DNA from: Thunnus maccoyii
Taxonomy: Eukaryota > Chordata > Actinopteri > Scombriformes > Scombridae
Assembly: GCF_910596095.1 (NCBI RefSeq)
Contig: NC_056538.1
Span: 15,734,501-15,798,500 of the forward strand
Direction of reading: 5' to 3'
DNA: 64,000 nt
Part shown: in pieces, positions 1 through 64,000 of the stretch
Layout: every line of letters starts with the position of its first letter
How positions within the stretch are numbered: position 1 is the first letter of the stretch
Position numbers and translations under genes: made by a program
Notes under the pieces: generated by a model
Database searches by the model: none
Seen by the model: the letters and a program-made list of their open reading frames with translations, nothing else
Told to the model about the DNA's origin: nothing

Positions 1-30
1 AAAGGTGAAAAAAAAACAATCCACACGCAC

Positions 31-3000
31 CTGTTCAATGGCCTGAGCCTTGGCTTGCTCCTCCTCCTTCTGTCGTTCTTTCTCAGCTCTCTTCTCTGCC
101 GTAGACGTGGTTTTCATAGCCAGGAAGTCAAAGGTCATCCATTCGTCTCTCTACAGGACGGAGACAGACAGTGGGGGGGGGCGTTAAACGAGAAAAGAAA
201 GATGTACAGATTGAGGGAAGATCAATGACCACTTAAAAAGCAACTTAGCACATAACAATCGCTGCTCTCTCATACACACAGCATCCACATGCAAAGAAAA
301 ATAACCATCTTTCTCAGTGATGAATAAGGACATTTGGTTCTAAAGCAGAAGAAGCAAACATATCTGACCAGTATGTACCTCTTTGTACCTCTAGACATCT
401 CTAGCTTGCTTATTCATTTCTACCGTGGAATAAGAAACTTTGCTATTTAGAGGAAGAGGACTTCTGAAAACACTACGGCTAAGCTGGCAACATGTGTCCA
501 TGAAGGAGTTGTTGTATTAACAGAAACATCTTCAAAGAAAGATTACATTACATATTTTAGCGAGTGACACCAAATACTACTCATATTATTACCAGGAGGA
601 GGGCATTACCTGGACATTCTGAGCCAGGCTGGAGTTGCTCTCTGTAGGCTTGGACTCATCAGAAACCTGCCAGGCTTTAGCCACCTGTTGCTGAGGTTGA
701 GCTTCAACCCACTCGTCCCCTGACTCCTGACACACACACAGACAAGAGAGAGAAGGAGGAAATGATGATGAAGAAGGACAATAGTATGAGAAATTATCAT
801 ATCAAAACTCATTTTAAAAAAAACGTCACCCCTTATTACGTTAAAATATTATCATTACACATTTTTCACACACCAAGAATAACTTTCACTCAATTATACA
901 TCAATATAAAGTCAAGCAGAATTTAAGTCTCTTGTATGTAACCAAATCTTTAAAACTTTTACTTTAACAGTATAGCCAGCACTATTCAGGTGTCAACTTG
1001 AGACCTTGTTTAAAGCAGTCCTGCAGGAGAAAATAAATTAATAAGCTACCTCTGAGCTCTCACTGGAGCCATCTCCTGCTTCTTTCGTCTTCTTTTCCCT
1101 CTTGGCCTTCTTCTTCTTCTCCTTTTTCTTTTTAGATTTCTTCTCTTTCTTCTTCTTGCTCTTCACAGAGCCCTCCTGTGGGAGATTCAGATTCCATCAA
1201 AGAGTCAGTCCTCAATCATATGAGAAGTTATCGAGGAATGCCGGCTGAGCTTGTGAGAATTGTCTACATTCCTGCTCCTTGTTTGTGTCTTCTTAATGAT
1301 TGTCATGTTAATCTGAAGTCAATACAACTGAAAATGTTGTTTTTTTGGCCCATATGTCTCCATAATGGCAAACAATCTAGGGATCTAAGGGTGTGTTCCT
1401 GCATCATTATCATCAAGGCCTGTTCCTCTGTTGAATAACTGCTTTAATTTAACTCGTAATGGCAGTGAAAGTGTAGATAAAAGTTTTTTACAATTTCATA
1501 ACACTGTCATAAACATGTTCAAACTATAAAGGTGTGAAACTATCATATGACACTGCAGATCGGCAACACAGTCACCACTGTTGTGTGACTTGGCGCGGAG
1601 CTAGTCTAATAATAATGCACTAGAGTGATTAAGCTGTGACCATCGCTATTATTAGTTAATGCACAACTCTGAGTGAAAAACTTTGCATCTTACATCCTCT
1701 AACTCCTGCAGCCTCTGGTTGATCTCAGGAAGCATCCAGGTGTCCTCCCCTCTCTGCCTCTTCAGCTCCTTCCTCTTCTCTTCTCTGTCATACTTCTGCT
1801 TGGCCTGAGCGACAGAATGGAAATAAGAGGAATAAAAGAGTGGAATGAAAAAGGTGTGAGAGGGATCATTCAAATGGGAAAAAGGGTACATGTGCATTTT
1901 GAAACACGTTTATCTAATGCCAGTCCACCTGAACTGACTGTGAGGACTGTAATAATATCTGATTAGAGGGACATTATTCTCATTATGAAAAGAACACCAC
2001 ATTGCTGTGATCCTGCTGATAAGATTTTCAAATATTTGAGCACTGTTCTGAAAGCAATAACAGTAACGCTGATGAGTTCTGGAGTCATAATGAGGCTCCG
2101 GCAGAGGTCTGTTAATAATTCCTAGGTGAGGACTAAAAACCAGAGGAGACAGAGCCTTCGGAGTCAGGGCCCCTCAACTCTGGAACATCCTGTCAGAGGA
2201 GAGCAGGTAGGTTAGTTCTGTTTCATCTTTTAAATCTCTCTTAAAAACGCACTTTTTCAGCATTGCTTTGTCTTGAATCAGTTATTCTTTTGTTTTTACT
2301 CTGTTTTAATAATTTATACCTCACTTTTTTTCTCTACTTTTATTTATTATTTATCTGGTAATTTCTTTTGTGTTTATGTCTTTGTAAAGCACTTTGTAAT
2401 TTGTTTTTGAACAGTGCTATACAAATAAAGATATTATTACAGAGCATAATATAAATCAGACCCAGCTGCACTCTTTGCCTTGTGCAGCCAGTTCAGGCAC
2501 AGGTGAGCTGGGCAGATAATGTGTTTACAGCCTCATCTGCTCTGTGTGAGTCTGTGTAAACACAGCTGCACACCGAAAAGATAGCGCACAATTTAAAAAA
2601 AAACTGTGTACATATGAGATTAACAACAACGAGGCACCGTGAATAGCTACGATCATGACATAAAAACCCTCTATAAAACACAGCCGCAGTGTTTGTCCGG
2701 TCATTTTCCTGTCGAGACAGACATTAGCAGGTTAATGTGAAGACACACAAGTGCTGTTGGTTTTTCCGAGCGACAGATAGAGATAGAAAGAGACAGAAAA
2801 GATACAAATTTACATCATGGATAATGACAATTCCGCGAAACACTCAAACGGCGACGTCAACGTACGTAACGTTAGCTATTAGCCTACTTAGCTTGTTAGC
2901 TTCATCTCGGTCAGATTTGAACCATAACTGACGCCAGTGAAACGAAACTCAGGTTACATGTAGATTTGTAGAAGCTTTTAGTTCATACCTTTTCTATTGC

Positions 3001-3081
3001 CTCTTGTCGTGCCTGTCGTTTACTTTCTTTCCTGTCTTCAATGCTGCTCACACTCTCGAAACTGATTCCGTGCGCAGCCAT
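31..3081 (-). CDS. CWF19L2: CWF19L2, spliceosome-associated CWF19-like protein 2 (5' part, five coding exons; continues off the left edge)
   Basis: Coding exons in transcript order are 3081-2989, 1804-1694, 1175-1050, 726-610 and 150-31. All are phase 0 with GT-AG borders, giving 189 codons. The start MAAHGISFESVSSIEDRKES, the block RGEDTWMLPEINQRLQELED (exon 2), a Lys-rich stretch (exon 3), DEWVEA (exon 4) and RDEWMTFDFLAMKT (exon 5) match the N-terminal third of vertebrate CWF19L2 as I recall it. The C-terminal CwfJ domains lie outside the window. Family knowledge: CWF19L2 is the relative of yeast Drn1/Cwf19 and acts in the nucleus on late or intron-lariat spliceosomes, helping lariat debranching. 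The ATG is the first in the exon and sits in a CpG-containing segment. The exon 4 acceptor is preceded by a short (UG)n tract. ALKBH8 follows in tandem on the same strand. Identification is firm; single-base exon edges are by eye. Confidence 0.93.
2080..2441 (+). mobile_element. 3' end of a non-LTR retrotransposon (LINE) in CWF19L2 intron 1
   Basis: Plus-strand frame from 2148 reads DRAFGVRAPQLWNILSEESR, one stop codon, then VSSVSSFKSLLKTHFFSIAL. This resembles the C-terminal end of fish L2/CR1- or Tx1-type LINE reverse-transcriptase proteins. It is followed by an AT-rich tail ending in 'gctatacaaataaag' and a short ATT repeat, typical of the 3' terminus of such elements. It is a dead 5'-truncated copy, antisense to the host gene. 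The clade is not certain. Confidence 0.65.
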
Positions 3082-5550
3082 GACACTGTCGTCAATGTTT
3101 TTGTCAAATGTCGCAAAGCTCTGCCCGTTTACGGCAACCGACGACTTGTGGTTATTGTAGTTTTATTGATTGAAGATGATCTATTCACAAATATCAAAGT
3201 ATAAAAACCAACGACAATGAACACCTCCTAACATACACGGTATATGAGATAAGAAGAATAACTTAAATTTTATAAAATAATAATATAATAACATAAATCT
3301 GTACAACACAGGACATCCTCTATCCATTTAACTTCAATTCAGATACTCACAAAAACCTTTTCATTGTAAAAGAAAAAAAAGAAAAAAAGACAGAAACCCC
3401 AGGAAGTAGGAAACGTGGAGGGATTCCTTACATAAATTGTATATATAGAATATACAGCAATAGCATCAGTATAAATACAAGATTGTCTCATTCCAAAACT
3501 ATGGGTATTAATATGCAGCTATAAAAGCCTTCACTCTCCTGGGAAGACTTTCCACACGATTTTGGAAACTGGCTGCAGGACTTTGCTTTCATTTGCCTAA
3601 AATCAAGGCCCTGATGTTGGGCACTAAGGCCTGGCATGCAGTTCCAGTTTATCCAAAAGGTGCTGGGTGGGGGGGTTCTGTTGACAAGTCAAGTTCTTCC
3701 ACACAGTTTTGAGTACATTATTGTCTGAATCATAGTTTTATGCTGTATCATTAAGATTTCCCTCAGTTAAACTAAGGGGCCTAGATTAAACCAAGAAAAA
3801 GACCCCCAGACCAAAAGTACACAGGATACTTTTGATCACATATAATCACACAGGCTTATTTTATGCTATTACATCTCTACCTGGAGTTATTCTCTTTTAA
3901 ATGAAGCACAATCACACAGATCACTGATCCTTCACGGAAGTAATTGTTACATATTATGTAAATATGAATGTCTCTTGACTCCTGTGAGCGAAAGATTTTA
4001 AATGTCTTGTAGCCTGTCGCATCAATGGGCCATGCCTGGGGGAGGCACACCTTTAGATTTTAATTATCTCTCCAAATGACAAGCAAAAATCAGCTGGCAG
4101 ACTCACCAACAACAACACAAAAACGCTATCCTCTTCCCTCTCTCACACACACAGCAGTCTGCTTCACCTTAATGAATAAACTACTGTCAATAAAAGCCAC
4201 CAAACCATCTTCTGCCCGAGCACCGCAATGTGTTTGTCTGTGTGGGTCCCAGAGGACTGAGGAGCCACAGGGGCAATTTACCCGGAGCCCAATTACTAAC
4301 CTGCCACAGAGGGGCCACAACAAATAACCAGGCTCCACTCTGCCGCCATCAATACCCCATTATCCCACAACTCATTCTGTCTTTACAATCGTCTGGTAAA
4401 ACTTATCTTGTTAATTGGATGCAGTGTGTTATGTGTGGGTGAGTCAAAAAGAGAAAGACTGATGAAGTCATACTTCAGTGTTGTGTATATTATTCCAATC
4501 TAAAAACTAATATAGAATCAAACTTCAAATTCAGTATTGCCTTTAAATTTTTGGTTGCGCACAAGTGCATTTTCAAGCAAATTGTACTGTATTGTGAAAA
4601 AAATGTCAGTTGCAGCACTGATTCAAAGGATTCACCATTATCCTGAAGATCATGAAGCAACATTAATATTGTTGTTCCAATATTAATTTAATGTAAAACA
4701 ATTTATTGAATTTGAATTGAAATGTTTAAATAATCTCCTCTAAGCCATACTGTAGGTTCAATGTTATGTCATTTCAGTCTAAAATGGGCTTTAACACTTT
4801 AGTGACCAGGACAAACATTTGCACACTATCATGAATCAGCTGTTCTTTGCTCAGCTTATAGTACATATTGCATGTCTGACGCATGTATGATGTGCATGAA
4901 GTTACCTGCTTTTAAGCCCTTTTAATCCTAATATTATGTTTATCCTACATTCTCTAAACAAGACCACTCAGGTAAGAAGCAATGGTGCTGCTAAATGTCC
5001 ATCAACTTTGTTAAGTCACAACATGTGATACCCCCTGTCTAGTTTTCTGCAACATACACAAGGTAAGGTAACATGGTAATCAAATGCACAAATACCCCGT
5101 CAGACATGTTTTTAACAAAAACAAAAAGAAAACAGCAAATCCCCCACAGCCTAAGATGCCACGTTACACCCGGCCCTTTAATGTGAAAAGGTCGGGCACA
5201 CTGTTTACAGCTTAGTTACAGCTCAGAGGATTCTGAGCAGACACTGAGGTCAAAGACGGTGGAATAAGTAAAACAGTAAGATAAAGAGTGTTGTTGGTGA
5301 TCTACTGTACAGTAAATGCTTTTCATATTCCTCCTCAACACTTCATCTAGGTTTGTTTCAATTAGTTCAATTTATTTTCAGCAGGACTGTTCAGGCAATT
5401 AACATTTCCAAACAGTCTAATACTTGATTTCAGCTTTTAAATCTTAATATATCAAGTTGTTGCTTGTCCTGGAATCTCTTGTAAACCTTTATCTCTTGTA
5501 AACAAATTATGCTTGAAGTAAGAACACAACAACAGCAGTCATTTGGTAAA
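3082..5550. other. Intergenic region between CWF19L2 (5' end) and ALKBH8 (3' end)
   Basis: No gene seen. 3082-3150 is the probable CWF19L2 5' UTR and promoter, with several CpGs. 3490-3830 holds a Tc1-like transposon relic. 4020-4340 is a higher-complexity stretch free of obvious repeats that may be a conserved non-coding element. The rest is AT-rich unique-looking sequence. Confidence 0.6.
3490..3830 (-). mobile_element. Degraded Tc1/mariner-type transposase fragment
   Basis: On the minus strand, broken segments resemble the C-terminal half of fish Tc1-like transposases: a remnant like 'EGNLNDTA', then 'LDKLEL' after an apparent internal deletion, then sequence matching the usual 3' coding end ('VESLPRRVEA' in intact copies) at about 3525-3560. 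Stops and frameshifts break it. Recognition is from memory of the family, not a search. Confidence 0.6.
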
Positions 5551-5559
5551 ATCTTTATA

Positions 5560-5565
5560 TTTATT
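5560..5565 (-). promoter_or_regulatory. Candidate ALKBH8 polyadenylation signal
   Basis: AATAAA on the minus strand about 120 bases after the ALKBH8 stop codon. It is the nearest canonical hexamer in the expected place. Such hexamers are frequent in this AT-rich DNA. Confidence 0.45.
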
Positions 5566-5682
5566 TTGCATCACTTGCTTAGGTTTGTTTTGTAAGATTC
5601 TTTAATTTAGTCTCTGGCTACATAGTATTAATCGTCATGATTCATTATAGAATTCATATATTGTTCGGTCAGTTCGTCTCCC

Positions 5683-8600
5683 TCATTCCTTCTCTAATAT
5701 GACACACCAGTTTCCCTGGTCGTGGTAGCTGCTCTGCACTTTGACTCCAGCCACCTGAACACACAGCTGCTCCAGCTCCCCCTGCTGGAACACGTGGTAA
5801 TAGCGGTGGAAGACAGGCGCCGAGCCGCTCTCAGGCTCTGACTTCAGACCGCAGCTGGACGCCTGAGTTGTGTCATTACTTGGACTGGGTTCAGACTTGC
5901 AAACTGCCATGGAGTCAGGCTCCTGGTTGGAGTTAAGACTGTTTGGGCAAGATCTATCAGAAATCGTTTTGGACTTTCCTTTCCTTTTATCCCTCTTCAC
6001 ACCTTCTCCTGACTCTCCCTCCCCTCTTCCTCCTCCTTTTTTCAGATGCCAGGGAACTAAAAGGTCCTGAGTGTTAAAGGCGGTGCGATTTGTGTGCACG
6101 CGAAGTTTCCCATCAGTCACTTTGCCAGAATCTGGTATGTCGTCTACAGGCCTGTAGTTCTCTGTGTGTGTTTTGTTGTTGTCTTCTAAGTGTCTGTCAG
6201 GGCCCTGGCTGTCTTCTGATATGCTGTTGTTTGGGCTGTGGTTCCCAGGATGCTCTTTGTTGTAGTCTTTGAGGTATTTGGACTTCTGCTGCTTGTACTC
6301 CTGTTCAAAAGCCCAAACATAGATGAGTGCTCGACCTCCAGACTTCAGGAGTCTTAACAGCTCCCTCACTGCTGCCAGCCGACGCTCCTGCAACACATTC
6401 ACAAACAGTTTTATTTGACCTTTTCAATCACAGAAACTAAACTCACAAATTCACTTAAAATGGACTTTTAAGAGACTTAGAAATGATGGTTGATTTAAGG
6501 TTGAATTTTTGCTCTGCCATTGTGATGTTTGATCAGTGTTGGAAATGAAACTGCGGAGGAAAGAATTAAGGAAGGAAGCCTGTCTCCAAAGTAGTAACAT
6601 TTCTGAGTGGGTTATTTCTTTAGTGTGTTGTTGCCCTGAAACAACTAGCAAAGAAAGTTGAATTTCAGTTTATATTTCTCTCTTTTTAGATGTCATAGAA
6701 TAATTTAGAATAATAAGGATTAATATTAGTATTTAATATTAAAAAACATTCCTATTCCTAATATTAGTGTGTCAGAGTCAGCAATAAGTTTTTCACAGAG
6801 ATTAAACTGTCACTGGTGTGTGTGTTCTGTACATACCTGTGTGGAAAAGTGGTGTATGACAGCTATAGAGATACAGGCGTCGCAGGAGGCTGTTCGTAGC
6901 GGGACACTGAGGGCGTCCGACACAAACGCCTGGAAACCCCTCTCTGCACAGATTTGGACAAGAGCACTACTACGATCGCAACCCACCTGAAAAAAGACGC
7001 AGGTATACAATGTCATTCACAAACAGGACCACAGGCAGGACAGGACCAAAAATTTATCAGCTGAGGAGTGGAGAAAGACACATTTTCATACAGATCCGCA
7101 GTTGCAAAAACCTTCACACAGAGTAGATTTTTTTTAATTTAAGGGTAGTAAAGGAATTAAAAATAGAGGAGCTATAGAAGTACATAGAGAAGAGTAGGTA
7201 GGAAGATGGATTAGATGCAGTGAAAGAGGAAAAAAAGAGATAACAGAGGAGAAATGGTTTAAGTGGAGAGAAGAGGAGGCGATTGGATGCAGGAATTTCC
7301 AACATTTTGTCTCATTGAGAAATTCAATCAAGCTTCATGAGTCACACGATCCCAAAAGAGACAGAGGTGATAAGAGATAGTGAGAAATCCTACACACACA
7401 TGCACTCAATCTGTTACTGACATGCAAACATGCAAAACTCAAGCTTTTTAATTTCAATTAAAGCTGCGTGTGTTAACAGTGTTAATCAGCAAGGGGAGAG
7501 AATGAGACAGGGAAAGGACGTCAGAAGAAAAGGGGGGGGTTTAGGACAGAAGAGAGAGGCAAAAAGAAAAAGCAGAGCGGCACAGAGGAATAGAAACAGA
7601 AAGAGAGAAAAAGTGGGTTGTAGAAAGTTGGAGTGTGACCTGCATGATCACAGTGTTCTCAATAATGATTTCATGGTTACGGTCTGCGTCAGGATAAGCT
7701 GCTTACACGCACCTCCCAAATCCCTAACATGAATATCCCAGTGTGCATACGTAAACAGAAAATTTAGGATATTACCATGGAAACTGAGCTAATGCAAACA
7801 ATGGCAGCCAACAGAAATTGGAGTGAGAGGAACACAACACCAAGGAAATCATCCCAAAGTGTATTACTTAGCTCATTTTAAATGGGACACAATGTTTACA
7901 CTTGAGTCAACTTAAAAAAAACAGACTAGTTACGAACTGATTAAACATATTTGCCTTCATGTCAACAATAATACTTGCTGTAGTACCACAACATTACCCA
8001 CATTAGCAACCTGACTCACACTGGGAGGTAAATAGGCAGCTTCTTGCTCAAGGAAAGTGATGCAGACCTCTCTTCGTCCTCTCTCTTGACTTCACTGTGG
8101 TGCAGAGAGGTGTCTGGCTTATGCAACATCTGCAACTGGAAGCTGAGGTCCTGCCACAGCTACTCTGTTACCATTTCATTTTATATTTATAAGAATAATG
8201 AGCACAAAAGCTGTGACCTTTGCAGTGCCTTTTTGGTTTAGAACTAAACTTTAAGTAACCCTGAAAAGGCGCTTTACCTGAATGCCTAAACATACAGCAT
8301 ATAAAAGCTGGGTGAGGAAAATGAAGTATTTAAATCTGTGTCATGCAATGGAAGTTTTATTTAAAGGAATAGTTCAAAATTTTGGGACACTCTTTCCAAT
8401 AGTGAGATGAAAATTTCCAAATTAATCTCACGTCTTTTCATTAAGTGCAAACTCAGAACTGGAGACTATCCGATCTTATCTTTAGCCTATCTTAGAATAA
8501 AGACTATATAGTATAGTATACTATAGTAGATTCTTCCTGAATGCTGATTTCTCTGTCAACTTTACACCTAATCGGGTTTCTAATCATCTTTTTTGAAGTA

Positions 8601-11600
8601 TGCGTGTGCATAATAAAATTGCAGACAGAAAGCACAGCACAGAGTGGCTGGATGAAAGGAGAGATCATTAGACATGCATCCTCATATTAAAAAATAATTC
8701 CAAATTACTAAAAACTAAAATTTAAACTAAAACAAAGTAGCCTGTAGACATCTAAATAAGTCAGTTTCTACTTTTGTGCTATAAGGAAGAGGCCCACTCT
8801 GTCTGTCTGTCTGCCTGCCTGCAGGAAGCACCGTCTTCTTTCACTAATATAGTTAAAATCATGCTTCCAAAATAAGCAGATTTACAGAAACCAGGTTACT
8901 ACAGTGCATGTAAACGCATCCCCTGATTACCCATATAACCTGATTTCTCTCAGTAACCTGGTTATATACTTAGGTGTATGTAAACACACTGATATTTACA
9001 GAAGACTGGTCTAAAGAAATGCTACACTATCTTAGATTGTCCTCCGGAATCTGTTGGAGCTCTGTCTTTTACATGTGAGGCAGCAGCAGAGGAGGTAACT
9101 CAGATGAAGATTCATTGTTTGTTGTCTCTGCTGTCTGTATATGTGCCCCTGAAACAGCCCTTGTAGTTATACCATGTTCCTGCACATAAACGACTGTTAT
9201 GAAACTGTGTGGCATTTCGCAGCCATAGTAATCTCTGAAGCGCTCGCAATAAAAATGGAATGAAAACGGAAATTTCCCCACAGGGATCAACACAGTGACG
9301 CAGGATTACAGACATTATTATAATATATGATGACACTCACAGCAATCACCTCTGGGTTGACACCCAGGTATTTCCCATTTCCACAGCCCACATCAGCTAG
9401 CACGCTTCCAGGTGGGAGCGAGGACAGGAAGTGGCAGACACGAGGCCATGGGGAGTGACGAGTGCTGCTGAAGTGGGAGGCGATGGCGTTGTACACCTGG
9501 TGCACATACTCCTCCTCCAGACGGGCTGCGTCGGTGTGGCAAGAAGGAAGTGAGGGGGGAGATGGTGGAGAGGTTGAGGGTACTGAGGGAGCTCCCTGAC
9601 TGTCACAGGCAGAAGGGAAGGCTGGAGAGAGGGAGGAGAAGAAGACATAAATGGGGTAAATGGTGAGAACAAAGAGTGATACATACACACCAACAATAAC
9701 ATTCAGTTGAAGCATGACCACGTCACTTTGACCAGATATGTTAAATTTCATTGCTTCATCAAACAAGCCGTCAGTTTTGTTTTAGCCTTTTGTTTTACAT
9801 ATTATCCACTCCATATTCAAGTCTCAAAAATTGAAAATTACTTTATACTTGACCCTTGCTAGTTAGCTAAGTGGCTACAGCTAGGTGGCTACAGTTAGGG
9901 AAGCTAACCAAACGCTGAAATATCTGAACAAGACAATTATCTCTTTAATCAAAGATGAAGTGGAGCTGGAATAAAAAGTCAAATTAAACTTGTAGTTATA
10001 TATAGTAATAGCTTGGCATTGGATTGAGCCGGGCTAGTTATTTCCCTGTTTTCACACTTTATGCTAAGCTAAGCTAACAAGCAGCTAGTTTTAGTGTCAT
10101 ATTTACTGCACAAACATGTGAGTGGTATCAACCTTCTCATCTAACTCTCAGCAAGACAGTGAGTAAGCATATTTGACAACATTTTAAATTTTAATGACCA
10201 CAAAACTTTCAGATGTTTATTTTTTTCAAGTTTTTTTTTTGACCTTTTGTATTTATTTGGTCACAGTAGAGATAGAAACAAGTGTGAGGGTGAGAGAGCG
10301 GGTTATTACTGGAAGTGAACAGAGGACTTTGCAATCACAGTATATGATATGCATCTTAACTACTAGGCCATCAGAGGCCCCAAGAGAAACGGATTTTTGT
10401 CCTTTACCCAGCACACTAAACAACCTGGCTAATCTGTGTTACGACTCCATTAAGAAGCAATGATTGGAGGCAAACTGTTTACATTATGAAATCTCTGATC
10501 TGCAACTAGCATGGTGCAAACCTTCAGATTAACAGACTCACAATGTTAGCGTATGCTGCTGTGTGGCTCACTGGGAGGATCATGGCACAAGCGATCTTAC
10601 AGATTTTTCCTCAGTGGCATCACTGCTACTAAAAATAGTCATGCTGCAGTGATGTGCTTTTGAAAATCATATAACATGAACCATACAGGTGGTGGTACAC
10701 AGACACATTTTAAGTTGAATTTGGGGAAAAACAATCAAACAATCACACAGAGTTTTATGTTATTGTTCACTTGCATGAATCTCACCACAGCAGCAGGGTT
10801 CATGTCTGATCTTGCGGAAAGTGAAAGAAGTGCGGGTGCCCCTCTTGCTCAGGGTGAGATTGCTGTTGGTTCCGGGGTTAGACATTGCATCAGCAGGGCA
10901 TTGTGGGTCGCAGGCTGGCACCATGTCAAACTTCCGAGGAGTAATCCTAAAAAAAAAAAAAAAAAAGAAAAGAAAACTATGATGCAGCAGTTGTTGATTT
11001 TCATAAACAAGCTCACAGCAGCTGATCTGTAAAATTGGTGTATTTTGTATGAACACAGGAAGATGTGGACCCTGAGCCTGCCTGCTTTAAATTTTATGTG
11101 AGGAGACTGAAATGTGAAAAAAAGAGTTGACTGTACAGTTACACAGTGCGAAGCCCAGAGAAAGGTCAGTACATTCAGTATTCCTATCCTTCACTACAAT
11201 GGTAGAGAAGGAGAAAAGCATTGTCTCTCCTCTGTGTATCGACCTGATAAGATAAACTGACTCCCAGCAGGAGAGACAGATCCACCTGACACAGTCCAGC
11301 TCACCCATGGGTCCAGAGGTATCTGCTCTCTCCTTTCATCACCAGGAGGCTTCGTCCTGGCAACAGCACGTGAACAACACGACCATCAGGATGGCGGAAC
11401 TCCATCACCGTCTGTAATAATACACAGACATGCACATTTTAAAAATCTGACCACTTATATGAAAACTGAGGAATGCACACAGAGAGAAACAAAAAAAACA
11501 AAATATGTCTCCATTAAATACAGAAGAGAGAAACTGAGGCAGACCTTTAAGATGCCAAAAATGTGTTGTGATGTATTCTATTTAGGAAAGAGTAATTATA

Positions 11601-14600
11601 CAGCTGTTTGTGTAAAGACAAAAATAAATCATTTGGTAGAAAAATGCATCTATATTCAGTAAAGTATCAGTAAAAGTATAATTTTGGTTATCAATACAAT
11701 ATCCAATAAGTAATGGCTTATTGGGCTTTTCAGTGTTTATCAGTCAGCTATGTGTCACCTTATTTGAGTGTTCAGTATTAAAGTTTCAGCTGGTTTGGCT
11801 GACTGTACAGCAGCAAATGTTTTCTTGTGAATTTTTTCTTCAACTATTACAAAACTACTGCAAGACTGTAACATCAAACATTAACTGAAATATTTTTTTT
11901 TTTTAAAAACCTCCTTCCTGTCACTTAACATTTTTGACGTCACCCAAAGAAAAAAAAAGGAAAGAAAAAAGACTCAGTACTTGCTCTCTCACTAGCAACC
12001 AGCACCACAGCGTTGGTGTTTGATCCTAATGTTTCCTTACAGGGCAAAACAGCATGAACTCTGCTGGGAAATTACATCTACACTATTTCAAACTGCATCT
12101 CTCCAACTTCTGACAGCAGGAAAATTGGATTTTGTGAAGAAGAGGCATGTGTATGTATCTGTGTGTGTGTGTGTGTGCGAGTGAGAGACATATGTGTTTG
12201 TATGTGATGTGAGAGAGCTATGTACATGCAACATAAGCAAATGAATTAGATCTTTCCCTGAAACTAAAACTGAAATCTCCATCTTACACACACACACACA
12301 CACAACAGACAGGACTGCGCTGTTCCCATCTGAGGAGTATTAGCCAATCAATGAAACCAGTGGAATGTGACTAAATCGATGGTGATGCTGGCAGCTGCTC
12401 ACACACACACACACACACACACACCTATGGGCATTATTTATTCTCTCTCTGACTTTAGCAAACATAAACAAGCTCAATAAACCTGGAAAGTGCAACTCTT
12501 ATTTTAAATACATAATTACAGGCAACCAATTCAAGTTAAAGTGCCCTGTCGAGCTTTCTTGTAAACAAAGTTTCTGTTTACATTCAGCATTTCTCACCAA
12601 AATCCAATGCTTGTATCCTTGAGGTCTGACAGATGTGCATTTCTTTCCTCATGAAACCTTTGCAAAGCTGATTTTTCTTAAAAGTTTGAAATCTGCACTG
12701 TTTACACCCATGTTTACTTGCTAGCAGGCTTCTTCTTCTCTGCCTTTGTTGGTGCATTGCTTCACACTTAATGCATTTACTTTTTGGTGGAACTGAAATG
12801 AATCAAATCAAGTTAATCAAATGGAGTGGAGCCTTTTTGATGCAATGATTCTTTACCGCAAAGAATCCGAACCAAATCAAATTACTGTTACATCCACAGA
12901 TTCACAGAATGCTACAAAATACACAGTATGTGACACAGTCCTACTGAGAGTCGAAAGCTCAGACAAAAAAAAATACACTGCACTCACACACACATGCTGT
13001 CTGCCGGTCTGTGTGTGTGTGACAGATGCTGTGACAGATGACATGCGAGTGCTAATAGAGCCCCTGTGTTTCAGACAAGTAGGGACAGATGGGTGTTTCT
13101 CTACATCGGTCACCCTGCAGAGACTGAACTAGCATCCCAGCACCCGCTGTTTAAAGGAAAAAGCGCATCTCTTCTGTTCATTCATCTGCATGCTCCATGC
13201 TGCATTAACAGGAATACCACAGAGGGCGAGAGAGTATGATGATGATGTGTGCGTCAGAGAGCGAGAGAGAGAGAGAGAAAAGAATGAGATGTAGCAAGCA
13301 AGGTGACAAAATGTTCTCCGTAAAGGACACAAGATAGGAAACATACTGTTTTGGACACACACACACACACACACACACATGCACACACTCATCTTGGAGT
13401 GCTGTGCCCCATGGGACAGCGGTCAGTGAAGTGACACTTAATTTGATTGATCCAATGCAGACACAGAAAGAAAAACAAGTGTCTGGAAAAACACTTTATT
13501 TCCATTTACGTGTAGCCATTTATCTGCTGTATTGGTGTTTTTAAGATCATCACTTTTTATCTTTAAATGTTTAACTGTCATTTTTAATTATAGATGAATA
13601 GACATTGAGGTCTATTGGTCAATAATGGCTTGATTGCTGATTGATTTACTGACCCACATTTATATGGCGAGTATTTTTCTGTTCCACGTTTTGCCACATC
13701 GTCCACAGATTGTTCACTAGAGTTTGTGAAAACGTTAGAGGCCTAAACTAAACAGATCCTGACTGAGTGACGTCATACCTTTGCCCCCAGGCTCAGTGAC
13801 AGGATGGTGTCCTCGAAGGCAGAGTGAGTGTCCACATGAGGAGGAATACCTGCAAAAAGTAAAAACACACATGTAAAAGGAAAATAGGTCGACCAGTTGA
13901 AATACAGTAAGAATAAATAAGAAACTCGATAGCATTCTTGACATTTAATAATAAATTTGAGTTTATGTGATTGAGTTAAAATAACATAATTAATAGCAAC
14001 TCCGTTACCGAAGTCCTTATTTCAGCTCTAAAAAGGGATGCTAGTGCTCTAATTCTATTAACTTAAGAACCAAGGATTTTCAATCATCCTTCATCGGCAT
14101 GTTGGAAAGGTTCTGCTACCACCTTGTGGTAAAAATCAATAACATCTATTTGTGAGCTCCTTTAGTTTTTATTTAGTTTGAAACTGTGTCTGAAATACTC
14201 GACTTTTAGTTTTTCTATCTTTTATTTTATTTCCTTTAAACACATACAGTGTACCTACAACCTATGAAATAAATAAACTACCTCACATTACTCATACATC
14301 TGTATTTTTTATCTTTCAGTGCCTCTCGAGCCTCTCTTTAAACTCTCCAGCCCTGTGTGTGCTTAAAATCCCTCCAGCCCATATGATTAAACTCAATATG
14401 GTATTGATTAGGTATTGGCTGATCATGCTGAGAATCACTTCTTCCACCAAATATTGATTGTTGAACACACCCCCAAACCACCACCCAGGCGAAGACATTG
14501 ATATTTCTGTGAATTATTCATGCTTATAAACTATTTAATTTTTAACAGCACTGCATGTTTTTCGTATTCTGAACAGCTTTCTGCATTTGTGATCAATACT

Positions 14601-14807
14601 TCAAGCAATATCAAAGGTTTGATTTCAGCTAGTTTCACCATATGTGATAACACAAGTCAGGAGAGTGTGACAGAACAAAGGTATGACTGGAATAACAAAC
14701 CCTGTCCAGACTCATACTGGTTGACAGTCAGCTGGTCTGGCATGATCTCCATGTGTCCGTTCTTCACACACCGCTGCAGAACAGACTGACACTCCTCAGG
14801 TAGACCT

Positions 14808-14885
<78 letters not shown>

Positions 14886-17800
14886 ACACGCTAAGCTCCT
14901 CTGTTTTTTTGAATTTTATATCAATATATCAATTTACTTTCTCCTCCACTATTACAATGTCCGACCGTCATGACCTAGTATATAATGGCACGCTGAGCTA
15001 TTAAATACTGAAAGGTCACCATGCAGAGCTGAAAACAGAAATGTTGAGATATGTAGCATTAAAAAATCTCAGTCTCTGCTGAATAATAAGCAATACAACT
15101 TGTACTATTTCTGATTTTTGGCAACTTTTTGGCAAACTGTGTCCCAATGTCATACAGTAGGATGATCATCAGTGAGTAAAATGTTATTTGAAGTGATAGG
15201 AATGACGACCAAAACTATGAAAATCAGAAACACAAAAACAAATATTTCTTGTCCAGGTGCGGAGTCCCAAAAAATTGTAGGTGAAGTCAAAACTATGAAA
15301 AAAAATGCAACTCATAAAGCCAAAAAATACTCACCTGCAGGTAACGGCTTGTCTTTGTCCACATTGTTGTTGTCATAGCGAAATTCAAAACCATAATGTT
15401 TGACTCTTCTGTGCTTCAGAGCTTTTTGAGCTAAAAGACATTAGATCAATCAATTAGTTGGCTAATCAGCCAAAAGATCGATAAGATCGTGTTCTTATAT
15501 GTGTATCATATAGAACAGCTTTGTACGACAACATGATGAAAAATAACTATTCATAATTCATTAAGACTTGCATCGAGTGTTCTAGTGCATAAATTTACTA
15601 CAATTACTATACTTTTTTCAATCTAACTGTAATTTTGAGAATATTTTATCCTTCAAACTAGTTTTTAATCAATATTGTATAATCTATAAGACTTACTGTA
15701 GGTTTATAATCAACACTCTGGGTGAAAATAAAGACGAGTTCCTGCATAGCAGCTTAAGATGCAACACAACAACCACACACATGCTCATAAAACACAATAT
15801 GCAGCCCCTCACCAGTGACATCATCATCAGTGTGCGACCAGTCTACAGCGGCGAGCAGCAGAGCCTCTTCCTCTGGAGACACAAAGTCTTCCACCAACAC
15901 TAACCCCTCTGGCAGAGGGACAGACGCCTCCTTTTCACAGGTTACTGCATACACACACGTACAGTAGAAACAATGAGGCTCACTCTACTGGCTATAAAAA
16001 CATGTGGAAGATATGATTTGTGGAGCACATGGTTGACAAGTGAGATAAACAATATGTTTCAAACAAGCATAGCGCTTGTATGTGTGCAAATGTTTAAGAC
16101 GAGTACCTGAGTCGACAAAAATGAGATAGAGAGTGACACTGTTCTCTCCACATTGCAGCTTTTGGCCATTAAGCTGGACATGGGCTTTCCGAGCAGTTTC
16201 CTCTGATCTGCAGACAGAACAATGATATCCACAGTAAGAGTCAATGCCTGCACCAGATAGAAAAACGATCCCAAAGATGTAACGTATTGTTCATGCAGCA
16301 CCTGTACCTGTACGTGACAAAAGCATAGGGCTTGTAAGGGGGCATAACCAGAGTCTCCACCTCTCCCATCTCTTTCAGCACAGCGGAGAGCTCCTCACGA
16401 CCGACGCCGTTCCCCAGGCCGCCGTTAGCCACCACCAAACTCTGCAGAGGAGACAGAACAGTAGACTTGTTGTTTATCAGACTGGTTGCATTAAAGGACA
16501 ATTTTTCAAGTCTGTCAGGTGCCCAGATGAACACTGAAATAGGGTTATTTTGCCATAAAGTAGATTTGATTTATTGATTAGAACAGTGTGCAGTTTTAAA
16601 CATTAAAGATGCACTGCACCGGAGTTAGCTCAAAGCTAATTTGCATCCGTAGTCCCCCACAATCAAAACATACAACAGCACAACAACAAACAGTACCAAG
16701 CAAAAAAAAAAAAAAAAAAACACATAGAACACACCATACAAAATACAAAGCTACACACAACAGCAAATCACATACACCCACAATGTCAGTTAGAAATTAA
16801 TAATGTAAACTTGGCAAATTAAAAGCAAGACTAACCATCCCTTCATAATGGACTTACAATGTAAGTGATGGGGGCCAAAATCCACAAGACTCCTTCTGTG
16901 CAAAAATGTATTTAAGTTTATCTGAAGCTTATATGAGGCTTCAGCAGTCTGAGTTAGTCATATCAAGTGGATATCTGCCACATGTACTTCTTTTTAGCAT
17001 CAAATTCCCTCTTTGTGTTTCCCTGTTGAGCTGCGTTGGGAGTATAGCAACAAAAACAGGGACTTTGGCACTGAAACGTTGAAACATATGTACTTAATTT
17101 CACTAATAACGCTTATTTTTAAATGCATTTTTGCACAAAATGATTTTGGCCACCATCACCTACATTGAAAGCACATTTGAAGGGGATCTTTTAAAAACCA
17201 GTGTGAACAGGAGGAATGATCACAGCATGGAAAACTTGACTGTTGTTTTAAGACAGACTTGAAAACTTGCGAACCTGTCCTTTAAGTTCATTGCGTTAAG
17301 TCCTGCACCACCAGAATGAGCAGCTTCTTCCCCTTTCTGTCAGACTGCTGAACACCTAACAGCCTCCATAGTCACATAAACAATGTCTTGTGTTTTTGTC
17401 TTGATGGTTTTTAGTTTTAGTCAGACGTTGATGATGACAAGCTGTAAACAAATAAACTTGACTGTAACCAAGCCCTTATTATTTCCTAATACTGACTCAA
17501 CAAAGTCCAAGAACCACATACTAACTTTACAGACAACACTTTGTTGATCCCAGTGGGGGGAATTCAGGTGTTACAGCAGCTGGGAAAAAGTCTTGGAATA
17601 AATATACTAGTGCTGCAACTAATGATTATTTTGAGTATCAATTAATCTGTTGATTATTTTCTCGATTAGCCGATTAGTTGTTTGGTCCATGAGATGTCAG
17701 AAAATGGTGAAAAATGTTGATCACGGTTTCCCAAAGCCCAAGGTCTTTAAATGTCTTGTTTTGTCCACAATCCAAAGTTTTCAGTTTACTATCATAGAGG

Positions 17801-18458
17801 AGTAAAGAAACCAGAAAATACCCACGCTTGAGAAGCTGAAATCAGAGATTTTGGAATTTTTTTCTTTAAAAAAAAATGACTCAAAAGATTAATAGATTAT
17901 TAAAATATTCGGCGGTTAATTTAATTGTTGGCAACTAAAAGAAAAAGCATACAATGCAGATTTTTATATAGTATTTCTTCCTTTGCTGCCTTCTTTTGAC
18001 CCTGATTTCTAACTTCCATGTTGACTTGTTTACGGTCGGCGTTGTTTTATTTAATGTCTTTTAGGATAAATTACAACAATATATGACTGAAATCACAAGT
18101 TGCAAGCAGATATTAAAGCAATGACTGATCATTTGACTGTGTTTTAAGTAGCTGTCTAGCGTGTCTTCTTTTTTAAACTAGCAGTCAACTAACATGAGCT
18201 GAAAAGACAACCTAAATGCGTATTTTGTTTACGTTCATGTTAGAGGAAGGTACATGTGAGCTAGCTTTCTTCACGATCAGCTGCAACTTCCTGTTTATAA
18301 ACGTCATTGTTCTGCGTCACCTTGGTCGGCTGCGATGTCGTACTGATGCCTTCATGTTTCAGCAAAGTGTGACTAGCTTTTATTTGTTTTCGAAGAACTT
18401 TCTTCTCCTCTTTATTCCTCCTGACAACGTTGGTGGTGTTTTCCACGCTTGAATTCAT
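5683..18458 (-). CDS. ALKBH8: ALKBH8, tRNA wobble-uridine methyltransferase/hydroxylase (12 coding exons, complete)
   Basis: Exons are 18458-18321, 16441-16308, 16207-16107, 15944-15813, 15430-15335, 14805-14701, 13849-13779, 11411-11305, 10946-10786, 9621-9341, 6986-6837 and 6387-5683. Phases join exactly, giving 726 residues against 664 in human. Order: basic N-terminus (1-46); RRM (about 47-125); AlkB domain with iron ligands H240/D242 ('IPPHVDTH') and H294 ('RYLWTHG') and 2-oxoglutarate arginines R333/R339; Cys346, 348 and 354 at the spacing of the human zinc site; SAM motif DVGCGNG at 425-431; C-terminal [11 protein letters not shown]. Family knowledge: with TRMT112 it forms mcm5U at tRNA wobble position 34, and the AlkB part hydroxylates it in tRNA-Gly(UCC); this supports selenoprotein decoding. 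Exon 12 carries a Gly/Glu/Lys/Ser-rich insert that explains most of the extra length. The start was chosen by match to the human N-terminus; an upstream in-frame ATG lies inside a repeat. Confidence 0.95.
8360..8520. repeat. Teleost dispersed repeat fragment ('ttaaaggaatagttc' type) in ALKBH8 intron 10
   Basis: Begins 'ttaaaggaatagttcaaaa' and continues with 'agtgagatgaaaat', matching a repeat I recognise as abundant in percomorph genomes. A more complete copy in reverse orientation lies at 9840-10185. Probably non-autonomous; superfamily not assigned. Confidence 0.5.
9840..10185 (-). repeat. Teleost dispersed repeat copy in ALKBH8 intron 9
   Basis: On the minus strand it contains 'gagagttagatgagaagg', 'ttgataccactcacatg' and 'gcttagcttagcataaag', all typical of the same fish repeat as the 8360-8520 fragment. 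Related words occur at 22215-22290. No coding content. Confidence 0.55.
12284..12423. repeat. Two (CA)n microsatellites in ALKBH8 intron 8
   Basis: Short pure (CA)n tracts at about 12286-12303 and 12401-12423; a (GT)n tract lies at about 12162-12176. Intron 8 also carries (GA)n at 13257-13278 and (CA)n at about 13357-13378. Confidence 0.9.
14810..14889. repeat. (CA)34 microsatellite abutting the ALKBH8 exon 6 acceptor
   Basis: 34 uninterrupted CA units at 14811-14878, then AA and a few more units. In the ALKBH8 transcript this is (UG)34 directly followed by UCCAG and exon 6, so it stands where the polypyrimidine tract should be. Confidence 0.95.
16838..17290. repeat. Hairpin-forming teleost repeat (MITE-like) in ALKBH8 intron 1
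   Basis: Left arm 'aatgtaagtgatgggggcc' (about 16858-16876) pairs with right arm 'ggccaccatcacctacatt' (about 17148-17166). The outer flanks 'cccttc' and 'gaagggg' also pair. The unit between, with 'gaggcttcagcagtctgag', matches a common percomorph repeat. No protein coding. Confidence 0.65.
17607..17938 (+). mobile_element. hAT-like MITE copy in ALKBH8 intron 1
   Basis: Starts 'tagtgctgcaactaatgat' and carries the family's 'gatgtcagaaaatggtgaaa' core and 'cgattagccgattagttg'; truncated before the right terminal repeat. Same family as the intact copy at 41354-41537. Confidence 0.65.
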
Positions 18459-18503
18459 GGTACGTCTTCTTATTTCGTCCGGGTGCAACAAGGGAATACC
18501 GGT

Positions 18504-18846
18504 AGTTAGGGCCGGTGTTACACCGTATTTTGGTGACCGATCAGATTCTGTCACCTGCAGTGTTGAAAGAGGTACCCAGAGCCTTTGCTGAAGTAAAAGT
18601 AGTCTATCAATACCACAATGTAAAAATACTTCATTACAAGTAAAAATTCTGCAGTATTACAAGCTAAATTTACTTAAAGTACTAAAATGCGGCCTTTGCA
18701 TTGACTCATCACTATTAATGATGTTTGTTAAATTTATTTAATATATCAGATACTTATACTTAAGTAAAGAATCAAAGTACTTCTTTCAACATTGCAGGTA
18801 ACAGAATCTGATGGGTCACCAAATACGGTGTAACACCGGCCCTGAC
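18504..18846. repeat. Long inverted repeat (MITE-like hairpin) at the ALKBH8 5' end
   Basis: About 75-base arms. Left arm has 'gggccggtgttacaccgtat' then 'tcagattctgt' and 'tgttgaaagaggtac'; right arm has 'gtacttctttcaaca', 'acagaatctga' and 'atacggtgtaacaccggccc'. The loop contains 'gtaaaaatacttcattacaa', typical of a common teleost repeat. The left arm begins 46 bases upstream of the ALKBH8 start codon. No target-site duplication could be made out. Confidence 0.75.
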
Positions 18847-20076
18847 TATGTTGTTGCCCAAGGTGAAATTTTAGATTGGATCTCCCTCATTCCCCCACCC
18901 CCCTCCCCAAAACAATAGTTCCTCCAGTCCTAGAACTTCAAAAATGAATTCACAATAAAATGAAGTGCAACAATGGTAGTCTTCCTCCAGCCCAGACAAT
19001 GTCCTCCCAGTCCTCCGGGCACAAAGGCAAGTGGGGGTCAAGGTGCCATTCATTGAGTGTTTGGTGACATGGCCTGAGCACATGAAGTTTGGTGGCTGTC
19101 GGGCGAAAACTGACTGACCAGTAAGGCTTTGAAAATCAAACCAGATGAAAACACATACAAGTCAATGGGGAAAAAGAAGGGAAACTAGATACAAGGAGCA
19201 CCCACACACACTGTGGTCAACTAACTACAGGTCTACCTCAGGCCTTCTTTTGCCTGAAGACCTGTTGTTGACCTGTGCTTGACAGGTCCAAATGGTTGCT
19301 GTAAAAAAGGCCTGTTCACCTTAATTTCATTCTGCATGATCCACTGTTCAAGTGTGCTCTGCATGCAGTGGGTTTTGGGACTGCTTTGTTACTCAGTAGT
19401 AGGCCTCAAGGTCACATTGTAACACTTTTTGCTCTTTTTGCCTTGCATGGGACATACGGTTATTTATTTCCTACTGTATAATATTCCAGCAGGGACATAT
19501 TGTTTTGCTGGTGGTATGTATCTATAACATAAAGCTAATAATAGGATTACTCTAGTTGTTTTTGTTTGAGTGGTCCTTCCGTTTTCTGTTCTGAAATACC
19601 CATCTAGTATCCAAACCTTACTGATGGTGTTGTGGCCTGTTGCTCCATTATATAGGAACTAAACCACAATGGCAAATCCATGCTGCATGCCTGCCTAATC
19701 TCCCAACAAAAGACAGACAAAACTGCTCCAGGGATCACTATAGGCCCCGCTAACTTGATACTAAGGGATAAAATGTAACTATATAGGGTGGCTATCCTGG
19801 GGAGCCATCATCATCCATCATCAGACTCCACTCAGTTTTTGGCAATTGAGGATAATCTTGTATTACCCAAGAATGAAAACATATTATTACAAGAGGCAGA
19901 TCAGAAACAACATTCTTGCATGTTGCTAAATTATAAATGATGAATTCTATGTATCAGTTTGTCTTTGGTGCAATGTCTGCTGTGGTTGCTGCACTCTGCG
20001 TCCTCTCTCAAAGGAGCCAATTAGTTCAGATCCTACATTTGAATTCCCCCACAGCCAGATTAATGACTCTAGAGCC

Positions 20077-20117
<41 letters not shown>

Positions 20118-22505
20118 TGTGTGTGTTCCAGCATGAGCGTGCACGTCATAGTATGTGTTTGTGAGTGTGAAACATTTTTTGGATGTGCATCCGTGTGTGC
20201 GTGCGCGTGCATTTATATACGGGTGTGTTGTGTAATGAAGCCCTCACCTGTCCTCAGCCATCTCAGTAATTACAGCGCCAGGCTGAGCTGGCCAGTGGGA
20301 ACCCTTCGTTGTCTTAACAGCACGCTCAGTTTAGTCTACAAAACAACAGCTGGTCAGACAGGAGAGCACACGGCTGCCCTCGACTCCATGATAACAACAC
20401 CCTGCTCCATCCTGTTTTTCAAAACAGTCTAATAAAATCGACACTCTCTTTTATGAGCATTGGAAGATAACCTTAAAAATTGGACATGGAATGCGATGAT
20501 TTAATGGGCAGTTCAACTCCTATTTTCGTCTATGTTATGACAGTGTAAATTAATTACTGCTGGCTAGTTTTTTTGCAATTAATCACCTTGAGTCAACTTG
20601 AGTCCAAACTTGTTGTTAAAAAATGTCTTAGAAATACTGTAGTTGAGAAAACAATCTCACCATGTAGTCCATTTAGTCACTGATGAATGATCTGCTTGTG
20701 ACATGATTTAAAGATCCACACCAACTGCTGTTTCCAAAGTCAAGAATGAACTTTGAACTTTTATTATTAAATATAATGCTTAGATATTTGTGTCAGTGTT
20801 CTACCAAATGTCACTTGTCATGGTTATGAACCGGAGATTAGGCAGTTATTTTCATTTCCAGAACTCAAGGGCAGCTTCACCTCAAACATCAGCCAAGCTT
20901 TGAAAAAGCAGCGTAATGGTGAGAACTGCAGTGGAACCAATCGTGTACCCTGAGGCATACCATCACCCTTTGAAATGCCAGGCCAGTAGCCAGAGGCCAA
21001 AATGCTGCTGCTGCTGCTGCTGGCATCTTTGTATTCTAATTAGTTGGAGCCTGCAGGACGGAGATGGGCAGATACAGAAACCAGATCCTGCTTTTTAAAA
21101 TAGATCTCTACCGCTCTTGGTGTAAGCAGATATCCGCCTGTTCTTGGAGAAAGATGAGTCATTTAAAAATGAGGTGATGAAACAAGCAGGTAAAAGTGCA
21201 GAAATGTGTAAGCCAAAATTGCAACAACTGTTTTTCCATAGCAAGAGGAAGATGAAATGTCATATATAACTTGATGTATCATAATTGGAAAAGACAGAAC
21301 ATAACACAGTGGATGATTAGACAAAGTTGATGAGATACAGCAAACAGCATTAGGTATTGTATCGGTTAAAACTAAAGGGACTAAAGATGCTGTATAGATG
21401 TGGGTAGGAGAGTAAGAAACTAATATATTTCTGCAATCTGTTTGTTGTTTGACAGATGTTTACCTACAAACAATCATGTGTTCAACAAATCTCAGTATAC
21501 TAGTTTACTCTTCTGACATCTTTTCAGGGGATGAAACATCATGAATATTTGTGCTACTTTAGATGATTTAATTCAAATAGGAAATAAAGTTCACCTTGAA
21601 CCTTTCATGGTGTAAAGCTTGTATGTAGTCAACAATTTGCTTCCCACAGATAGTAACAACAGAGGACATATCTTATTCAAAGACAGGGCAGCAGAGACAA
21701 TGGTGGAAGTTTCTGGCAACAGATCTATGTTCAAACAAAATATATCAACTGGCCAAAATATCAACAGGGCTGAGAGCTGTGTTTAGAGATCCATCTGGAA
21801 TGTGTGTATCATCTCTGTCAGGATGAGAGTCAGCTGAGGTGAATTCCTGTCTCTCTTCCAATCACTGTTGCTGTAGTGGAAAAAGATTTAGACACCAAAG
21901 CTGTGGGCTAAATAATTTTTCAGTGCCAGCTATTTGCAGACTAATATGCAGGGTAAACCGCAGGACAACTGGTGTTTATTGAATAAAGAGAACACGTTCA
22001 GCACAGCACATTTCTGCATCAAATCAGGTGTTTTACCTATGCTGTTTCTATCACTGCAATAGTAGTAGTTAGTTGTATCTGTATATGTAAATGATCACTT
22101 TTGGATTGCAGGCACGGCTGGGCTGAATTCAATGTTTTAGCTTTAAAATATGTCGTAATGAATAACTTCTGTGCTTTCACAGAAACGTACTCATTTTCCG
22201 AGGTTGTGCTTTCCAGTGTTTATGCTAAGCTAAGCTATATGTGTCCCGGCTCTAGCCTAACTTTTAGGGTATATGATAGTGTTAAATCATTGCCATTAAA
22301 ATAGGACTTACTGACCCGTTAATGACTCCCTACATATGTATTTGAGTTTAGGATGTAACATTTTTCTTCAGGCTGTAAATAACTTGATTTGATTTTTCAC
22401 TGTCATTCTTTATTTTACTTTTGCCATGAAACTCACAACTAGCAAGCATGAAACTGCAATCCAACTAGCTTTTATTTGATAAGAAACAGTAGTGTTATTC
22501 CCCCC

Positions 22506-22508
<3 letters not shown>

Positions 22509-22551
<43 letters not shown>

Positions 22552-22669
22552 GCACACACACTCACACGCACAGCGTCCCAGAATGTGTGGTATGGTGTCT
22601 CTAAGGCCTTGTTGACACCCCTCTGTCTCTCCACTGATTTAGAGGGCAGCACTTAAACACACACATACA

Positions 22670-22735
<66 letters not shown>
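22509..22735. repeat. Pair of (CA)n microsatellites
   Basis: (CA)n at about 22509-22545 and 22672-22733, separated by about 125 bases of unique sequence. Confidence 0.95.
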
Positions 22736-23194
22736 CTGTCAGAGTGGGACGTGGTCCACCTCGCACAAAGATGCCTGCACACCTCACCCTGCTTTATTCA
22801 ATCACCCCAGCACTGGAGCTCCATGACAATGGGAATCCCTGGGTCAAATAGATATCTGTCTGAGGCTGGCAGAGGAGCAGGGTGATGAAGTGGGAGCCGT
22901 TTTGATCTGTTAAGTCTTCTTGGAATGACCTTGGAATCCTGTAATGGAAAAGTTCAAGAGAGCCGTGCTCGTACACAATTTGTCCTGCTGTGACCCCTCT
23001 GTGTGCATGGGGGAAAGTGTGTGTGAAGAGGGGGTTTAGCACCAGTTCAGAGATAACACTGTTCTACGCAGCTGTCAAGTGTGAGATGAGCTGAGAGGTT
23101 CACTGTGGTGAAGTGTCAGAATCAGTTTCTTAGAATCAGTATAACATAATGTAAAAAAAGAAAAACAGGTGCACACGAAACACCTTTTAATTTA

Positions 23195-23290
23195 CACTTA
23201 GTTGCCAAGTTATTAGGTACACCTCGCTAAACTAATGCCATCTCAGAGGTGTCTCTGATAATACACCTCTCAGTATAACAATGCAACTCA
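23195..23290. repeat. Dispersed repeat fragment ('ttattaggtacacc' type)
   Basis: Contains 'ccaagttattaggtacacc', a word I recognise from a frequent fish interspersed repeat. Short and without visible ends; classification open. Confidence 0.4.
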
Positions 23291-24289
23291 ACAGCACCAC
23301 AAACTACACAAAATGATGTTTGGCAGAGACTGCAACATTCTGTATACAAGTAATTCATATGGGCAACGTTGACCAACTGTGGCTTTTCTCATACTTAAGA
23401 GCAAGAAAAAGCAAGTGCTGTATATTATTATACAGTACCTCCTTGCCTGCACTCCACAGAGGGGAACAGAATCTTGATTCTGCCCCCTTGTCTGCATCTG
23501 TTAATCCATTTGAATCTGTGTCAGTCGGGTGGGCAGCTCCTCTGTAACCTATACATCCTCTTGTTGTCACCCATGATTGGCAGTTGTCGTCCAGCAGCCA
23601 GGAAGAGTAGTGAAAGTAATGGAAGTGCAGTGGCAGACAGCATTTTATATCATGATACTGTTCTGACATTGTTATTTCAGAAAACGTCAAACAAAATTCC
23701 GAAAATTACATCAGCATCATCTCCCTTATTGAAAAAAACTTTCTTCAAAAGTTTAAGTACTAGACACAAGCACGCTTCACTGAAAAGTCCATTGTAAGTG
23801 TATGTGTGCTCGAGGCTTCAAGTTTCCTCATCACACCTCTGTACGTTGCCTATTGGACCACGATCGGTTAAAAACTAGTTGTGATGTCATAAATCATGCT
23901 CTTAGCCCCACCCCTTAAAATCAGATTTTCACTGAGCTCAGAGAAACTTTCCACTTCCAGCTGATGAATGTGAAAACAGCCTTCTAGTGTCACATACATC
24001 ATTCTGCACAGTGAACCTCAAACATCCACGTAGTGACGTAACAATAAGCAAAACACATTGTGGAGTGGATGGGGGGCTTTAAGGTTCAGACAGCTTGATG
24101 AATTGTGGCATTATCTCCATTTGCGTCATATGTTGCATTTTGGAGAGGTTGTTCTGTTATACTTCATTGCTCGAGTGCATATTTCTCCCCAGATACTTAG
24201 TGATACTGTTTCAGTTTCCTATATTAATCAAATGAGGCAAGTATTGAGTTTGGAACAACTGTAATCCACCTAGTATCTGCAATAATGTT

Positions 24290-24299
24290 TTATAAATAA
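24290..24299 (+). promoter_or_regulatory. Candidate SLN promoter: combined TATA / MEF2-type site
   Basis: 'ttataaataa' fits both a TATA box and the MEF2 consensus YTAWWWWTAR. It lies upstream of a (GA)n run and about 1 kb upstream of the sarcolipin coding exon. MEF2 sites are usual in striated-muscle genes, but AT-rich DNA produces such matches by chance, so this is a candidate only. Confidence 0.35.
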
Positions 24300-24303
24300 C
24301 CCC

Positions 24304-24320
<17 letters not shown>

Positions 24321-24334
<14 letters not shown>

Positions 24335-24680
24335 TCTGTTTGGTTATGGATGGGAAACACTCCAGTGGACCTGATTGTGGAAAATAACACACTCTATTGG
24401 CCATTTAGTTGGTGTGTGACATCAGTCTGTGTAAATGTGAACCATGGGCGGTCCGCTGAGGTTGCCTACTTTAGGAGCAGGCCCTGCCCCTGACGACCGC
24501 AGAAAGCTGGACAACGGCAGAAAGGTCAGCTGCTGATACTGTAGATTCTGCAGAGAGGAAGTGAGGAACTGCCACAACACAGACGTTTTCAGACTGAAGA
24601 CAAGCTGCTGCATCAGAGGTCAAAACTACAAGAGGCTGTACTGCTGGAGCACATGAGAACATCTGCTTTCTCCTGTTTAT
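24321..24680 (+). other. Candidate SLN non-coding first exon
   Basis: Placed between the candidate TATA/MEF2 site and the donor-like 'ata|gtgagt' at 24681, with an acceptor 'cttttag' at 25156-25162 closing a 482-base intron. Mammalian SLN also has a non-coding first exon. Exon start and donor are guesses that RNA data would settle. Confidence 0.3.
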
Positions 24681-25289
24681 AGTGAGTTCACAGTCAACTT
24701 ACTTCATCTTGATTTAGTGAACATCCTGAGAAATGTTGTTATTGTTGGGGAGAATAATATACTAATGCTACCAACTGATCAAAACTAAAATTTTTGTAAT
24801 TGACAGCTAAGAACTGAAGTGAATTTTAGTGGATTTAAATGAATTTGCTCAATGTAACTAAAGTGCAAAAACAACTTTGCCCTAGAGTACTTTGTATCCT
24901 GAAAAAGTGTGTTTGTGCATGTGTACGTGTCATGTCCCATGTGTATATGTGAGGAAATATTGTGGCCCCAGCTCCCTGTTGAGTCACAGTAACTGTGAAC
25001 AGATATAGCGACCCGACTGAGAAGTGACTGATCCCTCTAATCTATGATAATAGAGGCAACATACATGCACATACAAACACAGCACATAGGCCACTGACAC
25101 ATACACACATGCATACTATATTGTAGTATTCCTTTCCTCTCTCCACTCCTGCTCACTTTTAGGTCTTGGACCGAGGGGCCACACTTCTCTACAAACAGCC
25201 GACACATCAGCAACCTTCTTCCCTGGCAGCAGCTCCCTCTGCTCCTCGCTCGCCTAGTCTCTCCAGTCCTCTCCGTCTGGGATTCAGCC

Positions 25290-25385
25290 ATGGACCGCTC
25301 GGCGCAGGAGCTGTTCCTCAACTTCATGATCGTCTTAATCACCGTGCTGCTGATGTGGCTGCTGGTGAAAAGTTATCAGGACTGA
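25290..25385 (+). CDS. SLN: SLN, sarcolipin (31-residue SERCA-regulating micropeptide)
   Basis: The short ORF has residues 1-12 [12 protein letters not shown], then a transmembrane helix ([13 protein letters not shown]), then KSYQD and TGA. Mammalian sarcolipin is also 31 residues with the same ELFLNF and IVLITV cores. Family knowledge: it is a single-pass protein of the sarcoplasmic reticulum that binds SERCA and lowers or uncouples calcium transport. The start lies in an optimal GCCATGG context, and no ATG occurs between the 3' splice acceptor (exon from 25163) and this start. The whole coding region sits in one exon, as in mammals. Differences from human: Thr5 is Ala with Ser at 4, and the last residue is Asp instead of Tyr. 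Phospholamban is excluded by length and lack of its cytoplasmic domain. Confidence 0.95.
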
Positions 25386-25688
25386 ACCATGGGGCAAAAG
25401 CAGCCCTCTCGTCTCGTGGCTCTAGAGAGGCGGAGGAGATGGAGGGAAATGTGTGGAGGGGAGCCAGTTTGGTTACTGTAGGACTAATTCTGATTTTTGT
25501 GTTTACACCTCACCTTCATTCTTTTAGTTTATGGTTACCACTCCGGTCCAGAGTTGCAGTAATAGTATAATATTTAAACCATGACAAACTAGTCTTGGAT
25601 TCGTATTTGTCTTCTGAGATATTTTTAAATGTGGCCTTGACTTTCTGGCAAGAGCCAAAGGGGAAATCACAGAAGAGATAAAAGGGTG

Positions 25689-25694
25689 AATAAA
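25689..25694 (+). promoter_or_regulatory. Candidate SLN polyadenylation signal
   Basis: AATAAA about 300 bases after the SLN stop codon; another occurs at 26293-26298. Which is used cannot be told from sequence. Confidence 0.35.
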
Positions 25695-25699
25695 AATAT

Positions 25700-27002
25700 G
25701 GAAAATGAGTAAGGGATTCAAGTTTTAGGCTTTCATTATGCAAACTCTTGAAGTGACTGCTAGAGAACGCTGTAATGTCACTTATATTAGAAGTATATAG
25801 CCCATTTTTCTGTGTCAATCATGTAACATCTGATACACTGAACCACTGTCCATACTGTTGTTTCTCAGTCTCTAAGGTATATTGTTCTGTATTTTTCTAA
25901 AGTGTCAAAATGTCACAAATTTACTGATAGAACAGGACTTCAACACAAATGACAAAGCATTATGTTTATGTTCATTTCTTGCCATAATACAGACTTTCAT
26001 TTGTCTGATTCTTTTTTCTGTTTCACAGCACAAATATATTCTGCATTCATGATTTACACCATGACATCCATCCTCATGGTTTCTGCGTTATTTTACTTGT
26101 TAATAGACTGAAGCTACAGCGTGTGTTTCTCTGTGATGCAAGTACAAGACAAGATAAAGTTGCACATTTCCACTTTTCAACAGAACTGAATATGCTACAG
26201 AAAGAGATCCATCTTCTGGTCACATACAGGGTTGTTGTGTGTATCATGAGAGGAAAAACAGGGCATGCATGGATACATGACAGTCTGAAACAGAATAAAG
26301 GCAAGTAGCTTAAAGTGAGAATCCACCCAGATAATTCACACAGTATTGCCATGAAATTCTTTTAGTTTAATCCAGTTTTACATAGTGTATATGAGCAGCT
26401 CTCCTTCAGCTAAAAAAGAACTTAAGATGAGAAAATCTGAGAAGATTTAAGGCTGAATTCTTTCTGAAAGCTGCGTAAAGGGAGCCTCAAAAGCAAATTC
26501 TTCTTGTCTATATTTTTGCTGTAAAAGAGCTGATACATTTAAAGATATGGTGAATTGTTCTTTTGAGTGGATTCTCTATTTTAAACATATGTATCAGACA
26601 AAAAATATTCAGGTACTAAAATAGGATTTCTAAAATAGTCTTCTGCTCAACAGGGTTCCTCCATGGGAGGGACCAAATTTCGATTGACACATGATGACAC
26701 AAAGATCTTATGACAGCAGGTGCTTCACAAATACAAATTTAAAGATCAGATCTTTAAATAAAAAAATAAATCATTTGGCTCAGGTGGTCTCATGTAATGG
26801 TGATCTGTGAGGGGAGATGTGGTGTTAGTTCAAGACAAACTTGGATTACATTTTCTCTGGAGGTGTTCAGCGCAGCTGTCCGTCATGCACGGGGGTTTGA
26901 AAGCCAAGGGAGGCTCATAGGTGCATGCTTACATCCGTGATGCAGGAAGCACACATGTTCATCCACTCACATGTGTTCACGTTGATGTCTGTCTGCTGTG
27001 TA
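25700..27002. other. Region between convergent SLN and KBTBD3 (their 3' UTRs and spacer)
   Basis: The two genes converge here. No coding content seen. The right part is the KBTBD3 3' UTR; ATTAAA on the minus strand at 26366-26371 is a weak candidate polyadenylation signal. A second SLN hexamer sits at 26293-26298. Confidence 0.5.
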
Positions 27003-30000
27003 TCATGCTGTGTCACCCCACGGGTCTCTGTGTTTGTTGAAGCTGATGAGCTGGCAGTGGAACTCAGTGAGCGCTCTGGGCATGGGCGCCACTTCCTCCC
27101 ATTGACTCCTGCCACTGTGGTACACCTGCACAAGTAACAAGAAAACACAGATAGTGGGTTGTAATTAATAGCTTGACACATTGAGCTGTAATGTGCAGGC
27201 CCTCCAGACCCCATTAAATTCTTTATTGTAAAGATGATATATGAAATATTTGTATACAATATATAAGATATACAGTGCACACAGATATTCTAAAATGTTC
27301 TTAATCAAAAAACACTTTTCATTTGGGGGTCTCCATGGTGGCATGGACACAATTGAAGGAATAATTTGTCATTTTATAACTGTAGTTTGGACCATTTTGC
27401 ATTGCATATTTTGTTTGCAACTGAATAATTTTGAATCCACTGTAAAATGTGGCCAGTATTTCCTTGGTCAACTGATCGATTCAACCAGGCCTCTTGAAAG
27501 TTAATAAATTAGTTAATAAGTTCGTTTCAATGGATAAAGTTTTCTCTTTTACCTGAACTTCATCGGTGATCTCGTCGGGGGAATAGTCTCCACCTAGGAT
27601 GTAGATTCTGTCTCTCATACCCAGTGCTCCAGCATTGAACCCTGCACACTCAAACGACCCCTCACCCTTCCACACACAGGTTTCTGGACAAAAACTGTAG
27701 ACCTGTATGGAAAACAAAGGCCAGAGAACGAGATGACACACCTTATAGTTGCAGATGATAAACTGATACATCCTACTCAGTATCCTATCCATACATTACA
27801 TAATTTACTCACTCATTGATTAATGAATTAAGTCATTAGTGCTCATCTGATGGCTCACCTTATAAGTGGACAAGTCGCAGAGGTGCAGTGTATTATGAAT
27901 TGACACCGCTTTGACCAGTGTAGCATGGAAGAACTGGCCGAACTCTGCCACAAGGCGGCTCCACTGGTCCTGCTGGGCATCATAGCTATAGAAGCAGTCC
28001 AGTGAGGGGTTGAAAGAGTCTGTGATCTCCACCTCTGATCCCAGCGTATAGATAATGCTGCCACAAGCACTGGCCTCAGGGTAGAAGATGGCATTGGGCA
28101 GCGGGCTGACTGAGCACCAGCTCTGGGACAGAGGGTTATAATACTCCACCTAAACATAAGATAGAGAAGAGCAGAGTTTGTCCTGCACATGGAAAAATTT
28201 ACACCAACATACGCTGTTTGTTTGTTTGTACCTCTAGCAGAGTGGGAGCACCGCCTCTGGATCCTTTGGTCCGTCCCCCAATGACATAAACTCGGTCCAG
28301 GCAGGTCACAGCAGTGTGCATGGTTCGGGGTTTCAGCATTGGTGGTGCAGGTGTGCAGGTTAGAGTCACAGGACAGAAGCACCAAACCTCATCTGTAGCA
28401 TCGTGGAACGGCTCGGCAACATGTAGACGTATTGCCCGGCAACAGTTTCCCCGGCAACCACCTGTGACAAACATCTTGGACAGTAGAGAAGATGATGAAA
28501 TGTTTCAAACTGAAAGCAAGAGCATGATGAAAACATACATATTTATATGAGCTCTGATTCCAGGATCTCTATCCCAAAACGTACCTTCTCAGCATAGCCA
28601 GTCAGGTAGGAGCCTGGCGGGTCTGGCATCGTGGCTGTCCCCTCTCCATTCCCCATCCCTAGCTCTTTCCACTTGTCTGTTTCTAGACAGTAGCAGAAGG
28701 TGTGGCAGATCTCTCCGTTCTCCTCCGTCTTGTGGATATAAATGTAGCTCTGTGTGGTGGCGGGCCTGGCGTCAGTTAGCAGGCCACTGTACTGACTCTG
28801 TGTGCTCTGAGCCTCAGACAGCAGGGCGAGACAGGACTCATCGTTGCAGAGCAGAGAGTCTGAGTCACGCAGAGTCTGAAAGAGAAAGTTGGGGATGGAG
28901 GATAAGACAAGTGCAGCAGTATGAAAGTGTATGTGTCTTTGTGTACCTGTGTGTATATAGTACATTCAATGTGTGCATACTTTTAGTGTGGGCACAGGTA
29001 GATGGTGGAGTCTGGTTAGAGATAACAGTTGTGGTAGCAACTTCTGTCTTCCAGGAAGATCATGGCGTATCCATTTCAGAAGTGACATCACCACGGCCTC
29101 CTCCCTGGGCACGTTTAGGGAGTCTGACCTTAGGCATGCCTCCAACACGTTCATCTATAAGGAGCAATTGAAATGATGAACACTGAGCAGGTACTTTTAG
29201 CCGTTCATTCAGGCTTTTTGATGTAAGTGGGGTGATGATAAGCTTATTTGTCATAAAAGAAGTTTGTTTTCTATCCACAAATTTGCTGGAATAATTAATT
29301 CAAAACATTTTTATGAATGCAAATATGCATTTAACTACATCACAATAATTAATGAGATGTATTATTATGTACTGTGTGTTCGGAAGTAATGCAGAGGGCA
29401 GCTTTTGTCTGCTCTAGAACATTACATGCTACAAATCAAATCAAACGGAGATGAATCTTAAGTTACTATTTAGCAGCTTTGAAACTTGATTTTGGAATTG
29501 CCATGTGAATCAGTGAAATTAAGCAAAAACAGGTGTAACTGATAGCTGATAGATAGAATGCATTCTCCACAAACATAGTATACTGTATAGTCAGGGTAGA
29601 AATTAATTAAAGGACTAATGGAGACTGTTTAGTAGATCAATCTCCTCAATTTTTTGTTCATACAAACAATCCTGTGTGGCCTCAACTATCACCTGCATTT
29701 CCAGGAAGTCCTGGGTTTCGGAAAGGTCATTGAAGTTCTCAACCACAAACGTATTGGCATTTTGGAGGAGTGAGGTGGATCCGTAGGCCTCAGCGACGGA
29801 CAGGAGGGACAGGCAGTTGCAGAGATCCATTGTTCCTATCAGGAAGTCACTACATGCTCTGGACAGGACCGACACCTGAGGTAACCACAGCAACAAGGAA
29901 AACAGAGTGAAATAACCCACGTCAAAAACAGAGTACATATACTGTATAAAACTTTGCAATTTACAGATAATTTAATTCTGCACATTAAATATCAAAAACT

Positions 30001-31162
30001 TTTAACACATAGAAACACAAATATTGTATTAATGCCCTTAAAATCCTTTATATTTGATGCACTTACAGCTTTATCACAAACTAGGCCGAATTTTATGTAA
30101 GTAAAGCTTCTGTATAGTAAACTCAAACTCACAAATTGTTGTTTATTTTTACTTTATATCACAATTTTAATCAGAGATGTGGGCAGCAATTCAGAGGTCT
30201 GGAACCACTTTAAACTAACACCAGGTAAAGAGATACAAGTTATGATACAAGCTGGAACAAGAGGAAGAAAACACAATCACGCACACGATATAACGGCACA
30301 GTCTGGTCCAAGAATTTATTCAGATGTTTTGACCAACAATAACCAAGAAAATCCTTTGTCAAGGATGACATCATGAAACATCAGAATACATTTTCAGAGC
30401 AGAATATGCTGCTTTATGTGTTTTGTCCTCTTATTTAAGGTTTTTTTTTCTTTAAAGCAGTCTCTCTGCAACTGCTGTCTCATGTTTTATGAGGGTGTAA
30501 CCAGTTCAAGGACATCATTTTCTCCCAGAGGAGGTGATATCGTCCATTTTGTCTTCACTATTTAAAACTAATGCATGCTTAAGAGGAAGAAAGAATGAGA
30601 TATTCTGTGGGTGCTAATGGTCGTATTTCTACCTGTAAAAAGGAGGCAAGCTGAAACAGCATGTCCACATTTCCATCCGTGATGAGAATCTCACCAGAGT
30701 AGGCAAAGTCCAGGAAGGAACTCACCGCCGCTGGACTCTGGTTACCCAGTGTTACCGAACATTCATCACGCTCTCGCATATCCACCTGAAACATGGCCCT
30801 AAACGTAGAGCAGTTACACAGCAGTGTTATTTAATGTTAATTACATAGAGAGAGATCATTCTAAGGGAGAGACAGATAAATCGATACCTGAAGAAATCAC
30901 TGCATGCTGCAAGGACACAGCGGTGGCAGGGAAAGCTGTGTTCCTGGACTTTTATGGTAAAGTCAAACAGCAAGCCGTGCTCCCTGAACGATCTGAGCAC
31001 GCCCAGCAGCTGAAGTCCGTGTGACTCAGACACCCGCAATTGGGTACGGTTTTCTGGGACCCCGTTGCATTCTGGACTACTGCCAGTTTTACTGCTGGGA
31101 GGGCTGCTGCAGAGGCTATGGGTGTTGGTGATACAGGAGGATGGCTCTTGAAGTTCATCCAT
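27003..31162 (-). CDS. KBTBD3: KBTBD3, BTB-BACK-kelch protein (nine coding exons, complete)
   Basis: Coding exons are 31162-30888, 30798-30633, 29875-29693, 29154-28981, 28875-28585, 28474-28232, 28149-27859, 27702-27553 and 27125-27003. All phases join, giving 631 residues (human about 610). Order: Ser-rich variable N-terminus (1-45); BTB domain (about 50-160) with HRCVLAACSDFFRAMFQV; BACK domain (about 165-265); kelch propeller (about 290-610) with TGGCRGNCCRAIRLHVAE, PRTMHTAV..RVYVIGG, FNPSLDCF and CVWKGEGSFECAGF. These blocks match vertebrate KBTBD3 nearly word for word. Family knowledge: BTB-kelch proteins usually serve as CUL3 ubiquitin-ligase adaptors; the KBTBD3 substrate is not established to my knowledge. 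The start follows a short 5' UTR segment in the same exon (from 31173). It converges with SLN and diverges from FAM168A. Confidence 0.95.
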
Positions 31163-31544
31163 CTTGCCAAATTCTGACAATATTAGAAAAAAGCAAAGGT
31201 TAAAATGCATTTTTAAAGAACATTGTATGTCTGAGCCTGTCTTCAAGTTTAAGGAGACAAATATCAAGTTGAGTAGAGATAACAAAATGAAATACATGGA
31301 TAAAAACTTTAACATATAGTGACATTTAAATGTGTGAAATATCCATAGACTGCTACTGAGAAAGGTTTATGGACACAGCTTAGTTTGTGTCTAGCACATG
31401 TTAGCATACAAATATTCCAAATGAAAACATACTATACCTTAGATAGTGTCTCACTGTCAAAAGTCAAACATATAGGCTATAAGTAACAAGAACACAAGTG
31501 AAATACACCAGTAGCTAGTGTGAAGCAGGAGAAGCTCTACTTAC

Positions 31545-31620
31545 AGTGTCAGCACCCTGGACAGCTCTCTGTCTCATGCCATCCTAACTTCCGGACGCGT
31601 GAAATCACGCGAGGTCTCGG
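31545..31620 (-). other. KBTBD3 non-coding first exon (donor supported, start approximate)
   Basis: On the minus strand 'gacact|gtaagt' gives a strong donor ending the exon at 31545. It is followed by a 371-base intron to the acceptor before 31173. The segment upstream is CpG-containing and has no ATG-led coding match. Confidence 0.6.
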
Positions 31621-31687
31621 ACAGACTTTTGTTTTTTTGCGGTCACACTTGTTACTAACTTCGTCTTTGGTGAAAGCACGCTGTTAA

Positions 31688-31722
<35 letters not shown>

Positions 31723-31830
31723 AATAATGCGATTTTGATCTTGTTTAAAACCCTCGAGATGTGGGTGCGTGTATGCGGCTCTTTGTTTGCGGTCAGTGGG
31801 GCGCAATGACTGCTGGGAACTGTAGTTCTA
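31580..31830 (-). promoter_or_regulatory. KBTBD3 promoter region with ETS-like, CGCGTGA dyad and ZNF143-type motifs
   Basis: 'acttccgg' (ETS-like) at 31587-31594; a perfect dyad CGCGTGA-aa-TCACGCG at 31596-31611; and, on the minus strand, 'actacagttcccagca' at about 31812-31827, which fits the ZNF143/Staf site typical of housekeeping promoters. A T tract lies between at about 31690-31718. Motif meanings are established; use here is inferred. Confidence 0.5.
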
Positions 31831-33600
31831 TCTAATTGGTTGGCTTACAGGCATCAAGTCTTGGCTAAAACTCGGTGACAGGGAGCTCAGTTCATGTTTA
31901 AAGTCATGTGTGGTTATAGGATTAATCGTTATCAGTTCACAAATACTAGAAGCTACTAGTAAACCCTTTGTCTCTGGGTTTGCTGGCTGGGACTGTTTAT
32001 GTGCTCTGCAGATAGCTTCGTTTACTTTTCTTTTTTCTTTTTTTTTTTAAATTTTTAACCAATAGTACTTCCAATTTTACCTGAAATACTAGAACCGAAT
32101 CAGAATCAGAAACAGGTTTATTGCCAAGTAGGTTTGCACATACAAGGAATTTGTCTTGGTGTTGTTGTGGTGCATAACAGTCAAAAATATATGCAAAATT
32201 AAATAATCCCAAATAATGTAAAATGAGAAAGAAAGAATTTACAATAAAAATATTTAAAAGTATTCTAAGTGAGAAGAGCTGCTACAGGCTTAAATTTTAA
32301 ATTGAAGAGAATGAAATGAAATGTATAAAATATTGACCAGGAATGTGCAAATGTACATATAGTGTAAACAGTATATGCAGTGTGCAATTAATAATAGTGC
32401 AACTGAACTAAATTCAGCAATCATGCTACATGGATTTGATATTAAATTAACAAATATAATGAGTCATATTTGTTCATATTTCTCACATTATTTTAATATT
32501 TAAACAAAATATTATATAACGTTTTATCATTAATGCTAAGGTGAAATTCACGTTATAGCACAAAAGACTGAGACTAAGAAGGGAAAAAAAATCTAAATAT
32601 ATCTAAATAAAATTAAATAAGTAATTGAATAAATTGCATTCAAGCAAAAACGATATTCAGTATATACATGTACATGTACATGTACAAATAATTGTACAAT
32701 TCTTACCTATACAGACTGGTCTCCAATTAACTTCTTCCCCAACATCTACCCGTGTATGTTCCTTGCTAAACTTTGTGCACTTTAGTGTCACATTTTTTAA
32801 TGTATTTTGTGTTTTAAGTATGTTTAATGTCCTTTAATGTTTTCTCATTTTTAATGTTTTAATTATGTGTACAGCACCTTGCGTTACAACTACTGTATGA
32901 AATGTGCTATAATAAACAAATAAACTTAAACTTAGTATATACTGTATATACGTATGTACATAAGGCTGCCTATTGGACGCAATGCAATTCTTCACCAATG
33001 GGTGGCGCTGTCTTGCTGTAAAGCTAAATTTGTGGTTGTGGTTATGCATGAGGCAAAAGGCACTGAATCTGAATTAGTGAACTTACAGCCATGCTGCAGT
33101 ACTGTTTAACCACCACAGTGCTGCTGACCAAATAACACACTTTCCTGTCTGGAAATGTTGATTACAAAGATATATAACTACAGGCTTGTAGACACACTAT
33201 TACAGTACTACTACTACACTGTACGTGTATGTGTGTGTGACTTCTTTTTAATACCGATAGTAATGTGTTACGCCATACTGATCGATACAGGTCATTTTGT
33301 CATCAGCACAAAAACCCTGGAGTCAATCATGGATAAAGCGCACACACCAAAAAAAGAACAAAGAACCAACAGTGTTATTATACAACAGCATATCAAATCT
33401 TTCTTCATGTACAGCATTTCCATCAGTAGAATAACCTAATAGTCGATTAGCACTGACCTTTAAAAATCAAATGCTCCATTATTGACTGAATGAGAGTATG
33501 CAAACACCAGGAATGAGTGTAATCCCGCTCATAAACTGGTTTATATGTATATAAGGTTGTTATATGTAAAGCAAGTTATTATGTTTAAGCTTTTATATTA
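31831..33600. other. Spacer between divergent KBTBD3 and FAM168A promoters
   Basis: No gene seen. AT-rich, with an interspersed repeat at 32097-32420 and palindromic 'tacatgtacatgtacatgta' at about 32664-32683. Confidence 0.5.
32097..32420. repeat. Teleost dispersed repeat ('gaatcagaatcag..ttattg' type)
   Basis: Opens with 'gaatcagaatcagaaacagg' and 'tttattgccaagtaggtttg', then 'cacatacaaggaatttg', a head sequence I recognise from an abundant fish repeat. The right side decays into AT-rich sequence and the end is approximate. Confidence 0.55.
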
Positions 33601-33634
33601 AAGATTCTCCACTGTTTGTTGTCGGTGGGTCATG

Positions 33635-33700
33635 CCCCCCCCCCCCTCCCCACACACACACACACACACACACACTGCCCCCCCTGCCCCCCCTCCTCTC
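33635..33700. promoter_or_regulatory. C-run / (CA)n block upstream of FAM168A exon 1
   Basis: C12 at 33635-33646, C4 at 33648-33651, (CA)n to 33675, then C7 at 33678-33684 and C7 at 33687-33693. The minus strand could fold as a G-quadruplex, the plus strand as an i-motif. It lies just upstream of the likely transcription start. Confidence 0.5.
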
Positions 33701-33779
33701 TCCTTGCATCCCTGCATCCCTCCCTCTCTCTCCCTCCCGGCAGTGCATCCCCATCCCCCACACGGTGGCCGTCTCTCTG

Positions 33780-33882
33780 GGTGAAAGCTGTCTTCCCAGC
33801 GCCACTGGCCCGACAAAACGTTGTTGTAGCAGAGCCAGTCCGCATCGACACACGGGACAACCGACCAGAGCACGTACACACA

Positions 33883-33927
<45 letters not shown>

Positions 33928-34000
33928 ACATCCACACACACACACAGAGAGAGAGAGAGACACGGGAGGAAACCTTTTGTTGTTCGACCGAGTGGCACTG
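33780..34000 (+). other. FAM168A non-coding first exon (start approximate)
   Basis: Donor 'ggcactg|gtaagt' at 34001 ends the exon. It holds (CA)n at about 33895-33922, more CA at 33935-33945 and (GA)n at 33946-33959, so the 5' UTR would carry simple repeats. CpG-rich sequence continues to about 34500, as expected for a promoter and first exon. No FAM168A protein match lies here. Confidence 0.5.
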
Positions 34001-35097
34001 GTAAGTCTCGTCTGCTGTTTATTATTAAGAGGGGCAAGAATGTCCATGTGTAGACTTGCTAGTTGTTCTTTTCTGTCTTTCTTTTTCCTCCGTATCCCTT
34101 CAATTTACCTCCGCGGTGGCTACTGTTGGGGGAACTAGCGGCTAAAGCTAAACGAGCTAGCTTAAAATAGCGGAATCTGATACTAGTTAGTTGTCGTATC
34201 GGTGTGGCTTTCTAACGTTAGTGGCTGTAAAAAAAAAAATAGCCCTTGTTGTCCTGGTTTATAGTCTGACTTGACCCACGGCGAGTGTTTTTCCACAGTC
34301 ATTTGCTAATCTTGCCCCAGCTAGCTCGCTAATTAGCACTTTTAAGCAGCGTGTGCCGAGGGGATGCAGGGGATGCTACAGGCGGGTTAGCGGTTGTCTT
34401 TTTCAGGCTAGCAGGCGAGCTAAGCTAACGTTAGTATTACGTGACCCGCACAGATTCCTGCACGGGGTGCTTCGGACTGGGAGAATATAGCCATGCTAAC
34501 GGTGGCTAATCTGACGATAATTGGCAAGATGGCATCTCGGAGTTGTTATCTAGAAAACGGTGGATTTTCAAAATGGTGTCTTAAGCTTGTTTGAGTGTGA
34601 CCATTTTTGTCCAACCCTGGCTGTTTTGGCGTTGCTTGCTATCTCCGGAATGCAGTGCACTGCCAGTGCATGCCACACTCTGATGGATATAACTACATAT
34701 TAAACCAATGATGTGGTTGTAAATTTAAATGCTTGCAAATCCTCCAGGATACCGCCACCGTTATGAGCAAAACATTTGGATTTCGGGGAAAGGACACGTT
34801 TGTTTTTAACTGAGTTTTGTTCTGAATCCGTGGTGTTTTTGAGACACATTTTCAGCCCAACATGAGGAGAAACGTCTATTCTGCGCATGAAAATGTTTGC
34901 ACACTGACTTTAAGTGGTTTACATTTACTACAGCAATGCACGGCACTTATTCCCAGGTTCATAACAAACAGTTTTACTTGAGGTTCAGTTTTTCAGGGAC
35001 ATGAGGACCCCCATCTACTGCCAGAATAGTATTATTATTAGTATTATCTGTATTTAATGCTAAATACAGATTTGTCTTGGTGTGTAGGATTAGAAAG

Positions 35098-35440
35098 TAG
35101 GGCTGCAAACTAATGATTTTCATGATCAATTTTTCGATTTGTTGATTATCATTCAGTCTACAAATAGTTAGAAATTAATGTAAAATACCCAAAGTAACCT
35201 TTTCAGATTACTTGCTTTGTTAGACCAACTGTCCTCAAACCCAAAGATAGTTCAATTTACTGTCTCATAAAATCGAGAAAAACAGAAAATCCTCACATTT
35301 CAGAGGCTGGAAATGGCGAATTCTTGGTAGTTTTGCTTAATAAACAACTAAATGATATCAAAATATATATATTGTCAATCCATTTTCTGTCCATCGGCTC
35401 ATCTTAATCAACCGATCATTTAAGCACGCAACAGTTTTAG
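35098..35440 (+). mobile_element. hAT-like MITE copy in FAM168A intron 1
   Basis: Begins 'tagggctgcaaactaatga', with family words 'gatcaatttttcgattt' and 'cttaatcaaccgatcattta'. Right end degraded. Confidence 0.6.
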
Positions 35441-38400
35441 AGGGTATCACTTTACTGACACTGAATTTGAACCCCAAATTTTGCGAAAGAGACAGGATTA
35501 CACAAAATGCTAAAGGCGTAGTTTCTTCTTCTTCTCTCCGATGACTAGTCTTATCAGTGAAATGGATCCTCTTCACCATCATCTCTTTTTTGGGGGGGGA
35601 TTACCTGCTTCTGTCATTGACTACTAATCCCAATTAATTCAAGAAGCCTTATCTGTCTAAAGGGATTTCTGAGATACTACTGTTCTTGGCCTTCACCAGA
35701 GGAACACAGTGTAAGTAAACTGTGTACAGTTCAGATATTATTCTGCAGGGACCGGAAGAAGTACTACAGTAGTATGATAGACACGCAGTGGTGTGTTTTA
35801 TTTTATTTTTTCATTCAAGTAGTTCTAAAATAAACTGTTTTCTTCTGTGTTTGTATTTACTGCTTGCCTTCACAGGGCTGAACAATTAAGGTTTATATTG
35901 ATACTGCCCAATGAAAACAGCACAAAATCCTAATTATATAGTCTGTGCACGATCTTTAAGATTTAAGTGTAATCAGCCGTATTAAATGCAAGGACATCGG
36001 TCATCCTTGGGAAGTCCACTCAGAAACTATGAACATTATAGTACAAAGGTAACACTTAAAGTACATTTATTTTTCTGCTGATGGAGAAGAACAAGGATTA
36101 TTGAAAAGTCAAGGTATGCTTAACTGAGCTAAGTGTAAGTATTCACTAGTTTAATTTCATCTTCAATCTAAGGTGACCCCTGTCTGCCATACTGGAGGAA
36201 CGAGGGGGGGGTGACGTGGGTTTTGGCATGTGTTGAGAGCAGTCTCATGTGTATGAATGGTGGGCTGTACAATGCAGCCATAAAACTGTCAGACTATAGA
36301 AAGCTGGAGTCACTTAATGTTACGAGAGTCAGTGGTTCTATAACAGACTGTTGTCTCTCCAGCACTTCATTCCCATGTGGTCGAACCACTTAATAAGTTG
36401 CTCATCAGAGATCAGTGAACGAAACACTTACAGACGTCAGCTTCCAGATTCACCCTGTCCTGGTGTCCAGCACACAGCAACATATGAAGGGTTATATGAC
36501 GATATATACTGTGTATATGAGACAATATACTACCATGAGACAATAATGAAAATATAAACGTGTCTACTGTCAGTTATTTTCCTTTACAGTTAAATTGACT
36601 AACTGAACTGGATAAAAACTATCCGTAAACAGTTTCTCAATTAATTTTCCATTAAATTTAATATATCACAATATATTTAGATTTTGCAGTGTAGAATTAC
36701 ATATACAGAGATAGAGAAATTTATCCATACAACCCAACCCCCTTTTTTTTTTTTTTTTAATAGAAGTTAGCAGCGTGCAAATTTTTGCATGCTTGGACAG
36801 GCTGGGAAGTCGGTGACATTAGATTAGGAGTTTTCCATCTTTGAAGGGCAAAAACACTGAATTTTAGCATGAAAACTAGTTATCGTTTCAGTTTATTCTT
36901 GAAATCCACTTAGTTTCTTCATAGAATCCACATGAAAAGAAATAATTTAACTCAGATATCAGATTAAGACGTTTTCATGCTTTATCAGTTTTCTCTGTAA
37001 TTGTATAAAGATGTGGTTCTTGGACTATTCATTCTAGTAATACTTTCTTTTGTGGGAGTGAAGCACTGATAAAGGAATACAGAAGAACTCCCATAGACCA
37101 CATGCTGTAGTAAACCACAAGTATTACAATAACATTAGAACTAGCAAAATGATACAAGCCCTATCTACATTAGTTCAGGTTGACTGACAGTAAGCACACT
37201 TGCACCACCATTCCCCATAGTCAGCAATAGAAGAAAAGTTTTACACCTTACCACTGACATCTGTATTAAAACTGACATCTGTTTTGCTTTTGTATGAATA
37301 TGTGTATTGCTATATCCGTCTGTATTGTGAGGTGTGATTTAACACTAAAGGGCTCACATACCACAGCAGGAGACGCTCTCTATTCACTGCTATTAGGAAA
37401 TGTGGATCAGTTTTCAGTGGTGTTTAATTTGAATTAGTTAGTTCACATTACCTGGCCGGTGACCTTTCCACTGCAGACTAACAATAAGGAAGCGAAACAA
37501 TGTCACAATTGCAACACTGGCATCTCCTCCTCCTGTCTCTACTGTAGTTGGAACACCTGACGTCACAGATTGCGTCTTTAATGACTTAAGACAGTGATGT
37601 TCATCTGCTCACATACATTTGTAGGTTGATAGGAAACACCTAGTTAATTTAAATATAGTAGATAATGCAGATCTTAGATATGTTGGAGGTTACAAAATAT
37701 TTTGCATGAAAGTAACATGCTTTACTGCACAGCAGTAATGGTGAATGTTACCATTTAACCATCCTCAGACAAAGCATATTTTTCAACAACAAGAATCCCC
37801 TCAGAGCCTCAATACTCTGGTCTCTAGCTTCATGAGAATATTGTGGTGCACTCCAGCATTGATTTAAATTGTCTATGAATGCTAGGAGTTGAAGGTGGAC
37901 TTCTCCGATAGTTACTTGGTACCTTGGTCTCACTTTAAGGCTTTGCTGCCTGCAACAAAGGATTGAGCAAACTTGGCTATGACTCAGGTCATAGCTGTGC
38001 TAAGATCACAGTTGCTACATCACAGTAAACTTCATTTTTCATTTTAGCACATGTTGAGAAATCTTGTGAAATAACATTAATGCAGTTTCATTTTTGGTAG
38101 TAAATGTATTAACATAATGACAGCAAAAATTGTAGAGGCATCCTCATGTAACATTCTGCTCTTATTGGTGTTTTGCTACTACAATGATGTATTGGCACTT
38201 TTTAACATCAGCGTGCCATATTGGTTTGTGCTGTGAGTGGGATGGACTTATGCTTTGATCAACCCTTTAACAAGCACCCGAACACATTCCTGACTAGCTT
38301 TGTCTGGATATGTCATTGCTTGATGATCAATCCTTGATCTGTGTGTGTGTGTGTGTGCGTGCGTATGAGCATGCATGTCTGTGTACAGTGACGTGTGAGA

Positions 38401-41345
38401 GATGTCACATGGAATAAACGACCAGGAGAAAAGCTTGACTTGATCCCTGGAGGCTAAGTTGTAATACATTCATCTGTCAGTCATATTAGGGGTCTGCAAC
38501 TGTGTGCATATGTGCACATAGACACACACACACACACACACTCACACATATGTGTCTGCGCTGCAGGCTGTTGTTTTCAACAGCATTACCTACAGCCATC
38601 AATAGTATTTTCTCATGCTTTAGCGCAGTAGCACTAGCAGAATTCAAATGGGTTGTAAATAGATATTGAAGTTATGATCATTCACTGCGACGTCTAAATT
38701 TTCATTCTTTGTCCTATTCAGGGGACACCATTTTCTTCCTTTCAAGCACCCGCTGTCCCAGCCCAGTGAGTAAGTTGAAGTTACAATCAAGTTCTGAAAG
38801 CTGATGAGATTGTTACATCCCAGACTACACCTTTTTGGATACATACTGTGTATATTCAGCAATGGTAGGCAAATAGTGGCCACGGGCCAAATCTGGTCCT
38901 CCAACAAAAATATTTGGCCCACTAATGAAGATGAAGTAGTAGTAGTCTGTTACCAGTCTTACACGGTGTTTGGATATACACCGATTACATTACTTGCCCA
39001 CCGCCCTTAGCATCGTTTTTCTTTTTTTATAGAAATAAAACCCATTTAGTTCATTTTTGCATATCAGCGCCCACGTTCATCAAATAAAAAAACTGTAATT
39101 AGTAAAATACAAAGCATGTTATCAATACTTAGGATGACAAACGCTGCAATTATAAACTTAAATTGTCTGCTCCGTCTGCAGCAGCGTTGCAGCACAGGGT
39201 AGCGGTGAGACTCCTGTTCTCCCTCCTGCTCTCTGCTGTAAACACACGTAGCTGTTAGTGAGCAGTTGCTCTCATGTCTCAGGAGTCTCGGTGCTTGTTT
39301 TTGGCAGAAACTCTCTGCTCTCTGCCTGCTCAGCCTGCTCCCGGTGTGTCTCTCTCCAGTTCTGGTTCTAAGCGATGGTAGTCCTCTGGCTCGTCCCTGC
39401 GTCTGTGTGTGCCACAGACCAGCTGTACACAGAGGACGACCCACTGGCAGCAGCCTGAAGCCGACCGTCACTAACTCTTAAGTAAGGGGAAGATCTAAAG
39501 TAAAAATCTAACTATCTAAAGATCAAAGTAAGCGCTCTCCAGATAATAAGAGCGTTTTGTCACGAGTTTATTAATTGGTGGGACCATGGCATCTCGAATC
39601 CAGAAGACTGGAACAACATGAGCATCAATCTGATTGGACCACCAACTCTTGAGAAAAATATCTGACTCTGAAGTTAGCTTGATGCTTGAGTTTCTCCAGC
39701 AGCCACTGGTTTAGTTTGGATTTCTGCTGATTTGTGCTGGACAGTCAGGTAGCGTAGACTTGGCTTATCAGAGGTTGTTTGTTTACGATGTCAGACATCG
39801 AGGCTGTTTATAGTGGTGAAACACAACTATACAGTCTATGTATGGGACGGTAAATCAAAACAAAGAGTTTTTCTAGTGACAGCTAGATTAAGTTTCCTGT
39901 GAGTAATTAATTCCCAAAAAGATACATTCCTAAACAAAATGGTCAACGAGGCACATTACATGTATGAATGGGTGTTTTTTAAAAAGCAGCAGAGTACAAC
40001 ACTTGTAGTTGTAATCAAGTTCGCAATCGTTTTAGCTATGTGTGAAGTGTGCTGTGGGCAGTTCAGGGGTATGTTTAGAAAGCTGGAAATATCTGCAGCA
40101 ACTGAAGCAAGAGAAGAGTAACTGGCATTGATCAGACACACTTACAAGCCCCCTGCTCATTAATTATGTTCAGTTCATCAAAGAGACAGGAAAATGTTAC
40201 AAATTACACTTTTCAGTACAATATGATCTTTTATTCTCCCGTATGTGTTATGTCCCTCCTTCACTGCAGGCAATAATGTTTGTCTGCTGTTAATATTGCC
40301 TGAATCTATTGATTGTTTGTCATGGGTTTAACTTCCAAGTCCTAGCTCATAAAACCGTCTGTACTCTGTGTCTTTTCGCTTTAGCGCCTGGGGTAAAATT
40401 ACTCAGAAAATGAATGCAGTGACACTTGCACTGGGGATAGGGTTTTCACAATATTTTTAACACTCGTTAGTAGAACTTGATAATTATATGTACTGATTTT
40501 AAGTTTTTAATTACTGAATTATTATCCTAGCTTTTCTTCAAGATTGTGACTTTCTTGTGGAAATCAATTCTTATTTTACAGTTATGGCACGTATAACTAT
40601 TTTTTTCCAAAATCAGTGTTAAAAATGTTTGACAGGTTATTAAAATCCAAAATTAAATTAATTACATCCTGCCCAGCAGCTCATTATTTGCTCTCCCTTC
40701 TTATTCAGGTTGATGTGGCATTTGAGAGCAATCAATAATATCTGATGCACCTGTTTCAGGCAGTCCATAATTTGGGGCACCTTTGTGGAGCTCTTTATGC
40801 TTTCAGTAAGCATGCCTTGTCTAACATACAGAAGTGACCACATCAGGTTATGGAGGCACTTCTGGCTGGCTGTAATGCACCTAAAATCACACATTTACTG
40901 CAAACCAATGTTCTGCAGTCCCGGATTTCGGTTTGGCTCAGGCTCAGAGTAAAATTAGCACGTTATGTGCTAAATGCTAGAATGAACAGTGTATGTTTTC
41001 TCTCCATTTGCATCCATGCAAAACTATTAAGCTTGTCTCCAGTACCGTTTAGCCCAACCAAATCAATGTTGTAATGCCCTAGTTGCTGTGAGAGCTAATT
41101 AAAAGTGATATTATTTGATGCTCCATTTTTAGGAAAGTTGGACAGAAACCTCCAACACCTTTTTTAAAGAAGAACTTGTTGTTACTACTTTACACCATAA
41201 CTGCAGGCTATTCAGCTTTCTTTCTTCATAACACTTAATACAAGGCTATATCACAACAAATATGAAAAATCCAGAGGGTAAATTCACCTGTCGCCACGGT
41301 GGTCATCTTTCAAGTTGAAATTTTGTCTAATACTGGCAAAACGTG

Positions 41346-41545
41346 ATCTTGACTAGGGCTGCAACTAGGCTAACAATTATTTGTCAATTAATCTCTAAAT
41401 TATTGTCTTGATTAATCGATTAGGTGTTTAGACATAAAATGGGGGAAAATGTCTATGGATTAATCGATTTATAAAAATAGTTGACAATTTAAGAGTTGAC
41501 AACTAAGTGATTTAATCAACTAATGGTTGCAGCTCTAATCTTGAC
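41346..41545. mobile_element. hAT-like MITE with intact ends and 8-bp target-site duplication
   Basis: The element spans 41354-41537. Its ends are tagggctgcaac and gttgcagctcta, 12-base terminal inverted repeats with one mismatch. It is flanked by the direct repeat ATCTTGAC at 41346-41353 and 41538-41545. An 8-bp duplication and TAGGG-type ends are hallmarks of the hAT superfamily. At 184 bases it is non-autonomous. Confidence 0.85.
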
Positions 41546-42829
41546 CAGTACTACAACTAAAGGGGTCACTAGTCACTTTAATTGACAAAGTGCTTCTTAT
41601 GTTGTTTTAAATCCTCATCAGAACCTACTGAGTATTTTATCACAAAAGTTACTCTTACCAATCTGACCTCAGTGTTCTCAACTTTCCATTAAGCACACAA
41701 AATGATAAATCTGAGGTATAAGGAGTCAATATTTTTGGATAATGACATTTACCATAATGCACAATGCAACCAGAGACAACAGCAGAGGACGAAATCTCCA
41801 TAAATGGATAACGTTGAAGGGTATTTATCTCACCGTATAGGTGCTTTGCCCATAAAAACATTTCCATTTTCAGTGGCCTAGCACATTATTGTCACATAAT
41901 CCAGGGATGCAGACCCATGAGGTGTGTGACTGATGAGATGATTTTGGAAAGGAGAATAGAGGAGGAGGACGCCGGCACAGAAAAAAGGGAAGATGCTGTC
42001 CCAAAGTGTATAGTGCTGTCCTAGATCTAAAATAGCCCAGAGCTGTGTGGAGCTTGTTGCTGCAGGGCAGGTCTGATTGTGTGGAAAGCAGGGAAGGATT
42101 TCTGATTCCATCACACTGCCCTTGAATATTGTAGTGAGATGGATTTGGTCTTGGACTTCATGATGGATGTCAGTTTTGATTGTGATAGCAGGCACTATTA
42201 GTTAGTCTGTCCCTTAGGGACTTAGGTTAGAAAGAAGATGAAGGATTTTTTTTAGGTGCTATATTGGGCTCCAACTTGATTTTGATTCATCTTGGTTGGG
42301 ATGTCAGTTTCTGTTAATTGTTATTACAGATAGATCGTAGGATTAGCATGCTAGGCTAACAGTCTGTCAGGTATGTGACTTTATATACTAACTGTGAAGT
42401 CTTTCAGAACACACAAACACCATACACACACCTGCCCAGCATGGTGCTGTTCAACCGGAGACACAGCTACAACTTATTTTTATACAGTCTATTTTACACA
42501 GCTATGCTAATGATGCTAGCCATACTAACTATCTGCTAGCCGCCATGCAGGTTGATAAAATAAATCCATCACATCTTTGTATCTGTGAGTGAGACACTTC
42601 AGTCGGTAAATGTGTGTTTTTAAAACTTATTTTGGGGCTGCACTCACTCTCAGTCTTGCAAAGTAATGAAATTTTGCACCGATTGAACTAACGCCAATAA
42701 CATGAAGTAACAAGTTCAGTACCTATCCCTAGTATGCAAATTAACCTATAGACTGACATGTAAAACAGGTCAAAATTATTCTCAGCAGTTAACTGATTAA
42801 CAGTTAACTGTTGACATCCCTATTTGGGA

Positions 42830-43130
42830 TTGATCTAGTATTTGTTTCGTCAATAAAAGGTCAGAAAATAGATGGCATCTTAAAATTGCTTTTTTTTTTT
42901 GTCTGACCAGCTGTCCAAAATCTAAAAGATATTTAGTTTCTATAATAAAATGAATGAAAACAACCTAGAACCATCAAATGTTTGGCATTTGTGCTTGAAA
43001 AATGACTTCAGTGATTAGATTTACTATCAAAACAGTTGCCTTTTAATTATAGAGCTGAAGTGATAAGTTAATCAACAGAAAATTATTTAGTGACAGTTTT
43101 TACAATCCATTTTTTTATAAAAGGGTTTTT
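42830..43130 (+). mobile_element. hAT-like MITE fragment
   Basis: Shares 'gtcaataaaaggtcagaaaa', 'tgtccaaaatctaaaagat' and 'gtgataagttaatcaacaga' with the neighbouring copies; both termini are missing. Confidence 0.5.
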
Positions 43131-43349
43131 TAAGCAAAAATGGCTATCAGTCACTGGTTACAGCTTCTCAAATGTGAATATTGTCTGGGTTTCTCAGTTT
43201 CTTATCACCTCTTTGATTATAAAAATGTAATATCTTTGGGTTTTGGACTGTTTGTCAAACAAAGACATTTGAAGATGTTACCTTGGCCTCTGGGAAGCTA
43301 TGAGGCATTTCTTACATCAAATAACTGATCAATCAATCCCAGTTTTAAT

Positions 43350-43686
43350 TAGGGCTGCAACGATTATTTTCATTATTTATTTATCTTCTGAATATTTTCA
43401 GATTAATCAATGAGTTGTTTTGTCAATAAAATGTCAGAAAATAGTGAAAAATGCCCTTCATAATACCCCATAGCTTGACCTAGTCCAAAACCCAAAGACA
43501 TTCAGTTTACCATCACAGAAAACAAAGAAATCATAAAATTATTCCATGAAAAAGCCAGAACCAGCAAATATTTGGCATTTTTGCTTTAAAAAATTACTAA
43601 AACAATTTCCTCATTATTCGAATAGCTGCCAATCAATTTTCTGTTGATCAAATAATCGATTTAAGTGACAAATCTTTTCAGCTCTT
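43350..43686 (+). mobile_element. hAT-like MITE, near full length
   Basis: Starts 'tagggctgcaacgattattt' and ends 'ttttcagctctt'. Flanks GTTTTAAT (43342-43349) and GTATTAAG (43687-43694) agree at 6 of 8 positions, consistent with a decayed 8-bp duplication. Confidence 0.65.
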
Positions 43687-44104
43687 GTATTAAGTTGTAT
43701 TGTTGGTGATCATTGGTATAATATATGTAATTGACGCCAAAATAATATGTTGTAGGATAAAATAGAAAACAAACAGGAAAAGAGCTGCCTAATTAAAGTG
43801 CATTAATCATCATACTCATTAGGTGTTTAGACTGATTGACGCACCACACAGCGCTCAGCATTTTATTGTCTTATGATTTGTCTTTCTCTATTTCCTTGTC
43901 TTGTGACCTGAGTGAAAAGCTGCCTTCTGGAGGATTAAAAAAAAATCTGTTCAGTTCTATTCTCTCCTGTGCTGAAGTGTGATAACGCCCACTGGTTTTG
44001 ATTTGTTGCTTAAAGAGTAGATGCCTGGTGAGGTATTATGTGGGAGGATAGAACCGGTGTGGGGGTTGTGTTGTATTGTACATGTTCTCCAGGAATGGTA
44101 GCTC

Positions 44105-44105
<1 letters not shown>

Positions 44106-44158
<53 letters not shown>
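44106..44158. repeat. (GT)n microsatellite in FAM168A intron 1
   Basis: About 26 uninterrupted GT units. Confidence 0.95.
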
Positions 44159-44159
<1 letters not shown>

Positions 44160-46381
44160 TTTATTCTTTCACAATCCTTCCCTCCTCCTCCTCCCTCATT
44201 ATTACCTTTCCTGGTCCCCCTAGGCTGCAGGAATCTCCATTTATGAAGTGGAACCAACATTATTGTTTTCAAACACGCACGTAATATATTAACATACGCA
44301 AATTAAATAAGTGGGAATAAAGATCTGAAACAATAAAAGACCTGACTGTCACACAATACACTTAAAGAAAGACCCAGCTGTGTTAGCATGCAGACTAGCT
44401 AGCTGTGTCTTTATACTGAAACCTTGGGGCTACAGCTTGGGAGTTCAACCCAAATGAAGTCCCGCTAATAGAGTTTAAGCTTAACAAAGTCCTGAAGAAT
44501 GGCTCAGGTTAAGCCAGGGAGCAGGGAGGACTCCTTAATAATGTCAGTCAATAGTGAATGAATTCCTGCTCTGTGTGTTTGAGAGAGACACAGACAGTTA
44601 AATTTGGTTTCAGTACTGTGCTTTGCAGTTAAAGTTGAAAAGAGCAGTTAATTTACTTTGTTGTCAATCAACAAAAAAAATAACGATTGATTCGGTCAGT
44701 AATCAAGCAAAAATGCCAGATTTTACGTCTCAAATGTGAAGATTTGATGTTTCTCTTCTGAAAACTGTGAATGCAAGATAAGCCACCTACAGAAAGCACT
44801 AAACTAGTCAGAAATGCACACATCATCCACTTGACAGTTTGTGTAGCAGCGTCACTTTTCAGTGCAAATCCAATTTTCTGATAAATGTTTTTCATCCTCA
44901 CCGTGTCATAGAGAGGTAGGAGGAAAAAAAAATGAAGTGAGACCCAATTCCACATTGTGAATGGCAGGCTGTTACAGAGTCAAACGTGCTGTAACACGGT
45001 TACTGGTTTGATTGTCATAACCCACAGAAAGGTGTAATAGCTGCCAGGAGTTAAGTGAAAATGCTTCAGGTCACATGTGCAGGTTCATCCCCCATAAGAT
45101 GCAGCCGTTTGACAGATCAAGGAATGTTACACTGCACTGACTTTGAAGTCAGGTGTTTTTGTATCAAGGAAAGATGAGTGAAAAGACAAATAAATTGATT
45201 TTAACACACTGGGACAACAGACAGCAACATGGCGTAAGCAGAAATTGTAGAGTAGCTGTCAATAAAAAAGCCACTTAAAAGTACATATCTAGGTTTAGAC
45301 CAACTTCCTGAGCAGTTAGCACTCAGTGGCTAACAGCTAACACAGTATTTCTGTACATCATGTACCAGCTGCTCTTTCACATCTTTCTGCTATCTGCCCA
45401 TTGTTATTGGGCTACTTAAATGACACGGCCTCAGTTTGGCAAATTTAATGGATTTTCTTCATGATATCTTTAAACTTATTACAATTTGAATACATTACTT
45501 GGGCTCCAGTAACTAAGGCATTTATCATTATTTTATTTAGTTATCTATAGACTAATTGAGCAAAACAATATATATTTATGTCTTCGGTGTATTAATAAAT
45601 TAAAATGTATAATTTAAGACTGGTGGTCATCCGATCAAATGAAATACCGCTAAACATGTTACAGTAAGCAATTGGAATTCTCTGGTAACTTGTGATGGAC
45701 ATTTATCATTATTTTTTTTACACATCTACAGATTAATTGGAAGAGTCAATTCATTAAAAAAAAAAAGATTAATCTGAAATGATGATAATCATTAATTTGA
45801 TTTCTCAAAATGGTGGCTTGTTACTTTACAGGGAAGAGTGTAGCAAAATAAAATCAATACCAGCTTGTGTTTCAGTGTCAGCACACAACCCAAATGCTCT
45901 GTGCCAGGTCCTCAAGTGCTGGTTTTCGTCTGTAAGCAAACGTGGATTTCTTTTTTTGACATTTTCAGGCAGCCAACAATACATTGTCATTTTTAGTTCT
46001 TCGCTCTGTGAAGTAGAGCTTCCAAAAATGCTTCTAAAACCATGGATGAGATGTGTAGACTCGTCTCTTCTCCTTTCCCCTCTGACCTACAAATAAATGT
46101 ACAAACTCTGTCTTTGTGTGTCTGGTGTATGGTGAACGTCCTCTGGAGAATGGTCTTTCACAAGCATGGATAGTGGTGTCTGCTTAGAAAAGAGCTTTTT
46201 TTTTTTTTTGAAGAGTGGAGGGCCTGAAGCGCCTCATCATCACCTCCCCCTGAAAACAAAGGGAGTTGTGGTTAGACACATGCATCTCTGCCGTCCTGTG
46301 TTCTTTCATTTACTACCTTCATTAGACACATTGTGGTACCCCTCTTGTTCTCACCCATTCACTTTTCATCACCTTTGCCTG

Positions 46382-46419
<38 letters not shown>

Positions 46420-46650
46420 TTCTCAAGCTGAAACAGATTAACACACCCGTCTTTCTCTGCTCTATTCAGGAACAGCTGTAATTGGGTATGGGTCGTGTAT
46501 GCAGGATAGGACCTCAGGGTTAGCTTAGCCACCTGTCCATGTGTTAATGGGCAATTTTCCCTCACTCTAGTCCAGACATGTACATGCACATTACACCTTA
46601 GTTCATGGGAATGACCAGCGTTACTTTGATTACAGCTCAAAAGCCAAGTA

Positions 46651-47026
46651 TAGCTGTAACGACTAGTCAATAAGTCCATTGACAGAAAAATAATCGCCAA
46701 CTATTTTGATAATAGTTTCAGTCGAAGTTTAAAGACAAAATGTCAAAACATCCCCCAGTTTCAGCTGTTTATGAGGATTTGCTGCTTTGCTTAGTCTTAC
46801 AAGTAAATTGAATTGAAAATTTAATATCTGAATATCTATCTGAAGATATCACCTTGGATTTTAGGACACTGTGACAAACATTTTTCACTGTTTTTCAGAT
46901 GTAAATATTCACATTTTGGATGCTGGAACCTGTGAATCTTTTCTATTTTTTGCTAAAAAGCTTGCATAACAATTATTCGATTATGAAAATTGTTGCTGAC
47001 CAATTGACTAAGTGTTGAAGTTCTAG
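46651..47026 (+). mobile_element. hAT-like MITE, diverged copy
   Basis: Begins 'tagctgtaacgactagtca' and ends 'gttgaagttctag'. Internal words 'gacaaaatgtcaaaaca' and 'aacaattattcgattatg' fit the family. No duplication visible at the flanks. Confidence 0.55.
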
Positions 47027-47579
47027 ATTTCATTTAAAATAAAATTAGCACAAAAGTAATAGTATTACGGTCTTTATGCTGATCAATTGTGCTGAACTTT
47101 ACAAAAGCTTGGAAGACATCTGGGGAAAATCAGTGGTTTTATTTTTAGGATCCCATGGAAGTGCTTTTCAAAATGGAAGTTGCAATAATCAAAGTTTTGC
47201 TTTGATCTTATTCTCAAAACTGTTGAGAATAAGAGAAAATGAATGATGAATGAAACAAAGAAGAGTGGCAGAGTAGTGCTGGAGGAAGGGATCAAAGCAC
47301 AGGAGATACAAAAGATTAATGAGGAATGCACTGTGAGGTGGGATAATCAATTCTCCTGGGACATTGTTTTATTGTGAGATATGAAACTGAGTAATGAACC
47401 AGAGTTTACATATCGCCACTCTCCTTGTTGTTTAACACCCCCACACAGCTTCTTTTTTTTGTTTGTTTGTTCATTTCTTAGGACATGTGTTGTAAGGAAT
47501 TTTATTTGCAAAACAACAACAACAAAAAAAGTGAGCGCACCTACATGTTTTATGGTAGCATTCAGCTGATAAGTGTCTT

Positions 47580-47710
47580 TGGGCGTTTTGACGTCAGTGT
47601 TCCTGGACGGAGCGTTTAAATGCTTCCTCGCCTAATTTGAAGTGTCACTCGGTGCCGTTTGGCATCACCGCGGTACAGTGCATGCCCAGGAAATGACAGC
47701 GACGCTGTAA
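47580..47710 (+). promoter_or_regulatory. CpG-containing island with a CRE palindrome in FAM168A intron 1
   Basis: TGACGTCA at 47589-47596 lies in a stretch much richer in CpG than the AT-rich intron around it ('caccgcggtac', 'cagcgacgctg'). It is 1.8 kb upstream of the first exon with an open reading frame, so it may be an alternative promoter or enhancer. Confidence 0.35.
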
Positions 47711-49468
47711 TGGTGAAAAGGATTTTATTGACTGGCTATGAAACACAAGCCCAGGGTGGGTCGTTAACAGATTGGAGTTGGAAATATGTCTATAAGTACA
47801 GTCCATTTCACAAATGTATATTTCGATAGGAAGCAGAATCAGACAAATGGGGTCTTATTTTCTGTGCTTGGTGAATGAATGGGTGATGTGCTGTGTACCG
47901 AGAGCTTGCCGCAACAAATCTCAGTCTTCTACATAAACACATGACGGAGCCACACTTTAATCCAAGACGCAGACAGAACGACTGGTTGAATCCCATCTCT
48001 TTCAGGAAGTGATGCAGAATTCAACACGAGATCCATATGAACTCATATTTGCACCACAATACACTCACATACACACACAAACACACACACTTTTCCTCTT
48101 TGTTTATTCCTCAGCTTTCCGCTTTGTGTCCGTGCAGTGCTCATGTGTGTACTGGATCATGCTTACCACGTGGCTCGGTGCAAGACTGTACTATATTTTG
48201 TGTGCTGACCTGTTGTTTTGCTCTTTGTCACTTGCCCGCTCACTGGGTGTGTTGTGCTTTTTCATTGTCTTGGATGTTTGCTTCGCTGCTCACATTGGAT
48301 GTTCTGTACAGCACGTCACATCAGATACACACACTCATACTCATGCTTCACTATCTCGTACACTTGGACATTACTGTACACGCACTGTAAAGGCTTTACA
48401 TACACACGTAGTCAATTCAGATTCTTGGTTTCATGATTCAATTCAGATTTCTCAGTAGAAAAATAGAAAGGGGGGCATTAGTTTTAGGCCCTTAACTCCA
48501 GTGCCAAACCAATCAATTGTGTCCTTACTTTAAAGGTTTTGATGAAGGTCATCATCTGATGAATAGGAAAAAAGCAGAAAAGGGTGTGAGAGCTTTTTAA
48601 TTTAAAAATATTAACTGCATTAATTTGCAAGTATCTTACAGTCTTCTCTCTGTATGAGAATAAAGAAATTAAAGTGTAATTTTTCTGGCCAACATCACTG
48701 GTTAAATGTAAAAGCAGAAGTTAGTGTGTGTGTTGGAGTAAGGGATGGAAAAAGGAGGAAAAAAAAAAGCAAAGTACCATTCAGAGTTGGTTTTTGTAAA
48801 GTGCTGCAGTGTGTGTTGGTCAGCCTGTTTGTTAATGCAGGAGTTGGTTGCTCTGCTAACATTAATCTTTAGATCAAAGTATTCATGAAGTAGCTTACTT
48901 CAACTTTCTCTTACAAAGCTTATTTTTAAGTTATTAAATCCAAAATACACCCAAAATCTTTACCGAAGATGAACTACAAGATTACTCTGCCCTCAACATT
49001 GAGCTCTGTCTTTTTCATTCAGTTAACAAAACATTATTAAATCGATTTCTGGCATTTGTGAGTCAGTTTAGAATAACAGAAAATAAGAATAGTGATTCTT
49101 ATGCGAGTCCTTTTTTTCCCCATTTCCTACTCCTAACAGAAAGGAATATCTACCTCAAAGCTCAAACAGTCCATTTCTCACTGTCACATTTACATAAACA
49201 GTTTTTATTGCACTGTTTGTATGTAGCACAGTTATTAGCTTCATTTATTGGTGGTCAAAGACACAGCAGTTACCACAAACACACACTCACATACCGTCTA
49301 AATCACCGTCTCCCCTGCTGCTGTCACTAACCATTTGCTGTTGCACTGGTGCTTGCTTTTTTTGCTGTTTTTTTTTTTTTTTTTAATTTTTTAAATTTAT
49401 TTTATTTTTCATTTTTTCCCTTTTCCTGTGTTCGTTGTAATCATGACCTCTCGCTGTTTTAATTTCAG

Positions 49469-49600
49469 ATTTGCATATCCACTTCCACTCCTTCCTCATT
49501 TGCATACAGCAAGAATGGCGAGCGGGCATCCCACAGACAAATTCAGTTTCATGTATCAACCAGACACGCACAAGAGGTACGGGGCACGCATGCACACACA

Positions 49601-49659
<59 letters not shown>

Positions 49660-52600
49660 ACTCATGCCCATATCCTCATTGACCAGGTAAGTTGAAATAA
49701 GCTCTTGAGCGGTCTTCTTTTTCATCTACATTGTGAGACCAGTGGAGAAAGATGCCTTATGGGAGATGTAGTATAGTCAGCCAGCAACTTAAATGTTCAG
49801 TGGCCACTCCTCTGTTGAATCCTGTAGTTGAAACCAGGCTGGTCAGTAAACCTCGTCCTGCCTTTGTTTTTGGTGCAGTAGTGTAAATGAGGTATTTCTG
49901 GCTATTAACTGCCATACAGGAAACGGATCCATTATTTTCAGTGGGTCCATGCGTTCTTGTGCTTTTCTGTCAGTAGTCGTGCCTTTTTTTTTATTGCACC
50001 AGTCTGTGTTTTTAAATACATGCTTATGCTGAGCTTACTTGAGGGTGAGGATTCACGGTGCTTGATTTTGTTGCATGCTGGCAGAATCCTTCAGCTGGAT
50101 GTCGCCTTAAGAATCTGAGTTTGGGATTAATGTGTGCGACGAGTGTGTGCGTATGCTTGATAATCGTAACAATTTCCTTCCAATTTACATGGCTTACATC
50201 TCTCTCTCCCCTCCGTTTTTTTCTTCTGTCTTCTCTTATCCCCCTTCCTCTCTCTGTCACATTTTCTGTTTCTCTCCATCTCTCTCTCTTTCAGTAAGAA
50301 CAGGTTATCTTCAGCTATGAATCCAGTCTACAGCCCTGTTCAGCCTGGCACCCCCTATGGAAACCCTAAGAACATGGCCTTTACAGGTGAGACTAACAGG
50401 CACACACACATCAACCAATTCCTAAACCACTGTAAACCTGTTTCTAAGGAAGGATGCGAGTGAACAAAGTGCATTTTTATAATATCAGTTCTGCTAATAG
50501 CCTCATTATGCTCCTCCTACAAACAGGCATAGGGAGTTAGTCTCAATAGCCAATTTCACAATATTAAAAATAGTTCTTGGAGAAGTAAAAAACAATTTCA
50601 AGGTTATACAGGGGCATGTGTTATAAACCCAGCGCAACCTTTCCTTAACAGCGGTGCGCTTTTGCCCCTCCCTAAAAGCCCAAACTCACTATCAGCCAGG
50701 CTCCAGCACGTTTAGTTCAGCTCACTGCGGTCAAGTGAGCCGTCGTTCGTGAAAACCCGGTCAAGTCAGTTGCTGCTTGGATTTTGATGCACATCTATCC
50801 ATGCTGTTACGGTACCGGTGCTTTGAGTGGCATTTCAGCAATCCTTTCTCACATTTTATATACCAAATAAAAACGACATTATATTACACATCATATATTA
50901 AGTATTTATATTTATCATATTGTTATTATTATAATTACAAGATATTTATTTGTTTTTCAGTTGAATTATATTTAAAGCTCAATAAATACATGATGTTTCC
51001 AAAGTCAGCGAGTAATTGTGTTCAATAATCGTGATCTCAATATTGACCAAAATAATTGTGATTATGATCGTTGCCATAATTGAGCAGCCCTACTCAACAA
51101 TAGTGTTTGCCACTTACTCCTCCCACTGGAGCGCCACTCAGTGCCTATATTTTAACTTTCTGGCTCTAATAACTCACAGAGATGCTAATGAGCAGTTTGC
51201 TCAACCCAGGCTTCAAAATGTAGTACCACACGCTACCAGGGATTTCCTTAAAGAATGCAACAGTGGTGTTGCACCATCATTTCCTACTGTAACATCATCT
51301 TTCCACTTGCAAAACGAGGAGTTAAATGCATGTTGTTCTTGTGCAATTTTAGCATACAAGAAACAAAATGTGCTGGTAGTAAACCGAAAGAGTCTCAGTT
51401 TCAGTGAGGGAAGTGTCCTCAGTGTGCATTTGAACAAAGCAAACTTAAAGTATTCAGTTAAACAGTTTTTTGCCAGAAAAACTTACTGTTCTAATAATGG
51501 ACTAAATCTTAATTCCTAAGTTGAAAAAAATCTACAGTAATTGGTGGGGGGGGAAAAAATCTACAAAACATTAGTGTTCTTAGCATTTTCAGTAGAAGTT
51601 GGAGAAAATCAAGTCAGACAAGAGGAAAGGAAGGTAGGAGATAATAGTTTGAGAAGAGCGAGGTCTTCTCCCGAACATCAATCTCCGTCTGAGGACGCAG
51701 GAGAGAGCAGAGTCGATGCTCTGAGATGGAGTCTCTAAAGGGAGGCTTTTGTCCCAGGTAGAGCAGAGCAGGCGCATAAAGCCGTACAATGACCTGTACA
51801 TGTTATTGTTTACATCAGTACAGGGCTTTTGATTGAATAAAAGCAGCTACAGGCTTTCAGTGCAGTAGATGAAGGACAGGTCGATGAAATGTACCAAGAG
51901 GCTGGTTAAAACCGCTTCTGTTAAAGGCTAGCCAGTGAGCACGTAAGTGGAGCTTGGACAAAGAACCCCCCACCACTACCCCTCAAAAAAACCTTTTTAA
52001 AGAGGGGGAAAAAGGAAGAGACGTCAAGAGCAGCAACAGATGGGGGATCCTGCTTCTTCTTCAGACATGTAATAAATGTTGTGTGAACAGAATAGATGAA
52101 AATGAAAAGATGAGAACAGTAAATTATGGAAAATCAGGATGACAAATAGATACATGAAGAATATTTATTTGAGCAGACATCAATTATTTTAATATTTTAC
52201 CAGCTACTCCATGCTTTTTGCGGATTTGAACCCACCCTCCCTGCTCTTCACACTCTGTACCTTTCCCTCTCTCCAACTCCCTTTTTAATATGTATTTCCG
52301 AAATACACGGCAGAGTTTTAACTGTAGTTCAAAGTTGGCAGCAGGAATGATGAATGTTAACATTATTTATTCGCTACCAAGCTTGCACATTAAATTCCAT
52401 AAGAAGATTTAATGCCGTAAAATGAGAATTCTGGTGTTACTCACTGTAATGCCACATTTACAACTGGTGACATTTTTATGTGAACTAGAATTCCTATTTG
52501 ACAAAATCTATGGAGTCTTTTGCAGGATTATATCCTGGCAGTGTTACATTTTTTCCCCCGTTGGTGCCAGTTAGTCAACAGTCCATCTCATGTGTGTCCA

Positions 52601-55600
52601 CTGATGCGAAAACACTCAACTCAGACATGTTTGAATGATTAAATTGTCAGTAAAAGTAGATTTTCATATGTGAAAATGTGACTGGTGGTAAATGGCCTCT
52701 TCTGAATATAGGAGAATGAACCCTGATATGTATTTCTTAACTAGTTTGACGGTGAGGAGACATAGAGGCAATAATAACATAGTTGGTTATAATTTTAATA
52801 TGGATTTGAGCAAATTCATTCACATTATTTTCATTAACAAAATCACCTTCTGTTGTCCTTCGTTACTGTGTTGAACTAGAAATAGGCTGGTTATACCTGG
52901 TTTGTTTGTATATTTGTTCTTTCAGTTGAGTAACATTGATGGTTTTTAATTATCAGGTTGATTTGTAACCTTGATATTTCAGTGGTAGACTCTCAAACAT
53001 GCAAACTTAAGTGTGAATACAGAACTGTATACAACAAATAAACAACCTACTGTTTTCCAGTAGACATGGTTAACTTTTATCCAGAGTTCATCTGCTACAT
53101 GCTGCAACTGGCTAGGTCGAGTTCAGAGGGGTTGAATGTTACTCAGGTCAACTCATGAATTACTGTTGAAGGTAGGGCTGCAACTACAGATTATTTTAAT
53201 TTCATTATTGATTAATCAGATTTTTGTCTATAAAATGTCAGAAAATAGTGAAAATGATTTGATTTCGCAGAGCCTAAGGTGACATCTTTGAATGTCATGT
53301 TTTGTCCAATTAACAGTCCAAAATCCAAAGATATTCAGTTTAATATCATGTATGACGCAAAAAAGCTTAAAATCATTTTAAAAAATAAAAAATTTAAAAA
53401 AAAAATACTAGAGCAATTATTCAATTATCAGAATAGTTGCTGATTAATTTTCTGTCGATCGACTAATCTGTTTGCAGCAGCTTTATTTGTATTTTATCAG
53501 ACATTAAAAACAGACACAACTTTGCTTCCTTTTAAGCACTAAAAATGAGCTAACAATGACAATACTTAAGGTAAAGAAGAAAAGTGTTTTTATTAGGTGC
53601 GATTCAGTTCATGCTTTTAGTTTTCAATAGTTTCCTTTAGCTTTCAAGTATCAAACTTTCAACACTTTGCTAATCATAAAGAGTGTGTTTTTAAAGGGGC
53701 CGTAACAACATCTGCTGTTTTCCATCTAATACAAGACTCTGGATTAGTGCATAATTGAACAAGTCACTAGAGATTTTGTTAAATCTTTCCAACCATGAAG
53801 TTTCTCCAGCTGTTGAGTTGAGATGATATTGTCTGTTTTTGTTGCATTTGCTATTGACTGCTTTAGTTTTGTTATTTATCCAAATGAGTCGAGAGACTAT
53901 AGTTTCTAAAGTCTCTAAAATGTAATGTTTAGGGCTGCAAATAAGGATTGTTTTCTTGATTGAATGATCTACAGATTATTTTTCAAACTAATTGCTTATT
54001 CATTTCATCTAAACAGTGTCAAAAATGGTAAAAAAGCTAGATCTTCAAATTGCTAGTGTTGACTGACCAGTGGTCCAAAACCCAATTACTCAATTACAAT
54101 TAAATAGAACAAAGAAAAGCATCAAATCCTCAAATTAGAGAAGGGATGATCAGAGAATGTTTGACATTTTTGATGATAAATGACTTTCCTTTTCTTATTA
54201 AAATTGTATGTGAACTGAGTGTTGTAATAAGTTAGAAAATATTGAATTTAAAATGTGAATTTTGTGAATCGACACATTTAGTTTTGTTTACAATGTAGTC
54301 AAAAAGGCTATTTAATCTGTAATCTAATATTCCCTCGAACCTGTAATAAAAAATACAATAAACTCAGCTCAGTCTTTAACTGAGGTATGGCATTGCAGTG
54401 TATATGTGGATGTATATTAGACCTGTTACATGTGACTGTAGGTCAACTTACAGCAGCCGATTGCACCCACAGCTAGATATAGCAAAGGCTCAAGGCTACA
54501 GAACAGAAAGTCTGTGAGATTGACTGCCAATAATAGCAAACCGTTAGCAGCACTTTGCTCACCAACATTCTTTCTCTTAGTCTCCTGCTTTTCTCCTGTC
54601 TTCTTTGTCTAACTCGCATCTCCCATCAGGAAAGCTTTTCTCAGGTCAAATCAGCTTTGTCTGCTTGGCATGTAATTGATGACGCACAAGTGCGTTGTGT
54701 GTGCGTGCACCCCCTTGCACGTGTCTGTGTGCATTGCTAATGTTTCTGAATTTATCTCCTCCCACACCATATTGGCAGGTGTGTCTCGTCTGCCAGATTG
54801 GTGTATGTGAGACACATTCAGCCGACTGTGCTATTGGCGCAGACATTTTTTTTAATGAGCGCCATCTGTGCACATCCTGCTCCAAACCAAATACAGCCCT
54901 ACCTGTGTGTTGGTTTGTGTCTGTGGTCCTCAGATGCCTCTGTTTGTTAATCTACACTTCCTGATACCTTTTTCTGTCACTCATCTGTGATGTGTCCAGC
55001 AGGCTATCCAGGGGGTTATCCTGCCACGGCTCCCACCTATACACCCAACCTCTATCAAACAGGCAGTCCTGGGTATCCACCAGGTGAGCTCTAACACACA
55101 CATCCAGATACATACACACAGGCCATTTGATGATTCTGTTCATATTTAACGAGGAAATTTCTAGGGAATTAAAAAGCTGTCAGTTTACCCAGTTTTTACA
55201 GTTGATTAGTGGGATTTTGTCATCTTTCAAGGAAAAAAAAATCTTGGATATACACACAACAAATATGGCAACGAGTTAAGGGGAATCCATTGAAGTTTTG
55301 TGTTAGGGGTATCACACAGACACACTGGTATATGCAGATTATCATTACAACAACCAATCATCACATTTTAATGACTGCACTACAAGCATGTGTGTTTTTA
55401 TTCTGTCTGCTCTTTGTGTCGGGTTCTCTGTAGGTGTTTGGGTATATATGACACTCTTTGTTTCTTTGTACAAAACAAAATAGAAAAATGTAAAGATACA
55501 GAGCAGAATTATAAAGGGTTAAAACATAAGGAAAGAATCCCTTTGAGAAGTAGGTGTCATATTTCAGGAGTAAATAACTATATAAACAACAATCATGCAA

Positions 55601-58600
55601 CAGTCATCTGTGCAAACCTAATTCTACAACACTGTTATGGATGTAAATTCACAATAAAAAACACACAAAGTGTTGCCAAAGAAGAGTTCCCTAAAAAATT
55701 TAAAAAGAAATAAAATGGATTGAGCTCCCAATTCGAGGAGCAAGGTAACACATTTTAAATTGGGCATTTTAAGCTGATGACTTTTCCTGGTTTGGTAGCT
55801 ATGAATAGTGCCAAGGTTGCTGTAATAATCATTAAAGTTTTAAAATAATAATGTATAAACTGAACAACCTATACATTTGTCTCAGAATATGTTAATCATG
55901 CTGATGAGTAACCACTGAATCCCAATTAAGACTCTGAAAATCAATCGAGTAATGTGTTGGTGTGGAATGAAAGTTACTCAGCGTTTAGGATGAGACTTTG
56001 CTAACTCTTGATATGCTGAATAAATTACACACTGATGGAATATAATTTCAAGTCAAGAGGATCCATTACTGCTGCTGCTTTATATTGCTGCATGATGATG
56101 CATTGAATGTATCCGTTAATTATGCATCATTATCCTAAAGCAAATGTTTTCCTACATTTTTAATAAGTTATTTGTGAATAATATACCAGCGTTGCCTAGA
56201 AAAAAATTCATGTAACACTACAATCACTCTTGCTTCTCTTTAATCACAATTTGTTGTGAGTCAGTCAGAAGGTCGTTTAGAGCTGCACACCGGTTGCATT
56301 AATGTGAAGGCAGCGTGGATTAAAAGTGATCCCGGACTAAAGAGCATTGATGGTGAAGGAATGGGAAGCTAGCCAGTAACAGCTGCCAGTGGCCGTATAG
56401 CAGCAGATAGGTACTCTGCTGGGGTTCAGTGTCTGGTCCCAATAGCAGATGGGAATAACAGTTGTCTCAGTGCTTTCCAGACACGGTGTGTCTGTATTGA
56501 TATAGATAGTTTAGTGCAGCGGGGTCTTGAACTTTTTAGCCTAAAAACCCAGATTGAGTGAACACAACCTCACTTGGGTCTTTTGTCATGAACACTGTTA
56601 TTTGGGGATATTCCAGAAATAGTAGGAGGACACAGTTTGGATCCAAAAACAAAGGAGTACTACTATATTGCTATTGTCAAAGGAGCTGATCATTGGTGGT
56701 GAGTCAGTTTTATAAAGAGATTTGTTAATTTGTTCGCTCAAAGCATCTTAGTGAATACCTAAACCAAAAATCTAAAGGTACCGAAGAGGTGGAAAGACAC
56801 TAAGGAGACTTCTACAAGGACAAACTCAATATGAAACCATTTCAGTCAAGTGTAATCAACAACATCGGGTACACAAACCGAAGAAACTTAGCAAAATACA
56901 GTAAAAACACATGATTGATGAACTGACCATGTGAAGACAAAAGGAAAAATCGAATAATCTGGAACATCGGTGTGAAAAATAAAGGAATAATAAATTGGTA
57001 CTGTCGATAAGATGTTTTTCCAAATGGATTTTGAAGACAATGAAGTTGGTGACACAAAAGATGAGAGAGGGATCTCTGTTTTATGCTAGAATAGTAAAAA
57101 AAAAAAACAATTAAGTGAAAATAAAGTGCTTTGAAGCCCAAAAAGAAAATGAGTGATGTCTTGAGATTGATTTTAAAAAAATGCTTAGTTTTTGGAAACC
57201 ATGGTGAATAGTTACTAGACTTGGTTCCTTTTGTGAAGAAATTATGCTGAATTTTAAGTATCTTACCAACGTAGGATGGGTTTGTAGATTTCATCTGTGC
57301 TGCTTTTGAAGCCCCTCGCCTCTTGTCCCCTCCCCCAGTGTTGTTTTATCTTTTGGGAGTCTAACAAAATATCTGCTATTCTTTGGCACCCAGCTTTCTT
57401 CCAACTGAAGTGTACCTAATTATTGAGTTTAAATCAGCAGCAGTAATGTTTCTCTCTAAATGTATAGTGAGATTAAAATATGCGTATCTAGACAAGAATC
57501 AATCTGAAACCAGCCAGCCGTGGTCTGATTTAGAAACGTGTCTTGGTCAATGTCATTATATCTCAAGACCATTGAATAGACAAACTGTTTTTCTATCAGC
57601 AGGGCTTTTGTGTAATTGTCACACACCATTGTCCTCTAATGCCCTGCATGCATGTTAGAGCAAAGAATGTGTGTGTGCATACTCACACACACACACACAC
57701 ACACACACTTTTAGACACACATAGCAGCTCCAGCATCTCTTTGTTCCCTTGTCCTTGTGTGAGAGAAGCGCTTTCATAAGCTCCGCAGCAGCACTAGCTA
57801 GTAGCATGTTTGACCTTCAGGCTCCTCCGAGTGGCGGATCAGTGGAACTGCAGCCAGCAGCAAACAAGAATGCAGATGCCTTCACTCTGCTTTTCAATCA
57901 GTCATGTTGGGCTTGTTAAAAGGTGGATACGTTTAAATCATGTTATAATGGTGTGTTTCTGTGGGTTTCACAGCCTGCTTTAATGAATTTGGACCATTAA
58001 AAGGTGAATATACTCCATATACATTGACTACACAAGTACTGTCTTCAGCAGTTAACAATACAAATATGCCATCTTCAAAGGTCATGGTAAAACTGGCTGA
58101 ATGAGGTTTTTTTAAGATGCACAAACTCAAACACAGCACAAAATGTTGTTTAGAGACTTCCGTGACAAGACGGCACCAGTCCCCCATCTGGTGGATTGTG
58201 TAGGTAATGAAAATAATAAAACAACACATTGTTGTAGAGGGGATTTTCATGTTTTTGAGGCAAATTGGTATGAATATGTAGGTTACTCATTTGGTTTCTA
58301 TTGCTCCCCATAAATCCCTGATATTGTTTTGTGGTTGATTCATATTGTTGGCTCATATCTTCCCTTGGTATACCATATCTAAATACAATATTAAACAGTC
58401 ATCCCACTGAGGTTCAGTTCAGAATTGCCTTTTGGGTTGGTGGTGACATGCTGCATTGTAAGAAACTAAAAAAAAAAAATTTAAAAAAAGTCTTAAAAGG
58501 AGGGGTTGTTTGAAGTGATGATGGTTTAGGGTGAGTTTTTTTTTTCAGGCAGCTCATCAAATTGCAGACAGACACAGTTAGCAATTAGCTGGTAGTGGAA

Positions 58601-60447
58601 CATTTAGCAGCTAAAGAGTTGGTGGAGAGCAGAAAATCACTTATTGCAAACAAAATCTCATTCAATTAGTAAATCACTCTAATTTATTTCTAACTTTTCT
58701 CCCTTATTTTTCCTTATTTTAGGATATACTCCAGCAGGCACCCCATACAAAGTGCCCCCTACTCAGTCAAATGGAGCGCCCCCTCCCTACACCCCGACCC
58801 CCACCCCATACCCGACAGCTATGTACCCCATCCGCAGTGCCTACCCTCAGCAGAACATATACGCACAGGTAAGGATACGGGATACTCGGTCCTTCTCTGC
58901 TGACAAATGTTAATCAGGGTTTGTTGTCTTTGACCTGTTCAACTGCCACTTCGCTTTAGTAAATGCTGTTATGTTGCCTGGACAGTTGATGATATTTTAA
59001 GGCACATTAAAAAACAGTCTGGTCTGTCATCTTTGCAATAGTTTAATTTTCAGGAAACCATTCGGCTCTAAAGACAGTCACTTTTGTGTTATGTGCAACA
59101 GTGTTAGGTATTAACTGTGGTTTAATCAAGGATGAAGAATTCTTTGAATGTTAATGTTGTTTTGTGTTGAGAATCAAGTTTTTCAGTTGTCTTAAGCTAA
59201 GCTAAAGACCTCCAAAACCTAAAACTTGAGAAAAAAAATAACAACACATTCATGTTTGTGCTTCCACAGCATCTGACAGATTGGACTAAGTAGACTGACA
59301 GGAGATTTTAAAAGCACTGGCTTAGTTTGAGATGCAGTTACGCACGGCAAGACAAAAGAGCAATCATGTTCTGCATAATTTACTGCTGTACGACTGTGCA
59401 AAAAAATTGAACAGAAGGATGAAAAGAGGAGAGGCAGGAAGAGAGATGGAAAGTACCAGAAAGGCAAGATGCCCAAAGCAGTGATAGTCTGCTGAGTGTT
59501 GGATTTCTACTTTTCTGAAACTGTTTCTGCTGTAGGGATGCAGATAAAGTCCCAGAGTCCCATCAAAGGATCCTGCGGTGCCAATTGACCAATAGTAGAT
59601 TAAATGTCCTCAAATAAATATTTAAATTTTGTAATAAGCTTTCTATATCATTCACCCTCTGCCTCATCAACTGTCCTGACTGTTTCAACAGGGAGCGTAC
59701 TATACCCAACCAGTGTATGCGGCCCAGCCACACGTGATCCATCACACCACCGTGGTGCAGCCCAACAGCATCCCCTCCACAGCCCTGTACCCTGCCCCCG
59801 TCCCTGTACCTGCTCCTCGCAACAACGGCATGGCTGCCATGGGGATGGTAGCTGGGACAACCATGGCCATGAGTGCAGGTACCACCAGAAACATTAACTC
59901 CAAATATTTTGTCATTTCAGGTTTTATTGGCAGTAATGTTTTAACTATTTATTTTGAGAGAGAAGCTTTCATATGTCAGATTTTATGTGCTTGGCAGGTT
60001 CAGGTCAGCATACCATATAAAGATGTTTATAAATAGATTTTTGACATTCAATTATCCAGCCAACGTCTTTTAGTGGGAAATTTATTGGTACAAGGTCAGT
60101 AGAAAAGTATTTTATTTAGCAATGGAGTAAATTCAGATGTCATATCTGATGTAAAAAAAAGAAAAATGCTTGAAAAATGAGGGAAAATATTCAAAAATAC
60201 TTGAATAGATCTAAAAAATGATTATGATGTTGTTGTTTCTCTCTCTCTCTGTAATCGAGCCTTCCTCACTGTTCAGCAGATGGATTCATAAATGACTAAA
60301 ACTCATAGTTAATGGTGTCATTAACTTCCTGTAGGGACCCTGCTGACAACGCCCCAGCACGCCCCGATCGGAGCACACCCAGTTACTGTGCCAACCTACA
60401 GGCCCCAAGGGACACCTGGGTACAGCTACGTACCGCCTCACTGGTAG
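49469..60447 (+). CDS. FAM168A: FAM168A (six exons with coding potential, complete; start codon uncertain)
   Basis: Exons: 49469-49576, 50295-50386, 55003-55083, 58723-58868, 59692-59878 and 60335-60447. The familiar start [20 protein letters not shown] at 50317 gives 198 residues. An in-frame ATG at 49515 in the previous exon, in strong Kozak context, would add 28 residues ([20 protein letters not shown] + SKNRLSSA). Matches to FAM168[26 protein letters not shown], the block around [38 protein letters not shown] and C-terminal [13 protein letters not shown] and PPHW favour FAM168A over FAM168B. The protein is Pro/Tyr-rich and low in predicted structure. Family knowledge: human FAM168A (TCRP1) was reported to stabilise DNA polymerase beta and to affect cisplatin resistance. 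It is shorter than the about 244-residue human form; I saw no counterpart of the extra segment I recall between the exons ending 55083 and starting 58723. Confidence 0.93.
49592..49657. repeat. (CA)n microsatellite just inside FAM168A intron 2
   Basis: Short CA run at 49592-49600, then about 27 units at 49603-49657. It starts 15 bases after the donor at 49577. CA-repeat RNA is a known hnRNP L target. Confidence 0.95.
53173..53481 (+). mobile_element. hAT-like MITE copy in FAM168A intron 3
   Basis: Begins 'tagggctgcaactacagat', carries 'aaaatgtcagaaaatagtga' and 'ttttgtccaattaacagtcc', ends near 'ctaatctgtttgcagcag'. No clear duplication. Confidence 0.65.
53930..54280 (+). mobile_element. hAT-like MITE copy in FAM168A intron 3 (diverged)
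   Basis: Starts 'tagggctgcaaataagga', with 'gtgtcaaaaatggtaaaaaa' and 'gaccagtggtccaaaaccca' inside. Right end approximate. Confidence 0.55.
55084..58722 (+). other. FAM168A intron 4
   Basis: Contains (CA)n at about 57684-57709 and AT-rich unique sequence. No exon recognised by eye, including the human-type extra segment. The branch region of the next acceptor is strongly T-rich ('cttatttttccttatttta'). Confidence 0.5.
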
Positions 60448-60461
60448 AGCCCACCCATCAT

Positions 60462-60752
60462 GTGAGTGTCTGCACCTCCCGCTGTCCGCTTTCTCTTCTT
60501 TGAGATGTTCCTCGCCACCCCAATTTTCTCTCCTCCATCTGTTTCCTCCTGTCTCCCCGACCCCTCCTCCTCCTCCTCCTCCTCCTCCTCCTTTTTCATT
60601 CCTTTTTTTTTTTTTTTTTTTTTGTTCATGTGTTGTCTCTTTGACTTGAACAAACTGTGCCGCCTCACATCCCCCCCCCCCCTGTTCTTTAGAGGTCTGA
60701 GGCGCTCTTAAATCAATCACCAATGTGTACCTTCGCTCTTCTTTCCCACCAG
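60462..60752 (+). other. Candidate 3' UTR intron of FAM168A
   Basis: Donor GTGAGT at 60462-60467 and acceptor 'tttcccaccag' ending at 60752, with long pyrimidine stretches between. The following sequence is high in complexity compared with the removed part. RNA reads would confirm. Confidence 0.45.
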
Positions 60753-62697
60753 ATCTGGAGTCCACCATCGTATGCAACTGCTCAAATCTTACACGGGCTC
60801 CCTATGGTAACCATGGGAACTCGGCACCTGTCTGCAAGAACAAAACTAAAGTGCAACAGCCACTTTACCATTATTGTTATTGTTATTATGCGACATTCTC
60901 TAACGTTTTTACAAAAGCTGCTTTTATTTTTTCTTTTTTCTCTGTTCATTTGCCAACCAGTCATTACCTTATTTTTTACGGTTGTTTTTTTTTTTTTTTT
61001 TTTTTTTTTAATGATTTTTTTTTCTTTCCTCATTTTCTTTTGCTGTGTCTGTCATCGGAACTCCAGAAGGACTCTTGACCAATCACGGGTGTCGGTTGCT
61101 CCTGTTTGTGTTGTGCTGGTGTGTGTGGTCCTGCCTGCTGCTCAGTTGGCTGGAAAATATCGGGCACTTATTCCTCATTATCATCTCCATCAGTCACTAC
61201 AAAGATTTATTGACTTATGCTGCCAAATTTTCTAACGACTAGATATCAGCACAGGGTTTTAACACAATTAGGATTTTTTTTTTGTTTCGTTTTGTTTTTT
61301 GCAGGTTATTTAATTTTTAATATACTCTCTTTTTACCACACCCAGTTGAATGACCTTTGCTTTTTTCCTGTAGACTTTTTCCTACTTTTGTTCCTCTTCT
61401 TCATCCTTTTTTTTATCCACTTTGTTTCATTTTCAGTTTAATCTGTCGTCTTCCAGCACATTAGCTGTCTGTCCGGCAGTAGTCAGTATGTCATCCCTGT
61501 TGTTATGTCTCCATATGAGTGCTGTGTCACTATGAACAGAGCACTTACCAACCATTATCCCATCCTGCTGCGTGTCCCACTGTGTCCACATTAGCATAAT
61601 ATCCAGTGTACACTAAGGAAACATCACCTACTTCATGCTACATACTATGCAGGCTAGTATGTTGTGACACTATTGAAATCTTAATCTAGCTAGAGAACAT
61701 TTTGGGGTCGTCCGGGTCATGTCAGCTTTTTATGTGGTTAGCGTAGGTCAAAACATTTAGAAAATGTAAAAATATTTATGATAACCGTGTCAACAGCATG
61801 GGTGGTCGTGCACACTTTCACACACATACACGCAAGCATGAACACGCGCAGGGGCTCCTGCGGCGTGTCGGAAACACACGATCACTTAGTGGCACTTACT
61901 GTACAGTACCTCCAGTTATGTCGTTACTGATCAATACATACATACACACACAAGCAAACACACACACACACACACAACATGGATCCTAGGGGTGTGCATG
62001 GCAGACACAGCCAGCAGAGAAGGAGTTTAAAGGGATTGTGTTGGCAGCGGGAGAAGAGAGCAGGATGAGACAGAGAGAGCAGACAAGGGAGGAGGAGGAG
62101 GAGGAAGAAGAGGAGGAGACGACAACGTGGTCACAGTCATTTCATTTCAAGGCACAAGAAATTTGAGTTTGTGACATCTCACCTGCAAGAGACTGCACAG
62201 ACACATTGCTGTTTGCACTACATGTGTTGTACTGTGGTTTCTCACTGTGATTATGTCGTCTTCTCCTTCTCTCTCCCAGAAGAGGACCAATAACCAAACA
62301 CTCAACAAACAGAAAGTCAGACTCTGTGCATACAGTTTAAAAAATGGACAAGTTGAATACATGGGCCCGGCGGCTGGAAAGGATTTAATCCTTTAGTTCT
62401 GCAGTAACATCTGGATGCTTGTGCAAGCAGGAAATTGTGTCCAACCAGGCGGCTGCAGTGTGTGTACACATGGTCCATGTCATAAGGATGTTTTATTGTC
62501 AGAATTTAGGTCAAAAATTACAGTTATGGGCACTCCTCTGTGAGAGTGCACGAGCCAAATCAGAATACTAGTATCACAAAAGTGCAGTGGGGGTGCAGTG
62601 TCACTCAGTCACTTGCTTTTAAACCAGTTCGGTCCTTCTTGGGGGGGTCAGGAGCAAAGCAGCACGATCCCACCAGGGGCTTTTAGTAGTTTTTATG

Positions 62698-62703
62698 AAT
62701 AAA
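62698..62703 (+). promoter_or_regulatory. Candidate FAM168A polyadenylation signal
   Basis: AATAAA about 2.25 kb after the stop; a second at 63174-63179. A long 3' UTR fits the family, but the site used is unknown. Confidence 0.35.
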
Positions 62704-64000
62704 GAATGATACATCTGTTCAATGTGCTCATTTCTGCAAGAGGCTGTGATTTACACATATCTGCTTTTACTCACTGCATGAAAACATCCTCTACCTTTTT
62801 AAAAATCCAGCATAAACTAGATTTTAAGCAAATAGTCATTAGATGAGGATAATATTTAAGACAATGAGACGTGGACCCTATAGAGCAATTTACCATTTCT
62901 TTATTGCATTATTTATGCTCCTACACGCAGTATGATGATCCATCTTAATCGAACTCTGCAGCGAGTCTTTGTTTATTGGTTCTTGGCTTGAGAAAAGGGA
63001 GGTGAAAGGGTGGTGTTGGTGGAGTTTAATACATAGGTTAGGCCTGTGGCATTTTTCAGGATTTACACAATTAAAATAAGACTCAATTCACAACTTCATA
63101 ATCTGTAGAGGACCGATTGGTATAACAAGAGCATTTACTGCGCGGGTATGTAGATGAAGTGGTTTGATATTGCAATAAAACAAGAGGGAATGCCTCCAAC
63201 TGTTGACAAACAGTAATTATTTTATCAGCGTTTTGAATTGATTTTGAAAAAAATGCTTATTGTTGTAATCTCTTAACATGGACTACAGGCTCTGTATGCC
63301 CTCCATTCAATAATTATTACTGCTAAGAAGTGTAGAACATATCAAAAATTTGGGTATTGAATAACTTTGTGAGGAAATATTGCACAACATAAGAAGAAAA
63401 AAAAAAACTTGATGACTATAATTTAATGCTAAGTAACAGGTACCTAGGCTTTTTAGTGCAAGAGGGAGGAAGAAGCAATTTATATTGTAATTAAAAATAA
63501 AATAAGGTCGAGTGTTTGAGGTATTCTTAGTCCAGATGTTTGTACACTAGTAGGTTAATTCTCAAGAAAATATTGCATAATACCGCTGTCGGATGAAAAC
63601 CGTCTATGTTTGAGCCCTATTTTTAAAATGACCCTTGTATTTTAGAAGCCTGGTTATCAAGTGGATGTTATTAGGGTCATTAAATGCTACAACCATTTAA
63701 GGATCTTGTACATTTTAATCCCAGTAAAACGGAAAAAAAAAGAGATTGAAAAACTGGATTTTCTTGCGACAGCAGTAATGTTATTTGTCATTAGGATTTA
63801 TTTAACCAACCACTACTTCTGTCAGTATTTCTCAATTAAACTTTATTTTCTTCTTTCCCTCTGGTCAATTGAGCATAATGGGTATGCATAATATTCAGGT
63901 GTATTTCACTATAGCATTGGATCTCTAAGTTTAAAAAAAAAATGCAGTATATTTATACAGCAAGTGGTACAGTAATGTATTTCTAGCTAAGCATGGTTGC

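Follow-up and report, generated by a model that had tools for sequence, protein, structure and literature searches.

Exon 6 of the ALKBH8 gene of Thunnus maccoyii is preceded by a GT microsatellite in the place of a polypyrimidine tract, and its acceptor is likely to be an ordinary working one, with a distant branch point, probably weak, by which the exon would be included in most transcripts. It would be one of an estimated several hundred acceptors of this kind in the genome. Our analysis of the 64,000-nucleotide stretch of DNA that contains the gene (the window) and of the whole assembly established the anatomy of ALKBH8 at this junction, the fact that no other acceptor in intron 5 would be productive, and the recurrence of such tracts beside coding exons.

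ALKBH8 is encoded on the minus strand of the window, with the following parts needed here:

5683..16441, minus strand: exons 2-12 with their introns, from the joined frame and PDB and Pfam matches
18321..18458, minus strand: exon 1, with its ATG at 18458 and its end at 18321 (Pfam ALKBH8_N match; limits set by eye)
15335..15430, minus strand: exon 5, 96 nt, phase 1-1, donor CAG/GTGAGT (9/9 consensus)
14701..14805, minus strand: exon 6, 105 nt, phase 1-1, encoding a segment that ends in NQYESGQ, before HVD
14695..14703, minus strand: exon 6 donor AGG/GTTTGT, agreeing with the consensus at 6/9 places
13779..13849, minus strand: exon 7, 71 nt, carrying HVD

Joined together, exons 2-12 yield 680 codons free of stops, to which exon 1 adds 46, and they contain matches to RRM_1, 2OG-FeII_Oxy_2 and methyltransferase models of Pfam. 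They match the human ALKBH8 RRM/AlkB structure PDB 3thp (E 1.8e-115), in an alignment that is gapless at both exon 6 junctions, and a tRNA methyltransferase chain in the PDB (E 2.7e-35). The earlier note had described exon 6 as a frame-neutral exon of 105 nt, phase 1 on entry and exit, that covers residues ~201-235 and holds the NQY segment ahead of HVD. The joined exons bear this out, the residue numbers once the codons of exon 1 are added, with HVD encoded in exon 7. The donor score of exon 6 is equalled by 5 of the other 9 ALKBH8 donors. Elsewhere in the window, at ~28.3-31.0 kb on the minus strand, BTB, BACK and Kelch matches in Pfam belong to what is presumably a KBTBD/KLHL-type gene.

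Intron 5 is 529 nt long and ends in the following elements, given in transcript sense:

14878..14889, minus strand: (GT)5 TT, the outer, imperfect part of the tract
14810..14877, minus strand: (GT)34, unbroken
14806..14809, minus strand: CCAG, the acceptor of intron 5

The plus strand shows (AC)34 at 14810-14877, then AA, then (AC)5 up to 14889, and the transcript reads (GT)5 TT (GT)34 CCAG/GTCTAC. That 34 UG units end five bases (UCCAG) before exon 6, as had been claimed, can be read directly; counted as GT, the distance is four bases (CCAG). The claim that the repeat stands in for the polypyrimidine tract also holds: the longest pyrimidine run between -40 and -4 is 2 nt, the shortest among the 11 ALKBH8 acceptors (next 3), and the nearest adenosine lies at -87, the farthest among them (next -32). 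The plain pyrimidine count (11/20) is not extreme, with 10 and 11 at two other acceptors, because U is every second base of the tract. CCAG directly abuts the repeat, a short U tract between the two being absent. If the four GU-sense tracts of ALKBH8 with at least 6 units were placed at random, ~0.05 acceptors would have a tract end within 10 nt. For a single gene this is unusual; in the whole genome, several hundred such acceptors are estimated to exist, that of exon 6 among them. The acceptor of ALKBH8 exon 4 (15945-15963 of the window, minus strand, TGTACGTGTGTGTATGCAG) is likewise UG-rich.

Since the tract contains neither A nor AG, it can supply no adenosine branch point and no rival acceptor, and with the nearest adenosine at -87 an adenosine branch point must sit upstream of the tract. 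Two stretches of intron 5 are of interest:

14890..14930, minus strand: stretch preceding the tract, with candidate branch points (putative branch use)
15029..15051, minus strand: pyrimidine-rich upstream AG (TATCTCAACATTTCTGTTTTCAG), the use of which leads to a stop codon

The A nearest to the tract, at 14892, lies in CTTAGC and does not match yUnAy; the nearest yUnAy motifs in intron 5 are TTGAT, with their A at 14921 and 14929, 116 and 124 nt from exon 6. AGs inside the candidate stretch end at 14891, 14896, 14899 and 14901, and the AG previous to the exon 6 acceptor is 83 nt upstream of it. Altogether 27 AGs precede the acceptor in intron 5. A productive alternative acceptor among them is ruled out, since 25 run into a stop, including all seven that preserve the frame, and the two stop-free ones, before 14900 and 14890, both shift it. 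Judged by eye, the pyrimidine-rich AG immediately before 15028 would be a stronger acceptor than CCAG, yet a stop follows. The earlier note had allowed for another upstream acceptor being the one in use; with no frame-preserving AG free of stops (0/7), full-length ALKBH8 needs the CCAG adjoining the tract.

These features could be explained by a GT microsatellite that grew between the branch point and the 3´ AG of intron 5 and thereby took the place of the polypyrimidine tract. The branch point would then be found before the tract, at least ~87 nt from exon 6, and CCAG would be the first usable AG that the spliceosome meets beyond the repeat. Such an acceptor should work, perhaps weakly, with exon 6 included in most transcripts. 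One weak point of this explanation is that AGs downstream of the yUnAy motifs at 116 and 124 nt could be selected ahead of CCAG. Because length errors are common in long dinucleotide tracts, an assembly or collapsed-microsatellite artefact might be suspected; such an origin is scarcely credible here, given the clean flanks, the intact reading frame and the single genomic place of exon 6 DNA found in a whole-genome search.

How common such acceptors are was assessed in the genome (782 Mb, 54 contigs). The pattern (GT)12NCAG occurs at 1708 places (890+818) and its read-backwards control at 459 (208+251), and (GT)12NGAC occurs at 440 places (215+225) and its read-backwards form CAGN(TG)12 at 1004 (475+529). 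CAG is favoured over GAC on both sides of the tract and more strongly on the 3´ side (odds 1.77, p 1.9e-13). Since CAG exceeds GAC on the other side of the tract as well (1004 vs 459), the excess of (GT)12NCAG must be below half of 1708, and we estimate it at ~700-750. At long tracts, (GT)30CCAG was found at 28 places, ALKBH8 included, against 27 for its read-backwards form; (GT)30GGAC occurs 32 times and read-backwards CAGG(TG)30 98 times, counts that do not form a matched pair with those of (GT)30CCAG, so that no excess is shown at that length.

All 100 places listed among the 1708 were read; they come from contigs C1 and C2 only and are a non-random sample. At 15 of them a recognisable coding exon follows the tract, 13 supported by a Pfam or PDB match and 2 being paralogs recognised by eye (L091 and L093, which were not among the peptides submitted to Pfam and were counted as coding since they are alike to L090). 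Scaled to 1708, this would give ~250 places, beside an excess estimate of ~700. The 21 peptides given to Pfam were chosen by eye from the listed places, the others being left out, and 11 of them had matches with E no higher than 0.01: Fringe-like, amino-acid permease, TSP1_ADAMTS, MRG, 7tm_1, EMI, Na/H exchanger, protein kinase, Myb, CH and LRR, with five (AA_permease_2, EMI, Pkinase, Myb, LRR_6) below Pfam's own cut-off. Two Pfam-negative peptides had PDB matches (WASF1 1.8e-15, MAP4K3 7.5e-10), and eight submitted peptides (L017, L024, L031, L037, L071, L079, L088, L095) had no Pfam match at all. The sequence stays open for 150 nt or more after 40/90 tract CAGs and after 225/894 control CAGs at the same loci (p 0.00016); for at least 300 nt the numbers are 7/90 and 46/894. 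In the 45 nt preceding the tract, a yUnAy motif was found at 9/15 coding sites and 35/75 others, with no clear enrichment at the coding ones. Exon 6 of ALKBH8 belongs to the same class: homology supports it as a coding exon, and at least 12 GT units run directly into its NCAG. It is the genome-wide control that tips the balance towards an ordinary working acceptor.

A MAP4K3-like gene provides the closest and a direct analogue of ALKBH8 intron 5. Two consecutive kinase exons (L083, G000:C2:188088-191215, and L082, G000:C2:187845-190972) lie behind 26 and 36 GT units and, when joined, match PDB 5j5t without gaps. The intron between them has only 152 nt, ends in CACTGACGCTAG(GT)36GCAG and is roughly half GT repeat; a yUnAy motif sits just upstream of the tract with its A 83 nt from the exon, whereas the corresponding motifs of ALKBH8 lie at a greater distance (116 and 124 nt), the A at 87 not matching yUnAy. 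Like ALKBH8, the MAP4K3 (GT)36, WASF1-like (GT)23 and CH-domain (GT)24 loci have a coding exon whose NCAG acceptor directly follows a GT tract; unlike exon 6, all three exons have lengths that are not multiples of 3.

Two groups of copies were seen among the places read. Three paralogous LRR exons on contig C2 (L090, L091, L093), which we take to be NLR-like, have a common CCAG acceptor behind GT tracts of 27, 30 and 12 units, the exon being kept while the tract length varies. Four copies ~33 kb apart at G000:C1:37.83-37.94 Mb (L063-L066) have tracts of 24, 27, 17 and 18 units, an identical CCAG and the same short downstream peptide, in which a coding exon was not recognised by eye.

The earlier note had proposed that the repeat length may tune skipping of exon 6. 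According to such a CFTR-like switch, TDP-43 and partners on the UG tract would block U2AF and cause partial, length-dependent skipping, leaving a methyltransferase without the AlkB hydroxylase. The precedent it invoked is sound, CFTR exon 9 being a known case of UG-tract skipping (PMC12171016, in excerpt), and a preprint on splicing STRs in human cortex, as excerpted, ties TARDBP binding to GT repeats (PMC13174678). Over-expression of TDP-43 is described as causing constitutive exons that have shorter UG motifs to be skipped, in a largely species-specific way (excerpt of PMC11163724), cryptic exons repressed by TDP-43 are said to contain UG runs (excerpt of PMC5446763), and an excerpt of PMC12276007 states that human UG repeats of at least 12 are enriched near splice sites. 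Human exons with AG-free zones of at least 100 nt are reported to be alternatively spliced more frequently (PMC1431707, in excerpt), and the available text of PMC5224494 associates a longer distance between branch point and acceptor with skipping, adding that AGs in this zone are used only if they are >8-12 nt from the branch point. The genome has two loci with a TDP-43 N-terminal domain (TDP-43-like), and exon 6 is frame-neutral. The switch hypothesis is a reasonable one with a known precedent, and length-tuned skipping could occur.

What tells against it comes from the other exons. Among the 10 internal coding exons 2-11 of ALKBH8, exons 4, 5, 6 and 11 are multiples of 3, and exons 4 (132 nt) and 5, both phase 1 to 1, are as frame-neutral as exon 6; we therefore do not take frame neutrality to indicate that skipping is regulated. 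At 14 tract sites with a donor picked by eye, the exon length is not divisible by 3 in 8 and divisible in 6, three of the latter being the paralogous LRR exons. Since GT tracts stand before frame-shifting exons in 8/14 cases, they do not as a rule act as skip signals in this genome. On balance we think the switch unlikely.

Removing exon 6 in silico lowered the AlkB-family Pfam score from 74.5 to 51.1 bits (with a test protein also shortened C-terminally) and reduced the coverage of the Pfam profile from 2-194 to 109-194, the N-terminal part of the domain being gone, and the RRM and methyltransferase matches were kept. Skipping would remove NQY and retain HVD; in AlkB, the N and Y of the former bind 2-oxoglutarate and the H and D of the latter hold the iron. 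The form without exon 6 had been called methyltransferase-only; RRM and HVD would be kept as well, so the label exceeds the evidence. It might also be that the protein simply misfolds. The methyltransferase is described as making mcm5U and the AlkB part as making (S)-mchm5U (excerpts of PMC10978050 and PMC4051686), and a stable form lacking exon 6 would uncouple the two steps. Alternative ALKBH8 mRNAs have been identified, with no exon 6 event named in the excerpted text of PMC13026028.

Pairing of the UG tract with other parts of the pre-mRNA was scanned in 60-nt stretches, and the best partner was the following:

12151..12210, minus strand: AC-rich stretch in intron 7, predicted at -79.7 kcal/mol; pairing would enclose exons 6 and 7

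The best predicted partners in introns 5 and 6 reach -22.1 and -31.1 kcal/mol, with a mean over all stretches of -16.2 kcal/mol. For zebrafish, a review describes introns with dinucleotide repeats at opposite ends that are bridged by AC/GT pairing (PMC9198270, in excerpt), and a similar hairpin, in which the 3´ GT tract pairs with a 5´ AC tract of the same intron and substitutes for U2AF2, might be imagined for ALKBH8, where the GT half exists. Intron 5, however, contains no AC tract, and its best partner falls well short of that in intron 7, which leads us to reject a bridging hairpin within intron 5. Across the genome sample, a sense AC tract of at least 6 units within 1450 nt upstream was found at 1/13 coding sites against 15/77 others (p 0.45; L082 and L085 are placed among the others, and introns longer than the stretch read escape the count). 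Most coding GT-acceptor sites that were read are without a near AC partner, and a zebrafish-like mechanism for ALKBH8 is extremely improbable. An AC tract downstream of the exon was seen at 4/15 coding sites and 12/75 others; at L016, L047, L077 and L089 a GT tract before the acceptor is accompanied by an AC tract soon past the donor, and pairing across the exon is possible there.

Pairing over a longer distance is the other structural option: the UG tract could pair with the intron 7 AC tract, or fold into a poly(UG) quadruplex, and so mask the acceptor or loop out exons. The strong predicted duplex with 12151-12210 speaks for the first form. For the second, 12 repeats make one fold, so that 34 might hold two, and long pUG RNAs are stated to form double folds at 24 repeats or more (excerpt of PMC12276007). 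Against long-range pairing, intron 7 has UG tracts nearer its AC tract (12286-12304, 12400-12424, 13355-13379), and looping out exons 6 and 7 together (105+71 nt) would shift the frame. We judge this group of explanations very unlikely and prefer an ordinary working GT-tract acceptor.

Our results provide a clean example, together with a genome-wide estimate, of microsatellites replacing the polypyrimidine tract in a vertebrate genome. In a further-reaching and quite doubtful scenario, a mutable GT microsatellite would set the distance between branch point and AG at ~700 acceptors, mostly without a zebrafish-type AC partner, with ALKBH8 near the long end, where length differences between individuals would alter the inclusion of a catalytic exon and tRNA wobble hydroxylation. 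If tract length alters splicing, hundreds of genes would have a fast-mutating splicing setting, and in ALKBH8 the effect could be read out, since the two activities of the enzyme leave different marks on tRNA (PMC10978050, PMC4051686, both in excerpt).

The ALKBH8 acceptor can be compared with several known systems. With CFTR, where (TG)m(T)n in intron 8 precedes exon 9, it shares a UG repeat immediately upstream of the acceptor, a candidate TDP-43 site; unlike CFTR, it has no U tract before the AG, and its 34 units compare with 11-13 in CFTR (PMC12171016, in excerpt). As in exons with distant branch points, an AG-free stretch lies between the probable branch point and the acceptor (excerpts of PMC1431707 and PMC5224494). 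Unlike the class with at least 100 nt in the excerpted PMC1431707, the zone in ALKBH8 measures 83 nt to the previous AG and is a microsatellite, and AGs near the branch may be skipped (PMC5224494, in excerpt). Intron 5 is like the AC/GT introns of zebrafish in the GT repeat at its 3´ boundary and unlike them in having no AC repeat at its own 5´ boundary. These zebrafish intron-bridging introns were reportedly the subject of work by Lin et al. in 2016. In human apoA-II intron 2, Mercado and co-workers are said to have found in 2005 that (GU)16 replaces the polypyrimidine tract before a normally included exon. Their paper is cited in PMC6349704. The apoA-II tract is shorter than the one in ALKBH8 and is reportedly followed by GGGCAG; with a GU tract in the pyrimidine tract's place in both genes, apoA-II intron 2 is the nearest precedent for such an exchange before an included exon.
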